From an uncultured Afifella sp. (GTDB lineage Bacteria > Pseudomonadota > Alphaproteobacteria > Rhizobiales > Afifellaceae), in the NCBI GenBank assembly GCA_947259045.1, contig CAMYKZ010000010.1:1-64000 (forward strand): a DNA stretch of 64,000 nt. The letters are read 5' to 3'. The notes beneath the pieces were generated by a model. It did no database searches. It had not been told where the DNA came from and saw nothing but the letters and a program-made list of their open reading frames with translations. The position numbers and the translations under genes were made by a program. Every line of letters begins with the position of its first letter. Within the stretch, counting starts at the first letter, position 1. This document shows, in pieces, positions 1-64,000 of this stretch.

Positions 1-404
1 AGGCGACGGGGCTGGAATATGCCGAAGGCGCACTGGATCTGTGCCGCGCCAAGGGCCTGCAGGTGCACAAATTCGACCTTGAGGCCGAGGTCCGGTTTGA
101 CGGCAAGGCCGATATCGCCTTGAGCACGGAGGTCGCAGAACATCTGCCGGAAGCAGTCGCCGACCGCTACGTTGAGCTGCTGTGCAGGATCGGCAATCTC
201 GTCATCATGACCGCCGCGACCCCCGGCCAAGGCGGTACCGACCATGTGAACGAGCAGCCGAACGAATACTGGATTGAGAAATTTTCCGCCCGCGGATTTG
301 TGCACGACACGCAGCGCGACCTGGACTGGCGCGCGGACTGGCGCAATCGTTCGGTCGACCAGCACCGGGCGAACAATGTCATGGTGTTCGGGCCGGCTGA
401 ATAG
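1..404 (+). CDS. SAM-dependent methyltransferase, C-terminal part (5' end outside the window)
   Basis: The open frame is already running at base 3 and stops at TAG 402-404, so the gene is cut by the window edge; the GTG at 63 is internal, because the upstream codons (ATGLEYAEGALDLCRAKGL) continue the same protein. About 133 residues are visible. The stretch ADIALSTEVAEHLPE is the typical post-motif segment of class I methyltransferases of the Methyltransf_11/23 type, in which an acidic residue and 'EVAEHLP' follow the SAM-binding Rossmann core. The core itself (the GxGxG loop) would lie upstream. The substrate cannot be told. The next feature downstream is the tRNA region on the other strand. 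Confidence 0.75.
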   Translation, partial: ATGLEYAEGALDLCRAKGLQVHKFDLEAEVRFDGKADIALSTEVAEHLPEAVADRYVELLCRIGNLVIMTAATPGQGGTDHVNEQPNEYWIEKFSARGFVHDTQRDLDWRADWRNRSVDQHRANNVMVFGPAE

Positions 405-570
405 CTGGCGTGGCGCAGGCTGAACCGGCGGCTTATTTCCCGGACGGCGCAATCCGCCGCAATTGTCCGAACCGGATTTTTGTCGAGCCATTCGATCCCT
501 GCCGCGGCCCTCGGGGCCTTGGCATTCTGCGCCTTCAATTGATTCACTGGATCAATTGATCCGGCTTGAA

Positions 571-744
571 TGGTGGAGCCGATCGGGATCGAACCGACGA
601 CCTCGTCCCCCGAAGGGCGCTCTCTGCCAACTTGATCGCAGGTGTCAGGGTTGTGAATGGTGGAGCCGATCGGGATCGAGCCGACGACCTCGTCCCCCGA
701 AGGGCGCTCTCTGCCAACTTGATCGCAGGTGTCAGGGTTGTGAA
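571..744 (-). repeat. Two tandem 87-bp units, each carrying a tRNA-Ala 3' half
   Basis: Units at 571-657 and 658-744 are identical except for one base (A/G in the T-loop region), and they run head to tail into the intact tRNA-Ala gene at 745-820. Read on the minus strand, the last 37 nt of each unit match the 3' part of the tRNA exactly or with one change: the 3' side of the anticodon stem, variable loop, T arm, acceptor 3' strand and CCA. The segment before that still resembles the D arm (GTTGGCAGAGAGCGC against GTTGGGAGAGCGC). The anticodon loop is replaced by a CCC-TTCG-GGG hairpin, and no 5' acceptor strand can pair. They are tRNA pseudogenes or 3' fragments, not functional tRNAs. They may be old attachment-site duplications or slipped copies. 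Confidence 0.85.
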
Positions 745-820
<76 letters not shown>

Positions 821-1101
821 ATTCGTGCCGTGCAGGCGATTGAGCGATGCCCGGCAGGCGTACGGCAATTATGAAACCGGGCGCGGGCGTGTCAAGTCAG
901 TTGCCGTTTGTTAATCCATTTGAAACCGGTTGAATGGTTATATCATTCCTCCACTGGAAGGTGTATTCATTGCACCTTTCCAAAAACAGGCCATTTGGCT
1001 GTTCGGATGGTTTTCGCCTGGGAATTCCCACGTTCAGGCGAACTGATGCGGTTCGGCTCTCATGCCGGCCGCATCGTTTTTCTTTTTGTCTTTCCTGGAA
1101 A
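821..1101. other. Intergenic region between tRNA-Ala and the anti-sigma gene
   Basis: About 280 bp, more AT-rich than its surroundings. I see no convincing gene. An imperfect hairpin (GGAAGGTG at 956-963 against GCACCTTTCC at 971-980) is present, but it has no clear T-run, so its role is unknown. The region must contain the tRNA promoter, which reads leftwards. Confidence 0.4.
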
Positions 1102-1857
1102 TCACTCTTCGCGGATCAGCTTGCCGGTATAGACAATCGGGCCTGTGGCGGCGCCGGTCGGCGAGCCGCCCTTCGGTTCCAGGGTGATGGCGATCAGGCC
1201 GCTCCGGTTGCCCGGCGTCAGTTCGGGGATCGCCTCAGACAGCACCCGGGCGGCATTTTCCTCATCGACCACGCCGAGCGAGCGGGCGGCGGTGTTGTCG
1301 TCGATATACCAAAGTTCCAGGCTCTTGTCGGCGGGCACCGTCGCCGTCAGGGTGCGGACTGAGACCGTGCCGGCCCCGGTGTCGACGGAGACGATCATCG
1401 CCGGTTCGCGGCCATCGGCATCGACGACGGCGACAAAGCGGCCGCTTTCGTCAGGAGCCGGTTGAATCGGGGCTGTACCGAAGTAGGCGGCGAAGGCAAG
1501 GGCCGCCGCCAGCGCGCCGGTCGCCAGCGTTGCGCCGCGCCAGAAGCGGACGCTGCGGCGCAGCTGGACGACATTCGACGGCTGGCCGGCCGAACCCGAA
1601 TTGTCGGCCGGATCGTCGCGTTGCCGCGCGGCACTCATGTCGGCGATGGCCGCTTCCAGCGCCGCCCAGACAGAGCGCGGCGGGGCTTCGCCCGGCACGG
1701 TATCGTTCAGCGGCGCAAGCCGGGTCTGCCAGAAGGCCACGGCGTCGCGCAATTCCGGGTCGCTCTGCATGGCGCGCGCAAAATCGGCGCGCTCCGTGCC
1801 GGAAAGCGTTCCCAGGACAAATTCGCCCGCGGCGATGTGCTGCTCTTCGGTTGCCAT
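1102..1857 (-). CDS. Anti-sigma factor of the RskA (anti-sigma-K) type
   Basis: 251 residues from the ATG at 1857, chosen because it overlaps the sigma factor stop codon (TAATG coupling). The N-terminal ~90 residues form a zinc-less anti-sigma-like domain (ATEEQHIAAGEFVLGTLSG, then DPELRDAVAFWQTRLAPL). A basic linker and one membrane helix follow (GATLATGALAAALAFAAYFG, about 130-150). The C-terminal periplasmic domain has the RskA hallmark SLELWYID...SLGVVDEE and ends ..GPIVYTGKLIREE. In this family the protein holds its cognate ECF sigma at the membrane and releases it on a signal, often by proteolysis. The partner is the gene just upstream (1857-2423). The trigger and regulon cannot be seen. 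Confidence 0.85.
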   Translation of the reverse strand: MATEEQHIAAGEFVLGTLSGTERADFARAMQSDPELRDAVAFWQTRLAPLNDTVPGEAPPRSVWAALEAAIADMSAARQRDDPADNSGSAGQPSNVVQLRRSVRFWRGATLATGALAAALAFAAYFGTAPIQPAPDESGRFVAVVDADGREPAMIVSVDTGAGTVSVRTLTATVPADKSLELWYIDDNTAARSLGVVDEENAARVLSEAIPELTPGNRSGLIAITLEPKGGSPTGAATGPIVYTGKLIREE

Positions 1858-2423
1858 TATCCCTCCAGACACCCCCGAAGCGATTTCAGAGCCCGGTGCA
1901 GCCAGGTCTTGATGGTGCCGACGGGGTTTCCCGTCCGCTCCGCCAGTTCGTCGCGCGAATAACCCGAACAATAAGCCAGCACGACGCAATCTCGCGTCTG
2001 CTCGTCAAGCTGCTCCAGGCAGTTGCGGAGGGCCTCGCGCATGACCGGATCGGCGTCCAGGCCGTCGGGCTGCGACAATTGCTGCAAAATCATTTCATCA
2101 TCATCGTGCCGGTTGGCAGTAATACGGTGTTCGACAGACCGGATCCGGTCGATCGCCCGGTTGCGCGCAATGGTGGCGAGCCAGGTGACCGGACGTCCGG
2201 CGGCAGAATCATAGGTTTCCGCTTTCTGCCAGACCCTGAGATAGGTTTCCTGCAGAATGTCTTCAGCCTGGCCCCTGTCCCTGATGATACGCAGGATGAC
2301 GCCGAAAAGTTTCGCTGACGTGGCGTCGTAAAGCCGGCGGAATGCGTCCGCGTCGCCTCCGGCTGTTGCCGAAAGCAGTCCGATCAGTTCGTCCGGATTA
2401 CCGGCGACGCTTTGCCCAGCCAA
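1857..2423 (-). CDS. ECF-family RNA polymerase sigma factor (SigK-like)
   Basis: 188 residues. Region 2 is clear (LYDATSAKLFGVILRIIRDRGQAEDILQETYLRVWQKA), followed by TWLATIARNRAIDRIR, and region 4 is near the end (CVVLAYCSGYSRDELAERTGNPVGTIKTWLHRALKSLRGCL). Length and layout match ECF sigma factors paired with RskA-like anti-sigma factors. The frame opens with TTG at 2423; an in-frame stop lies two codons upstream, so no earlier start exists, and the Shine-Dalgarno sequence is weak. Its stop overlaps the start of the anti-sigma gene, which implies one operon and balanced expression. Targets are unknown. Confidence 0.9.
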   Translation of the reverse strand: MAGQSVAGNPDELIGLLSATAGGDADAFRRLYDATSAKLFGVILRIIRDRGQAEDILQETYLRVWQKAETYDSAAGRPVTWLATIARNRAIDRIRSVEHRITANRHDDDEMILQQLSQPDGLDADPVMREALRNCLEQLDEQTRDCVVLAYCSGYSRDELAERTGNPVGTIKTWLHRALKSLRGCLEG

Positions 2424-2612
2424 GTGTTAACCCTTTTTTAACGAGCTGCCGCAATGTCCGCGCCGGTGCACGGCAGGGTTGGCCTCTTTTGCGCGCCATA
2501 ATGAGCATGTCCGGCAGCGCCGGGCAAGGGGGCCGTTAGGGTAACCGCAGACTTGAGCTTGTATCCCGCGTCCGGGGCGGCTACATGGGCGAGAGCCGGA
2601 AGGAAGAGCCAT

Positions 2613-2903
2613 ATGAGAGCCATACTCGATGTCGTGCTGCTGCTGCTGAACCTCTATTGGTGGATTGTCATCATCGCGATCATATTTTCATGGTTGTTTG
2701 CGTTCAACGTGATCAATTCCGGAAACCAGTTTGTCGCAATGGTTTCCAGAGCGCTGTACCAGATGACGGAGCCGGTGTTTCAGTGGTTTCGGCGTTTCCT
2801 CAAGCCGATCGGCGGGCTCGACCTGGCCCCGCTGGCGGTGCTGATCGGCATTTTCTTTATCCAGCGCGTCATCCTTTATTACATTTATCCCAGCGTCTTT
2901 TGA
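2613..2903 (+). CDS. YggT family membrane protein
   Basis: 96 residues from ATG 2613, preceded by GGAAGGAAGAG as ribosome binding site. Two hydrophobic segments (about 4-30 and 70-93) flank the typical YggT loop TEPVFQWFRRFLKPIGGLDLAPL. The family is conserved in bacteria and plastids and is linked to membrane organisation and osmotic response, but its biochemical role is not settled. It lies 10 bp upstream of a DUF167 gene, the standard YggT-DUF167 pairing, so the two are probably cotranscribed. Confidence 0.9.
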   Translation: MRAILDVVLLLLNLYWWIVIIAIIFSWLFAFNVINSGNQFVAMVSRALYQMTEPVFQWFRRFLKPIGGLDLAPLAVLIGIFFIQRVILYYIYPSVF

Positions 2904-2913
2904 GCGCCTGAGG

Positions 2914-3246
2914 ATGCGTCCGCAGGGCTGCATGCCGGATACGGCCTGGTCGGTCGCAGCCGATGCCGTCAGTCTGACCGTCCGGTTGACGCCGAAAGCC
3001 GACCGCGATGCGATCGGCGGCCTTATCCAGATGGCCGATGGCCGCACCGTACTGGCAGCCCGGGTGCGGGCCGTGCCGGAAAACGGCAAGGCCAACAAGG
3101 CGCTTGCGGTGTTGATCGCCAAACGGCTGAAGCTTGCCAAATCTTCCGTCACGCTTGCCGGCGGCGCCACCAGCCGCATCAAGGTGCTGCGCATCGACGA
3201 TGCCTCCCAAGCGACGCTTGACCGGCTGGCCGCGCTGGTGGAATAG
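2914..3246 (+). CDS. DUF167 (YggU) family protein
   Basis: 110 residues. The core shows the DUF167 signature: LTVRLTPKADRDAIGG, then VRAVPENGKANKALAVLIAKRLKLAKSSVTLAGGATSRIKVLRI. The first ATG is at 2914; a start at 2932 (MPDTAW) is also possible and would give the usual family length. The function of the family is unknown. It follows yggT closely and is followed without a gap by the next gene, so 2613-3849 is probably one transcript. Confidence 0.9.
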   Translation: MRPQGCMPDTAWSVAADAVSLTVRLTPKADRDAIGGLIQMADGRTVLAARVRAVPENGKANKALAVLIAKRLKLAKSSVTLAGGATSRIKVLRIDDASQATLDRLAALVE

Positions 3247-3252
3247 TTGCGC

Positions 3253-3849
3253 ATGCGTATTTTCATCTCATTCTGCCTCGGTCTGCTGCCGTTTGCCGCT
3301 GATGCGGCCGATATCGGCAGTGCCTACAGCAAGATCGAAGACGATAATTGCCGGCTGGTAGCTGAATACGAAGCCGGCGCGACGTCCGTCTGCGAGGGCC
3401 ATGCCGGGATCTGGATCCGGATCGACGACGGCGATGCCCGGGTTTCGGTGATTTTCGGGGTGGATCCCGACGCAGATCCCGAACTCGGGCGGCGGTTTGA
3501 AAGCTTTCAGAGTTTCAACAATATCGGCGACGTGATCGAATGGCGCTTTCGTGATGGTGAGCGGCCGTTTGCCGCCATCCTGCGCTGGCTGATTTCTGTG
3601 CACCAGGATACCGACGATTCAAACGAACGGAAAACCGGCCAGGTGCTGGTGATCAGCCGTGTCAGCGATGATTCAGGCCCGGGCTGCGTCGTCGGTTATG
3701 TCGATGCGCTGGTCAACAAGGACGCCAATGTGATGGCGCGCAAGATCGCCGATACGATGGCCGCGGACTTTCAATGCGATGTCGACGAACCGGTCTATCA
3801 CGGCGAGACCGGCCGGCTGTCCGGCCGCCCGATGCGCTCCACGCAATAG
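3253..3849 (+). CDS. Conserved hypothetical secreted protein
   Basis: 198 residues from ATG 3253; a TTG at 3247 is an alternative. The N-terminus MRIFISFCLGLLPFAADAA is a signal peptide with an AxA-like cleavage site. The mature part contains three cysteines in conserved-looking contexts (DDNCRLVAEYEAGATSVCEGHAGIWI; GPGCVVGYVDAL) and a late FQCDVDEPVY, so periplasmic disulfides are plausible. I recognise no enzyme motif. It begins 6 bp after the DUF167 stop and is likely the last gene of the yggT transcript. Confidence 0.7.
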   Translation: MRIFISFCLGLLPFAADAADIGSAYSKIEDDNCRLVAEYEAGATSVCEGHAGIWIRIDDGDARVSVIFGVDPDADPELGRRFESFQSFNNIGDVIEWRFRDGERPFAAILRWLISVHQDTDDSNERKTGQVLVISRVSDDSGPGCVVGYVDALVNKDANVMARKIADTMAADFQCDVDEPVYHGETGRLSGRPMRSTQ

Positions 3850-3883
3850 GGGGCCGGGTGTCATGCTTCCAGCGCATCCATTC

Positions 3884-4420
3884 TCAGACCTGAGCGCCGG
3901 ATAGACGTTTGATCGCATCGACGATCATCTGTTTGGCCTCGTCGGCATCGCCCCAGCGGACAATGTTGACCCATTTGCCGCCCTCCAGATCCTTGTAATG
4001 GGCAAAGAAATGCTCGATCTGAACCGTGGAGATTTCCGGCAGGTCGGAATAGGTGGCGACCTTTTCATAGCGCCTGGTCAGATGGTTCGACGGCACGGCG
4101 ATGATCTTCTCGTCGCCGCCGGCCTCGTCCTCCATCACCAGCACGCCGATCGGCCGGCAATTGATCACGCAACCGGGCACGAGCGCACGGGTGGAGGCGC
4201 ACAGAACGTCGATCGGATCGCCGTCATCGGAAAGCGTGTGCGGCACGAAGCCGTAATTGCCGGGATAGCGCATCGGCGTATAGAGAAACCGGTCGACCAC
4301 CAGGGTCCCGGCGTCCTTGTCCATCTCATATTTGATCGGCTCGCCGCCGACCGGCACTTCGATAATGACGTTGATGTCGTCCGGCGGGTTGCTGCCGGTG
4401 GTGATGGCGTCGATGCGCAT
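3884..4420 (-). CDS. ppa: Inorganic pyrophosphatase (family I)
   Basis: 178 residues, the usual length. It hydrolyses pyrophosphate to phosphate in the cytoplasm with Mg2+ and so pulls biosynthetic reactions forward. Visible landmarks are [44 protein letters not shown], the signature DGDPIDVLC with the metal-binding aspartates, and late [21 protein letters not shown]. The ATG at 4420 gives the family N-terminus (MRIDAI..). It is probably monocistronic, convergent with the 3253-3849 gene. Confidence 0.97.
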
Positions 4421-4627
4421 GGCGGAGCCCGATCTGTGATTTCCAGGGTTCGCCTGACCTAACGGCAGACGGGGCGGCTGGCAATGCTGCTTTTGTTCAA
4501 ATGGAAAATCAATTGGCTTTGCGATTGCCGCCCGGGTGACAAAAACCCTGCACCGTCCTGCAATGCAGGGCGACGCGCAGGGCCGAGGGTCCCCTTCAGC
4601 AGCCCGCTAACGCCGGAGCAACAGACC

Positions 4628-5149
4628 CTAAAGCGCCCATTCAAATATCAGCATCGGCATTTTCTTGCCGCCGATCATTTCTTCGATCCTGGCCACCTGC
4701 CGGCCGCCATGACCCTGATAAAAACCGGTCGCGCGGGCATTTTCTTCCAGAACCCGGACCAGCACATGATTGTATTTCTGCCGCCGCAACGCCGCACAGG
4801 CCGCCTTGAACAGCCGGCTGCCTAGGCCGAGACCCTGATATTCGGGCGCCAGATAGAGTTCCTGCACTTCACCGGCATCAGGCCTGCCATCCTTGCGGAC
4901 ATCCATCCGGGCCGGGCCGAAGGTGGCGTATCCGGAAATCTTGTCGCCGGCGCCCAGCACAAGAATATTGCGCCGCCTTTTGGCCGCATCAAACCACCAG
5001 GGCGCGCCGCGCCGGGCGATCATGCGCTGCAGATGCACCGCCGGTATGATGCCGCCATAGGCTTCCTGCCAGGACGCCGCATATGTCCCGGCGAGGCTTT
5101 CCGCATCAGCTGGCTGTGCCCGCCGTATGTCGATGACAAGACCGCTCAT
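4628..5149 (-). CDS. GNAT family N-acetyltransferase
   Basis: 173 residues. The beginning IDIRRAQPADAESLAGTYAASWQEAYGG is typical of GNAT proteins. The acetyl-CoA loop is LYLAPEYQGLGLGSRLFKAACAALRRQ (motif A, Q/R-x-x-G-x-G/A, around residues 104-130), followed by VLVRVLEENARATGFYQGHGGRQV (motif B). The acceptor substrate cannot be told. It is flanked by about 200 bp of non-coding DNA on each side. Confidence 0.85.
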   Translation of the reverse strand: MSGLVIDIRRAQPADAESLAGTYAASWQEAYGGIIPAVHLQRMIARRGAPWWFDAAKRRRNILVLGAGDKISGYATFGPARMDVRKDGRPDAGEVQELYLAPEYQGLGLGSRLFKAACAALRRQKYNHVLVRVLEENARATGFYQGHGGRQVARIEEMIGGKKMPMLIFEWAL

Positions 5150-5332
5150 GCCAGAAGGCTACGAAGGGATTCCGCTCAGGTCAAAGGGTAAGTTTGCCGC
5201 AAGCGATCACAAAGAATAACCGATTGGCCCAGACGGATGGTCTGCTCTGGATATTCCAGCCGAATCCGTTAGGACAATCAGCACTTCCCGACTGCTGTTC
5301 GTTCGGGGCACCCATCCGATAGGCTTCCGAAA

Positions 5333-6538
5333 ATGCCCAAACCAACTCTGAACATGCGCGAGTTTGTTGCGCTGTTTTCGCTGATCACCTCGCTGACCGC
5401 CGTCAGCATCGACGCCATGCTTCCAGCGCTCGGCGACATTGGCCGGGCGCTGAGCGTGTCAGACGCCAACGACACGCAGCTGATCGTGTCGATGTTCATT
5501 CTGGGCATGGTGTTCGGCGAAGTGATTTTCGGGCCGGTGTCCGACGCCATCGGGCGCAAGAAGGCCATTCTGATCGGCCTGCTGATCTATGCCGCCGGCG
5601 CAATGGTGGCGATGGCGGCATCGTCGATTGAACAGATCCTGATCGGCCGGATCATCCAGGGGATCGGCGCCGCCGGACCGAAAATCGCCTCGCGGGCGCT
5701 GATCCGCGACCAGTATGAAGGCGATGCAATGGCGCGCATCATGTCGTTCATCTACACGATCTTCATCCTGGTACCGATGATCGCCCCGGCGCTCGGCCAG
5801 CTTGTTGCCGGCATCGCCGGCTGGCGGGCGATCTTTGTGCTCTATCTGCTGTGGGCCGGCGCGGTCGCGCTCTGGCTCGGCGTGCGCCAGCCGGAAACGT
5901 TGACGCCGGACCGCCGGATCCCGATTTCGCTGCGCGCGCTGGCAAGCAATACCAAGCTCGTCGCAGGCCATGCCAGGGTCATGGCCTATACCGTGTCGGC
6001 CGGTTTCATCTTCGGGTCTCTGCTGCTTTATCTCAGCACGGCGCAGGCTCTTTTTCTCGACCTCTACAAGATCGACGAGCTGTTCCCGCTCTATTTTGCG
6101 CTTCTGTCGGTGGGCACCGGGCTGGCGTTTTTCATCAACAGCCAGCTGGTCATGCGCTACGGTATGTTTCGCCTGTCGGTGGTGGCGCTGAGCGGGCTGG
6201 CGCTGTTCGGCGGCCTGCTGATGGCGTCATCCTTGATGTTTGACGGCGTGCCGCCATTCGCTTTGTTCATGGCGCTGTGTTTCATGGCGTTTTCCTGCAA
6301 CGGCCTGCTGATCGGGAACCTCAACGCCATGGCGATGCAGTCGCTCGGCCGCGTCGCCGGGCTCGGCGCGTCTCTGGTCGCATCGATTTCCAGCCTTGTC
6401 GCGGTGATCATGTCGGTAACGCTCGGGCGATTTTACGACCAGAGCGCCCTGCCGCTGGCCGCCGGCTTCATGCTGGCCGGACTGGCCGCCCTGGTGCTGG
6501 TGCTGCTGGCGCGGAAAAGCCGCGCAGATGCTGTTTGA
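5333..6538 (+). CDS. Bcr/CflA-type MFS efflux transporter
   Basis: 401 residues with 12 predicted membrane helices. The start MREFVALFSLITSLTAVSIDAMLPALGDIG and the loop-2/3 motif GPVSDAIGRKKAILIG are characteristic of the Bcr/CflA branch of the major facilitator superfamily, which exports small drugs or metabolites by proton antiport in the inner membrane. GRIIQGIGAAGPKIASRALIRD matches the motif C region. The substrate cannot be predicted. The ATG at 5333 is used; MREF at 5354 is an alternative. Confidence 0.9.
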   Translation: MPKPTLNMREFVALFSLITSLTAVSIDAMLPALGDIGRALSVSDANDTQLIVSMFILGMVFGEVIFGPVSDAIGRKKAILIGLLIYAAGAMVAMAASSIEQILIGRIIQGIGAAGPKIASRALIRDQYEGDAMARIMSFIYTIFILVPMIAPALGQLVAGIAGWRAIFVLYLLWAGAVALWLGVRQPETLTPDRRIPISLRALASNTKLVAGHARVMAYTVSAGFIFGSLLLYLSTAQALFLDLYKIDELFPLYFALLSVGTGLAFFINSQLVMRYGMFRLSVVALSGLALFGGLLMASSLMFDGVPPFALFMALCFMAFSCNGLLIGNLNAMAMQSLGRVAGLGASLVASISSLVAVIMSVTLGRFYDQSALPLAAGFMLAGLAALVLVLLARKSRADAV

Positions 6539-6558
6539 CGTTCCACTCGCGCTGATTT

Positions 6559-6727
6559 GTAGGTCCCGGGTCTGCACAGCAGCATTTCTTGCTGCAGTGC
6601 GCACGGGATGACATTTCCGCGCCAAAATTAAATGGCGGACTCTTCCGGATCGCTATCGCACTAACCGAAACGTGTCATTCCGGGCGCACTGCGGTGCTCA
6701 GTACCGCTGTGCAGACCCGGGACCCAC
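6559..6727. repeat. Pair of inverted palindromic repeats (extragenic element)
   Basis: Two ~55-bp units face each other at 6559-6613 and 6673-6727. The outer 22 bases (from gtaggtcccgggtctgcaca) match the reverse complement of the right end with one mismatch, and the inner gcagtgcgcacgggatgaca matches the other unit less perfectly. Each unit is itself partly palindromic (cccggg...). Dispersed elements starting TGTCATCCCGGG and ending GACCCGGGACC are common between genes in alphaproteobacteria. The pair lies between convergent genes (MFS and bipA), where it could act as a bidirectional terminator. Confidence 0.75.
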
Positions 6728-6750
6728 GACTTAGCGCCAGGCGGCGCCCG

Positions 6751-8577
6751 TCAAGCCGCGCTCGCCTTGGCACGTTCTGCGCGCTTGCGCTCGTGCGGAT
6801 CGAGGATCGCCTTGCGCAGGCGGATATTTTCCGGCGTCACCTCGACCAGTTCATCCTCGGTGATATAGGACAGAGCCCGCTCCAGGCTCATCCTCATCGG
6901 CGTCACCAGCCGCACAGCCTCGTCGGTGCCCGACGCGCGCACATTGGTGAGCTGCTTGCCCTTCAGCACATTGACTTCCAGATCGTTGCCGCGGGTATGT
7001 TCGCCGACGATCATGGAATGATAGACCTTTGCGCCCGGCGAAATCATCATCGGGCCGCGGTCCTGCAGATTGTAAAGCGCATAGGCGACGGCTTCGCCCT
7101 GGCTGTTGGACAGCAGCACGCCGGTGCGGCGGCCGACGATTTCGCCCCGGAACGGTTCATAGGCGTGGAACAGCCGGTTGAGAATGGCAGTGCCGCGCGT
7201 ATCCGACAGAAGTTCCGGCTGATAACCGATCAGGCCGCGGGTCGGCACGTGAAACACCAGCCGCGTGCGGCCGCCGCCGGACGGCTTCATCTCCTGCATG
7301 TCGCCCTTGCGTTCCGACAGTTTTTCGATCACCGCGCCGGCATGTTCGTCATCGACATCGACGACCACCTCTTCGATCGGCTCCAGCCGTTCGCCACCTT
7401 CGCCTTCGCGGAAGACCACGCGGGGTTTGCCGATGGTCAGTTCGAAACCTTCCCGGCGCATGGTCTCGATCAGAATACCAAGCTGCAGTTCGCCGCGGCC
7501 GGCCACTTCGAAGGAATCCTTGTCCTTGCCCTCAGTAATATGCAGCGCGACATTGCCCTCAGCCTCGCGCATCAGCCGTTCGCGGATCACGCGGCTCTGG
7601 ACCTTCTTGCCTTCCTGGCCGGCATAGGGACCGTCATTGATGCGGAATGTCATGGACAGCGTCGGCGGATCGATCGGCTGGGCTTCGATAGGTTCGCTGA
7701 CGGACGTATCGCAGAGCGTATCGGCGACGGTCGCCTCGCTCATGCCGGCAAGGGTGACGATGTCGCCGGCTTCTGCACTGTCGATCGGCCGCCGCTCCAG
7801 GCCGCGAAAGGCCAGCACCTTGGAAACGCGGAAATTCTCTATTGTCTTGCCGTCGCGCGACAGGGCCTTGATATTCTGGTTCGCCTTGATGGTTCCCGAC
7901 GCGATCCGCCCGGTCAGCAGGCGGCCGAGAAACGGGTCGGCTGCCAGCGTCGTCACCAGCATGCGGAACGGACCTTCCTCGACCTCGGGCGCGCCGACAT
8001 GCTCAAGCACCAGATCAAGCAGCGGGCCGACGGTCTCGTGCGCGCCATCCGGCTCGGCTGCCATCCAGCCCTGTTTGGCGGATCCGTAAAGCACCGGGAA
8101 ATCCAGCTGTTCGTCGCTGGCGTCGAGTGCGGCAAACAGATCGAACACCGCATCGAGCACGAAATCCGGCCGGGCGTCCGGCTTGTCTATCTTGTTGATC
8201 ACCACTATCGGGCGCAGGCCCCGCGCCAGCGCCTTGGCGAGCACGAACTTGGTCTGCGGCATCGGCCCTTCGGCGGCGTCGACCAGCAGGATCGCGCCGT
8301 CGACCATGGAAAGAATGCGTTCCACCTCGCCGCCGAAATCGGCGTGGCCCGGCGTGTCGACGATATTGATGCGCGCATCGTTCCATTCCAGCGACGTGAC
8401 CTTGGCCAGAATGGTTATGCCGCGTTCGCGCTCCAGATCGTTGGAGTCCATCGCCCGCTCGTCAACCTGCTGGCCGGAGCGGAATGCCCCGGATTGGTTG
8501 AGCAGAACATCAATAAGGGTCGTCTTGCCATGATCGACGTGGGCGATGATGGCGACGTTGCGAAGCGCCGTATTCAT
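6751..8577 (-). CDS. typA: Translational GTPase TypA/BipA
   Basis: 608 residues, the full family length. The GTPase domain at the N-terminus has G1 [11 protein letters not shown]3 [14 protein letters not shown] and G4 [12 protein letters not shown]. It is followed by the EF-Tu-like domain 2, the EF-G-like domains III and V, and the BipA-specific C-terminal domain ([14 protein letters not shown].., ..[23 protein letters not shown]). In E. coli this ribosome-associated GTPase helps 50S assembly at low temperature and under stress. It is transcribed alone. Confidence 0.97.
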
Positions 8578-8637
8578 AATCGAAAATTCCTGTGAAATCG
8601 CCCGCTCAATAACCGATTTGTGCGCTGCGGTATAGGC

Positions 8638-9753
8638 CTATTCGGCAGCAGCCTTACCGCTGTGTTTTTTCGGCTTTTCCGGTGTCTGCTGGATCATCAT
8701 CACTTCGCCGATATTCTCAGCCGTAATATAACCGGCAAGGCGGCCGTCAAAATCGGTCACACCGACTGCCGGCGCGCCCTTGCCCTGCAGATGATCCAGC
8801 GCCTTGTCCAGCCTGGCGTTAAGCGGAACGGTGGGAATATCCGCCGTCATTGCGTCTAGCACCGGATGGCCCGCTCCATGCGCATGCAGCGCCTCGATCA
8901 TGGCGTTGCGGGTCAGAATACCGCGCAAATGGCCGCCGCCGTCGAGCACCGGAAATTCATGCTGGGTAGTGCGCACCAGCGCATCGGCGGCGTCGCCCAT
9001 CGTCGACTGCGGACCCAGCGTTTCAAACCGGGTGATCATGGCGTCGCGTACGCCCATGGTGCGGGCAACGTCCTGCAAGCCGGTCGCCTGGGCCTCCGCG
9101 CCGGCGGCCAGATAGATGAAGATGGCGATGAACACCAGGACGGCATTACCGGAGACAAGGCCGAGAAATCCGAACAGGAAGGCTAGTCCCTGGCCGACGG
9201 TCGCAGCGAGTTTGGTCGCCTTTGTCCGATCCATGCGGGTTGCCAGAGCGGCGCGCAGGACCCGGCCGCCATCCATTGGAAAGGCCGGAATCAGGTTGAA
9301 GATGGCCAGGAACAGATTGACGGAGGCGAGCCGCGCAACAAAGCTCAGCGCCGGATTGTCCAGCGCTTCCAGCGACTGCATGTCGGCCTTGGCCCCAAGC
9401 AGCAGGATCAGCGCGAAGGCGATCACCACATTGACAGCCGGCCCGGCCAGCGCGACCATGATTTCCTCGCCCGGCTTTTCCGGCATCCGTTCAAGCCGCG
9501 CCAGTCCGCCGATCGGCAAAAGCGTGATATCGGGTGTCTTGATGCCGTAGCGCCGCGCCATCAGCGCATGGCCGAATTCGTGCGCCACCACACAGGCAAA
9601 AATCGCAATGATGAAGATCACGCCGTTGACGGCCGCGGGCATTCCTCCCTGCTGGTAATGGGCCACGCCGATCCACAGAAGCAGCAGGAAAAATGTGACG
9701 TGAACGCGGACTTCGCTGCCAAACAGCCGTCCGATAGGGAATGACCAGGCCAT
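8638..9753 (-). CDS. Site-2 protease family (M50) membrane metalloprotease with CBS domains
   Basis: 371 residues. The N-terminal half is a multi-pass intramembrane protease: the zinc motif HEFGH (about residues 59-63) within VVAHEFGHALMARRYGI, and the third ligand motif FPMDGGRVLRA (about 160-170). The C-terminal ~140 residues form a CBS pair (VRDAMITRFETLG.., LDAMTADIPTVPLNARLDKALDHL), a module that usually binds adenosyl nucleotides. This is the SpoIVFB-like group of M50 proteases. Substrates are unknown; a role in cleaving an anti-sigma or other membrane protein is possible. ATG 9753 has GGAGAG upstream. Confidence 0.93.
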   Translation of the reverse strand: MAWSFPIGRLFGSEVRVHVTFFLLLLWIGVAHYQQGGMPAAVNGVIFIIAIFACVVAHEFGHALMARRYGIKTPDITLLPIGGLARLERMPEKPGEEIMVALAGPAVNVVIAFALILLLGAKADMQSLEALDNPALSFVARLASVNLFLAIFNLIPAFPMDGGRVLRAALATRMDRTKATKLAATVGQGLAFLFGFLGLVSGNAVLVFIAIFIYLAAGAEAQATGLQDVARTMGVRDAMITRFETLGPQSTMGDAADALVRTTQHEFPVLDGGGHLRGILTRNAMIEALHAHGAGHPVLDAMTADIPTVPLNARLDKALDHLQGKGAPAVGVTDFDGRLAGYITAENIGEVMMIQQTPEKPKKHSGKAAAE

Positions 9754-9890
9754 GTTGCTCTCCTTTATCCGCTTATATAGGTGCCGGTGACGCGGATTTC
9801 AGGCTAGCGCCCTGGCAGGAGCGCCGCCTCTGGGATTGAGGACGAATCCTCAGATCGGCCCCGCTATGTAATTATTCGCCGGATACCGGA

Positions 9891-10343
9891 TTATTCGGCC
9901 GGCTTGAAATCGAATGCCGAGCGAGCGTGAAAATAAAACTCGCATGGTTCCTCCGATATGCAGGCCGTTGCATGTCTGGACCCAGCGGGCACATACCAGT
10001 ATGAACCCGGTTCCAGCTTCGGCGGATTGCTTTCGCCGTCGAACGGATTGGTCATGACACCCTTCACGACAATGCCGTGATAGGCGCCCGTATGGGTATG
10101 AAACGGCGTGATGAAATTGCCGGGAAACCTGCCGAACGTACCGTGTTCTCCTTATCCCTTGTTGCCAAATGCAGTCGCCATCTGGATGGCCGGATTGATG
10201 TTCTCATAGTTCAACTGTGCCCGGGGCAGGGCGATTTCCGCTGCCTCGTCATAGGTCGAGGCTGCCAGCGCGGCGGTTGCGATCATGACGGCTGTAAAGC
10301 CGGCGGCCATGATTGGCGGTACGGCATTCATCTTCATTGGCAT
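9891..10343 (-). pseudogene. Cupin-domain secreted protein gene broken by one in-frame stop
   Basis: The frame opens at 10343 with a signal-peptide-like start (MNAVPPIMAAGFTAVMIATAALA), runs 63 codons, hits TAA at 10152-10154, and then continues in the same frame for 86 codons to TAA 9891-9893. The second half is a clear cupin: GEHGTFGRFPGNF, TPFHTHTGAYHGIVVKGVM, EPGSYWYVPAGSRHATAC, ending FDFKPAE, with the metal-type HTH..H pattern. Residues before and after the stop join naturally (MATAFGNKG - GEHGTFG), so a single point change of a sense codon, or a sequencing error, explains the break. It lies divergent to an AraC regulator that may once have controlled it. Confidence 0.85.
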
Positions 10344-10502
10344 GATGTCTGTTCCTTCGGATTGATGTTTAAGGACTGAAGATAAACAGACAAATTCCGG
10401 GCGATGAATGATTGAAAATCCGAAAATACTGATTGATCATCCAGAGTATCCGGATTTTGATTGCAATTCAGGCGACGGAAGGCTCTGCAATGATGCCCGA
10501 TT

Positions 10503-11423
10503 GTGATGGTGATGATGGACGATGCGCTGAGAGACATATTCCGGCTGATCCGGCTGAAATCCTGCGTCTATTTTCAACGCGATTTCTGTGCGCCCTGGGC
10601 GATGGAGATCAGCGGGACCGGTTTTGCACAATTCCATGTGGTCACCCGCGGCTCCGGTATTCTGGAATTGGCAGGGCGGCAAATCGGGCTCGGACCCGGT
10701 GATGTGTTGCTGTTTCCCCGTGGGGCTGCCCACACGCTGGCCGATGCGCCGCAGCGCAGGGCGGTGGCCGGCGCTGAAGTCATGAGCTCGTTTGCCGGCG
10801 ACGACCCGCTGTTCAGCGACGGGCCGTTTGCGACGAGGCTGATTTGCGGCCACTTCGAATTTCACAACAATCTCGCCCATCCGTTGATCGGGCAATTGCC
10901 GGATCTGGTGCATGTACGGGCTCTCGACATGATGCCGCAACAGGGGCCGCTTTCGATCCTGCCGATCCTGATGCGGGAACTGTCCGATGCAAACCCGGGC
11001 AATGTTTCTGTCGTCGAACGTCTTGCGGAAGTGCTGCTGGTGCAGACCCTGCGCGCATATTATGCGGATCATCCGCACGAGAGCGCATTTTACGCCGCAT
11101 TGAACGATGCGCGGCTGGCGCGGGCCGTTTCCCTCATCCACCGCGATCCGGCGAAGCCGCTGACGCTTGACCTCCTGGCGCGCGAAGCGGGCATGTCGCG
11201 ATCGCTGTTCGCGCAGGAATTCAAGGCCCGCACCGGCATCGCCCCGATCGAATATCTGGCCCGCTGGCGGATGCTGAATGCAGCCGACATCATCCGCACC
11301 GAGGGCCTGAGCCTTTCTGAGGTCGCGGCACGATCAGGTTATGAATCGGATATCTCGCTGTCACGGGCATTCAAGCGGGCGCTTGGCGTCACGCCATCGG
11401 AATATCGCAGGCAGGAAATCTGA
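10503..11423 (+). CDS. AraC-family transcriptional regulator with N-terminal cupin domain
   Basis: 306 residues. The N-terminal half is a cupin-type sensing domain (FAQFHVVTRGSGILELAGRQIGLGPGDVLLFPRGAAHTLAD). The C-terminal ~100 residues hold the double helix-turn-helix: ARAVSLIHRDPAKPLTLDLLAREAGMSRSLFAQEFKARTG, then IIRTEGLSLSEVAARSGYESDISLSRAFKRALGVTPSEYRRQ. The start is uncertain: GTG 10503, ATG 10512 and ATG 10515 are all in frame and none has a strong Shine-Dalgarno. It is divergent from the broken cupin gene. Effector and targets are unknown. Confidence 0.9.
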   Translation: MMVMMDDALRDIFRLIRLKSCVYFQRDFCAPWAMEISGTGFAQFHVVTRGSGILELAGRQIGLGPGDVLLFPRGAAHTLADAPQRRAVAGAEVMSSFAGDDPLFSDGPFATRLICGHFEFHNNLAHPLIGQLPDLVHVRALDMMPQQGPLSILPILMRELSDANPGNVSVVERLAEVLLVQTLRAYYADHPHESAFYAALNDARLARAVSLIHRDPAKPLTLDLLAREAGMSRSLFAQEFKARTGIAPIEYLARWRMLNAADIIRTEGLSLSEVAARSGYESDISLSRAFKRALGVTPSEYRRQEI

Positions 11424-11453
11424 TGCCGCTTTTTCTCGTTCAGCCCGGCAGAT

Positions 11454-11976
11454 TCATTCCGGACGAACTGCAGAGGGTGATTTTGTCTGCGTTGCCGGAT
11501 CGCTGCCTTCATCGTTGGCCGGCGGATGAAATCTGGCCTTTCTCCACGCACTCACCAGATTACTCAGTCCGCCTGCGCCGAACAGCAGCCAGACGCCGAC
11601 GACGGACAATTGCGAACCAGTCATGTGCGTTGACCAATGCGCTCGACAGCAGATACAGGCCGACGGTGCTGAATGCCACGGCCTGCAATTCATCCGCAGA
11701 CCAACCGGATTTCCGGTCGTCACCAGGATCGTCAGACAGTAAACTGCGCGCGAATTTTTCCGGCGCGATAAACAGCACGCTGGCCAGAAAAAGCATCAAT
11801 ACCGGGCTGGCCAGATAAAACATCCAGCCGGAATACGAATAAGGATCCGCTGCCGGCCCGTTGGCAGTAAGCACATTCAGGCTGCTGAAAAACGCGAAAA
11901 ACAACGGCAACGTGGAAAACGCCAGATAGATACCGAACGCCCGGCAACACACCGACAGCAGCTGGATATTCGTCAT
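11454..11976 (-). pseudogene. Small membrane protein, probably frameshifted
   Basis: A frame opens at ATG 11976 and encodes three hydrophobic segments (about 13-35, 48-70, 96-116) up to ALVNAHDWFAIVRRRR, then runs into an arginine-rich tail and stops at 11560. In the -1/+2 frame over the same place the sequence reads VVGVWLLFGAGGLSNLVSAW, a normal fourth membrane helix, and continues to a stop at 11454. The CGTCGTCGG run around 11598-11610 is the likely site of a one-base change. Read together this would be a ~170-residue four-helix inner-membrane protein of unknown function. It could also be two expressed pieces or a sequencing error. Confidence 0.55.
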
Positions 11977-11990
11977 GGCATCTCCTTCGC

Positions 11991-13211
11991 TTATCCCTTC
12001 AGCCGGTCCCGCATCGCCAGTGTTCTAAGTCTCAGCGCATTGAGGCGGATGAAGCCCTCTGCGTCACGCTGGTCATAGGCGCCGCGATCGTCCTCGAAGG
12101 TCACCAGCTCCTCGCTGTAGAGCGACTGCTCGCTGTCGCGGCCGATGACGATGACATTGCCCTTGTAGAGCTTCAGCCGCACCGTGCCCTCGACCTTTTC
12201 CTGGCTCTTGTCGGCCAGCGCCTGCAGCATGTCGCGTTCCGGCGAAAACCAGAAGCCGTAATAGATCAGTTCCGCATATCGCGGCATCAGCTGATCCTTC
12301 AGGTGCATGGCTTCGCGGTCGAGCGTCAGGCTTTCCATCGCCCGGTGCGCGGCCAGCAGGATCGTACCGCCCGGCGTCTCGTAGATGCCGCGCGATTTCA
12401 TGCCGACAAAGCGGTTTTCCACCAGGTCGAGCCGGCCGATGCCATTATCGTGTCCATAAGCGTTCAGCGCAGTCAGCAAGGTGGCCGGGCTCATCGCCTC
12501 GCCGTTGACGGAGACGGCGTCGCCCTTTTCAAAGCCGATCTCGATGATTGTCGCCTTGTCCGGCGCGTCCTCGGGCGCAACCGTGCGCTGGAAGACATAA
12601 TCGGGCGCCTCGACGTTCGGATCCTCCAGCACCTTGCCCTCAGACGAGGAGTGCAAAAGATTGGCGTCGACGGAGAACGGTGCTTCGCCGATCTTGTCCT
12701 TGGGCACCATGATCTGGTTTTTTTCCGCAAAGTCGATCAGATCGGTGCGGGACTTGAATTCCCATTCCCGCCATGGTGCAATAATCTTGATATCCGGGTC
12801 GAGCGCGTAGGCGTTGAGTTCAAACCGCACCTGATCGTTACCCTTGCCGGTGGCGCCGTGGGCGACCGCGTCAGCGCCGGTCTCATGGGCGATTTCCACC
12901 AGCCGCTTGGCGATCAGCGGCCGGGCAATCGACGTGCCGAGCAGGTAGACGCCTTCATAGACGGCATTCATGCGGAACATCGGAAAGACGAAATCGCGCA
13001 CGAACTCTTCGCGCAGATCGTCGATGTAGATTTCCTTGATGCCGAGCATTTCCGCTTTCTTGCGGGCCGGCTCAAGTTCCTCGCCCTGGCCGAGATCGGC
13101 GGTGAAGGTGACAACCTCGCAGTCGTAGGTCGTCTGCAGCCATTTCAGAATGATTGAGGTGTCGAGGCCGCCGGAATAGGCGAGCACCACCTTGTTGATA
13201 TCGCGTGTCAT
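11991..13211 (-). CDS. argG: Argininosuccinate synthase
   Basis: 406 residues, complete. It joins citrulline and aspartate with ATP to make argininosuccinate in arginine synthesis. The N-terminus [19 protein letters not shown] carries the PP-loop ATP site (SGGLDTS). Other landmarks are [37 protein letters not shown] and the late [22 protein letters not shown] LysE-like exporter remnant lies just upstream on the other strand. The gene appears to be transcribed alone. Confidence 0.98.
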
Positions 13212-13263
13212 GGATTGATCCCGAGAGAAGTGCGTTTGTCCGGTCGCGCACTATAGGCCCGGC

Positions 13264-13367
13264 GCGGCAGAGCGCAAGACGCGCATCACCCGGTTTATCG
13301 ACTGGCTGTTTGCCGGCATCTTCGGCGTATTTGCCGTGCGGATCCTGCTGACCGGCACGGATTGAAC
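13264..13367 (+). pseudogene. C-terminal remnant of a LysE-type amino-acid exporter
   Basis: In the frame ending at TGA 13365-13367 the plus strand reads ERKTRITRFIDWLFAGIF followed by GVFAVRILLTGTD. This resembles the last membrane helix of LysE/RhtB family exporters (basic residues, then W-L/F-x-A-G-x-F-G-x-F-A-x-R). No start or upstream helices exist, because argG begins 50 bp away on the other strand. I read this as the end of a gene whose 5' part has been deleted. The match rests on about 30 residues, so it remains tentative. Confidence 0.45.
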
Positions 13368-13377
13368 AGCGGCGCGT

Positions 13378-13776
13378 TCAGAGTATGCCCAGAATGACGA
13401 GCCCGACGGCCATCTGTGCGGCCCAGCCGACCGCGAATGCGAGCGTTCTGACGACCGGAATACCGGCCAGATAGACCAGGTAATGCACAAGGCGGGCAAA
13501 AAAGTAGATCGCCGCAGCGCTGGCCGTCAGCGCCGTCGACAGGCCGAGCACATGAAGCGTCAGCACCAGGGGTGCAAACACCACCAGATTCTCCGCCGCA
13601 TTGTAATGGGCTTTCATCGCCCGCGCGGCCCAGCCGGTCTGCTCCGGCGTATCGGCGGTCGGATAGGACATCGCCGCCACCATGCCCTGAACCGCGATGC
13701 GGTTGAGAATATAAGGAACCCAGAACAGTGCAGTCATCAGTGCGGTGAGCGTCAGCCAGTAGAGTTCGCTTGTCAT
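13378..13776 (-). CDS. MAPEG family membrane protein
   Basis: 132 residues from ATG 13776, which has GGGGAGA upstream; the frame is open further back but without a good start. Four hydrophobic helices are visible. The segment AARAMKAHYNAAENLVVFAPLVL is the MAPEG signature (R-A-x-x-A-x-x-N-x-x-E-N), followed by YFFARLVHYLVYLAGIPVVRTLAFAVGW. Eukaryotic members handle eicosanoids and glutathione; most bacterial members have no known function. Confidence 0.9.
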   Translation of the reverse strand: MTSELYWLTLTALMTALFWVPYILNRIAVQGMVAAMSYPTADTPEQTGWAARAMKAHYNAAENLVVFAPLVLTLHVLGLSTALTASAAAIYFFARLVHYLVYLAGIPVVRTLAFAVGWAAQMAVGLVILGIL

Positions 13777-13973
13777 TTCATGATCTCCCCGAATCGGTGC
13801 CGGCAATTGTACCCCGGCGGAAGTTTGAATATCAAACTGTGGCACATTGCCCCGATGCGAAATCTTGCACGCCATTAACCGGTTGCGCCGCAAATGAGCC
13901 GGCAATCTGGCCCTCGCCACATAGAGCCCCTATATACCGGCAATCCCGATTCACAAACGAGCAATCCTGAAAC

Positions 13974-16043
13974 ATGACCGAAGCCAATCCGCCGCTTGAA
14001 GCCAATCCGCTGCTTGAAAACTGGGCGACGCCCTTTGCCATTCCGCCGTTTGAATCCATTCAGATCGAACATTACCGTCCCGCCTTCGATACCGCGCTGG
14101 CAAGCCACCGGACGGAGGTGGATGCGATCGCCGGCAACGACGCCGAGCCGGATTTCGACAATGTCATTGGCGCACTGGAACGCTGCGGCGAGGACCTTCA
14201 TCGGGTTGCCATGGTGTTTTTCAATCTGTGCGGTTCGCACACCAATGACGCCATGCAGGAAATCCAGCGCGACATTGCGCCGGTGCTGGCCAGACACAGC
14301 AATGAAACCCTGTTCAACCGCGACCTGTATAGCCGCATCCGGAACCTGACGGAGCGGCGGGCCGAACTTGGACTCAGCGCCGAACAGGCGCGGGTTCTGG
14401 AGCGTTATCACACCATGTTCAACCGCGCCGGCGCACTGCTGGAGGGCGCCGAGCGCGAGCGCATGGGCGAGATCACACAGCGGCTGGCGGTGCTTGGAAC
14501 GCAGTTCGGGCAGAATATTCTTGCCGACGAGAAGGCGTACGAGCTGGTGCTTGAAAGCGAAAGCGATCTGGCCGGCCTGCCGGACTTTCTGATTGCGGCC
14601 GCCGCCGAAGCGGCGCGCGAGCGCGGCCATGACGGCAAAAATGTCATCACCCTGTCGCGCTCTCTGATCGAGCCGTTCCTGCAGTTTTCGGAACGCCGCG
14701 ACCTGCGCGAGCAGGCCTACAACGCCTGGCTCAGCCGTGGCGAGAATGGCGGCGAAACCGACAATCGCGGGATTGTTTCCGAAACCGTGGCGCTTCGGGC
14801 GGAACGGGCAAAGCTGCTCGGCTTCGACAATTTCGCAGCCTTCAAGACCGACGACCAAATGGCCCGCACGCCCGACGCGGTGCGCGAACTGCTGATGCAG
14901 GTCTGGACGCCGGCGCGGGCGCGGGCCGAAGCGGAGCGGGATAAACTGCAGCAGATCGCCCAGGCCGAAGGCGGGAATTTCGCAATCGCGGCATGGGACT
15001 GGCGGCATTATGCGGGAAAGGCGCGCCAGGCTGAACACGATCTCGACGAGACCGAGATCAAACCCTATTTCCAGCTTGACCGGATCATCGAAGCTGCCTT
15101 CGATACCGCCAACCGGTTGTTCGGGCTGTCGTTCCGGGCGCTCGACGATGTGCCGCTTTACCACCCCGATGTGCGGGCCTTCGAAGTCACCGGCGCCGAC
15201 GGCCGCCATATCGGCGTCTTTCTCGGCGATTATTTCGCCCGGCCGTCAAAACGCAGCGGTGCCTGGGCCAGTGCCTTCCGGCTGCAGGACAAGCTTGACG
15301 GCGAACAGCGGCCGATCATCGTCAATGTGATGAACTTCGCCAAGGGCGCCGAAGGCGGCGCAAACCTTTTGACCTTCGACGACGCCCGCACTTTGTTTCA
15401 CGAGTTCGGGCACGCGCTGCACGGGCTGATGTCGGATGTCACCTATCCGAAGATTTCCGGCACATCGGTGGCGCGTGATTTTGTCGAGCTGCCGTCGCAG
15501 CTTTATGAACACTGGCTGTCGGCGCCGGAAGTGCTCGGCAAGTTCGCTGTCCATTACAAGACCGGCGAGGCGATGCCGAAAGCGCTGCTCGAACGGCTGA
15601 TCGCTGCCCGCAACTTCAATCAGGGTTTTCTGACCGTGGAATATACCGCATCGGCGCTGGTCGATCTGGAGATGCATCTGATCACCGATGCCGACGGGCT
15701 GGATGTGACGAAATTCGAGGCCGATGTGCTGGCCGGGATCGACATGCCGCAGGCAATCAATATGCGCCACCGGGTGCCCCACTTCGCGCACGCTTTTGCC
15801 GGCGACGGATATTCGGCAGGCTATTATTCCTATCTCTGGTCGGAGGTGATGGACGCCGACGCGTTTTCCGCCTTTGAGGAAACCGGTGACATTTTCGACG
15901 CCGAAATGGCGGAAAAACTTGCCACACACATCTATTCCGCCGGCGGCCGGCAGGATCCGGCCGACGCCTACACGGCGTTCCGCGGCCGCATGCCGACGAT
16001 TGATGCCCTGCTGGAAAAACGCGGCTTGACGGATGCGGCTTAA
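13974..16043 (+). CDS. M3 family zinc metallopeptidase (oligopeptidase A / Dcp type)
   Basis: 689 residues, full length for the family. The catalytic zinc site is LFHEFGHALHG (HEFGH at about 476-480) with the downstream glutamate ligand in the following helix region (SRDFVELPSQLYEHW style: VARDFVELPSQLYEHW). The late part GDGYSAGYYSYLWSEVMDADAFSAF is typical for M3 enzymes. The protein has no signal peptide, so it probably acts in the cytoplasm on short peptides, including those released from signal peptides or protein turnover. The N-terminus begins with a short repeat (EANPPLEANPLLENW). Confidence 0.95.
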   Translation: MTEANPPLEANPLLENWATPFAIPPFESIQIEHYRPAFDTALASHRTEVDAIAGNDAEPDFDNVIGALERCGEDLHRVAMVFFNLCGSHTNDAMQEIQRDIAPVLARHSNETLFNRDLYSRIRNLTERRAELGLSAEQARVLERYHTMFNRAGALLEGAERERMGEITQRLAVLGTQFGQNILADEKAYELVLESESDLAGLPDFLIAAAAEAARERGHDGKNVITLSRSLIEPFLQFSERRDLREQAYNAWLSRGENGGETDNRGIVSETVALRAERAKLLGFDNFAAFKTDDQMARTPDAVRELLMQVWTPARARAEAERDKLQQIAQAEGGNFAIAAWDWRHYAGKARQAEHDLDETEIKPYFQLDRIIEAAFDTANRLFGLSFRALDDVPLYHPDVRAFEVTGADGRHIGVFLGDYFARPSKRSGAWASAFRLQDKLDGEQRPIIVNVMNFAKGAEGGANLLTFDDARTLFHEFGHALHGLMSDVTYPKISGTSVARDFVELPSQLYEHWLSAPEVLGKFAVHYKTGEAMPKALLERLIAARNFNQGFLTVEYTASALVDLEMHLITDADGLDVTKFEADVLAGIDMPQAINMRHRVPHFAHAFAGDGYSAGYYSYLWSEVMDADAFSAFEETGDIFDAEMAEKLATHIYSAGGRQDPADAYTAFRGRMPTIDALLEKRGLTDAA

Positions 16044-16212
16044 GGGAACGGCGTGAGGAATCGGCTCATACACCACTGACCTTTGTATATCGCCGGTCTA
16101 TTGTTACCTCTAACCGGTCCGGACCGGAGGTCGGCGTGAAGCGTCGGGGTGGAGTCTTTAAAACGGGCCCGACATGTCGCAACAACACCATATTGACCCC
16201 GCACCGCCACCC
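16044..16212. other. Intergenic region with a 14-bp palindrome
   Basis: It lies between the convergent peptidase and aldo/keto reductase genes. It contains the perfect palindrome ccggtccggaccgg at 16114-16127 and nothing gene-like. No T-rich terminator is evident. Confidence 0.4.
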
Positions 16213-17205
16213 TCAGCAATAACGCTCCGCACCGGGCCATTGGGCGTCTGAATAACGGTCGCCGTGGGCGAACCCCGGCGGCAGGATGCGGTCGATTTCG
16301 GCCAGATCGTCGGCGCTCAAAGCCAGCGCCGCGCCCTCGGCATGATCTCTCAGATGCGCCAGCGAGCGGGTGCCGGGGATCGGGATCAGATGATCGCCGC
16401 GGCTCAGCGTCCAGGCCACCGCCAGGGCCGCCGGATTGGCACCCCGAGTTGATGCGAATTCGCGGAACGGTTCGAGCGCCTTCAGGTTGGCGGAAAAGTT
16501 CGGTTCCAGAAATCGCGGACTGTTCTTGCGGAAATCATTGTCGGCAAAGCCTGCAGGGTCGGGCGGGTCTGCAACGAACATGCCGCGGCCGAGCGGCGAA
16601 AACGGCACAAAGGCCGTGCCGAGATCCTTGCAGGCGCGGATCATCCCGACCTCGGGGCTGCGGGTCCAGAGCGAATATTCGCTCTGCACCGCCATCACCG
16701 GATATACGGCGGCGGCGCGGCGCAGCGACCATGGCGCGATTTCGGAAAAGCCGAAACCGCCGATCTTGCCCTCGTCGATGAAGCGGACCAATGTGCCCGT
16801 CACCTCCTCGATCGGCAGATTCGGGTCGCGCCGGTGGATGTAAAACAGCTCCACATGGTCGATGCCGAGCCGGGTGAGGGATTTTTCCAGCTCAGCGCGC
16901 AGATAATCAGGCGCATTGTTGAAGCCGCGCACATTCGTTTCCGGGTGACGCCAGATGCCGGCCTTGGTGGCAATCCTGAAGCGGTTGGGATGGTCCTTGA
17001 TGAATGTTCCGATGACGGTTTCGGAAACGCCGTTGCCGTAGACATTGGCGGTGTCGATAAAATCAATGCCAAGCTCCAGCGCGCCGGCAAGGGTTGCATG
17101 GCTTTCCGCCTCGTCGGTCGGCCCGTAGGCGCCGCCGAAGCTCCAGGCGCCAAGCCCGATCGCGCTGACCATCGGGCCGTTCTGTCCAAGTTGGCGTTTT
17201 TGCAT
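16213..17205 (-). CDS. Aldo/keto reductase
   Basis: 330 residues from ATG 17205; the longer open frame upstream has no support. It is an NADPH-dependent reductase of the AKR superfamily with a TIM barrel. Visible features are [36 protein letters not shown] (catalytic Asp and Tyr), the lysine in [12 protein letters not shown], and [15 protein letters not shown] with the active-site histidine. The C-terminal cofactor segment is [15 protein letters not shown]. The substrate is unknown; this subgroup is often called YakC-like or AKR13-like. Confidence 0.92.
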
Positions 17206-17524
17206 TGCGCTGCCTTTCGTGTTTCCGGTATCCGGGGCCAGCTTGGGACAATTCGAGTGCCGATGTAAATCCGCAATCAGGAAGCCTGTGCAACCGGATC
17301 GCCGGAACAAGTCCGGGGATGACGGAAGCGGATCGGCTGCCGCCGTGGTTCGTCTTGAAACCGTTGATTTCGGAGGCCAGATTCATTCAGGCTGGAAAGG
17401 TCTGTTTGATACCCCACACTTTGTCATTGCCGGACTTGTTCCGGCAATCCATTTAACTAGAGTGGGCTGTCCGGAGAGGACGGGCGCGTCTCGTTCTGCT
17501 TGCTGGATGCCTGACAAGGAAAGC
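17206..17524. other. Intergenic region between akr and betB, with palindromic repeats
   Basis: 319 bp between divergent genes, so it must hold both promoters. It carries two inverted copies of a dispersed palindromic element (listed separately). The betB Shine-Dalgarno AAGGA lies just before 17525. I could not pick out a BetI operator or a confident promoter. Confidence 0.5.
17296..17450. repeat. Inverted pair of CCGGA-n-TCCGG palindromic elements
   Basis: The 28-mer at 17296-17323 begins ggatcgccggaacaagtccg. Its reverse complement matches the 28-mer at 17423-17450, which begins gtcattgccggacttgttcc, at 25 of 28 positions. Each copy contains the small stem CCGGA/TCCGG. This is the widely dispersed alphaproteobacterial intergenic repeat of the form TCATnnCCGGACTTGTTCCGGnnATCC. 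Two facing copies form a REP-pair-like structure in the akr-betB gap. Confidence 0.75.
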
Positions 17525-18991
17525 ATGATGCGCGCACAACCGAAAGCCTCTCACTTTATCGACGGAGACTATGTCGAGGATATCGATGGATGGGTGATCG
17601 AGGCGGTCTATCCCGCAACCGGCGAACTGGTGGCACGTCTGCATGGCGCAACGCCCGAAATCGTCGAACGCGCCATTGCTGCGGCAAAACGCGCCCAGAC
17701 AGTCTGGGCGGCAACAGCGCCGGTAGAGCGTGGCCGCGTCCTGCGCCGCGCCGCCGACATGATGCGCAAGCGCAACCGCGAACTGTCGGAGCTTGAGACG
17801 CTGGATACCGGCAAGCCGTTGCAGGAAACCCTGGTGGCCGACGCGACATCGGGTGCCGACGCGCTGGAATATTTCGGCGGGCTGGCCGGCACGCTGGCCG
17901 GCGAGATGATCGATCTGGGTGGCGACTGGGCCTATACCAGACGCGAGCCGCTTGGCGTTTGCGTCGGCATCGGCGCCTGGAACTATCCGACCCAGATTGC
18001 CTGCTGGAAAGGCGCGCCGGCGCTGGTATGCGGCAATGCCATGGTGTTCAAGCCGTCGGAGACGACGCCGCTCTGCGCCCTGAAGGTGGCGGAGATCCTG
18101 GTCGAGGCTGGTCTGCCGAAAGGCGTCTATAATGTGGTCCAGGGGTATGGCGATGTCGGCGCGGCACTGGTCACCCATGATGACGTTGAAAAAGTCTCGC
18201 TGACCGGATCGGCCGCCACCGGCGCAAAGGTCTATGCCGCAGCCGCCGCAGGCGTGCGCCATGTCACGATGGAGCTTGGCGGCAAGTCGCCGCTGTTGAT
18301 TTTCGACGACGCCGATGTGGAAGATGCCGTTGGCGGCGCGATGATGGGCAATTTTTATTCCGCCGGCCAGGTCTGCTCCAACGGCACCCGGGTGTTTGTC
18401 CAGAACGGCATCAAGGACAAGTTCCTGGAAAGGCTTGTCGCCCGAACCAAGGCGATCCGCCTCGGCGATCCGCTCGACGAAGAGACCCAGATGGGGCCGC
18501 TGGTGTCCGCCACCCAGCGCGACAAGGTGCTCGCTTACATGAAGCAGGGCGTTACCGAGGGCGCGCGGCTGCTCGCCGGCGGCGGCGAGGCCAAGCTGCA
18601 GGGCTTCGAGGCCGGCTGTTTTGTCGAGCCGACGATCTTTGCCGATGTCACCGATGACATGGTGATTGCGCGCGAGGAAATTTTCGGGCCGGTCATGTGC
18701 GTGTTGGATTTCACCCATGAGGACGAAGCGGTGGCCCGCGCCAACGCCACCGATCTCGGCCTCTCAGCCGGCGTATTCACGAAGGATATCACCCGGGCGC
18801 ACCGGGTCATCGCCAGGCTTGAAGCCGGCTCCTGCTGGATCAACAATTACAATCTGGCGCCGGTCGAAGTGCCGTTCGGCGGCTCCAAGCGCTCCGGGGT
18901 CGGCCGCGAAAACTCCCGCGCCGCGATCGAACATTACAGCCAGCTGAAATCGGTCTATGTCGGCATGGGGCCGGTCGACAGTCCGTATTGA
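17525..18991 (+). CDS. betB: Betaine-aldehyde dehydrogenase
   Basis: 488 residues from ATG 17525, which has AAGGA upstream; the usual BetB length. It oxidises betaine aldehyde to glycine betaine with NAD+, the last step in making this osmoprotectant. Features are [20 protein letters not shown], the NAD-binding [13 protein letters not shown], the general base glutamate in [11 protein letters not shown] (~residue 250) and the nucleophilic cysteine in [13 protein letters not shown] (~284). [11 protein letters not shown] at the N-terminus and [20 protein letters not shown] near the end fit BetB rather than other ALDHs. No betA, betI or betC lies beside it here. A decayed copy of its 3' end is found at 25.4 kb. 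Confidence 0.93.
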
Positions 18992-19121
18992 GCCGCCGCA
19001 CCGCCGTTTTATGCCGTGATACATCCGGGTAACGGGTTTCGTCAGCGAATTTTGATCAAGATCAGGGTCGGGTACGCCATTTAACAGCAAATGGGTCTTC
19101 AAACGAGTATGGACCTGACCC

Positions 19122-20411
19122 ATGTACGGCAAATCTGAAGACCCGACCATACCGGAAGACATTGAGGCAGTTCTCGGCGCTGCTGGCGGCAATTCCGGTT
19201 TGTGGCGGCACGGAAAATGGCCGATTCTGCTGGTCCTGGCCATCACGGCCGGCGCGGTCGGCTATTACCTGTTCGGTTTCGATGGCTCGACCGGCAACGT
19301 TCAGTATCGCACGGACACTGCACGTCTCGGCGATATCACTGTCATCGTCACCGCTACGGGAACGGTGGAGCCGACAAACCAGGTCGATATTTCAAGCGAA
19401 CTGTCGGGCATCATCCGTTCTGTCTCCGTCGATTTCAATTCCACGGTCAAGGTCGGCCAGGTTTTGGCTGAGTTGGATACGGACAAGCTGAAAGCTACGG
19501 TTGAAAGTTCCCGTGCCCGTGTGGATGCCGCCAAGGCCCGTCTTCTGGAGGCGGAAGCCACGGTGGTGGAGAAAGAGCGTGAACTGACCCGCAAGAAGGC
19601 TCTCGCCGACCGACAGATCGGTTCGCTGCAGGACCTGGACATCGCAAAGGCCGGTTATGACCGGGCCGTGGCTTCGCGGGCGAGCGCCAGGGCCGATATC
19701 AAATCGGCCGAGGCGGACCTGAAGCTCAACGAGACCAATCTGGAGAAAACCTGCATCTGCTCGCCGATCAACGGCGTCGTCTTGAGCCGCAACGTCGATC
19801 CGGGCCAGGTGGTCGCCTCGTCGCTGCAGGCTCCGGTTCTGTTCGCGATTGCCGAAGATCTCGGCAAGATGGATATCCAGGTCGATGTCGACGAGGCCGA
19901 TGTCGGCAAGGTCCGCGAGGGCCAAGCCGCGACATTCACCGTCGACGCCCACCCCGACCGCAAGTTTCATGCTGTCATCAGCCAGCTTCGTTTTGGATCG
20001 GAGATCGTCCAGGGTGTCGTTACCTACAAGGCGGTGCTGACGACTGACAATTCGGAACTGCTGCTGAGGCCCGGTATGACTGCAACTGCCGAGATTGTGG
20101 TGCATGAGGAGAAAGAGGTCCTTTCGGTTTCCAACGAAGCGCTGCGGTTTTCGCCGCCCTCGCCGGAAGAGAACTCCGGCAACCAGAGCTTTCTGAAACG
20201 ACTGCTTCCGGGCATGCCGCAGTTCCGGCCTGCCAGCAGGCCGGAGATCACGGGTTCGGCCCGGGATCTCTGGGTGCTGGGAGACGACGGCGTTGCCGTT
20301 CCAGTCCGGGTGATCATCGGGGCGACCGACGGCCGGCGGACGCAGATCGTCGAGGGTCCGTTGGAAGTCGGCCAAAAAATCGCAGTCGACGCAGTCACTT
20401 CGGCGAAATGA
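19122..20411 (+). CDS. macA: MacA-like periplasmic adaptor (membrane fusion protein)
   Basis: 429 residues. A cytoplasmic N-terminus of ~25 residues precedes one membrane helix (WPILLVLAITAGAVGYYLFG). The periplasmic part has the split lipoyl domain (DITVIVTATGTVEPTNQVDISSEL and SPINGVVLSRNVDPGQVVAS) around a coiled-coil hairpin (~110-200, rich in A/E/K/R heptads), then beta-barrel and membrane-proximal domains. In MacAB systems the adaptor links the inner-membrane ABC transporter to an outer-membrane TolC channel. It overlaps macB-ATPase by ATGA. The C-terminal insert SPPSPEENSGNQSFLKRLLP is unusual. Confidence 0.92.
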   Translation: MYGKSEDPTIPEDIEAVLGAAGGNSGLWRHGKWPILLVLAITAGAVGYYLFGFDGSTGNVQYRTDTARLGDITVIVTATGTVEPTNQVDISSELSGIIRSVSVDFNSTVKVGQVLAELDTDKLKATVESSRARVDAAKARLLEAEATVVEKERELTRKKALADRQIGSLQDLDIAKAGYDRAVASRASARADIKSAEADLKLNETNLEKTCICSPINGVVLSRNVDPGQVVASSLQAPVLFAIAEDLGKMDIQVDVDEADVGKVREGQAATFTVDAHPDRKFHAVISQLRFGSEIVQGVVTYKAVLTTDNSELLLRPGMTATAEIVVHEEKEVLSVSNEALRFSPPSPEENSGNQSFLKRLLPGMPQFRPASRPEITGSARDLWVLGDDGVAVPVRVIIGATDGRRTQIVEGPLEVGQKIAVDAVTSAK

Positions 20412-21133
20412 CGATGTCGCGTGAGAATGGACAATCCGCGGCACTGATCGAACTGCATGCCGTCTCCAAGATCTACGGGTCCGGCATGGCCGAAGTGCGC
20501 GCGCTCGACGCTGTCGGCCTGCGCATCGACACGGGCGAATTCGTCGCCATCATGGGGCCGTCAGGTTCGGGAAAATCGACAGCCATGAACATGATCGGCT
20601 GCCTCGATACGCCGAGCAGCGGGCACTATCTGTTCAAGGGCGTGGATGTCGGCGCGCTCTCGCGCAACCAGCGCGCCTTGCTCAGGCGACATTTTCTCGG
20701 TTTCGTCTTCCAGGGCTTCAATCTGCTCGCCCGTACTTCGGCGGCGGAGAATGTCGAACTGCCACTGATCTATCGCGGTATGGCGCCGGCCCCGCGGCGC
20801 AGGCAGGCGATGCAGGCGCTTGCCCATGTCGGTCTGGCCGGGCGCGAGCATCATTCTCCGGGCGAGCTTTCCGGCGGCCAGCAGCAGCGGGTCGCCATAG
20901 CCCGGGCCATCGTCACCCAGCCGGCGGTTCTTCTGGCGGACGAGCCGACCGGCAATCTCGACACCAGGACGAGCCTTGAGATCATGGACCTGCTTGTGCG
21001 GCTGAACGACGAAGCGGGCATCACCGTCATCATCGTTACCCACGAGGCCGAGATGGCGGCCTATGCGCACAGGGTTATCCATTTCGTCGATGGCCGGATC
21101 GACAGCGATGCGCTGAACAGGGATGCCGCCTGA
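20408..21133 (+). CDS. MacB-type ABC transporter ATP-binding protein
   Basis: 241 residues. It has Walker A GPSGSGKSTAMN, the LolD/MacB-type Q-loop FVFQGFNLLARTSAAENVELPLIYRG, signature SGGQQQRVAIARAIV, Walker B LLADEPTGNLDTRT and the H-loop VTHEAEMAAYAHR. Unlike E. coli MacB, ATPase and permease are separate genes here, overlapping by one base (TGATG), so they are translationally coupled. Expected to work with the adjacent adaptor and permease in export. Confidence 0.95.
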   Translation: MTMSRENGQSAALIELHAVSKIYGSGMAEVRALDAVGLRIDTGEFVAIMGPSGSGKSTAMNMIGCLDTPSSGHYLFKGVDVGALSRNQRALLRRHFLGFVFQGFNLLARTSAAENVELPLIYRGMAPAPRRRQAMQALAHVGLAGREHHSPGELSGGQQQRVAIARAIVTQPAVLLADEPTGNLDTRTSLEIMDLLVRLNDEAGITVIIVTHEAEMAAYAHRVIHFVDGRIDSDALNRDAA

Positions 21134-22338
21134 TGTTCCTTGAAACCTTCAAGCTGGCGATACAGGCGATAGCTCGCAACGCGATGCGCTCATTTCTGAC
21201 CGTGCTCGGCATTGTGATTGGCGTTGGTGCGGTGATTGCCATGGTGACAATCGGCAACGGCACGACTGCCAAGGTGGCGGCCGACATGGCCAAGCTCGGC
21301 AGCAATCTCCTTTTCGTGCGACCGGGCCAGTTCGGGCCGGGTCGCTCCAGCGCGGAGGCCAGAAGCTTCAACGCCCGCGACATCGAGGCGCTGAAGCTCC
21401 AGCTGCACGGTGCAAGCGCAGTGGCGCCGGTGGCGCAGACGGCGGTCACGGCGATATATGGCACAGAAAGCCGCAGTACGTCCGCCGTCGGGACCGACAA
21501 TGATTTCTTCGTCTCCCGCGATTGGCAGCTGACAGAGGGCCGGCGGTTTCTCGATGGCGAGATCCGCAGCGGAAGGGCCGTCTGCGTCATCGGTGAGACA
21601 ATCCGTGACGAGCTGTTTGGAAGTGCCGATTTTCTCGGCCAGCGGATCCGCGTCAACAAGGTCTCCTGCGAGGTGATCGGCCTGCTTGAAGTGAAGGGCG
21701 AATCCGGTTTCGGCACCGATCAGGACGATACTGTCCTGATGCCGATGAGGACGTTCCAGCGCCGCATTGCCGGCAATCCCAATATCACGACGATTTATAT
21801 TTCGGCGCGCGACGGCGTGCAGACGGAGAAGGTGCAGGGCGACATAGAGCGGCTGTTGCGCGAGCGCCGCAATATCGCGGCCGACGAGGAGGACGATTTC
21901 AGCGTCCGCGACATGAAGCAAATCATCCAGACCCAGACGGCGACGACGACGGTGCTGACCGGGTTGCTTGGCGCCGTGGCCGGCGTCAGCCTGCTGGTCG
22001 GTGGCATCGGCATTATGAATATCATGCTTGTGTCGGTGACCGAGCGGACCCGCGAGATCGGGATCCGGCTGGCTATCGGTGCTCAGGAGTCCCAGGTGCT
22101 TCTGCAGTTTCTTGTAGAGGCGGTCGTTCTTTCGCTGTTCGGCGGCGTGGTCGGCATCCTGGTTGGACTCGGCCTTGCCGCGCTCGCCTCCAGCGCTATG
22201 ACAATACCATTCGTCCTCAATCCGGCGATCGTCGTGATCGCATTCGGATTCTCTGCCGCAGTCGGCGTTATCTTTGGCTTTTTCCCGGCCCGCCGTGCCG
22301 CCCGAATGAACCCGATCGAAGCTCTGAGGCACGAATAG
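21133..22338 (+). CDS. MacB-type ABC transporter permease (FtsX domain)
   Basis: 401 residues. One N-terminal helix (AMRSFLTVLGIVIGVGAVIAMV) is followed by a large periplasmic MacB domain (~50-270), and then three helices of the FtsX domain (LLGAVAGVSLLVGGIGIMNIMLVSVTERTREIGIR.., LFGGVVGILVGLGLAALASS.., PAIVVIAFGFSAAVGVIFGFFPARRAARMNPIEALR). This is the standard layout of the type VII, mechanotransmission family of ABC transporters. The exported substrate (a peptide, lipid or antibiotic) is unknown; no TolC gene is in the window. Confidence 0.93.
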   Translation: MFLETFKLAIQAIARNAMRSFLTVLGIVIGVGAVIAMVTIGNGTTAKVAADMAKLGSNLLFVRPGQFGPGRSSAEARSFNARDIEALKLQLHGASAVAPVAQTAVTAIYGTESRSTSAVGTDNDFFVSRDWQLTEGRRFLDGEIRSGRAVCVIGETIRDELFGSADFLGQRIRVNKVSCEVIGLLEVKGESGFGTDQDDTVLMPMRTFQRRIAGNPNITTIYISARDGVQTEKVQGDIERLLRERRNIAADEEDDFSVRDMKQIIQTQTATTTVLTGLLGAVAGVSLLVGGIGIMNIMLVSVTERTREIGIRLAIGAQESQVLLQFLVEAVVLSLFGGVVGILVGLGLAALASSAMTIPFVLNPAIVVIAFGFSAAVGVIFGFFPARRAARMNPIEALRHE

Positions 22339-22435
22339 AGTTTATTCCGTTGCCCTGGTTTCCCGATCGCCGTATGGCCCGGCACCGGTTCAAAGCCCGC
22401 GGGCCGGGTCCGCAGATTCACAGTCGGCCGTCTGC

Positions 22436-22879
22436 CTACGGCCGCACATAGGCGTAACCATCTTCCTGCAGTTCGATCAGCCGGACGACGCCGGATGTCA
22501 CCATGCCGGCTTCCGACATGATCGGAATTTCCTTGCCTGCCTTTTCGCTCATCTTGCGGTGGGTGTTGCCGCAGGCGGAAAATGTCAGGTTTTCCATTTC
22601 CAGCGACATGGTTTCAACCCGTTTTTCGACAGGGCTCTTGCCGGGCACGAACATGTTCAGGCCCGGGCCGTAGGCAACGAGTTCGATCATAACCTTGTCG
22701 CCCTTGGATTCGTAATATTCGGTGACGTTCTGGGCATTGTTGAGGGCCATGTTCATGACGGCCTTGTCGTTCTGATCAACATGAATTGCGACTTTGTGCG
22801 TCATGCCTTCGGCAAATGCTGCCGTTGCGAGCATCAGGCCGAACAGGCCCGACATTGTGAGAACCATCAGTCGTTTCAT
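22436..22879 (-). CDS. Periplasmic DsrE-family protein
   Basis: 147 residues. A signal peptide (MKRLMVLTMSGLFGLMLATAAFA) is followed by a DsrE-like Rossmann fold: HKVAIHVDQNDKAVMNMALNNAQNVTEYYESKGDKVMIELVAYGPGLNMF, then the single cysteine (C103) in LTFSACGNTHRKMSEKAG. Cytoplasmic DsrE proteins carry sulfur on a cysteine; exported ones of this group are often found near sulfur-compound genes, but their role is not settled. It is the last gene of the operon with the binding protein (29-bp gap) and the LuxR-type receptor. Confidence 0.85.
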   Translation of the reverse strand: MKRLMVLTMSGLFGLMLATAAFAEGMTHKVAIHVDQNDKAVMNMALNNAQNVTEYYESKGDKVMIELVAYGPGLNMFVPGKSPVEKRVETMSLEMENLTFSACGNTHRKMSEKAGKEIPIMSEAGMVTSGVVRLIELQEDGYAYVRP

Positions 22880-22908
22880 TTCATTCTCCCTTTTTTGGTT
22901 TTATGTTT

Positions 22909-23877
22909 CTATTTTTTTGCCGCAATGGGCTTCAGTTTCAATTCTTCATCCGTCGCCGGAAGAAAACCGTATCGGGCATAAATGCCTTGCGCATCTTTGG
23001 TGCCCAGATAGGCAAGATACCGCATCGCATTGTAGGGATTTCGCCCGGACTGCAAAGCGCCGATTGCATAGCCGACCCTGTCCTGCTGGTTCAGCGGCGC
23101 AGCGATCGCGACCCCGTCGATCTTGCGGCCTTCGGCCTTGGCGTGCACCACTTCCGTCACCCAGACGATACCGACGTCAGCCTCGCCGTTTTCGATGCGG
23201 TAGGGCGTTTCGCGGTGGTGCCGCTCGGTGAACCAGGTCTTGCCGTCAACCGCCCAGCAACCCTTGCATTCCGCGCCGCCGGTGACCTTGGCGTGCAGGC
23301 CGAGATCCTTCAGCATCTGCGAGCCGTAAAACCTGAAGATACCCTCCGTCAGCGGATTGGGATGGGATTGCACAAGGTCGTCGCGGCCGAGATCCTCCGC
23401 GCCCTTGATGGCTTTCGGATTGCCTGCTGCGATCATCAGTTCCAGCTTGTTATGCGTGTAGATCATGTAATCGGACATCATCCCCTTGGCCTTCAGCGTT
23501 TTCAGATGCCCCAGATTGACGCTGGCAAAAAGGTCCGGGTTCTGCGCCGTCTTCTGATCGTTGATTTCACCCTGTTGCAGGATCTGCCCCTTGAGGATCT
23601 GGCCCGGCGGAATCGTTTCGACGTAAATCGTTGCGATGTCCGGGTTCTTTGACTGGAAATCACGGATCAACTCTTCCATCACCATGAACTGGTTGCCGGC
23701 CAGATACATCACCAGATCGCCGGAGTAACTGTCGCCGATCTTGCCCTTGTCGATCGAGCCGTCGGCGTGGAAAGTCCGGTAATCGTCATTGTGACCGGCG
23801 TCCTCAGCGGACCGTGCCGGTGCAATCAGAACCAGGCCGGCAATCGCAAGACCAAGTGCAGTTCGGTATGTCTTCAT
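22909..23877 (-). CDS. Periplasmic substrate-binding protein without an adjacent transporter
   Basis: 322 residues with signal peptide (ALGLAIAGLVLIAPARSA). The fold looks like the molybdate/sulfate-type solute-binding family: GDLVMYLAGNQFMVMEELIRDFQSKNPDI, then DLFASVNLGHLKTLKAKG and GEADVGIVWVTEVVHAKAEG. A CKGCW motif at 204-208 could form a disulfide, a metal site or a sulfur-compound site. No permease or ATPase gene is adjacent, so it may present a ligand to another protein. Preceded by RBS AGGGGAAA. A 13-bp tandem repeat lies just upstream. Confidence 0.75.
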   Translation of the reverse strand: MKTYRTALGLAIAGLVLIAPARSAEDAGHNDDYRTFHADGSIDKGKIGDSYSGDLVMYLAGNQFMVMEELIRDFQSKNPDIATIYVETIPPGQILKGQILQQGEINDQKTAQNPDLFASVNLGHLKTLKAKGMMSDYMIYTHNKLELMIAAGNPKAIKGAEDLGRDDLVQSHPNPLTEGIFRFYGSQMLKDLGLHAKVTGGAECKGCWAVDGKTWFTERHHRETPYRIENGEADVGIVWVTEVVHAKAEGRKIDGVAIAAPLNQQDRVGYAIGALQSGRNPYNAMRYLAYLGTKDAQGIYARYGFLPATDEELKLKPIAAKK

Positions 23878-23888
23878 GGCATTTCCCC

Positions 23889-23914
23889 TGTGTGATTATG
23901 ATGTGTGATTATGA
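23889..23914 (-). promoter_or_regulatory. Exact tandem 13-bp repeat upstream of the binding-protein gene
   Basis: The 13-mer tgtgtgattatga occurs twice in a row (23889-23901 and 23902-23914), ending 11 bp before the start codon of the binding protein. It could be an operator for the LuxR-type regulator encoded just upstream, or part of a leader. It is also short enough to be chance slippage. Confidence 0.4.
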
Positions 23915-23970
23915 GATGTTCACGACAGGATGATCCCACGATATAGGGTCAATTGAACCGCGGCAGAGCC

Positions 23971-25347
23971 CTAGTTTGCGGCAGTTTGTCCTAGGGATAG
24001 CCCTTGGTCGAAGCCCAGACGTGTCGCAAGCTGGACAAGATGGGGTGTCGTGCCGGCGGCGGTTTTCTGCAGCAGATTCGCGCGATGATATTCGACTGTC
24101 TTGGGGCTGATATGGAGCTGTTCGGCAATATTCTTGGTCTGATGGCCGTTGCAGATCAGCGCGAGAACCTCGCGTTCCCGCCGGGTGAGCGTTTCAAAGC
24201 GCTGCTGGGCCTGGTTCATTTCCGGATCCGGCTCCTCCGGCTGGAGGTCAGGTGTGTCGGTCCGCTGCGGGCCGGACCTGCGTCGTAACAGGGTAATCGC
24301 GGTGAGCAATGTCAGGCCGGCGATCGCCGCGGCCAGCGCGAGGATGGCAATCGAGCCGGGCGCAAGCGGTCCGGCGGCTTGCTGTTTGAGGCTATTGCGG
24401 TAAGCGCCGACAACGGCGCGGACGCTGTCATAGGCAAGCGGCGCCGACCAGATGTCGCGCAGACCGTGACGCTCCATAATCTCCGGCTGCTGCGTCCGCA
24501 AAAGCGAAAGCAGCACGGTCTCCCGCAAGCCCTTTTCGATCCCGGGCAGCGCCGCAAACGGCCATTCGGGGTAGAGCCGGCTGCTGATCTGGTGCGGATA
24601 GCCCAATTGCATGTTGGCATTCAGGACACGGATATCCGCCATATCGAGCCGGCCTTCGGCTGCCAGTAGCTCCAGCAATCCGCTGCGGACGATGCCGGCG
24701 TCGACTTCGCCATCGAGCGTGGCAAAGATGATGGCATCCTGGGGGAAACCCATAAAACGGATGGAGCCGCCATCGGAAAAGACATCGATCCCCTGCGCCT
24801 GGAATTCCGACCAGGCCATCTGAAAGCCGCCAAAGGCATCGGGGCTGACGGCGGCGATCTTGCGGTCCTTGAGGTCGTCCAGCGCCCGGATGCCGCTGTC
24901 ATGTCGCACAAGGATGACGGTTCCATACTGCAGAAGACCAGTGCCGCCATTGCTGCTGCCGGATTGCAGCGCCGCCCTCTCGCGGGTTGAAAGAGCACTG
25001 AGGCCGAAACGTTCCGCCAATGTCACATAATGACCGGGATTGGTGATGACGAAGTCGACAGTCTTGGTTTCGATCTGCTGCGGCGTTGAAACAAGGGTCA
25101 GGGGTACAAGTTCGAACTGCCAGCCGGCAACCGATGCGCTCAGATAATCGGCCAGCGGCTGCCAGCGCGCCAGAGCGGCATCGACGCCGCGATAGGCAAG
25201 AACGCCGATCCGGGCCCGGCGGATTTCCGCATCGCTTCCGGGCGTTTCCTCCGGGCCGGTCGCTGGCGTCTGGGCGCGCGCCGCAATTGCGCCCGAGACG
25301 ATCATCAAGCTCAGCCAGACTGCCATCCAGATGCGGCGCAGAACCAT
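23971..25347 (-). CDS. Membrane one-component regulator: PhnD-like periplasmic domain fused to LuxR-type HTH
   Basis: 458 residues. Order: N-terminal signal-anchor (8-24), periplasmic binding domain of the PhnD/SsuA/TtrS type (~45-315: RIGVLAYRGVDAALARWQPLADYLS, VDFVITNPGHYVTL, IAAVSPDAFGGFQMAWSEF), one membrane helix (~331-354), then a cytoplasmic GerE/LuxR helix-turn-helix (~386-443: LTRREREVLALICNGHQTKNIAEQLHISPKTVEYHRANLL). There is no histidine kinase or receiver domain. PhnD-like domains are the sensory part of kinases such as TtrS (tetrathionate); here the sensor seems joined straight to the DNA-binding domain, which would act from the membrane. It is the first gene of a run with the binding protein and DsrE. 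Ligand unknown. Confidence 0.88.
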   Translation of the reverse strand: MVLRRIWMAVWLSLMIVSGAIAARAQTPATGPEETPGSDAEIRRARIGVLAYRGVDAALARWQPLADYLSASVAGWQFELVPLTLVSTPQQIETKTVDFVITNPGHYVTLAERFGLSALSTRERAALQSGSSNGGTGLLQYGTVILVRHDSGIRALDDLKDRKIAAVSPDAFGGFQMAWSEFQAQGIDVFSDGGSIRFMGFPQDAIIFATLDGEVDAGIVRSGLLELLAAEGRLDMADIRVLNANMQLGYPHQISSRLYPEWPFAALPGIEKGLRETVLLSLLRTQQPEIMERHGLRDIWSAPLAYDSVRAVVGAYRNSLKQQAAGPLAPGSIAILALAAAIAGLTLLTAITLLRRRSGPQRTDTPDLQPEEPDPEMNQAQQRFETLTRREREVLALICNGHQTKNIAEQLHISPKTVEYHRANLLQKTAAGTTPHLVQLATRLGFDQGLSLGQTAAN

Positions 25348-25413
25348 GGTTTACCCGTTCGAATTCAACATATTCGATTTTCAGCATATCATGACTGCCG
25401 GCGTTACGCACAG

Positions 25414-25533
25414 GGTTGGCGGCACACGCTCAAACGGCGGGCGGAAAACCGCCCGAAGCGATCCGATATTACAGCCAGCTGAAATCGGATTGTGTCGGCA
25501 TCAGGCCGCTGGACAGTCCGTATCGAGGTGCAT
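25414..25533 (+). pseudogene. Decayed copy of the 3' end of betB
   Basis: The segment aligns with the last ~120 bp of betB (about 18875-18993). It keeps attacagccagctgaaatcgg exactly, then tgtcggcat and gacagtccgtat, with substitutions and small indels between; the stop TGA has become CGA. No other part of betB is present. It has the same orientation as betB and marks the far side of the macAB/receptor block. Confidence 0.8.
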
Positions 25534-25545
25534 TACCCCTGAACA

Positions 25546-25893
25546 ATGTTTGATATTCCGCCGGAAAGACTGGAACAATTGGGCCGTTCGGTGGCATGCG
25601 GCGAAATTGGCTTCTATGTTTTTGGCGGTGCTGCGTTTCTGATGACATCGCTGGCACTGTTCATCACAGTCCGGCGCGAAAACGGACTGACTGTTTGGGA
25701 CGCTGCCTCGGTCACGTTTGGTCTCAAGCAGGTTCAGACGAGCCAAAAAGCCGACAGGATTCATCTGTTGCGGGTGTTGTCAGTTATTGCAATCGGGCTC
25801 CTGACTCTGGTCATTTGTGTCTACACGCACCTGTTCGCAATGGTTCCTGAGGCTACGCCGCATGCGTCAGCCGGCAGAAACAGGACGCTTTGA
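25546..25893 (+). CDS. Hypothetical small membrane protein
   Basis: 115 residues. Two hydrophobic segments are visible (about 22-42: IGFYVFGGAAFLMTSLALFITV, and 77-98: VLSVIAIGLLTLVICVYTHLFAMV), separated by a polar loop. I recognise no family. The gene starts just after the betB remnant, and its last 41 bp overlap the end of the convergent TPR gene. The coding potential looks reasonable, but without a homologue it remains tentative. Confidence 0.5.
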   Translation: MFDIPPERLEQLGRSVACGEIGFYVFGGAAFLMTSLALFITVRRENGLTVWDAASVTFGLKQVQTSQKADRIHLLRVLSVIAIGLLTLVICVYTHLFAMVPEATPHASAGRNRTL

Positions 25894-27520
25894 CCGGCAC
25901 ATCGGCGCGCGCATTTGCCAGATCGAGCCGCCGTTTGATGATGACGGATTCGGCCGTTTCGCCGCGCCGGGTCAGGCATTCATGCAGGCCGTGCAGACTC
26001 CACAGATTGTCCGGATGCTGGCAGGCGCGGCTCAGCACGCCGTCGAGACCGAGATCGGCACGGTAGACGGCTTCGGCTTCATCGGCCCGGTCCTGTTCCA
26101 ATAACAATGCGCCAAGCGCATGGCGGGCCGGCTGCATCCAGCCCCAGGGTTCGTCATAGGGCAGAGTGTCGTCAAGCTCGACAGCGCGGCGCAGATGGGC
26201 GAAGGCGGCGTCGTGTTTGCCGCGGCGATATTCCAGTTCGCCGGCGATCATCGCCTCGGCAACGGCCAGGATATCGCGGCAGGTATTGTTGAACAGCATG
26301 CGGGTTTCCGGCACCCGGTCGCGGGCGGCCAGGAACAGCGCCTGTTCGCGTTCTGCAGCCGGAACGTCGCTGCTGGCGGCATGCGCTATGGTCTTCGCAT
26401 AATGGATCATCGCCGTGGTGACGCAATAAAGTTCCGCATCGTCGGGCAGGGCCTGGTCGATAATCTGCTGCCATTTGCCGAACCGCACCAGCACATGCTG
26501 CTTCATCGGGATGAAGGCTTCCAGCCAGTCGGCCATCGGCGGCGAGCCCACCGTCAGCAGGTCCGCCGGCAATGTCGTGATCATCTCCTCTGCCGCCTCG
26601 ATCGCCGGCTGATACTGGCCAAGGAACATCGCGCCGTAAATCTTGAAATGATAATTGTGGCAGCGGTAAGCGGAATAGAAATTGATCGGCCCGGCGCGCT
26701 CAAGGAATTTCCGGTCGACGTCGATTGCCTTTGAATTGCGCTCCACCACCGTCTGATAATGGCCGCACAGAACATCGATATGGGTCGGCATGTGGCGCAG
26801 ATGTCCGGCATCGGGCACCAGGTCGTGCAGCGCGTCGCCGGCCTTCAGGGCCCGTTCGGGAAACGGCGACATTTCCATCAGATGAACATACATGTGCAAC
26901 AGGCCGGGATGATGATTGGCGGCGGGGTCCTGCCGGAATGCCGTTTCAAGCACGTCCATCGCCTCCTGCGTGCCGGCGCCTTCGGCGATCCCGCCGGACG
27001 GCAGATCCCACAGCGCCCATGGCGTGATGTTCATCACCGCTTCGGCAAACAGGCAGCAGACATCGAGATCTTCATTGTGGGCAGCGTAAACCTCGCGCAG
27101 CGCATCGGCATAGGCCCGGTTCCAGGGCGTCTGGTCCTCGACCGGGACATCCTGCGGATACCGGTGCCGCAGGCTGCCGATCAGCGCCTGTTCAACCGGA
27201 CTGGCTGCATCTGCCAGTGATATTGCGGCTTCGGTCGCGGCATGGGCGCGTGTCAGCGAGCCGCTGAGATCGTCTTTGTCGAAGGCTTCCCAGGGTTTGT
27301 TGTAATTGGGGCCGATGGCGTAGGCGATACCCCAATGGGCCATGGCGCAGCCGGCATCGTGTTCCAGCGCTTTTTCAAAACAGACAATGGCTTCCTCGTG
27401 GTTAAAGCCGTAACACCAGACAAGGCCGCGGTCGAACCAGAGCTGGGCTGCATCGGAGCGGGTGATGATTTTGCGGCCATGACTGCCAAGATCGTATGTG
27501 TCTGAATGGTGAGCGTCCAT
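25853..27520 (-). CDS. Tetratricopeptide-repeat protein
   Basis: 555 residues, no signal peptide. The start ITRSDAAQLWFDRGLVWCYGFNHEEAIVCFEKALEHDAGCAMAHWGIAYAIGPN is a TPR unit with a typical long-family motif. Further helical repeats occur throughout, with AFRQDPAANHHPGLLHMYVHLMEMSPFPERALKAGDAL and GHLRHMPTHIDVLCGHYQTVV in the middle, and a last repeat near the C-terminus (ARHALGALLLEQDRADEAEAVYRADL). The conserved histidines (HHPGLLH, HLRHMPTH) suggest a binding or catalytic site beyond scaffolding. Function unknown. Divergent from the cyclic-nucleotide-binding gene. Confidence 0.85.
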   Translation of the reverse strand: MDAHHSDTYDLGSHGRKIITRSDAAQLWFDRGLVWCYGFNHEEAIVCFEKALEHDAGCAMAHWGIAYAIGPNYNKPWEAFDKDDLSGSLTRAHAATEAAISLADAASPVEQALIGSLRHRYPQDVPVEDQTPWNRAYADALREVYAAHNEDLDVCCLFAEAVMNITPWALWDLPSGGIAEGAGTQEAMDVLETAFRQDPAANHHPGLLHMYVHLMEMSPFPERALKAGDALHDLVPDAGHLRHMPTHIDVLCGHYQTVVERNSKAIDVDRKFLERAGPINFYSAYRCHNYHFKIYGAMFLGQYQPAIEAAEEMITTLPADLLTVGSPPMADWLEAFIPMKQHVLVRFGKWQQIIDQALPDDAELYCVTTAMIHYAKTIAHAASSDVPAAEREQALFLAARDRVPETRMLFNNTCRDILAVAEAMIAGELEYRRGKHDAAFAHLRRAVELDDTLPYDEPWGWMQPARHALGALLLEQDRADEAEAVYRADLGLDGVLSRACQHPDNLWSLHGLHECLTRRGETAESVIIKRRLDLANARADVPVKASCFCRLTHAA

Positions 27521-27665
27521 GGAATCCCCTCCCGTTTTGCCTGTAGCGATGGACTGTGTTTAGCCGTATTGATCTTACGTCACGGAATACGGGCGGGCAA
27601 ATCGGACAGACGGGTGCGACACGTTATAAGGCCTTTCGCTCGGCGGTTCCGTTCGGCTAATAAGC

Positions 27666-28427
27666 ATGGTTGCCATACCAATCTGGAAAGGTTCGAACGT
27701 GGATTTTAGTTTCGACGCAGCACTGTTTGAATCGCTTGTCTCGCCGGGCGCCTTTCTCGGCCATGCCGCCTATGCGCTGCTGGTTCTCTCCATATTGATG
27801 CGCTCGATCGTCTGGCTGCGCTTGATCGCTCTCGCCTCCGGGGTGACCCAGATCGCCTATGACGCACTCATCCTGCAGGACCCCGTCAGCGTCGGCTGGG
27901 ATGCCTTGTTCGTGCTGGCGAACGCCTACCAGATGGTGATGCTGGCCTGGCAGGCGCGCCGCGTCCGTTTCAATGACGAGGAATATACCTTCTGCCAGAA
28001 TGCCCTGCCGCTTGTGCCGCCGCTGCTGTCGCGGCAATTCATCAATATCGGCGCCTGGCAGGATCTGCCGGAGGGAACCGAACTGACCGGACAGGGCCAG
28101 CCGGTGGACAAACTGACCTATCTGTCATCCGGAACGGTCGATGTTCTCGTGCATCAGCATCACATTGCGGTCTGCGGGATCGGTGATTTCATCGGTGAAC
28201 TGGGCATCCTGTCCGGCAAACCGGCAACGGCGACAACGGTGACGTCGGCGCCGGTGCGGGCGCTGGTATTTGAACGCGACAGACTGCACAAACACCTGCT
28301 TCGGCAGCCGGACCTGAAACTGGCGCTGCAGGCGGCATTCAAGGAAAACCTGCGCAGCAAGCTGACGCTGGCCAACGAGCGGACGCTGGCGGGCCTCAGG
28401 CCTGCGGAGACGCCGGCGGCGGAATAA
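27666..28427 (+). CDS. Membrane protein with cyclic-nucleotide-binding domain (Popeye-like)
   Basis: 253 residues. About three hydrophobic helices occupy residues ~28-95 (HAAYALLVLSILMRSIVWLRLIALASGVTQIAYDALI.., ALFVLANAYQMVMLAWQAR). They are followed by a cytoplasmic cNMP-binding-like beta barrel (~125-235: EGTELTGQGQPVDKLTYLSSGTVDVLVHQHHIAVCGIGDFIGELGILSGKPATATTV). The FIGELGILSG segment matches the phosphate-binding cassette region, but the usual RxA arginine is absent (PATATTV), as in some Popeye proteins. Layout and length resemble bacterial Popeye-domain proteins. Ligand and role unknown. Confidence 0.75.
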   Translation: MVAIPIWKGSNVDFSFDAALFESLVSPGAFLGHAAYALLVLSILMRSIVWLRLIALASGVTQIAYDALILQDPVSVGWDALFVLANAYQMVMLAWQARRVRFNDEEYTFCQNALPLVPPLLSRQFINIGAWQDLPEGTELTGQGQPVDKLTYLSSGTVDVLVHQHHIAVCGIGDFIGELGILSGKPATATTVTSAPVRALVFERDRLHKHLLRQPDLKLALQAAFKENLRSKLTLANERTLAGLRPAETPAAE

Positions 28428-28502
28428 CCGCCGGCGCGTCTTCAACCGGCTCCTGCGCTGTCCTATGCAGGCGTCAAGACATAACCTGCGAAAGCCGCCC
28501 GG

Positions 28503-29753
28503 ATGCGCATTCTGATCTTCACTTTCGGTACCCGCGGCGACGTGCAGCCCTATATCGCCCTTGGCAAGGCTTTGACGGACCGTGGCCACGCCGTGACATT
28601 GTCCACCGGACAGGGTTTCGAGGCGATGATCGAAGCCCATGGCCTGGCGGCGGCGCCGCTGTCGATCGATTTTCGCGCACTCCTGCAATCACCCGAAATG
28701 CAGGATGCGCTGCAGTCGTTTTCCGGCAAGATCAAAGCCTGGCGGTCGTTCAGGGGGCAGTTCCGCCGTCAGTTTGACGACATGTGGGCGGTCGCCCGGC
28801 AGGTCCGGCCGGATCTGCTGATAGCCCATCCGAAGGGTTTCGCCGCCCACGATATTGCCGAAGCTCTGCAGATCACCTCCCTGCCGGCAAGTCTTCAGCC
28901 GGGTTTCGTGCCGACCAGCGCGTTTCCGCAGTTTCTTGTGCCGTTCGCCAGCCTTGGACCTTTTGGCAACAGGCTCAGCCACCGGGCATTCGACCGGCTG
29001 TCGGCCTGGGGACAGGCCAAGGCGATGGGCGACTGGCGCCAGTCCGTGCTCGGACTTCAAACAGCCCGGCCGCACAGGTTTATCGACGGTTATCATCCGG
29101 GCGGCCGGGCGGTGCCGCATCTGCATGGTTACAGCCGGTATCTCGTTCCCAGGCCGGACGATTGGAGTGAGCGCGAGCATGTCACCGGCGACTGGCATCT
29201 GGACCAAAAGTCCGGCTGGACGCCGTCACCTGAACTGAAGCGCTTTCTCGATGCGGGCCCGCCGCCGGTTTATGTCGGCTTTGGCAGCATGCCGGCAAAA
29301 GACGCCAGCGGATTGGCGCAGATTGTCACCGGCGCGCTGCGCCTTTCCGGCCAGCGCGGTATCGTTGCGTCGGGATGGGGCGGCATGGAGGCCGATAACT
29401 CCGACAGGATCCTCGTGCTGGAAACGGCGCCGCATGACTGGCTGTTCCCGCGTTGTGCTGCGGTTGTCCATCACGGCGGCGCCGGCACGACCCATGAGGG
29501 CTTGCGGCAGGGCCGGCCGACGATCATCTGCCCGTTTGGCGTCGACCAGCCGTTCTGGGGCCGCAGGGTGCACAGGCTGGGTGCAGGGCCGGAACCGATT
29601 TCGCAGAAACGCCTGACCAGCACCCGGCTGGCGGCAGCGATCACCGAAGCGCTGCAGCCGGATATTGTTTCACGCGCCGCGCAGATCGGGACGGCGATGC
29701 GGACTGAGCGCGGCGCCGAAGCGGCGGCGGAGATTGTTGAGACGGTGTTGTAA
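28503..29753 (+). CDS. UGT/sterol-glucosyltransferase-like glycosyltransferase (GT1)
   Basis: 416 residues, GT-B fold. The N-terminus MRILIFTFGTRGDVQPYIALGKALTDRGHAVTL is the classic start of macrolide/sterol-type UDP-sugar transferases. The C-terminal donor-binding region has VYVGFGSMPAKD, then the PSPG-like VVHHGGAGTTHEGLRQGRPTIICPFGVDQPFWGRRVHRLGAG with the donor-contacting His and Asp-Gln. It would glycosylate a small lipophilic acceptor (sterol-like, carotenoid or antibiotic). The acceptor cannot be predicted, and no partner genes are adjacent. Confidence 0.9.
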   Translation: MRILIFTFGTRGDVQPYIALGKALTDRGHAVTLSTGQGFEAMIEAHGLAAAPLSIDFRALLQSPEMQDALQSFSGKIKAWRSFRGQFRRQFDDMWAVARQVRPDLLIAHPKGFAAHDIAEALQITSLPASLQPGFVPTSAFPQFLVPFASLGPFGNRLSHRAFDRLSAWGQAKAMGDWRQSVLGLQTARPHRFIDGYHPGGRAVPHLHGYSRYLVPRPDDWSEREHVTGDWHLDQKSGWTPSPELKRFLDAGPPPVYVGFGSMPAKDASGLAQIVTGALRLSGQRGIVASGWGGMEADNSDRILVLETAPHDWLFPRCAAVVHHGGAGTTHEGLRQGRPTIICPFGVDQPFWGRRVHRLGAGPEPISQKRLTSTRLAAAITEALQPDIVSRAAQIGTAMRTERGAEAAAEIVETVL

Positions 29754-29765
29754 AATTCGCCCCAT

Positions 29766-30287
29766 TCAGGCCAGCGCGATGTTTACCGGCACCGCGCGAT
29801 TGAGTGTGTGGCCCACCGGCGACGAACCGATCACCTTGTCGTGCAGCGCCTGCAGGGCTTCCGGCGAAGCGTCGCTGTCGATTTTCACTGTCGCGGAAAT
29901 GCCGCTGAAACCCGCATGGCCTTCGTTCAGGCCGAGAAACGTGTGCAGGTCGAGATCGCCTTCGACTTCGATATTCATGTCGTTGATCGTAATGCCGGCG
30001 ATCGTGGCGTTGGCGGCGTAGCCGACGGCAAGGCAGTTGCCCAATGCGCCGAGCAGCTGTTCGACCGGATTGGGTCCGGTGTTCGTTCCGCCAAGTTGTT
30101 CCGGCTCGTCGGACAGCGACGAGGCGAATTCGCGGACCGAGGCTTCGGAGCGGAATCCGCCCTTCCAGCTGACCTCGGCCTTCCACCTGGTTGCCGCTAC
30201 ATCCGGGCTTTGCTGGATTTTTGCCGCAAGGCCTGCAACGCTTGCGATGTTCACATCATTCAGATTTGTCGTCACGCTCTCACTCAT
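29766..30287 (-). CDS. OsmC family protein
   Basis: 173 residues from ATG 30287. The fold is OsmC/Ohr: EVSWKGGFRSEASVREF, then PNPVEQLLGALGNCLAVGYAANATIAGITINDMNIEVEGDLDL, in which the cysteine after GALGN is the family's first redox cysteine. The second cysteine expected in the C-terminal half is missing (SPVGHTLNRAVPV), so it belongs to the one-cysteine OsmC-like group rather than to typical hydroperoxide reductases. Divergent from the DUF2277 gene. Confidence 0.88.
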   Translation of the reverse strand: MSESVTTNLNDVNIASVAGLAAKIQQSPDVAATRWKAEVSWKGGFRSEASVREFASSLSDEPEQLGGTNTGPNPVEQLLGALGNCLAVGYAANATIAGITINDMNIEVEGDLDLHTFLGLNEGHAGFSGISATVKIDSDASPEALQALHDKVIGSSPVGHTLNRAVPVNIALA

Positions 30288-30386
30288 TGTATCGTCCCTC
30301 CAATGACTTATCATGCGTTGGGCTGCGTGCATTTGTCGAGGTCAGGCGATTTTCGCTATGGCGCAGCGTGTTGAAGGGAGACTGAC

Positions 30387-30653
30387 ATGTGCCGGAATAT
30401 TCGAACGCTTTACAATTTCGATCCGCCGGCGACGGAAGACGAAATCCGCGCCTCGGCGGTTCAGTTCGTGCGCAAGATCAGCGGGTTTTCCAAACCCTCG
30501 AAGGCCAATGAAGCGGCCATCGAACGGGCTGTTGAAGAGGTATCTGAAATTACGCGCAAGCTGCTCGATGCCCTGCAGACATCAGCGCCGCCGCGCAACC
30601 GCGAAGATGAGGCAGCCAAGGCACGGGCAAGGTCAGCCGCGCGGTTTGCCTGA
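30387..30653 (+). CDS. DUF2277 family protein
   Basis: 88 residues with GGGAGA upstream of the ATG. The family motif CRNIRTLYNFDPPATEDEIRASAVQFVRKISGFSKPS is complete, and the C-terminal helix region ..LLDALQTSAPPRNREDEAAKARAR also fits. DUF2277 is a small cytosolic family with a cysteine at position 2 and no known function. Confidence 0.93.
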   Translation: MCRNIRTLYNFDPPATEDEIRASAVQFVRKISGFSKPSKANEAAIERAVEEVSEITRKLLDALQTSAPPRNREDEAAKARARSAARFA

Positions 30654-30689
30654 GGCAGTCTCAGACACTGGCTCGTTACTTTCGCCTTC

Positions 30690-31517
30690 TTACATGCCTC
30701 TGGGCACCATCACCGTTGGCCGATCGGGCAGATCATTCAACGACAGGGTCAGGCTGCGCGAATTGAGGAATGCGTGGTCGAAACCGCCGCCGAGCATGGA
30801 GATGAAATCGGCCGGGGTCGCCCAGCCGCGGGCATGCATCGGCAGGATGACGCTGGAGCGCAGCCGCTTGACGATCTCCGTCATGCCGCCGAGGCTCAGC
30901 GTCATGGCGCCGTCGATCGGCACCATGACAACGTCAAGCCGGCCGATCATGGCGAAATGGTCATCGGTCAGGGCATGGTGCAGATGGCCGAGATGGCCGA
31001 TGCACAGGCCGGCCACTTCGAAGATGAAGATCGAATTGGCGTCGGGAATACGAAACTCGCCGCGCATGATATCGGTGGTGACATTGCGGATCAGCACGTC
31101 ACCGACGGTGACATAATGGCTTGCGATGCCGCCTTCCGGGTTCCAGCCGCGCAGCACATGGCTGATATCGGGTGACGGGAAATCGGTATAATGCGTGCTG
31201 TGCGCCTGGTTCATCGTCGCCACCATCGGCGTCGCCGGTCCGGCAAATCCGGCATAGTCGGTGGCAATGGTCACGCCGCCGGCGGATTCAATCACGTAGG
31301 TTGAGTGGCCGGCATAGGTGATGCGCACCTGATAGGCGCCAAGACTTGCCGGCGTCAGTGCGGCGTAAATGATATTCGGCATGCCTTGCGCGATCGCGGC
31401 GCAGGTGGAGGGCTGGAAGGCGGGTTTTTCCTGTGTGCCTGTCTGGGCCAGTACCGGAGCGGCGAACAGCGTGAGCCAGCCGGTCAGAGCGGCGATGATG
31501 GTGATGATGCGGGTCAT
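30690..31517 (-). CDS. Secreted MBL-fold (UlaG-like) protein with variant metal motif
   Basis: 275 residues from ATG 31517, which has GGAGGGAGG upstream. A signal peptide (IITIIAALTGWLTLFAAPVLAQ) is followed by a metallo-beta-lactamase-like fold: VRITYAGHSTYVIESAGGVTIATDYAGFAG, then NQAHSTHYTDFPS where the usual HxHxDH motif would be, and CIGHLGHLHHALTDDHFAMIGRLDVVMVPIDG. The metal motif reads HSTHYTD, so metal binding may differ from canonical members. It is probably a periplasmic hydrolase of unknown substrate. Confidence 0.8.
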   Translation of the reverse strand: MTRIITIIAALTGWLTLFAAPVLAQTGTQEKPAFQPSTCAAIAQGMPNIIYAALTPASLGAYQVRITYAGHSTYVIESAGGVTIATDYAGFAGPATPMVATMNQAHSTHYTDFPSPDISHVLRGWNPEGGIASHYVTVGDVLIRNVTTDIMRGEFRIPDANSIFIFEVAGLCIGHLGHLHHALTDDHFAMIGRLDVVMVPIDGAMTLSLGGMTEIVKRLRSSVILPMHARGWATPADFISMLGGGFDHAFLNSRSLTLSLNDLPDRPTVMVPRGM

Positions 31518-31657
31518 GGCGGCCTCCCTCCGTGCGGCGGCTCTGCGCGACCGGCGCACTGAGGTTAGTTTAGCGCAGGATGACGCAAGGGCAAGGGCGA
31601 TGTTGCCGGTGAAATCCGATCGCGAATGGCCAGTCATGCCGTGATCGGAGTCTCTAA

Positions 31658-32464
31658 TTATGGTTGCAACGCCTTTCCAAGAAAAGCCAGCAACGGCCCG
31701 GTGAAAGCCTCCGGCTTCTCCGCCAGGCCCATATGTTGCAGATGCGGAATGATAATCGTCTCCGCGCCGGCGATTTCCGATGCGATTGCCAGGCTCATTT
31801 CAGGTGTGCTGCCGCTGTCGTTCTGGCAGGTGATGATGATCGACGGCACATTGATCGGCGGGGCCGGACGGATCAGTTCAATCACGCCGGCAGCCAGCAC
31901 CATGCGGCAGCCGGCATAGATATCGGCATCGTTGGCCAGAACCCAGCCGCGGATGCGGTCGGTGAAATCGCCCCGGGTCTCGATGAAGTGCGGCGTGAAC
32001 CAGCGGGCGATCGTCGCTTCGATATTGGCGCCCGGGCCGCCTGCATGGCTCTGCGCCGCACGCTCTTCCACCAGTCTTTGCGCGTCTTCGCCGCGCTCAT
32101 GGGGCGAGTTGAAAATGCCGAGTGCGGAGACACGGCCCGGATGATCCATGGCAAATCGGCGGTTGATCATGCCGCCGAGTGAAAAGCCGACGATCGCCGC
32201 TCTGTCGATCGCCAGGCCGTCGAGCAGATCACGCAGTTGCTGCGAGAACAGCTTGAGCGACGGCGTTGCCGGCGGCGGAGCGCTCTCGCCGTGGCCGAAG
32301 AGATCGTAATTGACAATCCGGTAGCGTTTGGCGAGCGCCGGAACATGCCCTTCCCAGGTGGCGCGGGTCAGCCCCAGGCCGTGCACCAGCACGATAACCG
32401 GCGCATCCGCCGGACCGTGCAGATCGTAGGCGGTTCCATTGCTGGTGCGAATTTCGGCGGCCAT
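31658..32464 (-). CDS. Alpha/beta hydrolase (enol-lactone hydrolase-like)
   Basis: 268 residues from ATG 32464, 10 bp after the upstream gene. The fold is clear: oxyanion region VIVLVHGLGLTRATWEGHV, nucleophile elbow VGFSLGGMINRRFA (GFSLGG, serine ~98), and an acid in IIITCQNDSGSTPE with the terminal histidine in PHLQHMGLAEKPEAF. It resembles 3-oxoadipate enol-lactonase and ring-cleavage product hydrolases. It is the last gene of the four-gene flavin monooxygenase operon, so it may open a lactone or ester made by the LLM oxygenase. Confidence 0.88.
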   Translation of the reverse strand: MAAEIRTSNGTAYDLHGPADAPVIVLVHGLGLTRATWEGHVPALAKRYRIVNYDLFGHGESAPPPATPSLKLFSQQLRDLLDGLAIDRAAIVGFSLGGMINRRFAMDHPGRVSALGIFNSPHERGEDAQRLVEERAAQSHAGGPGANIEATIARWFTPHFIETRGDFTDRIRGWVLANDADIYAGCRMVLAAGVIELIRPAPPINVPSIIITCQNDSGSTPEMSLAIASEIAGAETIIIPHLQHMGLAEKPEAFTGPLLAFLGKALQP

Positions 32465-32474
32465 TGTTTTTCCT

Positions 32475-33521
32475 TCAGGCGAAAGCGGGCATGACGTGCC
32501 TGACGAAGAGATCGAACGAGCGTTTTTTATCGTCCGACCCAAGGCCCATGGAAGCGTAATAGATGAAGGCATCGACGCCGAGCGCCTGATAGCGTTTCAG
32601 CTTTTCGATCACCGCGTCGGGTGAGCCTAACATGAGATTTTCTTCCAGCATGTCCGGGTCGACGAAAGCATTACCTTCCAGTGTCTCCAGCGGCACGGGA
32701 TCGGGAAAGCCGTTGACCACGTCGCCGGCTTTCATCATCAGGTTGCCGAACTGGCTGAGATTGTAGCGCACTGCCTGCAACGCCGACTGTCGATCGTTTT
32801 CGTTTTCGTAGACGCAAGTGTGGCGCATCATTGCAAACTTGCGGGCGAACGCCGGATCGACATCACCATCGGCTTTGGCAATCGCCGTATCGAGCTGGGT
32901 TTTGTAAAGCTCGGCCTCTGAAAACGGCTTGGTCAGCGGCCAGCTCAATATGTTGCAATTGTTCCTGATCGCATAGTCGAAGGTGATCGGCGACCGCGCT
33001 GCCACCCAGAACGGCACGTTCTCCTGCACCGGCTTGGGGCAGGATGTGGCTTTCGGGAACTGCCAGAATTGTCCGTCATGTTCCACATCGCCCTGCCAAA
33101 GCTGGCGGATCAGCGGCAGCATTTCCTGCATATATTGCCAGGAGTCTTTTTGTTGCAGGCCGGGTTTCATGCGGTCGAATTCGCGCTGGTAGGCGCCGGA
33201 GCCGAGCCCCAGTTCAAGCCGTCCGCCGCTGATCAGATCGACAAAGGCGGCTTCGCCGGCCAGGTTGATCGGATGCCAGTATGCGGCGTTGGCGACACCG
33301 CAGCCAAGGCGGATCCGGTTGGTATGGCCAGCCCACCAGGTAAGGATCTGAAACGGATTGGGCGCAATCGTCATTTCGATTGCGTGATGCTCCGCCGCCC
33401 AGACGGTTTCGAAACCGGCTTCGTCGGCGGCCTGCACCAGCGCCAGCGTGTCGCGCCGGACGTCATCCATGTCGATCCTGTCGCTGGTCCGTTCAAGATT
33501 GATGGCAATGTGAAATTTCAT
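32475..33521 (-). CDS. LLM-class flavin-dependent oxidoreductase (luciferase-like monooxygenase)
   Basis: 348 residues. It has the bacterial-luciferase TIM barrel: TVWAAEHHAIEMTIAPNPFQILTWWAGHTNRIRLGCGVANAAYWHPINLAGEAAFVDLISGGRLELGLGSGAYQREFDRM. The EHH segment and the GGRLELGLGSG phosphate/flavin loop are characteristic. Such enzymes use reduced FMN delivered by a separate reductase to insert oxygen into aldehydes, ketones or alkanes. The flavin reductase in the same operon is the likely partner. The substrate is unknown. Confidence 0.93.
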   Translation of the reverse strand: MKFHIAINLERTSDRIDMDDVRRDTLALVQAADEAGFETVWAAEHHAIEMTIAPNPFQILTWWAGHTNRIRLGCGVANAAYWHPINLAGEAAFVDLISGGRLELGLGSGAYQREFDRMKPGLQQKDSWQYMQEMLPLIRQLWQGDVEHDGQFWQFPKATSCPKPVQENVPFWVAARSPITFDYAIRNNCNILSWPLTKPFSEAELYKTQLDTAIAKADGDVDPAFARKFAMMRHTCVYENENDRQSALQAVRYNLSQFGNLMMKAGDVVNGFPDPVPLETLEGNAFVDPDMLEENLMLGSPDAVIEKLKRYQALGVDAFIYYASMGLGSDDKKRSFDLFVRHVMPAFA

Positions 33522-33531
33522 GGTTGCGTTC

Positions 33532-35013
33532 TCATCGCGGCTGGAACGGGCTGGCGACAGGCTCGTCCGACATGTTCATCCAGACGGTTTTGGGTCTTGT
33601 GTAATCGTAGATCGCCTGGAACCCGCCTTCGCGGCCGTAGCCCGATGTCTTCATGCCGCCGAATTCGGCTATCGGCGAGATCACCCGGTAGGTGTTGACC
33701 CAGACAATGCCGGCGCGCACCGCTTTTGCCATGCGCAGCGAGCGGGCGCTGTCGCGGGTGAAGATGCCGGCGGCCAGGCCGTGCCTGGTATCGTTGGCAA
33801 GGCGGATGACTTCGGCTTCATCCTTGAAACGGATGACACTTAGCACAGGACCGAAAAGCTCCGTGTCGACGATGCGCATGTCCTGTCTGGGGCAGTCGAT
33901 GATCGTCGGTTGGAAATAAAGCCCATCAAGCCCGTCCGGCTGATCGCCGCCGCACAGGATCCTGCCACCTTCGCTTACGGCATTGGCGACTTCGCGTTTG
34001 ACAGTTTCAAGCTGCCCTTTAGTGCACAAGGGCCCCATTTCGGTATCTTCCGCCATCGGGTCACCGATGCGGATGCCCTTTGCGAGGCTGACCATGCGAT
34101 CGAGAAATTCGTCGGCGATGGCGTCGTGCAGATAGAGCCTGGAGCCGGCCACGCAGCTTTGGCCGCTGGCGCCGAATATGCCGGCCACCGAACCGTTGAC
34201 GGCACTCTCGATATTGGCGTCGTCAAAGACGATAAAAGGCGATTTGCCGCCGAGCTCCAGCGACACTTCGGCAAAGTTCTCCGCCGAATTGCGGATGATC
34301 TGACGGGCCGATTGCGGGCCGCCGGTAAAGGCGATGCGGGCGACAAGCGGGTGCGTGGTCAGCGCCTTGCCGCACGGGTCGCCATGGCCGGTGATGATGT
34401 TGACGACGCCTGCGGGAATGCCCGCCTGTTCAATCAGCGCGCCGAATTCCAGCATGGCGGCCGATGCATGCTCGGACGCCTTCATGACGATACTGTTGCC
34501 GGCCGCCAGGGCCGGGCTGATCTTGACCGCACTGAGAAACAATTGCGAGTTCCACGGAACGATCGCCGCAACGACGCCAAGCGGTTCGCGGTCGGTGAAG
34601 ACGAACAGGTCGGGTTTGTCGATCGGCAGGGTCTCGCCGCTCACCTTGTCGGCGCAGCCGGCATAAAAATGGAAAAATTCGGCAATGTATTTTGCCTGCC
34701 AGCGGGTTTCCTTGAACATCTTGCCGGTATCCAGGCATTCGGTGCGGCCGAGGTCTTCCGATTTGTCGGCCAGCAGGTCGCCGAGCCGGCGCAGGCACTG
34801 GCCGCGCTGGGTCGGTGTCATCTTCGACCAGGGGCCCTCCCTGCCGGCCCGGTCGGCGGCACGCACGGCCCGGTCGACATCGTCGGCAGTGGCTTCGGGG
34901 ATAAACGACCAGACCTTGCCGGTTGCCGGATTGAAGCTCTCGAAGGTTCTGCCGTCGGATGCCGCCACCCAGTCGCCGTCGATCAGCATCTTGTATGTCT
35001 TTGCTTCTGCCAT
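33532..35013 (-). CDS. Aldehyde dehydrogenase (NAD(P)+)
   Basis: 493 residues. The family motifs are complete: VAAIVPWNSQLFLSAVKISPALAAGNSIVMKASEHAS, the cofactor loop IAFTGGPQSAR, the general base in VSLELGGKSPFIVFDDANIESAV (Glu ~257) and the nucleophilic cysteine in FGASGQSCVAGSRLYLHD (~291). It is the second gene of the flavin monooxygenase operon (21 bp after the reductase, 10 bp before the LLM gene). It would oxidise an aldehyde made or used in that pathway. Confidence 0.94.
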   Translation of the reverse strand: MAEAKTYKMLIDGDWVAASDGRTFESFNPATGKVWSFIPEATADDVDRAVRAADRAGREGPWSKMTPTQRGQCLRRLGDLLADKSEDLGRTECLDTGKMFKETRWQAKYIAEFFHFYAGCADKVSGETLPIDKPDLFVFTDREPLGVVAAIVPWNSQLFLSAVKISPALAAGNSIVMKASEHASAAMLEFGALIEQAGIPAGVVNIITGHGDPCGKALTTHPLVARIAFTGGPQSARQIIRNSAENFAEVSLELGGKSPFIVFDDANIESAVNGSVAGIFGASGQSCVAGSRLYLHDAIADEFLDRMVSLAKGIRIGDPMAEDTEMGPLCTKGQLETVKREVANAVSEGGRILCGGDQPDGLDGLYFQPTIIDCPRQDMRIVDTELFGPVLSVIRFKDEAEVIRLANDTRHGLAAGIFTRDSARSLRMAKAVRAGIVWVNTYRVISPIAEFGGMKTSGYGREGGFQAIYDYTRPKTVWMNMSDEPVASPFQPR

Positions 35014-35034
35014 GACCCGTCTCCCCGGACTTTC

Positions 35035-35592
35035 TTATGTTGCCGCTTTCGGCAGCGGGATCGTACGGTGATATGCGCCGTCGAGATAGGTGAGGGGTTT
35101 TGCACCGCCGTGGAAAACGTCGCTGACGGTGCCGAAGAAAACCTGATGCGTCGCAGCCACAAGGCTTTCGTGCACGCTGCAGCAAAACACCGTTGCGCCT
35201 GATATGGCCGGTGTGGCGTTCATCGGGAAGCAGTCGATGTCTTCGAACCGGTCGCTGACATGGGCGTCGTGGCAGCCGGCAAACCGGTCTGCGACATGCC
35301 GGTGCGTCTGCGGCAGAAGATTGACGTGAAAACATCCGTTGCCGGCAACCGCCGCGGCGATGCGGCTGTTTGTGTTGAGGCAGATCAGCACCATTGGCGG
35401 GTCGGCGGACACGGAACTGAAAGCGCTGACGGTGGCGCCGCATCGGCCGGCGGGGCCGTCGCTGGTGACCACGGTGACGCTGCTTGCGACGCTGCGCATG
35501 GCGCGGATGAAATCGTCGCGCAATGGAGGCTTTTCATTTGCCCTCGAATCCGGTGCCACCAAATCCGGGGCCATCATTGTCTGAGCGCTCAT
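35035..35592 (-). CDS. Flavin reductase (FMN-binding split-barrel, HpaC-like)
   Basis: 185 residues from ATG 35592, which has GCAGGAGAACG upstream. It has the split-barrel flavin reductase signature: DDFIRAMRSVASSVTVVTSDGPAGRCGATVSAFSSVSADPPMVLICLNTNSRIAAAVAGNGCFHVNLL, then GDxHxxR-like HRHVADRFAG, and a C-terminal LTYLDGAYHRTIPL. It reduces FMN or FAD with NAD(P)H and releases it for a partner monooxygenase, here most likely the LLM enzyme. It is the first gene of the operon, and the LysR regulator is divergent 144 bp away. Confidence 0.93.
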   Translation of the reverse strand: MSAQTMMAPDLVAPDSRANEKPPLRDDFIRAMRSVASSVTVVTSDGPAGRCGATVSAFSSVSADPPMVLICLNTNSRIAAAVAGNGCFHVNLLPQTHRHVADRFAGCHDAHVSDRFEDIDCFPMNATPAISGATVFCCSVHESLVAATHQVFFGTVSDVFHGGAKPLTYLDGAYHRTIPLPKAAT

Positions 35593-35694
35593 TGCCGTTC
35601 TCCTGCGTCTTCTGCCGGGTTTCAACCGGGGGAGCCGCGCCAGCGCTCCGGTGACTGCAGTGTCTCATCTTGTTAAATATTTGAAAAACAAATA

Positions 35695-35708
35695 ATTATG
35701 CACATAAT
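35695..35708. promoter_or_regulatory. Candidate LysR operator (perfect dyad ATTATG-CA-CATAAT)
   Basis: In the AT-rich gap between the flavin reductase and LysR genes the sequence attatgcacataat is a perfect 6-bp inverted repeat with a 2-bp centre. A related tatgcaatta half follows. LysR regulators usually bind such T-N11-A dyads in the divergent gap and control both their own gene and the neighbouring operon. Confidence 0.5.
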
Positions 35709-35736
35709 ATGCAATTAATCCGAATTGAGATTTGCC

Positions 35737-36588
35737 ATGAATCTGACCGCGTTGAACACGTTTCTGGCAATTGTCGAGACCGGCAGCCTGGTTCGCGCCT
35801 CCGCGAAGCTCAATGTGACCCAGTCCACCGTTACCGCGCGCCTGAAACTGCTTGAGGACGATCTCGGCCAGACCCTGATCACCCGGCAGAAATCCGGCGC
35901 CAAGCTGACGGCGCCGGGGTACAAGTTTCTCCGATACGCCGAGATCATGACCGGCCTCTGGCAGCAGGCGCGGCAGGAAACATCCTTGCCGGAAGGCATC
36001 GAGACCTTGTGCAACATCGGTTGTCACATGGATCTGTGGCCGGGTCTTGGCCAGCTTCTGTTCAACGAAATTCACCGCAACCGGACCGATACCGCACTTA
36101 CCGTCTGGCCCGGCGAACAGTCGGAACTCGACCGCTGGTTCGGCACCGGGCTTGTCGATACGGCGCTGGCCTACCAGCCGGTCGCCCATGCCAACCAGAC
36201 GATTTACGCGCTGAAGCCGGATCGGCTGGTGCTCTATTCGACCCGGGCGGATAGCCCGATGCGGTTTGATCCGCTTTATGTGTTCGTCGATTTCGGCGCC
36301 GATTTCCGGCGTCAGCACGCGGAAGCCTATGCCGATGCCGGTGTTGCCAGGACCAGCTTCGGCAGCGCCGTGTGGGCGCTCGACCATCTTTTGCAAAATG
36401 GCGGTTCGGCCTATCTGCCGGAACGGCTTGGCGAACCGGGGCGGGCGGAAGGTTTGCTCTATGTCATCAATGAAGCGCCGGTGTTTGCCAGAAACGTCTA
36501 TCTGATCACCAATGACCTGGCGGTGGAGAACTGGGCCTGGCTGCCGTCACTGGTGGAGCGGCTGTCGAACCGGGTCAGTGAAACCTGA
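35737..36588 (+). CDS. LysR-family transcriptional regulator
   Basis: 283 residues from ATG 35737; a TTG at 35725 is less likely. The N-terminal winged HTH is MNLTALNTFLAIVETGSLVRASAKLNVTQSTVTARLKLLEDDLGQTLITRQKSGAKLTAPG. The rest is the usual two-lobed effector domain, here with a somewhat short middle (VWPGEQSELDRWFGTGLVDTALAYQPV). It is divergent from the flavin reductase-ALDH-LLM-hydrolase operon and is the obvious candidate regulator, with the operon's substrate or an intermediate as effector. Confidence 0.93.
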   Translation: MNLTALNTFLAIVETGSLVRASAKLNVTQSTVTARLKLLEDDLGQTLITRQKSGAKLTAPGYKFLRYAEIMTGLWQQARQETSLPEGIETLCNIGCHMDLWPGLGQLLFNEIHRNRTDTALTVWPGEQSELDRWFGTGLVDTALAYQPVAHANQTIYALKPDRLVLYSTRADSPMRFDPLYVFVDFGADFRRQHAEAYADAGVARTSFGSAVWALDHLLQNGGSAYLPERLGEPGRAEGLLYVINEAPVFARNVYLITNDLAVENWAWLPSLVERLSNRVSET

Positions 36589-36598
36589 TACCACAAAG

Positions 36599-36636
36599 AG
36601 AAAGGCCGGACGGTCTTGAAACCATCCAGCCTTTGT
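36599..36636. terminator. Hairpin between convergent lysR and a secreted-protein gene
   Basis: AAAGGC(36601-36606) pairs with GCCTTT (36629-36634), with an inner GGA/TCC, around a loop cttgaa. The T-rich end is short (tttgtctc). Since the two genes converge here, it may stop both. Confidence 0.6.
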
Positions 36637-36659
36637 CTCATTGTCTGCTATCATCGGGA

Positions 36660-37013
36660 TCAGCGCACAAAACCGACGAAACGCTTGTTGTAATTGCCCG
36701 TATAGGCGTTCATGCGGACATCGAAGATGCGGTGGCCGCGGACGGCGCGGAAACCATATCGGCCGCCATAACAATCATAGGCATTGATGTTGCGGTAGCC
36801 GTTCCAGCGCAGTTTCCGCTTGCCGAAAGTGCAGCTCAGCTTGCGCGGACCATGACCCCAGTGACCACCGCCGTGACCATTATGGCCACCGTGGTTTTGA
36901 TATCCGCCACCGATGCTCACATCGATCTGCAGGCTGCCGGCCTGTGCTGCCGGCTGGAAAGCGATCATTGAAACCGCGAGAGTTGCCGCGGCCAGGATGG
37001 TTGTCTTGATCAT
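36660..37013 (-). CDS. Small secreted Gly/His-rich hypothetical protein
   Basis: 117 residues from ATG 37013, which has AGAGGAGACGAC upstream. Signal peptide (TTILAAATLAVSMIAFQPAAQA), then a glycine/histidine-rich stretch (GGGYQNHGGHNGHGGGHW) that could bind metal, then a basic aromatic C-terminal part with two cysteines (KLSCTFGKRKLRW and NAYDCYGGRYGFR) that may form a disulfide. Similar small envelope proteins occur in Rhizobiales; function unknown. Confidence 0.72.
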   Translation of the reverse strand: MIKTTILAAATLAVSMIAFQPAAQAGSLQIDVSIGGGYQNHGGHNGHGGGHWGHGPRKLSCTFGKRKLRWNGYRNINAYDCYGGRYGFRAVRGHRIFDVRMNAYTGNYNKRFVGFVR

Positions 37014-37239
37014 TGTCGTCTCCTCTGTGTTCATGTCGATGGTGATGACACTAGACAATGGTGCTTGAACCGCAGCTGAGCCGGCTGTTCAGCCGGTATT
37101 CATGCGGGTTAACAAATAAATTTATCAATTATTACAGATAGTTAAAGAGAATATCTTTTCAGAAGATATGCCTCTGTTTTTCAATTCTCCCGCCTTCTGC
37201 CGTCATCGGCTTGACTCTTTTGCCCTCTTGTCCATTATA

Positions 37240-37254
37240 GAACAAAATAAGAAC
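37240..37254. promoter_or_regulatory. SOS box (LexA operator, GAAC-N7-GAAC)
   Basis: The sequence gaacaaaataagaac fits the alphaproteobacterial LexA site GTTC-N7-GTTC / GAAC-N7-GAAC exactly and lies 17 bp before the imuA start codon at 37272. It predicts that imuA-imuB are repressed by LexA and induced by DNA damage. Confidence 0.85.
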
Positions 37255-37271
37255 ATTGTGTGCAAGCCAAA

Positions 37272-38375
37272 ATGACCAAACTCGTTTCCAGGCATAATGA
37301 TGCAGAAAGCGCCCCTGCGGCTCAAAAGGACGGCGCACAGGCCGCGATCTGCCGTCTGCGGCACGATATTGCCCGTCTTGAAGGACGGCTGGCGCAGGAG
37401 GTGCGGCTGGAGCTTGATCAGCCGGGCGGTGAAGCTGCGCATGGCAGAGGGCCAGATACGGGGCCATGTGCCGGGCAGCACGCAGGGCCAGGCGGAGACG
37501 ATGCGCGAGCGCCCGAAACCATATCAGAAACCATATCCGGAACGACATTGCCCGGAATCACGCCATTAGGTGTTGGCCGCCTTGACGCCATGCTTGGCGG
37601 CGGCCTGCGGCTGGCCGAACTGCATGAGGTGCGGGCGGCGGAAACGCGCGACGGCGCTTCGGCGGCAGGGTTCGTCATTGCCATGATGGCGCGGCTGGGC
37701 GTGGCGGGCCTGGATGTGCAGGGCCGGGATGTGCAGGATCAGGGTGTGGCGGGCCGGGCGCCGGCGATCGTCTGGATCAGCGAGGCTGACGGGCGGCGCG
37801 AGGCGGGCGAGCTTTATCCGCCCGGGCTGGCAGCCCTTGGTGTGGATCCGGGCCGCATTATCCGCATTGCCGCCACACGCACCGCCGATGCGCTGTGGGC
37901 CTTCGAGGCGGCGCTGGCCTGCCGCGGTGTGGCTTTTGCTGTGTGCGAGGTGCGTCGTCCGGCGCGTGTTCTGGACCTGACGGCAACGCGGCGCTGCGCC
38001 CTGCGCGCCCAGACATCCGGCGCAACCGGATTTTTGCTGCGGCTTGCCGAAATAGCGGAACCGACGGCGGCCCCGACCCGGTTTCTGATTGCCCCGGCGC
38101 CGTCTGGTCCGGTTGCCTGCAGCACTGACCGCAGCACTGACCGCAACACAGGCCACAACACAGGCCACAACACAGGTCTGGGCCGGCCGGTCTGGCGGGT
38201 CATGCTGGAAAAGACCCGCACCGGGCGCGCCGGCCTGATTGATCTGGAATGGAATGCCGATGAACGATGTTTTGCAGAACCGGGACGCGCCGGCCGGTAC
38301 GGTACGGATCCTGTCGCTATGGCTGCCGCAGCTTCCCATCGACCGGATGGTCCGGGCCGGCAAAGCGCAGCCTGA
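37272..38375 (+). CDS. imuA: ImuA-family DNA-damage-inducible mutagenesis protein
   Basis: 367 residues from ATG 37272; GTG 37260 would add four residues. It is RecA/SulA-like: ICRLRHDIARLEGR, LGVGRLDAMLGGGLRLAELHEVRAAETRDGASAAGFVIAMMARLG, then PAIVWISEADGRREAGELYPPGLAALGVDPGRIIRIAATRTADALWAFEAAL and a C-terminal LIDLEWNADERCFAEP. ImuA works with ImuB and the polymerase DnaE2 in error-prone bypass of DNA lesions. It carries an SOS box. Long low-complexity repeats (NTGHNTGHNTG, near residue 320) are unusual. It overlaps imuB by 116 bp. Confidence 0.92.
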   Translation: MTKLVSRHNDAESAPAAQKDGAQAAICRLRHDIARLEGRLAQEVRLELDQPGGEAAHGRGPDTGPCAGQHAGPGGDDARAPETISETISGTTLPGITPLGVGRLDAMLGGGLRLAELHEVRAAETRDGASAAGFVIAMMARLGVAGLDVQGRDVQDQGVAGRAPAIVWISEADGRREAGELYPPGLAALGVDPGRIIRIAATRTADALWAFEAALACRGVAFAVCEVRRPARVLDLTATRRCALRAQTSGATGFLLRLAEIAEPTAAPTRFLIAPAPSGPVACSTDRSTDRNTGHNTGHNTGLGRPVWRVMLEKTRTGRAGLIDLEWNADERCFAEPGRAGRYGTDPVAMAAAASHRPDGPGRQSAA

Positions 38376-39924
38376 CCGGCCATTTGCCGTCTTTGGCAGC
38401 ATCAGGAATGCGCTGCGGCTGACGGCGGTGAGCGCTGCGGCGGCCATTCTTGGCGTGCGGCCCGGTCAAAGCCTGGCCGATGCGCGCGGCGCCGTGCCCG
38501 GCCTGGATGTGCACGAGGCCGATGACCAGGCCGACCGGGATTTTCTGGAAGTGATTGCCAATTGGTGCGACCGCTACACGCCGCTGGTCTCATTGGACAC
38601 GGCCCTGGAAACCGGCCCTGACGGGCTGTTTCTGGATATTTCCGGCTGCGCCCATCTGTTTGCCGGCCCTGGTGGGCCGGGCGGGGCCGATCCGGCGCGT
38701 CATGGAGAAATGCGGCTTGCCGCCGATCTTCAGACGCGGCTGACGGACCGGGGTATTGAGGCGCGCATCGCCATTGCCGCCACACCCGGTGCTGCATGGG
38801 CGCTTTCGCATTTCGGCGGCGGCGAGCCGGTCTCTCTGGCAGCCGGTGAGGAACGCCAGGCGCTGGCCGGTCTGCCGGTTGCAGCGCTCAGGCTTGAGGC
38901 GGAACAGACGGCCCTTCTGGAGCGGCTTGGCCTGAAGCGCATCGGCCAGCTTGTCGGCCAGCCGCGGGCGCCGCTGGCATCCCGCTTCGGCCTGTCGCTG
39001 GTGCGCCGCCTCGATCAGGCGCTGGGGTTTGAGGATGAGCCCCTGTCGCCGCGCCTGCCAACGCCGGCGCTTTTTGCCGAGCGCCGGTTCGCTGAGCCGG
39101 TCAGTGATCAGGCCGCCGTGGCGGCAACGGTCAGGTCGCTCGCTCAAGGGCTGGCCGCAAGCCTGGAGCGGCAGGGCAAGGGCGCGCGCCATCTGGAACT
39201 TGTGATGTTCCGGGCCGATGGCGGGGTCGTGCGTACGGCGGTGGCAACCTCCAGGCCAAGCCGCAATGCACAGGATCTGGCCGGCCTGTTTCGCGAACGG
39301 CTGGACGGGCTGGGCGAACGGCTTGATACCAGCCTCGGCTTCGATGCCGGGACGGGGCTCGACATGATCAAGCTTGCGGTGGTTGAGGCGGAAACTCTCG
39401 ATGCGGCGCAGGTGGACCTGTCCGGCAATACGGATGTGACGGCCGACTTCGATCAGCTTGTCGACCGGATCGGGGCAAGGCTGGGAGCGGCCCGGGTGAC
39501 CCGCCTGGTGCCGGCCGACAGTCATATTCCCGAACAGGCGTTTCAACTCCCGCCCATGGTGCAGGCGGATGCCCGTGCCGCACAATGGCCGGTAGCGGCG
39601 GTTTTCGATCCGGCATTGCCGGAGCGGCCGGTGACCTTGTTCGACCGGCCCGAACCGGTCGATGTGCTGGCCGATGTACCGGAAGGGCCGCCATCGAAAT
39701 TCCGCTGGCGGCGGGTTCTGTATGATGTCGTGCGGGCAGACGGGCCGGAGCGGATTGCGCCGGAATGGTGGCTGGACGGGCAAACCGGCGCGCACAGCAC
39801 CCTGACGCGGGATTATTACCGGGTGGAAGACCGGCAGGGGCGGCGCTACTGGCTTTACCGCGACGGGCTTTACGAGCGCGAAACCACGCAGCCCGGCTGG
39901 TACCTGCACGGATTGTTTGCCTGA
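38260..39924 (+). CDS. imuB: ImuB, Y-family DNA polymerase-like protein
   Basis: 554 residues from ATG 38260 (MNDVLQN). Y-family polymerase fold with the ImuB start TVRILSLWLPQLPIDRMVRAGK and motif LDTALETGPDGLFLDISGCAHLFAGPGGPG; like other ImuB proteins it lacks the full set of catalytic acidic residues and is thought to act as an adaptor, not a polymerase. The C-terminus ends with the usual ..RDYYRVEDRQGRRYWLYRDGLYERETTQPGWYLHGLFA. It overlaps imuA and shares its SOS box. The usual third gene, dnaE2, does not follow here. Confidence 0.93.
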   Translation: MNDVLQNRDAPAGTVRILSLWLPQLPIDRMVRAGKAQPDRPFAVFGSIRNALRLTAVSAAAAILGVRPGQSLADARGAVPGLDVHEADDQADRDFLEVIANWCDRYTPLVSLDTALETGPDGLFLDISGCAHLFAGPGGPGGADPARHGEMRLAADLQTRLTDRGIEARIAIAATPGAAWALSHFGGGEPVSLAAGEERQALAGLPVAALRLEAEQTALLERLGLKRIGQLVGQPRAPLASRFGLSLVRRLDQALGFEDEPLSPRLPTPALFAERRFAEPVSDQAAVAATVRSLAQGLAASLERQGKGARHLELVMFRADGGVVRTAVATSRPSRNAQDLAGLFRERLDGLGERLDTSLGFDAGTGLDMIKLAVVEAETLDAAQVDLSGNTDVTADFDQLVDRIGARLGAARVTRLVPADSHIPEQAFQLPPMVQADARAAQWPVAAVFDPALPERPVTLFDRPEPVDVLADVPEGPPSKFRWRRVLYDVVRADGPERIAPEWWLDGQTGAHSTLTRDYYRVEDRQGRRYWLYRDGLYERETTQPGWYLHGLFA

Positions 39925-39936
39925 GTGTGTACTGTC

Positions 39937-40227
39937 CTATCCGGCGATCCGGTTCATTGCGGCAGCCAGTTTGGTATCCAGCTCGGTCAGCCCGCCGGCG
40001 TCGTGGGTTGAAAGCGTGACGTCGACGCGCTTGTAGACGTTGAACCATTCCGGATGATGGTCCATCTTCTCCGCCATCAGCGCGACCCGGGTCATGAAAC
40101 CGAATGCTTCGTTGAAATTGCGGAATGTGAAGGTCTTTGTAATCGCGTCGCGGCCGTCAACATCATCCCAGCCGTCAAGGCTGTCCAGCGCTTCGCGGCG
40201 CGCATCAGCAGTCAGTTTTTCAGCCAT
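39937..40227 (-). CDS. phhB: 4a-hydroxytetrahydrobiopterin dehydratase (pterin-4a-carbinolamine dehydratase)
   Basis: 96 residues. It dehydrates the 4a-hydroxy pterin made by aromatic amino-acid hydroxylases and recycles the pterin cofactor. Signature: [56 protein letters not shown], with the active-site HHPEW. GGAGGA lies 8 nt before the ATG. No phenylalanine hydroxylase is in the window. Its ATG overlaps head to head with the start of the phosphatase gene on the other strand. Confidence 0.95.
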
Positions 40228-40711
40228 GTCTCATCCTCCATCACCGGTTTCGTCTATTCTGACCTTGTGTCTCGGTAATATATGCCGATCGCCGATGGCG
40301 GAAGGGCTGTTGCGCGCACGTTTTTCTGAAGCGGGGCTGATGATTGAGGTGGATTCGGCGGGAACCGGCGGCTGGCATATCGGCGACCCGCCGGATCCGC
40401 GCACCATCGAGATGGCGCGCCGCAACAATATCGACGTCAGCGGCCTGCGCGGCCGCCGGTTATCGCCGGACGATTTCCACCGTTTTGACCTGATCCTGGC
40501 GATGGATGGCCGCAACGTTTCCGATGCTATGGCCATCAGGCCGGAAGGTGGCGCTGCCGACGTCCGGCTTTTCCTTGATTACGCGACAGGCGATTCCGCT
40601 GATGTGCCCGATCCCTATTATGGCAATGCCGGACAGTTTCAGATCCTGTTCGATACGTTGGATCAGGCAGTCGGCAAGCTGATCCACCGGCTTCAGGCGG
40701 CAAGCGGATAG
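40226..40711 (+). CDS. Low-molecular-weight protein-tyrosine phosphatase
   Basis: 161 residues. The catalytic P-loop [13 protein letters not shown] (C-x5-R-S) is at residues ~15-27, and the general acid aspartate sits in the C-terminal VPDPYYG. The ATG at 40226 overlaps the phhB ATG on the opposite strand (CATG); the only other in-frame start, a TTG inside the P-loop strand, would truncate the protein. No strong Shine-Dalgarno is visible. Its last 19 bp overlap the convergent thpR gene. Role likely in phosphotyrosine or arsenate-related signalling, not determinable here. Confidence 0.9.
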
Positions 40712-41229
40712 GCTTCCTCGACAATATACGGGCCGCCGCCTTTGGAGGCGCGTGACGATAACAGCACGAAGCGGCCGACCGGGAAGGGTGGCGACCGGAA
40801 GCCACCCCGCAGGGCAAGATAATTCGCCACATCCGCCGAGGTTGCGCCCCTGACCCGCGCCAGCGTGACATGGGGGGCGAATTTCCGCCGTTCCGGCGCC
40901 AGGCCAATCCGCTGCATGCGCCGTTCAAGTTCGGCCTGAAGTTCCGCAAGCTCCGGCTTCATGGTCACGCCGGCCCAGACGGAATGGGGCCGGCGGCCAC
41001 CGAATGACCCAAGGCCGTTCAGTTCGACGGAAAAACACGGTCGGCTCACCTGATCTAGCGCATCGGCCACATCATCGGCGGTGCGTTCGTCGACATCGCC
41101 GATAAACCGCAGGGTGATGTGAAAATTCTCAGAATCGATCCAGCGGGCGCCATGCAGGCCACCGCGCAGAAGCGAAAGGGAAAAGACGATATCGGCTGGC
41201 AGTTCCAGCGCTGTGAAGAGACGAGGCAT
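40693..41229 (-). CDS. thpR: RNA 2',3'-cyclic phosphodiesterase
   Basis: 178 residues from ATG 41229 (MPRLFTALELP). The 2H phosphoesterase fold shows both HxT/S motifs: NFHITLRFIGDV (~45) and FAPHVTLARVRG (~125). The family (formerly 2'-5' RNA ligase LigT) opens 2',3'-cyclic phosphates on RNA ends. Nothing in the context points to a specific substrate. Confidence 0.92.
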   Translation of the reverse strand: MPRLFTALELPADIVFSLSLLRGGLHGARWIDSENFHITLRFIGDVDERTADDVADALDQVSRPCFSVELNGLGSFGGRRPHSVWAGVTMKPELAELQAELERRMQRIGLAPERRKFAPHVTLARVRGATSADVANYLALRGGFRSPPFPVGRFVLLSSRASKGGGPYIVEEAYPLAA

Positions 41230-41390
41230 GATCTTATCCTCCCGAATCAACACAGTAAAAATAGCACAGACCTTGTAAAATTCATCTCAATTTTCGACTC
41301 GAATCGAATTCTGATTAACAAAATATATCGATCTTGAAACACCGGAAATATCATCCCGGAAGACAAAAGTGAGACAAAAGCGGAGACAAA

Positions 41391-41417
41391 GAAAAGGCCG
41401 GCTTTTCAGCCGGCCTA
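41391..41417 (-). terminator. Rho-independent terminator (minus strand)
   Basis: AGGCCGGC-TGAAAA-GCCGGCCT forms a 7-8 bp GC-rich stem, followed on the minus strand by TTTTCTTT. It would end a leftward transcript starting in the 41.4-41.6 kb gap. Confidence 0.75.
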
Positions 41418-41537
41418 AGGGGATACCTCTGGGGGATTGAACCATACTTGGAACATATCAAACCGGCCTTGCTAAGGGCTTCGGGGGGCTGGGGGGCTGA
41501 AAACCGTTACCCTTTCGCGCCGCCGGTTCGTGAGGCA
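41391..41537 (-). ncRNA. Candidate small RNA on the minus strand
   Basis: The hairpin at 41396-41417 followed on the minus strand by TTTTCTTTG has terminator form, but no minus-strand gene ends here; the nearest minus gene upstream (42091-42627) is separated by a plus-strand gene. A plausible -10 (TATATT, 41544-41549) with TTCGTC 18 bp upstream would start a transcript near 41537, giving ~147 nt. It contains two C6 blocks (CAGCCCCCCAGCCCCCC) that could be single-stranded seed regions. Inference only. Confidence 0.35.
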
Positions 41538-41717
41538 ACAATGAATATATGGAGAGGCAGCATGGCGGACGAAGGGCTGAATTTTGGCGAAATTAAGATA
41601 AATCATTAACCTGCCTGACGATAAAATCCAAGCCATCAGGGGGTTGCGCACTGCACCTTGGTTCAGGCTATGATGTCTTGCAAATCCGGTGAGCCGGGTC
41701 ACGAACAGGAGGCGCGC

Positions 41718-42101
41718 TTGAGCGAATCTGAAGACTGGTCTTCCCCGCGGCTGCGAGGGTCCGCAGCCCAGCCGATGAACGGGCAAAAACACGTGCCGAA
41801 AATGGTGACCTTCGACCGGCACGAACTCAGCGTGATCCTGCGCGTCTATGGCCACAAGGTCGCCGATGGCGAATGGCGTGATTACGCGATCGATCATCTC
41901 GATGATAAAGCAGTGTTTTCCATCTTCCGCCGGTCCAGCGAATTTCCGATCTACCGTGTCGAAAAGATCCCGGCGCTGGCCCGAAAACAGGGCCAGTACA
42001 ACATTGTTGCAGCCTCTGGCGCGATCCTGAAACGGGGCCGCGATCTGGCCAGGGCGCTGAGCGTCCTGGACAAACCGAAACTGCGGCTCGTCAGCGGCTG
42101 A
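41718..42101 (+). CDS. DUF2794 family protein
   Basis: 127 residues. The TTG at 41718 has AGGAGG 5-6 nt upstream and is preferred to the longer open frame from 41658. The conserved part is VTFDRHELSVILRVYGHKVADGEWRDYAIDHLDDKAVFSIFRRSSEFPIYRVEKIPALARKQGQYNIVAASGAILKRGRDLARALSVLDKPKLRLV, typical of DUF2794, an alphaproteobacterial family of unknown function. Its end overlaps the convergent GNAT gene by 11 bp. Confidence 0.88.
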   Translation: MSESEDWSSPRLRGSAAQPMNGQKHVPKMVTFDRHELSVILRVYGHKVADGEWRDYAIDHLDDKAVFSIFRRSSEFPIYRVEKIPALARKQGQYNIVAASGAILKRGRDLARALSVLDKPKLRLVSG

Positions 42102-42627
42102 TTTCATCCGGCGCGGTGGTATTGCCGGCGCCCAGCTGACGCTGCATCAGCACGGTGTCGAGCCAGCGCTGATGCTTGTATCCGGATCCTTCTATCGTGC
42201 CGATCCGGCGGAAACCCAGTGTCTCGTGCAGACCGACGGATGCAGCGTGGGTGCTGCCGTCGCCGATCACGGCGATCATCTGCCTGAAGCCTGCCTGCTC
42301 GCAATCGGTAATGATTTGCTCCAGAAGCGCACGGCCGACGCCGCTGCGCCTGGCATCGTCTGCAACATAGACTGCATTTTCGACAGTGAACCGATAGGCC
42401 GGACGCGGCCGGTACGGGCCGGCATAGGCGTAGCCGATAATCGCGTGATCGCGCTCGGCGACGCGATAGGGATATCCCTGCTCTCTCAGCGCGCGCCAGC
42501 GGCGGACCATTTCGTCGAGGCCGGGCGGTTCCAGTTCATAGGATGCGGTGCCGGTCAGTACGGCATCTGCATAGATCGCGGTAATGGCCGCAAAATCGGC
42601 TTCCACCGCATGGCGGATATTGATCAT
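42091..42627 (-). CDS. GNAT N-acetyltransferase, phosphinothricin acetyltransferase-like
   Basis: 178 residues from ATG 42627. It has the Pat/Bar-like layout: IRHAVEADFAAITAIYADAVLTGTASYELEPPGLDEMVRRWRALREQGYPYRVAE, GYAYAGPYRPRPAYRFTVENAVYV, then the acetyl-CoA loop RSGVGRALLEQIITDCEQAGFRQMIAVIGDGSTHAASVGLHETLGFRRIG. Members of this group acetylate small amines such as methionine sulfoximine, methionine sulfone or phosphinothricin. The true substrate is unknown. Confidence 0.88.
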   Translation of the reverse strand: MINIRHAVEADFAAITAIYADAVLTGTASYELEPPGLDEMVRRWRALREQGYPYRVAERDHAIIGYAYAGPYRPRPAYRFTVENAVYVADDARRSGVGRALLEQIITDCEQAGFRQMIAVIGDGSTHAASVGLHETLGFRRIGTIEGSGYKHQRWLDTVLMQRQLGAGNTTAPDEISR

Positions 42628-42658
42628 TGCGCCACCATAAAGCCAAAAGCACAAATGA

Positions 42659-42685
42659 AAACGCCCCGCACGAAGCGGGGCGTTT
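42659..42685 (-). terminator. Rho-independent terminator of the Bax-inhibitor gene
   Basis: AAACGCCCCGC (42659-42669) pairs with GCGGGGCGTTT (42675-42685) around ACGAA. Read leftwards, the stem is followed by TTTTCATTTG. It lies 22 bp after the stop of the 42707-43444 gene. Confidence 0.85.
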
Positions 42686-42706
42686 CACTCAGTCTGGACC
42701 GAAATC

Positions 42707-43444
42707 CTAATCCCGCATGATACCGAGAATATTCAGGATATGCACGAACAGGACGATGAACGAGCCGTAGAGCGCGAATGCGCCGAAAATGGCTTTCGAT
42801 TCACGGACCCCGTGGGCGTCGGCTTCGAGGTACATATTTTTGATCATCTGTGTCTCATAGGCGGTGACGGCCGAGAACAGCAGCACGACAAAGCTCGATG
42901 TGATCAGGCTCATCATGCCACTCTGGATGAAGATCACATTGACGACAATGGCGATCAGCAACCCGATGCTGGCCATCGCCAGGAACGTACCCATCGGCGA
43001 CAGATCACGCTTGGTCGTATAGCCCAGCAGGCTCATCGACCCGAACGTCGCGGCAGTGATGAAAAACGCCTGGGCGACAATTCCTGGCGCTTCGCCAAGG
43101 AAAAACAGCACCATCGGCGCAATCAGCGCGCCCCATAGCACGGTGTAAAGCCAATAGGCACCATGCGCCATGGCCAGGTTGCCGCCAAGAATCAGCCGCG
43201 GCGAAAACCAGCCAAGACCCAGAACGCCGGCAAAAAGAACCCATTTCATCGGCCCGGCTGCAACGGCGTATAAAACCTCCGGAAAGGCGCCGAGCGTGAC
43301 GACGGTCAGTGCAGTTGCGGCGATACCAAGCGCCATCAGATTGTAGACGCGAAGCATATAAGTGCGCAGACCCTCATCGATCCCTTCGCGCACACCTGTG
43401 CGGGTCTGGGTCGAAGTCTGGTAGCGCTGCTGGAAATCAGCCAT
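42707..43444 (-). CDS. Bax inhibitor-1/YccA family membrane protein
   Basis: 245 residues, seven hydrophobic helices. The N-terminus is FQQRYQTSTQTRTGVREGIDEGLRTYMLRVYNLMALGIAATALTVV, and the C-terminal half ends with SSFVVLLFSAVTAYETQMIKNMYLEADAHGVRESKAIFGAFALYGSFIVLFVHILNILG, typical of the BI-1 family (pH-sensitive calcium-leak proteins and their bacterial relatives). AGGAGG stands just upstream of the ATG. Monocistronic, with its own promoter and terminator. Confidence 0.95.
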   Translation of the reverse strand: MADFQQRYQTSTQTRTGVREGIDEGLRTYMLRVYNLMALGIAATALTVVTLGAFPEVLYAVAAGPMKWVLFAGVLGLGWFSPRLILGGNLAMAHGAYWLYTVLWGALIAPMVLFFLGEAPGIVAQAFFITAATFGSMSLLGYTTKRDLSPMGTFLAMASIGLLIAIVVNVIFIQSGMMSLITSSFVVLLFSAVTAYETQMIKNMYLEADAHGVRESKAIFGAFALYGSFIVLFVHILNILGIMRD

Positions 43445-43491
43445 CGATTAAACCTCCTGTTGAACGGTCCGGGCGATGCCCGAAAAACTCT

Positions 43492-43519
43492 TGTATAATA
43501 TGGCAATGCTGCGGTTCAA
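43492..43519 (-). promoter_or_regulatory. Candidate sigma-70 type promoter of the Bax-inhibitor gene
   Basis: On the minus strand TTGAAC (43519-43514) and TATACA (43497-43492) are 16 bp apart, about 50 bp before the ATG at 43444. Both boxes are close to consensus. Confidence 0.45.
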
Positions 43520-43553
43520 TAACAAGACCGTAGTGTAAAACGGTTAACCCCTT

Positions 43554-46106
43554 CTACATATTTCGTAAATAGGGCGCTGCCTTGACCGATAAAATGCGCC
43601 ACGTGCCGGCCAGGCCGAAGCCGATCGTTACGGTTAACGCAATCAGAACCGCGGACATCGCGACCTGAGGCAAAATGACAAACTCAAAGCCCATGATCCG
43701 GTTGACGACATACCAGGCCGCCACGGTTCCCGCCAGGACCGCAAACAGGGCCGTCGCCGCGCCAAGCAGGCCGTATTCCAGCGCGAACGCCGCCAGCAGC
43801 CGCTTCCGGGTGGCGCCGAGTGCTTTCAGAATAACGGCATCCTGACGCCGTTGCCGGTGGCCGGCCGCAAGCGCGCCGCCGAGCACAAGCATTGAGGTGA
43901 CCAGCGCCAGCGACGCCGCCACGCGCACCGCCAGCGCGAGGTCGGCGACGATGGCGTTCACCGTATCGATGGCGTCCTTGACGCGGACGCTGGTGACGCC
44001 GGGGTAACTATTCGACACGGCGGCGAGAATCCGGCTGTCGGCGGCAGCATCCGTTTCGCCCGGCAGCGTCAGCGTGGCCAGATGGGCATGGGGGGCGCCG
44101 GCGAATGTATTGGGTGAAAACACCATGACGAAGTTGATCGACAGCGATTCCCAGACAACGTCGCGGAAATTGGCGATCCGCGCCGTCAATTCGCGGCCGA
44201 GCACGTTGACGGTGACCGTGTCGCCGACCTTCAGCCCGAAAGCTTCGCCGGCTTCGGCTTCAAACGACACCAGCGGTTCGCCGGAATAATCGGCCGGCCA
44301 CCATTCGCCGTCGCTCAGTGTGGATTTTTCCGGCCGGCCGGCTGAATAGGTGATGCCGCGGTCACCGGAAAGAATCCACCTCTGATCCTCCGGCGGCCTG
44401 AGTTCGGCACTTGGAACCCCGCCCAGCGCGATGATGCGCCCGCGCAGCATCGGCACGTCGGCAATCTCTGCATCCGGGGCCAGCGACGACAGATGCTTCA
44501 GAAATGCGTCTTTCTCGGTATTCTGAATATCGACAAAGAAAAAATTCGGCGCCTGTTCCGCGATCGTGCCCGTCAACTGACGCCGCAGGCTGGTATCGAT
44601 CAACGCCAGTGTGACAAGTAGGGTCAGGCCGAGGCCAAGCGACAGCACAACGCTGGATGTCAGCGCCCCCGGGCGCTGGATGTTGCGAACCGCAAGACGC
44701 AGGGTCGTGCCGCGGATCGCACCGGCACGCCGCGCCAGCGTTACGATCAATGCACTGACAATCCGCAGGATCAGGAAAACCGCGACGACGGCAATGACGA
44801 AAACGACGGCGATGCGCCGGTCAACGGCAAGGCCGATGGCCATCGCCACCAGGGCTGCCAGTGTCGCCGCCTGAATCAGCCGATAATCGCGATGGGGTTT
44901 GAGCGCGGCCGGGATGGCCCTGTCGGCGAACAGGCTTGTCGCCGGAAGGTCTCGCGCCCGCCCAAGCGGCCAGATCGAAAAACTGACCGTTACCAGCAGC
45001 CCGTAAACCGCGGCGAGCAGCAATTGCAGCGGGAAGAATCCGGACGTCGCATTGATCGGTAGAAGATCGGCCAGAAACGCACTGGCGATAAACGGCAGCA
45101 GCGCACCGATCGCCAGCCCGATGGCAATTCCACCCGCTGCCAGAAGCAGGATCTGCAGGAAGTAAATCCGGAATATCAGCTGGCCGGAGGCGCCAAGGCA
45201 TTTGAGCGTGGCGATCGCCGGCCGTTTCATGTCGACAAAACTGGCCACGGCATTGGCAACGCCGACTCCGCCGACAACCAGTGCCGTCAGGCCGACAAGC
45301 GTCAGAAACTGTGCGAAGCGGGCAATGTTGCGCGACAGACGCGGCGAGGCATTGTCGCGGGTGCGAATGCGCCAGCCGGCAAGCGGAAACTTCTGTTTTG
45401 CCGCTTCCTGTACGGCATCTATCCCGCCTTCGCGGCTTGCTGAAATGTCAGTGCGGTAGGTCCAGCGCACAAGGCTGCCCGGCCGAACCAGTCCTGTCTC
45501 CTCAAGCGCTTCGACAGAGATCATCAGGCGGGGCCCGAGACCGATGCCGTCGGCAAGCCGGTCGGGTTCGTTCTCGATGATGCCGCCGATCCGCAGCTCG
45601 GCATCGCCGACTGCAATCGTGTCGCCGACCTTCACGCCAAGCCGTTCAAGCAGTTCCGGCGCAACCAGCGCGCCATGGCGGCCTTCACTCAGCGCCATTG
45701 CGGCGCGGGCGTCCCCGCCGCTTTCCAGCGTCAATTGCCCGGCATGCGGATAGGCCTTGTCGACAGCCTTCAGTTCCACAAGGCTCTGGCTGGAGCCATC
45801 GGGAGCCCGGGCCATGCCACGCATGTTGGCGACGCGTCCGACCAGACCGGAATTTTCAAGAAACGCCATTTCGTCGGCCGAAGCGGGTCTCTGGGTCAGT
45901 CGGAAGGCCATATCGCCACCGAGAATCGTCCGGCCTTCGGCCGCGATCCCGTCGGTCAGGGCGTGCGACACCGAATTGACCCCGGCGATTGCCGCGACAC
46001 CCAGGGCGATGCAGGCGAGAAAGATGTGAAAGCCCCGCAGGCCGCCGCGCAATTCGCGTAACGCGATTGTCCAGGCAATCGAATTTGTCGGCATCGTGTT
46101 GTTCAT
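43554..46106 (-). CDS. ABC transporter permease (YbbP-like, FtsX domains)
   Basis: 850 residues from ATG 46106 or 46109, overlapping the stop of the ATPase gene. N-terminal helix (GGLRGFHIFLACIALGVAAIAGVNSVSHAL), a large periplasmic domain, then two FtsX units with LVGLTALVVGGVGVANAVASFVDMKRPAIATLKCLGAS in the middle and a second set near the end (SLALVTSMLVLGGALAAGHRQRRQDAVILKALGATRKRLLAAFALEYGLLG). This matches YbbP-type permeases, which pair with a YbbA ATPase and are linked to lipid or toxic-compound removal. Divergent to the TesA-like esterase, as in many proteobacteria. Confidence 0.93.
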   Translation of the reverse strand: MNNTMPTNSIAWTIALRELRGGLRGFHIFLACIALGVAAIAGVNSVSHALTDGIAAEGRTILGGDMAFRLTQRPASADEMAFLENSGLVGRVANMRGMARAPDGSSQSLVELKAVDKAYPHAGQLTLESGGDARAAMALSEGRHGALVAPELLERLGVKVGDTIAVGDAELRIGGIIENEPDRLADGIGLGPRLMISVEALEETGLVRPGSLVRWTYRTDISASREGGIDAVQEAAKQKFPLAGWRIRTRDNASPRLSRNIARFAQFLTLVGLTALVVGGVGVANAVASFVDMKRPAIATLKCLGASGQLIFRIYFLQILLLAAGGIAIGLAIGALLPFIASAFLADLLPINATSGFFPLQLLLAAVYGLLVTVSFSIWPLGRARDLPATSLFADRAIPAALKPHRDYRLIQAATLAALVAMAIGLAVDRRIAVVFVIAVVAVFLILRIVSALIVTLARRAGAIRGTTLRLAVRNIQRPGALTSSVVLSLGLGLTLLVTLALIDTSLRRQLTGTIAEQAPNFFFVDIQNTEKDAFLKHLSSLAPDAEIADVPMLRGRIIALGGVPSAELRPPEDQRWILSGDRGITYSAGRPEKSTLSDGEWWPADYSGEPLVSFEAEAGEAFGLKVGDTVTVNVLGRELTARIANFRDVVWESLSINFVMVFSPNTFAGAPHAHLATLTLPGETDAAADSRILAAVSNSYPGVTSVRVKDAIDTVNAIVADLALAVRVAASLALVTSMLVLGGALAAGHRQRRQDAVILKALGATRKRLLAAFALEYGLLGAATALFAVLAGTVAAWYVVNRIMGFEFVILPQVAMSAVLIALTVTIGFGLAGTWRILSVKAAPYLRNM

Positions 46107-46810
46107 CATGCCGACTGCAGGACAGGCTGATCCTGCGCCGGCGCGTCGATTCGTCCACCGGCAATCCGAACCATGCGGTCGCAACGTTCCGCCAGATGCC
46201 GGTCATGGGTCACCAGCACCAAGGTCGTGCCATTGTCGCGCGTCGACCGGAAGATCAGATCGGCGATTTCGGTGCCGGTTTCAGAATCGAGATTTCCGGT
46301 CGGTTCGTCAGCGATCAGAATGGCGGGTTTGACGGCAAGCGCGCGGGCAATCGCGACCCGCTGCTGCTCGCCGCCCGACATCTGAGCCGGATAATGGGAA
46401 AGTCTCTCGCCCAGGCCAACCTGCTCCAGCATGCTGCGGGCGCGGTCAAACGCGTCGTCACGGCCGGCAAGCTCCAGCGGAACAGCGACATTTTCAAGCG
46501 CCGTCATTGTCGGCAACAAATGGAATCCCTGGAAAACAAAGCCGATCCGGTCGCCGCGGAAGGCCGCCAGCGCGTCTTCGTTCAGGCCGGCATAATCCTG
46601 GCCGGCAATTGCGATCTTGCCGGAATCAATCCGCTCCAGTCCGGCAACGACCATCAATAGTGTCGATTTCCCCGAACCGGAGGGTCCGACAAGGCCGATA
46701 CTTTCAGCCGGCGCGACCGCCAGACTGACCTGATGCAGCACATGGACCTTCGAGGCGCCGGCGCCAAGCGTCAGATCGACATTTTCCAGTAGTATGGCGT
46801 GTTCACTCAC
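46106..46810 (-). CDS. ABC transporter ATP-binding protein (YbbA/LolD type)
   Basis: 234 residues from GTG 46810 (MSEHAILLENVDL); the longer open frame upstream runs into the promoter region. Walker A VGPSGSGKSTLLMV, Q-loop FVFQGFHLLPTMTALENVAVPLELAG, signature MSGGEQQRVAIARALAV, Walker B ILIADEPTGNLDSETG, H-loop VTHDRHLAERCDR. It is coupled to the downstream permease by an ATGATG overlap. Confidence 0.93.
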   Translation of the reverse strand: MSEHAILLENVDLTLGAGASKVHVLHQVSLAVAPAESIGLVGPSGSGKSTLLMVVAGLERIDSGKIAIAGQDYAGLNEDALAAFRGDRIGFVFQGFHLLPTMTALENVAVPLELAGRDDAFDRARSMLEQVGLGERLSHYPAQMSGGEQQRVAIARALAVKPAILIADEPTGNLDSETGTEIADLIFRSTRDNGTTLVLVTHDRHLAERCDRMVRIAGGRIDAPAQDQPVLQSA

Positions 46811-46886
46811 AATATGAGCCCTATATGTTGGCCGACCCCGCACGTCGGCATATGGGTTTAAATTCACGACAGTCAAAGGCTTCGAA

Positions 46887-47528
46887 ATGCTCCGTTGGAT
46901 ATTTAGCGCCCTTGTGATGGCGAATTCGTTACTCATCGCAACGATTCCGGCAACCGCCAACGACGCGGTCTTGAAGATTGTCGTGCTCGGAGACAGTCTG
47001 AGCGCGGGGTACGGACTTGCGCCAGGCGAGGGGTATCCGGCGCGGTTGCAGGCCGCGCTCGATGCGCGCGGGCACACGGTGGCAATTATCGATGCCGGGG
47101 TTTCCGGCGATACGTCGAGCGGGGGCGTTGCGCGATTTGAATGGTCGGTTCCCGCCGATGCCGATGCAATTATCGTCGAACTTGGCGGCAACGATGCCCT
47201 GCGCGGCATCGACCCGGCGATCACCCGGCAGGCGCTTGGCGGCATTATCAGCCAGGCAAAAGCGCGCAATCAGATGGTTCTGCTGGCAGGCATGCTGGCG
47301 CCACCCAATATGGGTGACGATTATGCAGATCGCTTCAATGCCGTCTATCCGGCACTTGCAGACGCACACGATGTAGCGCTCTATCCGTTTTTTCTTGACG
47401 GCGTGGCCGGGGAACCGGAACTTCTGCAACCCGACGGCATTCATCCGACTGCCGAAGGCGTGGCGATCATGGTGGAAAAAACGCTTCCTGCAGTCGAGGC
47501 TCTGATCGGGCAGTTGCGCTCAAGATAG
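46887..47528 (+). CDS. tesA: Arylesterase / TesA-like SGNH hydrolase
   Basis: 213 residues with signal peptide (FSALVMANSLLIATIPATA). SGNH blocks: I VVLGDSLSAGYGL (nucleophile serine), II the glycine in AGVSGDTSSGG, III ELGGNDALRG (Gly-Asn), V DGIHPTAEGVAIM (Asp-His). It is a periplasmic thioesterase/protease I/lysophospholipase type enzyme. The divergent YbbA/YbbP genes are its usual neighbours. Confidence 0.93.
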   Translation: MLRWIFSALVMANSLLIATIPATANDAVLKIVVLGDSLSAGYGLAPGEGYPARLQAALDARGHTVAIIDAGVSGDTSSGGVARFEWSVPADADAIIVELGGNDALRGIDPAITRQALGGIISQAKARNQMVLLAGMLAPPNMGDDYADRFNAVYPALADAHDVALYPFFLDGVAGEPELLQPDGIHPTAEGVAIMVEKTLPAVEALIGQLRSR

Positions 47529-47556
47529 CAGGTCCGGACAATCCGTCGGTCAGCCT

Positions 47557-49950
47557 TCAGATGTCGTTTACGACTTTGCGCCCAGGCAATTCTTTGCCAG
47601 CCTTGCCTTGCATCTTGCCGGTCAGATTCTCAACCAGAAAGGCAGGCAGTTCATCGGAACCGAGCGGTTTTGAGAAATAGAAGCCCTGAAGCTGGTGGCA
47701 TGCAATGGACCTCAGAAACTCCGCCTGCTCGATATTCTCAACACCTTCAGCGGTGATCCGCATATTCAGGGTCTCGCCGAGCGAGCCGATAATTCTGAGA
47801 ATGTCGCAGGCGACTTTGTCGTTTTCGATCGCAGCGACAAACGTCTTGTCCAGTTTGATCTTGTCGAACGGGAATTTCCACAGATAGGACAGGCTGGAAT
47901 AACCGGTGCCGAAATCGTCGATCGCAATCGAGACTCCAATCGCCTTGAGTTGCTTGAGCATATCGATCGCATCATCAGGCTGGTCGATCAGGACACTCTC
48001 GGTGATTTCGATTTCCAGTTTTTTCGGATCGATCGCGGATTGCTCAAGGGCTTCGGTGACGGAGCCGATGATGCGTCCGTTTTCAAACTGCCGGGCTGAG
48101 AGATTGACGGATATGGTCAGGTCTTCCGGCCATGTGGCGGCGGTTTTGCAGGCTTCCCGCAGGACCCAGTCGCCGATGGCCTTGATTGCGCCGGTCCGCT
48201 CGGCAACCGGAATGAAGTCATCCGGCGCCACAAGGCCGCGATCGGGGTGGTTCCAGCGAACCAGCGCTTCGAAACCGGCAATCTGATTGCTCTCCACATC
48301 GATCAGCGGCTGATAGTTCAGCACAAACTGGTTGGTCTCCAGCGCCTGGGAAACCTGGCGCTCCAGCACTCTGCGCTCCTGGGCACGCCTGTCCATTTCA
48401 ATCTGGAAAACCCGGTAGGTATTGCGCCCGCCCTGTTTGGCCCTGAAGAGCGCGAGATCGGCATGGCGCAAGAGCTGGTCTGAACGGGTGCCGTGCTTTG
48501 GCGCAAATGCAACGCCGACACTTGCTCCGACACTGACGGGCTGGCCGGCGATATCGATGGGAACCCGGGCGGCATCTATCAATGTGTTTGCAAGGTTGGC
48601 GGTATCGGCCTCGTCAGGCGGGTTGGTTTGAATCACTGCAAATTCGTCGCCGCCGAGCCGGGCGATGATATCGCCTTTACCAACGGCGGAAGCAAACCGT
48701 CTGGCGACCTGAACCAGCAGTTGATCGCCGATCTCGTGGCCACGCGTATCGTTGACCGCCTTGAACTGATCCAGATCGATCATCAATAGCGCGAAGCCAA
48801 TATCGAAGCGCTCCAGCTGGACGATCGCTTCGCAAAGCTTTTCGGCGAAATTGGCGCGATTGGCCAGTCCGGTCAGATCATCATGATGGGCCAGATATGC
48901 AACCCGGTCCTTGGCGTTTTTCTGTTCGGTGACGTCCGATGCAACGCCGCGATAGCCAGCGAATTCACCGCTTTCCTCCAGCAAGGGCTGGGCGGAAAAC
49001 CGCCACCAGTGCCGGTCGCTGCCGGCGATCACCGGGAGCTCGATCTCGCTGAAGGCCTCCCTTGAACGCATATGGTCGACAATGACCCGGTAACCGGGTT
49101 GCCCATCTGCGCCGGATTCGCGGAAAAGATCGAGGAATGTCATGTCACACAGGTCTGCCGCGTGTTTTGCAGCCGCTGCCGAGAACCGGTCCGATATGTC
49201 TACAAACTGACCTTTGGCATCCGTCGACCAGAGCCAATCGCTGGCGTGATCTTCGAATTCCTTCAGCAGCATGGCGATGACGGCGCCGCGTTCGTTGGAT
49301 TCCGAAATCGCTATAAGACGGCCGACAAAGACCCTGGCGGTCGACAGGCTGGCGTTCGCCAGAATGGCTGAATACAAGACGAGAAGAATGGCGATCGCCT
49401 GATCGGCAAGCATGAAGCTCTGCAGCAGGATAACAATCGAGCCGATGAATATCGGTATTGTGAACGCGATTGCCGCCATCGGAATGGCGGCAAGAGAAAA
49501 AGCGCCGCCGCAGATCATTCCGGCGACAATGACCCCGATCATCCCGCGCAGAGGCGTCCCGGGATCATCGAACAGCGTGATGACCGGCAAAAGGCCCCAA
49601 AGCACTCCAAGCAGCGCGGCATTCGTCACCGCGCGATGCACGGCATGTTTCGACGCCTGCGGTCTTGGGCCATCATGACGCTGCGCGAACCACGCCTGAA
49701 CCGCCAGCGAGGCCATAATCAGGATTGCTGCAGCCCATGCCAGCACATAGGGAAACCTGCTGTGTTGCAGATATTGACTTGTCACCAACAGGGCGATGAC
49801 GATGTTGCCGCCCATCATTGCCGGTGTCAGCCGCAAGACACTGCCGATCTGCTCAGCCCTGATCTGCGCTTCCAGCGCCGGATTCAGATCTGACAGGCCA
49901 ATGTACCGATTGATACGCCGATCGATCGCAGTGAGAAACGGTAGGGACAT
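47557..49950 (-). CDS. Membrane-bound GGDEF-EAL protein with PAS domain
   Basis: 797 residues. Six or seven hydrophobic helices (about 45-205) form a membrane sensor, followed by a PAS-like domain (~230-345: DHASDWLWSTDAKGQFVDISDRFSAAA). The GGDEF domain follows (ARLGGDEFAVI, GGDEF at 433-437), then the EAL domain (EALVRWNHPDRG at 561, EITES, IDDFGTGYSSLSYL, ITAEGVENI). Both active-site motifs are intact. The inhibitory RxxD site before GGDEF reads GKGD, so product feedback is probably absent. It makes and/or breaks cyclic di-GMP; the net direction cannot be read from sequence. Confidence 0.95.
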   Translation of the reverse strand: MSLPFLTAIDRRINRYIGLSDLNPALEAQIRAEQIGSVLRLTPAMMGGNIVIALLVTSQYLQHSRFPYVLAWAAAILIMASLAVQAWFAQRHDGPRPQASKHAVHRAVTNAALLGVLWGLLPVITLFDDPGTPLRGMIGVIVAGMICGGAFSLAAIPMAAIAFTIPIFIGSIVILLQSFMLADQAIAILLVLYSAILANASLSTARVFVGRLIAISESNERGAVIAMLLKEFEDHASDWLWSTDAKGQFVDISDRFSAAAAKHAADLCDMTFLDLFRESGADGQPGYRVIVDHMRSREAFSEIELPVIAGSDRHWWRFSAQPLLEESGEFAGYRGVASDVTEQKNAKDRVAYLAHHDDLTGLANRANFAEKLCEAIVQLERFDIGFALLMIDLDQFKAVNDTRGHEIGDQLLVQVARRFASAVGKGDIIARLGGDEFAVIQTNPPDEADTANLANTLIDAARVPIDIAGQPVSVGASVGVAFAPKHGTRSDQLLRHADLALFRAKQGGRNTYRVFQIEMDRRAQERRVLERQVSQALETNQFVLNYQPLIDVESNQIAGFEALVRWNHPDRGLVAPDDFIPVAERTGAIKAIGDWVLREACKTAATWPEDLTISVNLSARQFENGRIIGSVTEALEQSAIDPKKLEIEITESVLIDQPDDAIDMLKQLKAIGVSIAIDDFGTGYSSLSYLWKFPFDKIKLDKTFVAAIENDKVACDILRIIGSLGETLNMRITAEGVENIEQAEFLRSIACHQLQGFYFSKPLGSDELPAFLVENLTGKMQGKAGKELPGRKVVNDI

Positions 49951-50082
49951 GCAGACGCTTTCACAAACGCCAATCCTTAAAGGTAAGCCCTGAAGATTTA
50001 CTTATTGGAAATGGTAAACGCGCGCTCTACCGTGTGGGCTGGAATTATCAATCCAATTTAATTCAAGTACAATATAGGTGAA

Positions 50083-50838
50083 TTATGACGATGGCCACGG
50101 CAAGACTGCCGCGCCGAGGATCCGTCCCGGGCCATTGTCCGCATCTTCCTGAACCAGAACAACACAGCCGTCGATATTCTTGCCCATGATTTCGCGCGAC
50201 GGCAGTGTAATGGTCATGGCCTGGCCCTCCCACATGCCAATCGGCCGCATCGAGCGGACAATATTGTGATAGGTGATATTTTCGCCGCGGTTTTCGCCGC
50301 GTTGGATTTCCACAGCCGCATCGGATGTATAGGTCACAAGCCGCACAGTCGTGTGCCGCTTCGTCAGGCCCGGATCGCCGACGATATCGATCCTGATCGT
50401 GCCGTCGGCTTCCGAAACATTGATGTTCAGCGGCAGGCTGGCTGATCTGAGGCCGCGTTCAACAGAGCTTTTGCTGCTGCCGACATGATGGTCGGCGCCG
50501 TTGACCACCATCTGCGGCGTATAGACCCTGCCGTCGCCACGGGCATGGGCATAGGCCCGCTGGCGCAGAGTGAATTCCGGTTTGGCAAATGTGTCCTTCC
50601 AGCCGATATAATCCCAGTAATCGACATGGACGGAAAGCGCGATCACATCGGCACGTTTTGCCAGTTCACCGAGATAGATGTCGGCCGGTGGACACGATGA
50701 ACAGCCCTGGCTGGTGAAAAGTTCGACGACGGCTTTCGGTCCGCCAGCAACGCCGCCCGTCAGAAATGCAGTAGAAACAAATGCCGCAAGCAGGCTTGCA
50801 GTCAGATTGCGAAAATCGGTCATCCTGCGGAATATCAT
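50083..50838 (-). CDS. DUF1223 family secreted thioredoxin-like protein
   Basis: 251 residues with an N-terminal signal segment (LTASLLAAFVSTAFLTGGVA). The family motif VVELFTSQGCSSCPPADIYLGELA holds a CxxC pair in a thioredoxin-like fold, followed by VIALSVHVDYWDYIGWKDTFAKPEFTLRQRAYA and YTPQMVVNGADHHVGS. DUF1223 lies next to acnA in many Rhizobiales, as here. The function is unknown; a periplasmic redox role is plausible. Confidence 0.92.
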   Translation of the reverse strand: MIFRRMTDFRNLTASLLAAFVSTAFLTGGVAGGPKAVVELFTSQGCSSCPPADIYLGELAKRADVIALSVHVDYWDYIGWKDTFAKPEFTLRQRAYAHARGDGRVYTPQMVVNGADHHVGSSKSSVERGLRSASLPLNINVSEADGTIRIDIVGDPGLTKRHTTVRLVTYTSDAAVEIQRGENRGENITYHNIVRSMRPIGMWEGQAMTITLPSREIMGKNIDGCVVLVQEDADNGPGRILGAAVLPWPSS

Positions 50839-50891
50839 CTGGCAATACCCTTTTCAACGGCTGCAACCTATGGAGCCTTTGCCGCCAAGGC

Positions 50892-50927
50892 CAGTCACAA
50901 GCCCGTGCGCTCACCGGCTTGTGACTG
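50892..50927 (-). terminator. Perfect 12-bp hairpin after acnA
   Basis: CAGTCACAAGCC (50892-50903) pairs with GGCTTGTGACTG (50916-50927) around a 12-base loop, 71 bp beyond the acnA stop and before the DUF1223 gene. There is no T-run on the minus strand, so it may be an RNA 3'-end stabiliser rather than a classical terminator. Confidence 0.5.
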
Positions 50928-50997
50928 TCTTGTGAACCGGGGCCAAAAAGGGCGGTCTGACCCCGGTCCAGTATTCTTGTGCGGCGGATTTTGCCGG

Positions 50998-53748
50998 TCA
51001 GGCGGCCTGCTGGGCGCCGACCAGATTGCGCAGCACATAATGCAGAATGCCGCCATTGCGGTAATATTCCATCTCGTCTTCCGTATCGATGCGGACAAGA
51101 AGCGGTATGGTTTTCTGCGAACCGTCGGCGAAGCGGATGCTCGCCTCGATCGTCTGGCGCGGCGAAATTCCGGCCAGGCCGGCGATGCTGACTTCTTCCT
51201 GGCCGGTAATGCCAACAGACTGCCAGCTTGTGCCGTCCTCAAACACCAGCGGCAGCACGCCCATGCCGATCAGGTTGGAGCGGTGGATGCGTTCGAATGA
51301 CTGGGCGATCACCGCCCGCACGCCGAGCAGTCTGGTCCCCTTGGCAGCCCAGTCGCGCGACGAGCCGGTGCCGTATTCCTTGCCGGCAAAGACGACAAGG
51401 GGAACGCCGGCCTCGACATATTTCATTGCCGCATCATAGATCGGCAGGGTTTCGCCGTTATAGGCGGTCACGCCGCCTTCAATGCCGGGCACCATCTGGT
51501 TCTTGATGCGGATATTGGCAAACGTGCCGCGCATCATCACCTCGTGGTTGCCGCGCCGCGAACCGTATGAGTTGAACTCGTTCGGCCGCACCTGGTGCGA
51601 TGCCAGATAATCACCGGCAGGCCCGTCGCGCTTGATGGCGCCGGCCGGCGAAATATGGTCGGTGGTGATGGAATCCTGGAAAAGTCCGAGCACCCGGGCA
51701 TCGACGACATCCTCAACCTCGTCCGGCTGCATCGTCATGCCTTCGAAATAGGGCGGGTTCTGCACATAGGTCGATGAGGACGGCCATGCATAGGTCATGC
51801 CGCCTTCCACCTCAATCTTCTGCCAGTGTTCGTCGCCCTTGAAGACATCTCCGTAGCGGGTCCGGAACATCTCCTCGTTGACAACAGTGCGCACAACTTC
51901 GGCAATCTCGGCCGACGACGGCCAGATATCTTTCAGATAGACCGGTTCGCCGTTCTGGTCATTGCCGAGCGATTCGCGGCTGATGTCGACCGTCATCGAC
52001 CCGACCAGTGCGTAGGCGACGACCAGCGGCGGCGAGGCCAGGTAATTCGCCTGAACGTCGGGATTGACCCGGCCTTCGAAATTGCGGTTGCCCGACAAAA
52101 CCGAGCAGGCGACGATATCATGTTCGGCGATTGCCGCTGAAATTGGCTCCGGCAGCGGCCCGGAATTTCCAATGCAAGTGGTGCAGCCATAACCGACAAG
52201 GTCAAATCCGAGGGCGTCGAGATCGTCCTGCAGGCCGGCCTTTTCCAGATAATCCGTCACGACCTGGGATCCCGGGGCGAGTGATGTCTTGACCCATGGT
52301 TTGACCTCAAGCCCCTTCTGGCGGGCATTGCGGGCCAGCAGCCCGGCCCCGACCAGCACGCTCGGGTTGGATGTGTTGGTGCATGAAGTGATCGCGGCGA
52401 TGACAATGTGACCGTCGCGGATCTTGTAATCGGCCCCGGCAACGGGCCCTTCCTTTTCCAACTTCGGAAACGACCCGCCGCCTTCTTCCACCATGTCGGA
52501 TTTATCGCCGCCGCCATTGACGCCGCGAATCTCGGCAAGCGCCGTTGCAAAGGCCGGAGCCGCTGTGTCGAGTGTCACCCTGTCCTGCGGGCGTTTTGGC
52601 CCGGCGATCGAGGGCACCACGTCGGCCAGATCCAGTTCCATCGTATCGGTAAAGGCCGGGTCGGGCGTATCGTCTCCGCGCCACATGCCCTGGGCCTTGG
52701 CGTAGGCTTCCACAAGTGCGATGCGGTCCTTGTCGCGGCCGGTGGCCGTCAGATAGGCCAGCGTGTCCTTGTCGACCGGGAAAAATCCGCAGGTCGCGCC
52801 GTATTCCGGCGCCATATTGGCAATGGTCGCCTGATCTTCCAGCGACAGGTTCGACAGGCCGGGGCCGAAGAATTCGACAAACTTGCCGACAACACCACGG
52901 CCGCGCAGCATCTGGGTCACCGTCAGCACAAGATCCGTTGCTGTCGTGCCTTCGGGCAGTTTGCCGCTCAGCTTGAAGCCGACAACTTCCGGGATCAGCA
53001 TGGAAATCGGCTGGCCAAGCATTGCGGCCTCCGCCTCAATGCCGCCGACGCCCCAGCCGAGCACGGACAGGCCGTTGACCATGGTGGTATGGGAATCGGT
53101 GCCGACCAGCGTGTCGGGATAGGCATAGGTCACCGTTTCGCCATCCTCACGGTCTTCGCGCGTCCAGACCGTCTGGGAGAGATATTCCAGATTGACCTGG
53201 TGGCAGATGCCGGTACCCGGCGGCACAACGCGGAAGTTGGAAAACGCTTCCTGGCCCCAGCGCAGGAACGTGTAGCGCTCGCCGTTGCGCTCATATTCCC
53301 TGTCGACATTCTTGCCGAATGCATCCGGACTGCCGAAAAAATCGACCATCACCGAATGGTCGATGACCAGATCGACGGGAACCTGGGGATTGATGACCTT
53401 GGGGTCGCCGCCAAGGTTGGATGTTGCGTCGCGCATGGCGGCAAGATCCACCACGGCCGGCACGCCGGTGAAATCCTGCATCAGTACGCGGGCAGGCCGA
53501 TAGGCGATCTCCCGGTCCGACCGGCGCTCTTTCATCCAGTCGGCAACGGCCCGGATATCGTCAGCGGTAACGGAGCGGCCGTCTTCGAAACGCAGCAGGT
53601 TTTCCAGAAGCACCTTGAGCGAGAAGGGCAGGCGGGCAATGCCCTCCAGGCCGTTCTTTTCAGCTTCCGTCAGCGAATAATAGGTGTAGGACTTGCCGCC
53701 GACGTCTATGGTTCGGCGGGCATTAAAGGAATCGAGTGATTTTGTCAT
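50998..53748 (-). CDS. acnA: Aconitate hydratase A
   Basis: 916 residues from ATG 53748 ([26 protein letters not shown]). It interconverts citrate and isocitrate in the TCA cycle. The three iron-sulfur cysteines are in the pattern C...Cxx[12 protein letters not shown] (~residue 470) and [14 protein letters not shown] (~535-541). Also present are the substrate-site [23 protein letters not shown] and, in the swivelling domain, [16 protein letters not shown]. The length and these motifs fit the AcnA/IRP1 branch. The gene is transcribed away from the ccm operon. Confidence 0.98.
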
Positions 53749-53933
53749 GAATGGCTCCTTGCAAAGACAATTGAACCTGTCGCCACCGGTCGCGGATCCA
53801 ACCGCGCAAACGGGATCGACATGATCAGGCTGCGGGAGCCGACGAGGAGGAGCGCCTGCCGCCGTCGGGTTGCGCTGCATATAATGGATTTTGTAAGGCG
53901 ATACCAGATGCTAGTAGGGCGGAACACCGATTC

Positions 53934-54575
53934 TTGGCAAACGGATTGATCAAATTTCCGGAAATCACCGTAACGGCAGATGCGCTTGGCTGCGAACGCG
54001 GCGGCCGGGAGGTTTTTCGCGACGTCAGTTTTTCCGTCGGTGCCGGGCAAATGCTGGCGATAACAGGTCCGAACGGCGCGGGGAAATCGAGCCTGCTCAG
54101 GATACTGGCTGGATTGCTTCGCCCGGCAAACGGCCGGGTCGCGCTGACGCCAGCGGACATCATTCATGACGATGATCAGCAGACCACGCACTATTTCGGC
54201 CATCAGGACGGATTCAAGGACGCAATGAGCCTGCTGGAAAACCTCGTCTTCTGGTGCCGGATATATGCCGGGAACGCCGATCGGCGCGCGATCGCCGATG
54301 CCGCAGGGCGGTTTGGCCTTGATCATGCGCTCGAACTGCCTCTCGGCGTGTTTTCAGCCGGCCAGCGCCGCCGGGCGGGGCTTGCCCGCATGATCCTGTC
54401 GCCGCGCCCGCTTTGGCTGCTGGACGAGCCGACATCGGCGCTGGACAAGGACGGTGAGGCCGGGCTTGGCGCCATGATGAGGGATCATCTGGCGAATCGC
54501 GGGCTGATTGTCGCCGCCACCCATCTTGCGCTGCCGGTCAAGCCGGATCTGACATTGAACATGGCGCCGGCATGA
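53934..54575 (+). CDS. ccmA: Heme exporter ATP-binding protein CcmA
   Basis: 213 residues. TTG 53934 is the only start that keeps the family N-terminus (ITVTADALGCERGGREVFRDVSFSVGAGQML). Walker A TGPNGAGKSSLLRILAG, signature FSAGQRRRAGLARMIL, Walker B WLLDEPTSALDKDG. With CcmB, CcmC and CcmD it forms the System I complex that frees holo-CcmE for cytochrome c maturation. It overlaps ccmB by ATGA and is the first gene of ccmABCDG. Confidence 0.95.
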   Translation: MANGLIKFPEITVTADALGCERGGREVFRDVSFSVGAGQMLAITGPNGAGKSSLLRILAGLLRPANGRVALTPADIIHDDDQQTTHYFGHQDGFKDAMSLLENLVFWCRIYAGNADRRAIADAAGRFGLDHALELPLGVFSAGQRRRAGLARMILSPRPLWLLDEPTSALDKDGEAGLGAMMRDHLANRGLIVAATHLALPVKPDLTLNMAPA

Positions 54576-55240
54576 GCGGCCTGGCGGCGATCATCATCCA
54601 GACCTTGCGTCTCAGCCTGCGCGCCGGCGGCGGTGCGCTGGTCGGTCTGGTATTTTTTCTGGCCGTTGTTGCCGTGGTGCCGTTCGGCGTCGGTCCGGAT
54701 CTCAATCTTCTGGCGCGGATCGGCCCGGCGATTTTATGGATCGGGGTTCTGCTTGCCTCCCTGCTCGGGCTTGAGCGGCTGTTTGCAGCCGATTGCGAGG
54801 ACGGGTTCCTCGACCTTTATATAACATCCGGCGAACCGCTGGTTTTTCTGATGCTGGGCCGCTCCATCGGCCACTGGATCGCCACCGGGCTGCCGATCGT
54901 GATCGCAGCGCCTGTGCTTGGACTGATGCTCAACCTGTCGCCGGTGGCGATTGCCGCCGTCACAGTGACGTTGCTTGCCGGTTCGCCGGCGTTGACATTC
55001 ATCGGTTCGGTCGGCGCCGCCCTGACGGCGGGGCTGCAGCGCGGCGGCATGCTGATTGCCGTGCTTGTGCTGCCGCTCAGCGTTCCTGTGCTGATTTTCG
55101 GTGTGCTCGCGACAAATGGCGCGGTTTACGACCCTGAGCCTTTTACGCCACCCTTTCTCATCCTGTGCGCTTTCACGCTGGTATCATGTGTTGTCGCGCC
55201 GATTGCCGGTGCACTGGCGCTGAAGGTCGCACTTGAATAA
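54572..55240 (+). CDS. ccmB: Heme exporter membrane protein CcmB
   Basis: 222 residues, six membrane helices. Typical segments are LIFFLAVVAVVPFGVGPDLNLLARIGPAILWIGVLLASLLGLERLFAADCEDG (here VFFLAVVAVVPFGVG..), ATGLPIVIAAPVLGLMLNL and GSPALTFIGSVGAALTAGLQRGGMLIAVLVLPLSVPVLIFG. It is the permease partner of CcmA. Followed after 69 bp by ccmC. Confidence 0.95.
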   Translation: MSGLAAIIIQTLRLSLRAGGGALVGLVFFLAVVAVVPFGVGPDLNLLARIGPAILWIGVLLASLLGLERLFAADCEDGFLDLYITSGEPLVFLMLGRSIGHWIATGLPIVIAAPVLGLMLNLSPVAIAAVTVTLLAGSPALTFIGSVGAALTAGLQRGGMLIAVLVLPLSVPVLIFGVLATNGAVYDPEPFTPPFLILCAFTLVSCVVAPIAGALALKVALE

Positions 55241-55309
55241 AACCGGTAATGAAGTGCTTGTGATCGCGATGATATTGCAGCCGGTCCCCGGCGAAACTAA
55301 TAAGAGCCC

Positions 55310-56077
55310 ATGGCAATTATAAATCAACTGGCCAATCCGACACGGTTTCTCGCACTTTCGGGGCGGATTCTGCCGTGGCTGGCCATATTGAGCGGGCTCG
55401 TCCTTCTGGCCGGCCTTTATCTCAGTTTTTTCGTCGCCCCTGCCGACTACCAGCAGGGCGACAGCGTACGGATCATGTTCATTCATGTGCCCTCGGCATG
55501 GCTTGCCATGTTCTGTTATTCGCTGATGGCGCTGTCGTCGATCGGCAGCCTGGTATGGCGCCATCCGCTGGCTGATGTCGCCGCCCGGGCCGCCGCGCCG
55601 CTGGGCGCCGCGTTCACCTTCCTGGCGCTGTTTACCGGTTCGGTCTGGGGCAAGCCGATGTGGGGCACCTGGTGGGTGTGGGATGCGCGGCTGACATCGG
55701 TGCTGGTGCTGTTCATCATGTATCTCGGGCTGATTGCCCTGTGGCGCGCTTATGACGATCCAAGCCGCGCGGCACGGGTGGCGGCGGTGCTGACGCTTGT
55801 CGGTTTCATCAATATTCCGATCATCAAATTCTCTGTCGACTGGTGGAACACGCTGCATCAGCCCGCCAGCGTGATGCGGCTCGACGGCCCGACCATCCAC
55901 GCATCCATGCTGTGGCCACTGCTGGTTATGGCAGTGGCGTTCACGCTGATTTTTCTGACGCTGCATCTTGCGGCGATGCGGGCGGAAGTGTTTCGCCGCC
56001 GGGTGCGCACGGCGCAGTTGATGGCGGCGCGGCAGCCGTCGGCCGGCATTGCGACGGCAGCGGTGGCGCACGGATGA
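55310..56077 (+). CDS. ccmC: Heme handling protein CcmC
   Basis: 255 residues, six membrane helices. The conserved tryptophan-rich signature GSVWGKPMWGTWWVWDARLTSVLVLFIMYLG sits in the periplasmic loop, and the flanking histidines (FIHVPSAWLAMF and LDGPTIHASMLWPLL) are the heme ligands of the family. It passes heme to CcmE. ATGA overlap with ccmD. Confidence 0.97.
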   Translation: MAIINQLANPTRFLALSGRILPWLAILSGLVLLAGLYLSFFVAPADYQQGDSVRIMFIHVPSAWLAMFCYSLMALSSIGSLVWRHPLADVAARAAAPLGAAFTFLALFTGSVWGKPMWGTWWVWDARLTSVLVLFIMYLGLIALWRAYDDPSRAARVAAVLTLVGFINIPIIKFSVDWWNTLHQPASVMRLDGPTIHASMLWPLLVMAVAFTLIFLTLHLAAMRAEVFRRRVRTAQLMAARQPSAGIATAAVAHG

Positions 56078-56280
56078 CCCATTCCGGCTTTATCCTTGCC
56101 GCCTACCTGGCCGGCGCGCTGGTGATTGGCGGCCTGACATTGTGGGTCGTGCTCGACAACCGCTTGCAGCAACGAAAATTGCGGCAACTTGAAGCCGACG
56201 GCCTGCGCCGCCGCTCTTCCGGCGACCGCGGCGGCAAGGATACACCCGGTTCGCAATTATCCGGTTTGGAGAGCCGATGA
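56074..56280 (+). CDS. ccmD: CcmD, small membrane protein of the heme exporter
   Basis: 68 residues. One N-terminal helix (FILAAYLAGALVIGGLTLWVVLD) with the typical HSGFILAAY start and a basic cytoplasmic tail (NRLQQRKLRQLEADGLRRRS). It starts inside the ccmC stop codon (ATGA) and its own stop overlaps the ccmG start (ATGA), so the whole block is translationally coupled. It links CcmABC to CcmE. The tail is somewhat longer than in E. coli. Confidence 0.93.
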   Translation: MTHSGFILAAYLAGALVIGGLTLWVVLDNRLQQRKLRQLEADGLRRRSSGDRGGKDTPGSQLSGLESR

Positions 56281-56915
56281 CCGGGAATATGCAGGAAAAC
56301 CAAGGTCAGGCGAAAGCGCCTGAAGGGGGACAGGCGAGGCCGCGGGCAAGGCTTGCCGCGATGATGCCGTTGATGGCATTTCTGGCGCTTGCGGGCCTGT
56401 TTGCCTATCAGCTTTACGCGGTCGGCCAGAACCCGGACCGCAATTCGCGCATTCCCTCAGCCCTGATCAACAAGCCTGTGCCTGAATTCAACCTGCCGCA
56501 ACTGGCCGGCGTGCCGGGCAACGGGCTGAACGATCGGTTGCTCAGCTCCGGGCTTCATGTCGTCAATGTCTGGGCGTCCTGGTGCGTGCCGTGCCGGCGC
56601 GAACATCCGGTTCTGATGGAGCTTGCCAAGGATCAGCGATTCCAGATGGCGGGGCTCAATTACAAGGACATTGACGAAAACGCCCGCCGGTTTCTCGGCA
56701 ATCTCGGCAATCCGTACCAGCGTGTCGGATCGGATCCGGACGGCCGGTCCGGTATCGACTGGGGCGTCTACGGGGTGCCTGAAACCTTCATCGTCAAGGA
56801 TGGCGTGATTGTCTACAAATTCATCGGTCCGCTGTCGGAAACAAGTGTGAAATCGCAATTCCTGCCGGCGATCGAGCGGGCGATATCGGGAACTGCGTCG
56901 GAACAGACAGAGTAA
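56277..56915 (+). CDS. ccmG: CcmG/DsbE thiol:disulfide oxidoreductase
   Basis: 212 residues. One membrane anchor (MMPLMAFLALAGLFAYQLYAVG) precedes a periplasmic thioredoxin fold with the active site NVWASWCVPCRREHPVLMELA (CVPC) and the cis-proline region YGVPETFIVKDG. It keeps apocytochrome c haem-binding cysteines reduced. The expected CcmE, CcmF and CcmH genes are not in this window. Confidence 0.95.
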   Translation: MTGNMQENQGQAKAPEGGQARPRARLAAMMPLMAFLALAGLFAYQLYAVGQNPDRNSRIPSALINKPVPEFNLPQLAGVPGNGLNDRLLSSGLHVVNVWASWCVPCRREHPVLMELAKDQRFQMAGLNYKDIDENARRFLGNLGNPYQRVGSDPDGRSGIDWGVYGVPETFIVKDGVIVYKFIGPLSETSVKSQFLPAIERAISGTASEQTE

Positions 56916-56947
56916 TACCAAAGGTCCTTATCAAGGACCTTTGGTAT
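56915..56947. repeat. Perfect 15-bp inverted repeat after ccmG
   Basis: ATACCAAAGGTCCTT (56915-56929) and AAGGACCTTTGGTAT (56933-56947) are exact complements around ATC. The left arm begins in the last base of the ccmG stop. It could terminate or protect the ccm transcript, or be a copy of a dispersed palindromic repeat; a partial look-alike (gacctttgtatat) is at 16078-16090. Confidence 0.8.
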
Positions 56948-56991
56948 GAATCCGGACTTGCCTGATTTCCGTGCCGCGTTAACTGTCAGTC

Positions 56992-57534
56992 ATGAGCAAG
57001 ATAGATCCTCATTTTCGAACCTGCGTGCCCGATGGCGACGAGCGTGAACGCCTTGTCTGCGGCCATTGCGGTTTTGTCGATTACGACAATCCGCGCATTG
57101 TCGTCGGCAGCGTCGTTCGCCATGACGGGCGGTTTCTTCTGTGCCGGCGGGCCATCGATCCGCGCAAGGGATTGTGGACGCTGCCGGCGGGTTTTCTGGA
57201 ACATGGCGAAACGCCCGGCGAAGGCGCCATGCGTGAAGCCCGGGAAGAAGCCAATGCCAGGATCAGCATTTCCGCAGTGCTGGCGATCTATACGATCCGC
57301 CATCTTGGCCAGATCCAGATCATGCATCGGGCCGGCCTGCAAACACCTGACTTTTCCGCAGGGCCGGAAAGCCTGGAAGTCCGGCTTTTCAGTTGGAGCG
57401 AGATTCCCTGGGACAAGATCGCATTTCCATCCGTCATCTGGGCGCTGCAACAGGACAGGATCGCCGCTTCTGAAGGTCTGGGCGCGCCGTTTTCAAACCC
57501 GGATGATGAAGATGGCTCGTTGATTGCCGGTTGA
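56992..57534 (+). CDS. NUDIX hydrolase with N-terminal zinc ribbon (NudC-like)
   Basis: 180 residues. A short zinc-ribbon pair (RLVCGHCGFVDYDNPRIVV) is followed by the NUDIX box GFLEHGETPGEGAMREAREEANARI, in which the usual final glycine (EExGU) is replaced by N-A; the catalytic RE..EE residues are kept. Such enzymes cleave nucleoside diphosphates such as NADH, ADP-ribose or FAD. Substrate not determinable. Confidence 0.9.
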   Translation: MSKIDPHFRTCVPDGDERERLVCGHCGFVDYDNPRIVVGSVVRHDGRFLLCRRAIDPRKGLWTLPAGFLEHGETPGEGAMREAREEANARISISAVLAIYTIRHLGQIQIMHRAGLQTPDFSAGPESLEVRLFSWSEIPWDKIAFPSVIWALQQDRIAASEGLGAPFSNPDDEDGSLIAG

Positions 57535-57682
57535 ATTCTGTCTTCATTGTTTCATTTCGAAACAGAACCGGGCTTTTGTTGACGAATTGTTAGTCTAATC
57601 GATTCACCGTGATTCTGGTTAACAGTTGATTTGCGAAAGGTTTTGTTCATTTTACGTCAGCGGTATTTGGAGGCTGGTAAAA

Positions 57683-58432
57683 ATGAGTGGATCTTTAAAG
57701 AAACCACAATCATTCGGAAAATGTGACAAGGACGCAGCATGGTCGCGTGTCATGCGCGCCCAGTGCAGCTTGAGCCCGTCGGCTGCGCGGATCGGTGCGG
57801 CGATGTCGATGCTTGCAGGCGTGGGGTTTTTTCTCGCCCTTGATGCCAAGACATTGGCGTTTGCGGAGGGCTATCAGGGATTATGGCTTTTGCCACGAGG
57901 CATGGAAAGCGTGCTGACATCGATCCCGAGCGCAATCAGTGCGGCGCTGATGATTATTCTGATGCTGATCAGCTTTCAGACAATCGTGCGACTGGTGTCG
58001 ATGTTCCGTACTGATGAGCCGATTATCGTTGCCGATTATCACGGCCTCGTCGTGCGCGCGAAAACCGGTCCGGCCGGTTTCAACTGGACTGATATCGAGC
58101 GCGTTCGTGATTTGCCGGGGATGATGATTCTGCGGCTGAAGCCTGGCAGTCACGTCAAGACAAAGTCGGATGTCGTCTGGTCGGGAAGCCTGATCTGGAT
58201 TCCGACAATGTTTCTGGAAGGCGGCGCCCAGGGGCTGATGAACGCAATCGCCCATGTCCGGCCCGATCTGGTGCGGCACTGGTGGCCGGATGTGACCATC
58301 AATGACGGCAAAGAAGACGAAGAAGAACTGGCGATGGTGGGCTTCGGCAAAGCGGCTCAGACGGAAGCGGAAATGCTGAGACTGCATATTCGCGGCAAAT
58401 CGGTCGGCGAAGCGATGCCGGCCCGCCGGTAA
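57683..58432 (+). CDS. Hypothetical membrane protein
   Basis: 249 residues from ATG 57683, with GGAGG 12 nt upstream. Two hydrophobic segments are seen (IGAAMSMLAGVGFFLALDA and SIPSAISAALMIILMLISFQTIVRLVSM), followed by a soluble domain in which EPIIVADYHGLVVRAKTGPAGFNWTDIERVRDLPGMMILRLKPG resembles membrane-associated PH-like/STM3941-like folds. I do not recognise a named family. A terminator follows at 58466. Confidence 0.7.
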   Translation: MSGSLKKPQSFGKCDKDAAWSRVMRAQCSLSPSAARIGAAMSMLAGVGFFLALDAKTLAFAEGYQGLWLLPRGMESVLTSIPSAISAALMIILMLISFQTIVRLVSMFRTDEPIIVADYHGLVVRAKTGPAGFNWTDIERVRDLPGMMILRLKPGSHVKTKSDVVWSGSLIWIPTMFLEGGAQGLMNAIAHVRPDLVRHWWPDVTINDGKEDEEELAMVGFGKAAQTEAEMLRLHIRGKSVGEAMPARR

Positions 58433-58465
58433 CAAGAGATTCCGGGGGCGGGATCTTCAGAGTGG

Positions 58466-58497
58466 AAAAGGGCAGTCCCCGCGGGCTGCCCTTTTTT
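58466..58497 (+). terminator. Rho-independent terminator
   Basis: AAAAGGGCAG (58466-58475) pairs with CTGCCCTTTT (58486-58495) around a GC-rich loop, followed by a T-run (58492-58497). It ends the 57683-58432 transcript. Confidence 0.9.
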
Positions 58498-58569
58498 CGT
58501 TTTCCGTTTGGATCTGATTTGAAAAGAATTTAGAAGTTGTAACCCTAACTCCAAGTAATTCCAAAGCGC

Positions 58570-59067
58570 TCAATTCGCCTGCTCGCTCTCTTTCAGGTCG
58601 TCAATATAAAGGTGGTCGATATACGTGAGTAGTGGGAAATCTATGTGATATTCCAGACCTCCATCGATTTCCTGGACCCTAAGACCAATAGTTGGCCGAA
58701 CTATTGGGTCAGATGCTCCGGCTGTCTCGATTTCGTTTATTACCAACCATTTGTCGAGTGAATTAAACTTCGGCTCCCGTGGCTCGAAATTCGCGTAGAA
58801 CAATCTTTCTGGATAAATTTCGAGAATATCTTTTTTAATCAAAATGCGCGCCACGGAATTCAGTGCTTGATTGACGTTTAGTTCACGTGGTTTTCGGGTG
58901 GAAAATTTATTGATTAAACCAGAGTGATTGTCGGGCGGCGCAAAAAACAATCCATCTATTCCTATTTCGATCCTGAGACATTCAATGCCAGTATGGTTGT
59001 CTATGCTGTACCAGTTTTCATCAACTCCATGTTGACGCTTTAGATATTCCTTGAGCGATAAGCGCAT
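58570..59067 (-). CDS. AT-richer orphan hypothetical protein
   Basis: 165 residues from ATG 59067. Composition differs sharply from the neighbours: codons such as AAA, ATT and TTA are frequent, and the protein is rich in I, N, K, D and E. There is no signal peptide or membrane helix. I recognise no domain; the look (acidic, ending LYIDDLKESEQAN) is like contact-toxin immunity or other accessory proteins, but this is a guess. It sits alone between a terminator and the septation protein gene, which suggests recent acquisition. Confidence 0.6.
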   Translation of the reverse strand: MRLSLKEYLKRQHGVDENWYSIDNHTGIECLRIEIGIDGLFFAPPDNHSGLINKFSTRKPRELNVNQALNSVARILIKKDILEIYPERLFYANFEPREPKFNSLDKWLVINEIETAGASDPIVRPTIGLRVQEIDGGLEYHIDFPLLTYIDHLYIDDLKESEQAN

Positions 59068-59215
59068 TTCAAATTCCAGACAGGCAATTGTGTATCAGAC
59101 CGTCAGTTCTCCACTTTGGTTGACGTTGCAACCCGGCTCCCTTGATCTGGACCGCGGCTTAGGAGAGTCCGTTGATGTTTTGCACTGACCGCCAAAAGCG
59201 AGCCACCGCAGTCTG

Positions 59216-59827
59216 TCAATCCGTCTTGTTTTCCGCTTCGTCGTCCTGCTCAAGCGAATGGCGCATGATCAGCGGCATCTGCGACAGGGTGAAGGCGATG
59301 GAAATCGGCATCATGCCGAACACCTTGAACGACACCCAGAATTCCTCGGAAAAATTGCGCCAGACGATCTCGTTGATCACCGCCAGGACAAAGAAGAAGA
59401 TCCCCCAGCGCATCGTCAGTTTGCGCCATCCTTCGGCATCGAGCTGGAAGACGCTGTCAAAGACGTAACCCAGCAACGAGCGGCCAAAGGCCAGGCCGCC
59501 AAGCAGGATCGTGCCGAACAGCGCGTTGACCACCGTCGGTTTCATCTTGATGAAGGTTTCATCCTGCAGGTAGAGCGTCAGGCCGCCAAAAACCAGGACA
59601 ACGATACCGGTGACCAGCGGCATGATCGCCAGCCGCCTTGTCAGTATCCAGGAGGCTGAAAGGGCGATCGTTATCGCCACCATGAAGGTCCCGGTGGCAG
59701 CGAATATTCCGTATTTGGTATAGGCGAAAAAGAACACGCCCAATGGCCCGAGCTCCAGCGCCATCTTGACGAACGGCTGAACCTCCTTGCGCTCAGGGTC
59801 ACCCGGTTGCCGTTCAAAGATACTCAT
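59216..59827 (-). CDS. yciB: Intracellular septation protein A (YciB/IspZ)
   Basis: 203 residues, five hydrophobic helices. Landmarks are [75 protein letters not shown] and [35 protein letters not shown], as in the YciB family, an inner-membrane protein linked to cell-envelope synthesis and division. It starts inside the ftsY stop (ATGA overlap) and ends the ftsY operon. Confidence 0.95.
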
Positions 59828-61020
59828 TCAGTCAATCCTGCTATGGCTTTGGCGAAATCGCCGGCCTGGAACGGCTCCAGATCATCAACGCCTTCGCCGA
59901 CGCCGATAAAATGCACCGGCAGGCCGTGTCTGGCGGCAATCGCCACCAGAATGCCGCCGCGCGCAGTCCCGTCAAGTTTGGTCATCACCAGTCCCGTGAC
60001 GCCGGCGCGCTCGCGGAAAACTTCAACCTGGTTGAGGGCGTTCTGGCCGGTTGTGGCGTCGAGCGTCAATAACACGGCATGCGGTGCGCTGGCGTCATGT
60101 TTGCGGATCACCCGCACAACCTTTTCCAGTTCCGCCATCAGCTCAGTGCGGTTTTGCAGCCGGCCGGCCGTATCGATCAACAATATGTCGGATCCGGCCG
60201 CCTTGGCTTCCTGCATGGCCTCGAAGGCAAGGCCGGCGGCGTCGGCGCCCTGATTGCCGGCAATCACCCGGCTGCCGGTGCGTTCGCCCCAGATTTTCAG
60301 CTGTTCGATCGCTGCGGCCCGGAACGTGTCGCCGGCGGCCAGCATCACCTGATGCCCGTCGGCACGAAACTTGGCGGACAGCTTGCCGATCGTCGTGGTC
60401 TTGCCGGAACCGTTGACGCCGACCATCAGGATCACGAACGGTTTGTGCGCCGTATCGAGAGACATCTTTATCGCCACCGGCGTCAGAACCTTTTCCACCT
60501 CGTCGGCGAGCACGGTGCGCACCTCCTGGTCGCTGATCGTCTTGTCGTAGCGGTCTTTCGCCAGTGCCGCGCTGATCGCCGTTGCTGTTTCAATGCCAAG
60601 ATCGGCCTGGATCAGCACGTCTTCCAGCTCTTCCAGCGTCGCATCGTCAAGCTTCGCCTGGGTAAATATGCCGGTAATGCCGGATGTGATGGCAGTGGAG
60701 GATTTCGACAGGCCGGACCGCAGACGCTGAAACCAGCCGGTTTCTGCCGGCTCGGAAGATGCGGAAGGGGCCGGGTGGTCCGATTGCGGTTTGGGCGCGG
60801 TTTCTGCGATGTCTGCGTTGATGTCTGCGTTGATGTCTGCGGTGATTTCGGGGTTTATCCCGTCTGCAGCCGGATCTGACGCATGTGCCGTTGCAGGCGT
60901 TTCGCCGGATGGCATCGGCGCATCGGAATGTTGCTCGGCGGCAGAATCCGCCGGCAGGTCTTCTGCGGCGTCGCCTTGCAGCAGCCGGCTGAGGAAACCG
61001 CGCTTTTTTGCTTCGCCCAT
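59824..61020 (-). CDS. ftsY: Signal recognition particle receptor FtsY
   Basis: 398 residues. An acidic, low-complexity N-terminal A domain (~1-95, with the repeat [13 protein letters not shown]) leads into the NG domain: [39 protein letters not shown]-loop [18 protein letters not shown] (~residue 203), [16 protein letters not shown] and [10 protein letters not shown]. It receives SRP-ribosome complexes at the inner membrane. Start 61020, 2 bp after the mtaB stop, so the two are cotranscribed. Confidence 0.97.
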
Positions 61021-61022
61021 TC

Positions 61023-62291
61023 TCAGGCAGCCTTGTCAGCGGGCGTTGCGGAAAGACCCTTCGGCCCGGCGGAAACGATCCGGGCTTCAATAATATCGCC
61101 CGGCTCGCCGGCGCCGACGTCAACCGGCGCAAAATGCTCCGTGCGGCCGTGGCCCGGCCGTTCGATCAGAACAGAGCGGACATTGCCGACATCGTTCCGG
61201 TAACTTGCAAGCCGGGCTGCTTCGCCTCTTTCGCGCAGCCGGACTGCACGCTGCTTGACGATGGCCCGCTCAAGCTGCGGCATCCGGGCTGCCGGCGTTC
61301 CGGAGCGCGGCGAAAACGGGAAAACATGAAGATGGGCCAGCCCGCATTCATCGACGATCGCCAGAGACTGTTCGAACATGGCGTCGGTTTCGGTCGGGAA
61401 ACCGGCAATCAGGTCGGCGCCGAAGACCATGTCCGGCCGCAGCCGGCGCGCCTCGTTGCAGAAGCCGATTGCATCGGCGCGCAGGTGCCGCCGCTTCATG
61501 CGCTTCAAAATCATGTCGTCGCCCGATTGCAGCGACAGATGCAGATGCGGCATAAGCCGCTCTTCTTCGGCAATGGCGCGCATCAGTTCATCGTCGGCCT
61601 CGATGGAATCGATCGATGAAATGCGCAGCCGCTCAAGTTCCGGCACATGGCGCAGGACGGCGCGCACAAGGGTGCCAAGGCGCGGGTTGCCCGGCAGGTC
61701 GGCGCCATAGGAGGTGATGTCGACGCCGGTGATGACCACTTCGCGGTAACCGTTTTCGACAAGCTTGCGCACCTGAGCGGTGACAGCGCCCATCGGCACG
61801 GAGCGCGAATTGCCGCGGCCATAGGGAATGATGCAGAAGGTGCAGCGATGGTCGCAGCCGTTCTGCACCTGGACGAAAGCCCGCGTCCTGCCTTCAATGG
61901 CCTCGACGAATTGCGGCGCATTCTCGCGCACGCTCATAATGTCGTTGACCCGAATTTTCTCGGTTGCCTCGACGCCGAAATCAGCCGGATTGCGGTAGGC
62001 TTCGACCGTCAGTTTCTCCGCATTGCCCAGCACCAGATCGACTTCGTCCATGTCTGCAAAAGTGCCCGGTTCGGTCTGGGCGGCGCAGCCGGTGACGATG
62101 ATGGTGCGGCCGGGATTGTCGCGGCCGGCCTTGCGGATCGCCTGGCGCGCCTGGCGCACGGCTTCGCCGGTGACCGCGCAGGTGTTGAAGACGATGGCGT
62201 CGTCAAGTCCCGCCGCGCCGGCCTGCTTGCGGATGACTTCCGATTCGTAGGTGTTCAGCCGGCAGCCGAATGTGGTGATATCGACGCTCAT
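61023..62291 (-). CDS. mtaB: tRNA (N6-threonylcarbamoyladenosine-37-C2)-methylthiotransferase MtaB
   Basis: 422 residues. N-terminal MTTase domain (TFGCRLNTYESEVIRKQA, FNTCAVTGEAVRQARQ, VTGCAAQTEP), radical-SAM domain with CDHRCTFCII (CxxxCxxC, ~147-154) and a C-terminal TRAM-like end. Of the methylthiotransferases it is closest to MtaB (YqeV) by length and the SVDITTFGCRLNTYES start. It makes ms2t6A at position 37 of ANN-reading tRNAs. ATGA overlap with dapF upstream. Confidence 0.93.
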   Translation of the reverse strand: MSVDITTFGCRLNTYESEVIRKQAGAAGLDDAIVFNTCAVTGEAVRQARQAIRKAGRDNPGRTIIVTGCAAQTEPGTFADMDEVDLVLGNAEKLTVEAYRNPADFGVEATEKIRVNDIMSVRENAPQFVEAIEGRTRAFVQVQNGCDHRCTFCIIPYGRGNSRSVPMGAVTAQVRKLVENGYREVVITGVDITSYGADLPGNPRLGTLVRAVLRHVPELERLRISSIDSIEADDELMRAIAEEERLMPHLHLSLQSGDDMILKRMKRRHLRADAIGFCNEARRLRPDMVFGADLIAGFPTETDAMFEQSLAIVDECGLAHLHVFPFSPRSGTPAARMPQLERAIVKQRAVRLRERGEAARLASYRNDVGNVRSVLIERPGHGRTEHFAPVDVGAGEPGDIIEARIVSAGPKGLSATPADKAA

Positions 62292-63169
62292 GCGGCGTCT
62301 TCCTCGCGCTCGTAAGCGCCGGTCTTGGGATCAAGATGGCCACCATAATCCAGCGACCAAGGGCCGGTCATCCAGATATGATCCTCATCGTCCCAGCGCA
62401 GCGCCAGATCGCCGCCGGGCAGTGTCACTGTCGCTTCGCGGTCCGAACGGCCGGTTCTGGCAGCGCAGACGATCGCCGCGCAGGCCGCTGTGCCGCAGGC
62501 CTTTGTCAGGCCGACGCCGCGTTCCCATGTGCGCACGATGATATGGTCGCGGGCCGCCACATGGGCGATGGAAATGTTGGCGCGCTCAGGAAACAGCGGA
62601 TGGTGCTCCAGCATCGGCCCGAACAGGTCGAGGCGGTGGGCGCCGACATCGTCGACCCAGAAGATGGCGTGCGGATTGCCGACATTGACGACGGCGGGCG
62701 AATGCAGCACCGGATCGTCCTCCGGCCCGATCTGCAGTTCGATATAGCGGGTGTCGGGAAAATATTCCGCCAGCGGGATATCCTGCCAGCCGAATTTCGG
62801 AACGCCCATATCGATGCTGACATGGCCGCTTTCGCCGCCCGGATATGCCGTCAGCAGGCCGGCGCCGGTTTCGATGACGGCCTTGTCGGAGCCGGTTTCG
62901 GCAAAAAGCAGTCCGGCAATGCAGCGTGTGGCGTTGCCGCAGGCTTCGACCTCGCCGCCATCGGCATTGTCGATGCGCATGAACAGGTCGGCTCTGTCAC
63001 TGTCTTCCAGGGTAATGAACTGGTCGAAACCGATACCTTTATCGCGGTCGGCGAGGCGCAAGCGCACAGCCGGCTCCGGCCGAGCGGCCTTGGCCGCGCC
63101 GGATTGCTCTCGCAGGTCAATGACAACAAAATCGTTGCCCAGGCCGTTCATTTTCCGAAACGGGATCAT
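62288..63169 (-). CDS. dapF: Diaminopimelate epimerase
   Basis: 293 residues. It interconverts LL- and meso-diaminopimelate for lysine and peptidoglycan. The two active-site cysteines are in VEACGNATRCIAGL (~77) and LTKACGTAACAAIV (~225); the start FRKMNGLGNDFVVID is the family N-terminus. First gene of dapF-mtaB-ftsY-yciB. Confidence 0.97.
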   Translation of the reverse strand: MIPFRKMNGLGNDFVVIDLREQSGAAKAARPEPAVRLRLADRDKGIGFDQFITLEDSDRADLFMRIDNADGGEVEACGNATRCIAGLLFAETGSDKAVIETGAGLLTAYPGGESGHVSIDMGVPKFGWQDIPLAEYFPDTRYIELQIGPEDDPVLHSPAVVNVGNPHAIFWVDDVGAHRLDLFGPMLEHHPLFPERANISIAHVAARDHIIVRTWERGVGLTKACGTAACAAIVCAARTGRSDREATVTLPGGDLALRWDDEDHIWMTGPWSLDYGGHLDPKTGAYEREEDAA

Positions 63170-63339
63170 CTGGCTTTATCGGCATCTGGTTCGTCTTTGC
63201 CCGCTATATGGCGGAAAAGCCTTGAGGTTTCCAGTCCAAAGGTTTTCCGCGCGCCCGAACTGCGCTGTCTTTTTGCGCCTGGACGATCAGGTTACAGGAT
63301 CAAAGCCCCGATTGGGTGCATCCGTGCAAACCCGGATCC

Positions 63340-63978
63340 CTAAATCTTCCGGGCGACGATATAGCGGCTGGGAGGAGAGGCGGGATAGTTGCCCGTTTCA
63401 ATGATCTTGAAGCCTCCATCCGAGATCATGCCTTCAAGTTCCGCGATCTCCATGAAATTCACATAAGGCGCTTTGCCGATCCATTGCATGAGCGGCAGGA
63501 TCATCTTTATCAGCCGGAACTTGAGCGGCGCCCGGGAACCCGGTTGGCAAACGGTTTTGGAAATAAACCTGCCGCCCGGTTTCAGCAAACCGTTGATCCG
63601 CTCCAATGCCGCCGGCGTGTCTTGCAGGAGATGCAGGAGGTTGAATGCAAGCACGCAATCGTAAGGCCCGTTTTCAACGGCGCTGTCAAAGAGCTCCGCT
63701 GCAACAAACTTCACATTCGAGATCCCCTGAGCCTGGGCTTTTTCCGATCCGATTCTGGTCATGTTGGCCGACAGGTCACTGGCCGTTATCTGCCCGACAT
63801 TGCCGGCCAGCAGCAACGCCGTCGACCCGGTGCCGCATCCGATCTCCAGGATGTTGTCATCCGGCGAAAGATAGCTTCGTGTCCGTTCCAGTGTGGTGGT
63901 GTAGGAATCCATATCCGCAATCGGGGATCTGGCATACTTCTCGGCGACCTTGTCCCAGAATTGTGCTGCGTTCTGCAT
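63340..63978 (-). CDS. Class I SAM-dependent methyltransferase
   Basis: 212 residues. SAM site ILEIGCGTGSTALLLAG (motif I, ~44-60), then ASDLSANMTRIGSEKA and CVLAFNLLHLLQD, and a C-terminal LKPGGRFISKTVC. It resembles UbiE-like or Tam-like small-molecule methyltransferases. Substrate unknown. It is preceded by GGAGAAAT and has no operon partner in view. Confidence 0.9.
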   Translation of the reverse strand: MQNAAQFWDKVAEKYARSPIADMDSYTTTLERTRSYLSPDDNILEIGCGTGSTALLLAGNVGQITASDLSANMTRIGSEKAQAQGISNVKFVAAELFDSAVENGPYDCVLAFNLLHLLQDTPAALERINGLLKPGGRFISKTVCQPGSRAPLKFRLIKMILPLMQWIGKAPYVNFMEIAELEGMISDGGFKIIETGNYPASPPSRYIVARKI

Positions 63979-64000
63979 GTGATTTCTCCTTCGTGAGGCA

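Follow-up and report, generated by a model that had tools for sequence, protein, structure and literature searches.

A PhnD/TtrS-type sensor joined through a membrane helix to a LuxR-type DNA-binding domain: a probable one-component regulator of Alphaproteobacteria

The window analyzed here, a stretch of 64,000 nucleotides from an uncultured Afifella species, encodes a protein in which a PhnD-type sensor, a membrane helix, and a LuxR-type helix-turn-helix (HTH) domain form a single chain. We consider it likely that this protein is a membrane-tethered one-component regulator, which has kept the sensor, operator geometry, and target of a TtrSR-type system and has lost the phosphorelay; in this reading a sulfur oxyanion is the presumed ligand, the HTH would bind a palindrome, and the bound protein would activate its target. 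The domain layout had been recognized in an earlier note on this DNA; the single-clade origin of the fusion and a conserved candidate operator are additions to what that note claimed.

The regulator protein

The gene is a single open reading frame of 458 codons with zero internal stops (Table 1). Pfam places PF12974 on residues 47–290 (126.4 bits; gathering cut-off 27) and GerE (PF00196) on residues 386–440 (64 bits; cut-off 23.5). The only other match above cut-off in the 458 residues is Sigma70_r4_2, which overlaps GerE, and no match was found to HisKA, HATPase_c, HAMP, or Response_reg. A hydrophobic segment at residues 333–351 (Kyte–Doolittle value 2.52) is immediately followed by four Arg/Lys residues. 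The AlphaFold model built with 37 homologues (mean pLDDT 82.7; 65.7 for an earlier model built with six sequences) consists of the sensor (43–324), a helix (330–353), a flexible or disordered linker (approximately 354–374), and the HTH (375–444). Pfam, hydropathy, and the structure model therefore agree with the earlier note on a PhnD sensor, a membrane helix, and a GerE domain in a chain that lacks kinase, HAMP, and receiver parts. That note had also considered that the frame might prove to be two genes meeting near residue 360; since PF12974, a strong hydrophobic segment, and GerE follow one another in 37 of 37 homologues, the long frame is one gene.

Table 1. Features of the regulator locus, with positions numbered from the first base of the window
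Feature	Position	Strand	Evidence
PhnD/TtrS-type sensor–membrane helix–LuxR HTH regulator, 458 aa	23971..25347	-	Single ORF; PF12974 and GerE; 37 homologues alike
N-terminal hydrophobic segment, predicted export signal, residues ~1–24	25276..25347	-	Model helix 2–19; sequence
Periplasmic PhnD-type sensor domain, residues 43–324	24376..25221	-	PF12974; model; Foldseek/VIA matches
Membrane helix, residues 330–353, then RRR	24289..24360	-	Hydropathy; model helix
LuxR/GerE DNA-binding domain, residues 375–444	24016..24225	-	PF00196; model; PDB relatives
Main operator candidate, minus-strand ACCAAGGG-CTAT-CCCTAGGA, overlapping the 3′-end of the regulator gene	23989..24008	.	Motif finding; held-out matrix; genome scan
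Second, weaker operator-like site, 32 bp from the main one	23957..23976	.	Second-best in window with held-out matrix
Weak promoter-like hexamers before the binding-protein gene	23895..23922	-	Consensus scan alone, 9/12 matches
Periplasmic binding protein (PF13531, distantly of molybdate/sulfate type), presumed target	22909..23877	-	Domain match; orthologues at fusion and kinase loci
Presumed target: secreted DsrE-like protein (conserved Cys), gene 29 bp past that of the binding protein	22436..22879	-	PF02635, E 2.5e-4; PDB relative MTH1491

The joining of a TtrS-type sensor to a FixJ/TtrR-type HTH, likewise proposed in the note, is borne out by NCBIfam, in which residues 45–314 align to positions 7–261 of the TtrS model (E 7.5e-52) and the C-terminus groups with the regulators FixJ, MctR, and TtrR. 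Against the full TtrS kinase model (NF040750) the protein scores 176.5 bits over positions 7–261 of 555, a match that ends before the kinase half and falls far below the curated cut-off of 750. The HTH relatives in the PDB are FixJ, EsrB, and SsrB. Foldseek and VIA-align reveal PtxB, ArrX, PhnD, and AioX as structural neighbors of the sensor (Z 20–25; 24 to PtxB and 22 to PhnD), and PtxB was also recovered by sequence using a profile of six sensors. Solved complexes of these four proteins contain phosphite, arsenate, sulfate, phosphonate, or arsenite. The residues T102, N103, D204, R221, and E226 are among those invariant across six fusions and six TtrS-type kinases. By score and fold the protein belongs to the PF12974 family. 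It is not a LuxR/FixJ response regulator, as residues 1–374 comprise the signal, sensor, transmembrane segment, and linker and include no receiver. A transmembrane transcription regulator has been defined as a one-component protein with a predicted transmembrane region and a predicted DNA-binding domain (PMC10269533), and this describes the present chain, from which the two-component core domains are absent.

Distribution and phylogeny

Homologues were collected by searching 84,980 species genomes with a sensor profile and retaining the best 80 loci, to which loci gathered earlier were added. The open reading frames in this collection comprise 43 fusions, 51 kinases, and 3 that are cut or unclear; deduplication leaves at least 37 fusions, the window included, and 50 TtrS-type kinases. 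The architecture search across genomes suggested by the earlier note therefore yields 37 distinct loci which keep the layout as one frame. PF12974 and GerE are present in all 37 fusions, as is a hydrophobic segment between sensor and HTH, and a receiver in none. Net charge is higher after this segment than before it in 27 of the 37 (mean +2.3 versus +0.6), as is expected if the HTH lies inside the cell. Forty-six residues, spread over sensor and HTH, are invariant across the 37 intact frames. Homologues are not independent samples; near relatives were thinned for the operator score test described below and retained in the tallies.

The hosts of the fusion include Hyphomicrobiales and related records (among them Thermopetrobacter, Methyloligella, and Anderseniella) and, within the Rhodobacterales, Thioclava, Mameliella, Marimonas, Marivita, Salipiger, Antarctobacter, and Rhodosalinus. 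The genome of the window is an assembly of 275 contigs (96% complete, 5% contamination), and the existence of homologues in named isolates makes an assembly artefact implausible. Of the 397 genomes examined from the order to which the window belongs, 34 encode the sensor: six as the fusion and the others mostly in long frames of kinase size. One contig stretch (L104/L105) occurs in both a Flavobacteriia-labeled MAG (AQU-04, marked unverified) and a Roseobacter MAG (AQU-03), which is a binning or labeling error in the public record.

In a sensor tree of 87 sequences the fusions form one side of a branch opposite the 50 kinases (SH-aLRT 99; root not fixed), and in the HTH tree they form one clade (support 97). 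This agreement of the two trees makes a single origin likely; descent of the fusion HTH from TtrR-type regulators was not recovered in the HTH tree, which has 67 columns. Most of the 50 kinases adjoin a response regulator gene, in agreement with the note's view that sensor and output are split in the known systems; no TtrS-like kinase was found elsewhere in the genome of the window. At about even chances, one event in an ancestral alphaproteobacterium may have deprived a TtrSR-like relay of its kinase and receiver, with sensor, operator geometry, and target operon kept, such that relay and relay-free circuits now coexist.

Gene neighborhood and sulfur context

The earlier note had asked whether the regulator is always accompanied by the binding-protein and DsrE genes. 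Both neighboring genes are real, the DsrE-like one scoring 21.6 bits with PF02635, just below the Pfam cut-off of 22.7; they are not constant partners, since the binding-protein gene (PF13531) is downstream in only 7 of the 37 fusion loci, six besides the window having the orthologue directly downstream, whereas a secreted DsrE-like gene is downstream on the same strand in 29. Three loci, including the window, have both. Of the eight fusion loci that lack dsrE, four have the binding protein, two end within 450 bases, and two (L098 and L115) have neither, so that 33 of the 35 assessable loci have one gene or the other directly downstream. The DsrE-like proteins share a Cys in one short stretch, which reads SACGNT in the window and HVCANT in others. 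One of the same two genes is near 28 of the 50 kinase loci, and binding-protein orthologues are near eight.

Sox genes lie within 12 of the 50 kinase loci (SoxA, SoxB, SoxY, and SoxZ were identified), and kinase relatives adjoin soxYZAB or a flavoprotein distantly similar to sulfide:quinone reductases (SQR). No sox gene lies within the fusion loci, and for this reason the link to sulfur rests on the kinase cousins, on DsrE, and on genome content. With regard to the last, 14 fusion genomes were tested, of which 13 have a SoxB above the cut-off and the remaining one is an 83% complete bin. SoxB is common in the window's order, being present in 128 of the 397 genomes, and occurs in five of the six members that carry the fusion, for which the binomial chance is approximately 0.015 (hand calculation, relatedness ignored).

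Several other observations concern the surroundings of these genes. In L102 (5885–9840) and other Marivita-type roseobacter loci, among them L103, L112, and L116, the regulator–dsrE pair lies between ftsZ and ftsA of the cell-division cluster, on the opposite strand, an odd site for an insertion and one seemingly kept in several species. Upstream of the kinase/regulator/dsrE set of L074 (11635–13651, minus strand) are a signal-bearing, distantly SQR-like flavoprotein and a diheme-type cytochrome, which resemble a flavocytochrome c pair. Within the window a MacAB-type efflux set (HlyD-like adaptor, ABC ATPase, and MacB-type permease; 19122–22338, plus strand) converges on the dsrE-like gene. 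The 253-residue protein encoded at 27666–28427 (plus strand) combines hydrophobic segments with a cyclic-nucleotide-binding domain. It also resembles the Popeye model PF04831 weakly (22 bits, under the cut-off) and is perhaps a bacterial Popeye-type protein.

A candidate operator

Motif finding from the last 75 bases of the regulator gene to the next start codon in 32 loci reveals the palindrome ACCTAGGG-N4-CCCTAGGT between regulator and target (log-likelihood 326 versus 53 for shuffled sequences). Across 20 dereplicated loci, best scores averaged 13.25 out of 16, compared with 9.15 ± 0.18 for Markov-shuffled sequences. Since the consensus was drawn from the same data, a held-out matrix was built from ten Rhodobacterales loci; applied to the 64-kb window, it ranked the main and second sites of Table 1 first (18.4) and second (12.5), respectively. 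The main site is the sole match in the 4.77-Mb genome at no more than one mismatch to CCTAGG-N6-CCTAGG, and in two Marimonas genomes a perfect CCTAGGG-N4-CCCTAGG is found solely at the fusion locus. No second strong site appeared in the genome-wide scans of these three genomes, and hence no wider regulon can be named. At many loci the palindrome runs into the end of the regulator gene and lies approximately 106–130 nt ahead of the target start codon. The deep branch of Thermopetrobacter type (L066, L070, L096, and L110) has no clear palindrome, with scores of 9–10 out of 16.

Ahead of dsrE or the binding-protein gene in the kinase loci, a motif of ATTAGGG-N4-CCCTAAT was obtained (log-likelihood 160 versus 29–36 shuffled; approximately 24 of 31 sequences), from which it follows that relay and relay-free versions share the core AGGG-N4-CCCT. 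In four loci with kinase and binding protein (L122, L128, L153, and L154) the site is nearer to CCCTAGGG-N4-CCCTAGG than to the dsrE-type ATTAGGG, as if the outer bases marked the type of target. Extra partial copies of the operator occur in several loci besides the window. Such partial sites had raised the possibility that CCTAGG half-sites form an 11-bp helical array; this was dropped, clear enrichment being seen only for the 12-bp spacing inside the palindrome.

Comparison with known systems

The closest described systems, TtrS–TtrR and ThsS–ThsR, share with the fusion a PhnD-type periplasmic sensor, a LuxR/FixJ-type HTH, and an inverted-repeat operator with a 4-bp spacer; they differ in that the fusion is one polypeptide with neither histidine kinase nor receiver, and they are linked to reductase genes rather than to dsrE-like or binding-protein genes. 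In Vibrio parahaemolyticus, TtrR activates its targets from a box, GTGG-N4-CCAC, that closely precedes the −35 box (PMC11293645). The half-sites therefore differ (GTGG versus AGGG), whereas the N4 geometry is alike. Nearer still are the pairs of TtrS-type kinase and response regulator collected here (L074, L075, L107, L125, and others), whose sensors are approximately 40% identical to that of the fusion and which have the neighbors and operator core noted above but retain the phosphorelay. No description of such pairs beside sox or dsrE genes was found in the open-licence literature.

The earlier note had likened the protein to ToxR and CadC and put it forward as a candidate for an undescribed design. 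The first comparison is apt insofar as all are membrane-tethered one-component factors with a periplasmic sensor and a single membrane helix. ToxR and CadC have an N-terminal cytoplasmic winged HTH (Trans_reg_C) and the sensor last, in the C-terminal periplasmic part. The fusion has the reverse domain order, that of a histidine kinase, with GerE instead of a winged HTH and an unrelated sensor; kinship with the ToxR/CadC family was thus rejected. AioX and ArrX have the same sensor fold (VIA Z 20–25) but are separate soluble binding proteins devoid of membrane helix and HTH. As to novelty, no description of a PhnD–LuxR regulator, of its operator, or of DsrE beside such a sensor was found in the open-licence literature. 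The kinase-free principle does have a precedent in Rsp of Neisseria gonorrhoeae, described from one species, in which the DNA-binding domain of PilR is attached to the PilS receptor and which represses pilA (PMC10269533). Like the fusion, Rsp unites a two-component sensor with its output and has no kinase; it differs in that the fusion has a periplasmic binding-protein sensor and GerE. Transmembrane one-component regulators are hence already known, and the PhnD sensor–GerE fusion is a variant of this kind.

Proposed mechanism and alternatives

In the mechanism we propose, the periplasmic N-terminal domain would bind a small oxyanion such as thiosulfate, tetrathionate, or a related compound; closure of the two-lobed sensor on its ligand would shift the arrangement of two protomers, and the single membrane helix would relay this change to the pair of cytoplasmic HTH domains. 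The HTH dimer would then bind the palindrome beside its own gene and activate the downstream binding-protein/dsrE operon. One protein may in this manner do the work of a TtrS–TtrR-like pair, with the same kind of operator and target and no phosphorelay. In TtrS the PhnD-like sensor detects tetrathionate and in ThsS thiosulfate (PMC5408782, PMC11293645). The ligand is probably a sulfur oxyanion of the thiosulfate/tetrathionate class, in view of the kinship with TtrS, the DsrE neighbor, the sox genes beside kinase cousins, and the SoxB of the fusion genomes. Activation, rather than repression, is a guess.

The same protein and operator could serve a ligand other than sulfur, namely phosphite, phosphonate, arsenate/arsenite, or a molybdate/tungstate-like anion, read together with the neighboring binding protein. 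The ligands of the closest relatives with solved structures are phosphite, methylphosphonate, arsenate, and arsenite, the binding protein is distantly ModA-like, and the breadth of oxyanions accommodated by the fold counts against a sulfur-only reading. We nevertheless regard a non-sulfur ligand as somewhat unlikely, given that TtrS is the closest sequence family, that DsrE-like proteins are the commonest neighbors, that kinase cousins lie beside soxYZAB or the SQR-like flavoprotein, and that nearly all of the fusion genomes tested encode SoxB. Repression of the downstream operon, relieved by the ligand, would suit the unfixed distance from operator to promoter and has a parallel in Rsp, a similar chimera; it appears unlikely in that the site precedes the target start codon in many loci by a distance which puts it upstream of the expected place of the promoter, and the cousin TtrR activates from just such a position. 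The long flexible linker after the membrane helix would also permit regulated proteolysis to free the HTH after ligand binding, so that it acts as a soluble factor. No protease family is prominent among the conserved neighbors, however, and the gene adjoins its putative operator, which suits a tethered factor; release from the membrane is thus quite improbable.

The palindrome itself might act in RNA, as a hairpin or as the transcription terminator of the regulator gene; in many loci it overlaps the stop codon of that gene, and in some copies the two halves could pair perfectly into an 8-bp stem closed by a 4-nt loop. In most loci, though, the halves pair incompletely (4–7 of 8) while each stays near the half-site consensus, no T-run follows the palindrome, a terminator scan finds nothing there, and the kinase cousins retain the AGGG-N4-CCCT core ahead of dsrE. 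Variation of the halves with no compensating change, together with the missing T-run, leaves a hairpin or terminator very improbable. That the gene is a functionless remnant of ttrSR, or two adjacent genes misread as one, is scarcely credible: beyond the missing kinase nothing points to it, and the intact frames come from independent assemblies, including named isolates, with their invariant residues distributed over both domains.

Significance

Reduced-sulfur sensing in Alphaproteobacteria has so far been attributed mainly to cytoplasmic sulfane-sulfur repressors (SoxR and sHdrR); the fusion family described here, as a tethered activator responding to a sulfur oxyanion, would be a direct periplasmic reader of external reduced sulfur. 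Two-component TtrSR and ThsSR are in current use as biosensors (PMC5408782), and the combination of a PhnD-type sensor, a single membrane helix, and a GerE output would offer a compact scaffold for oxyanion biosensors. With the same type of sensor, operator core, and target occurring both with and without a kinase, these loci would also provide a natural comparison by which the contribution of a phosphorelay could be judged.
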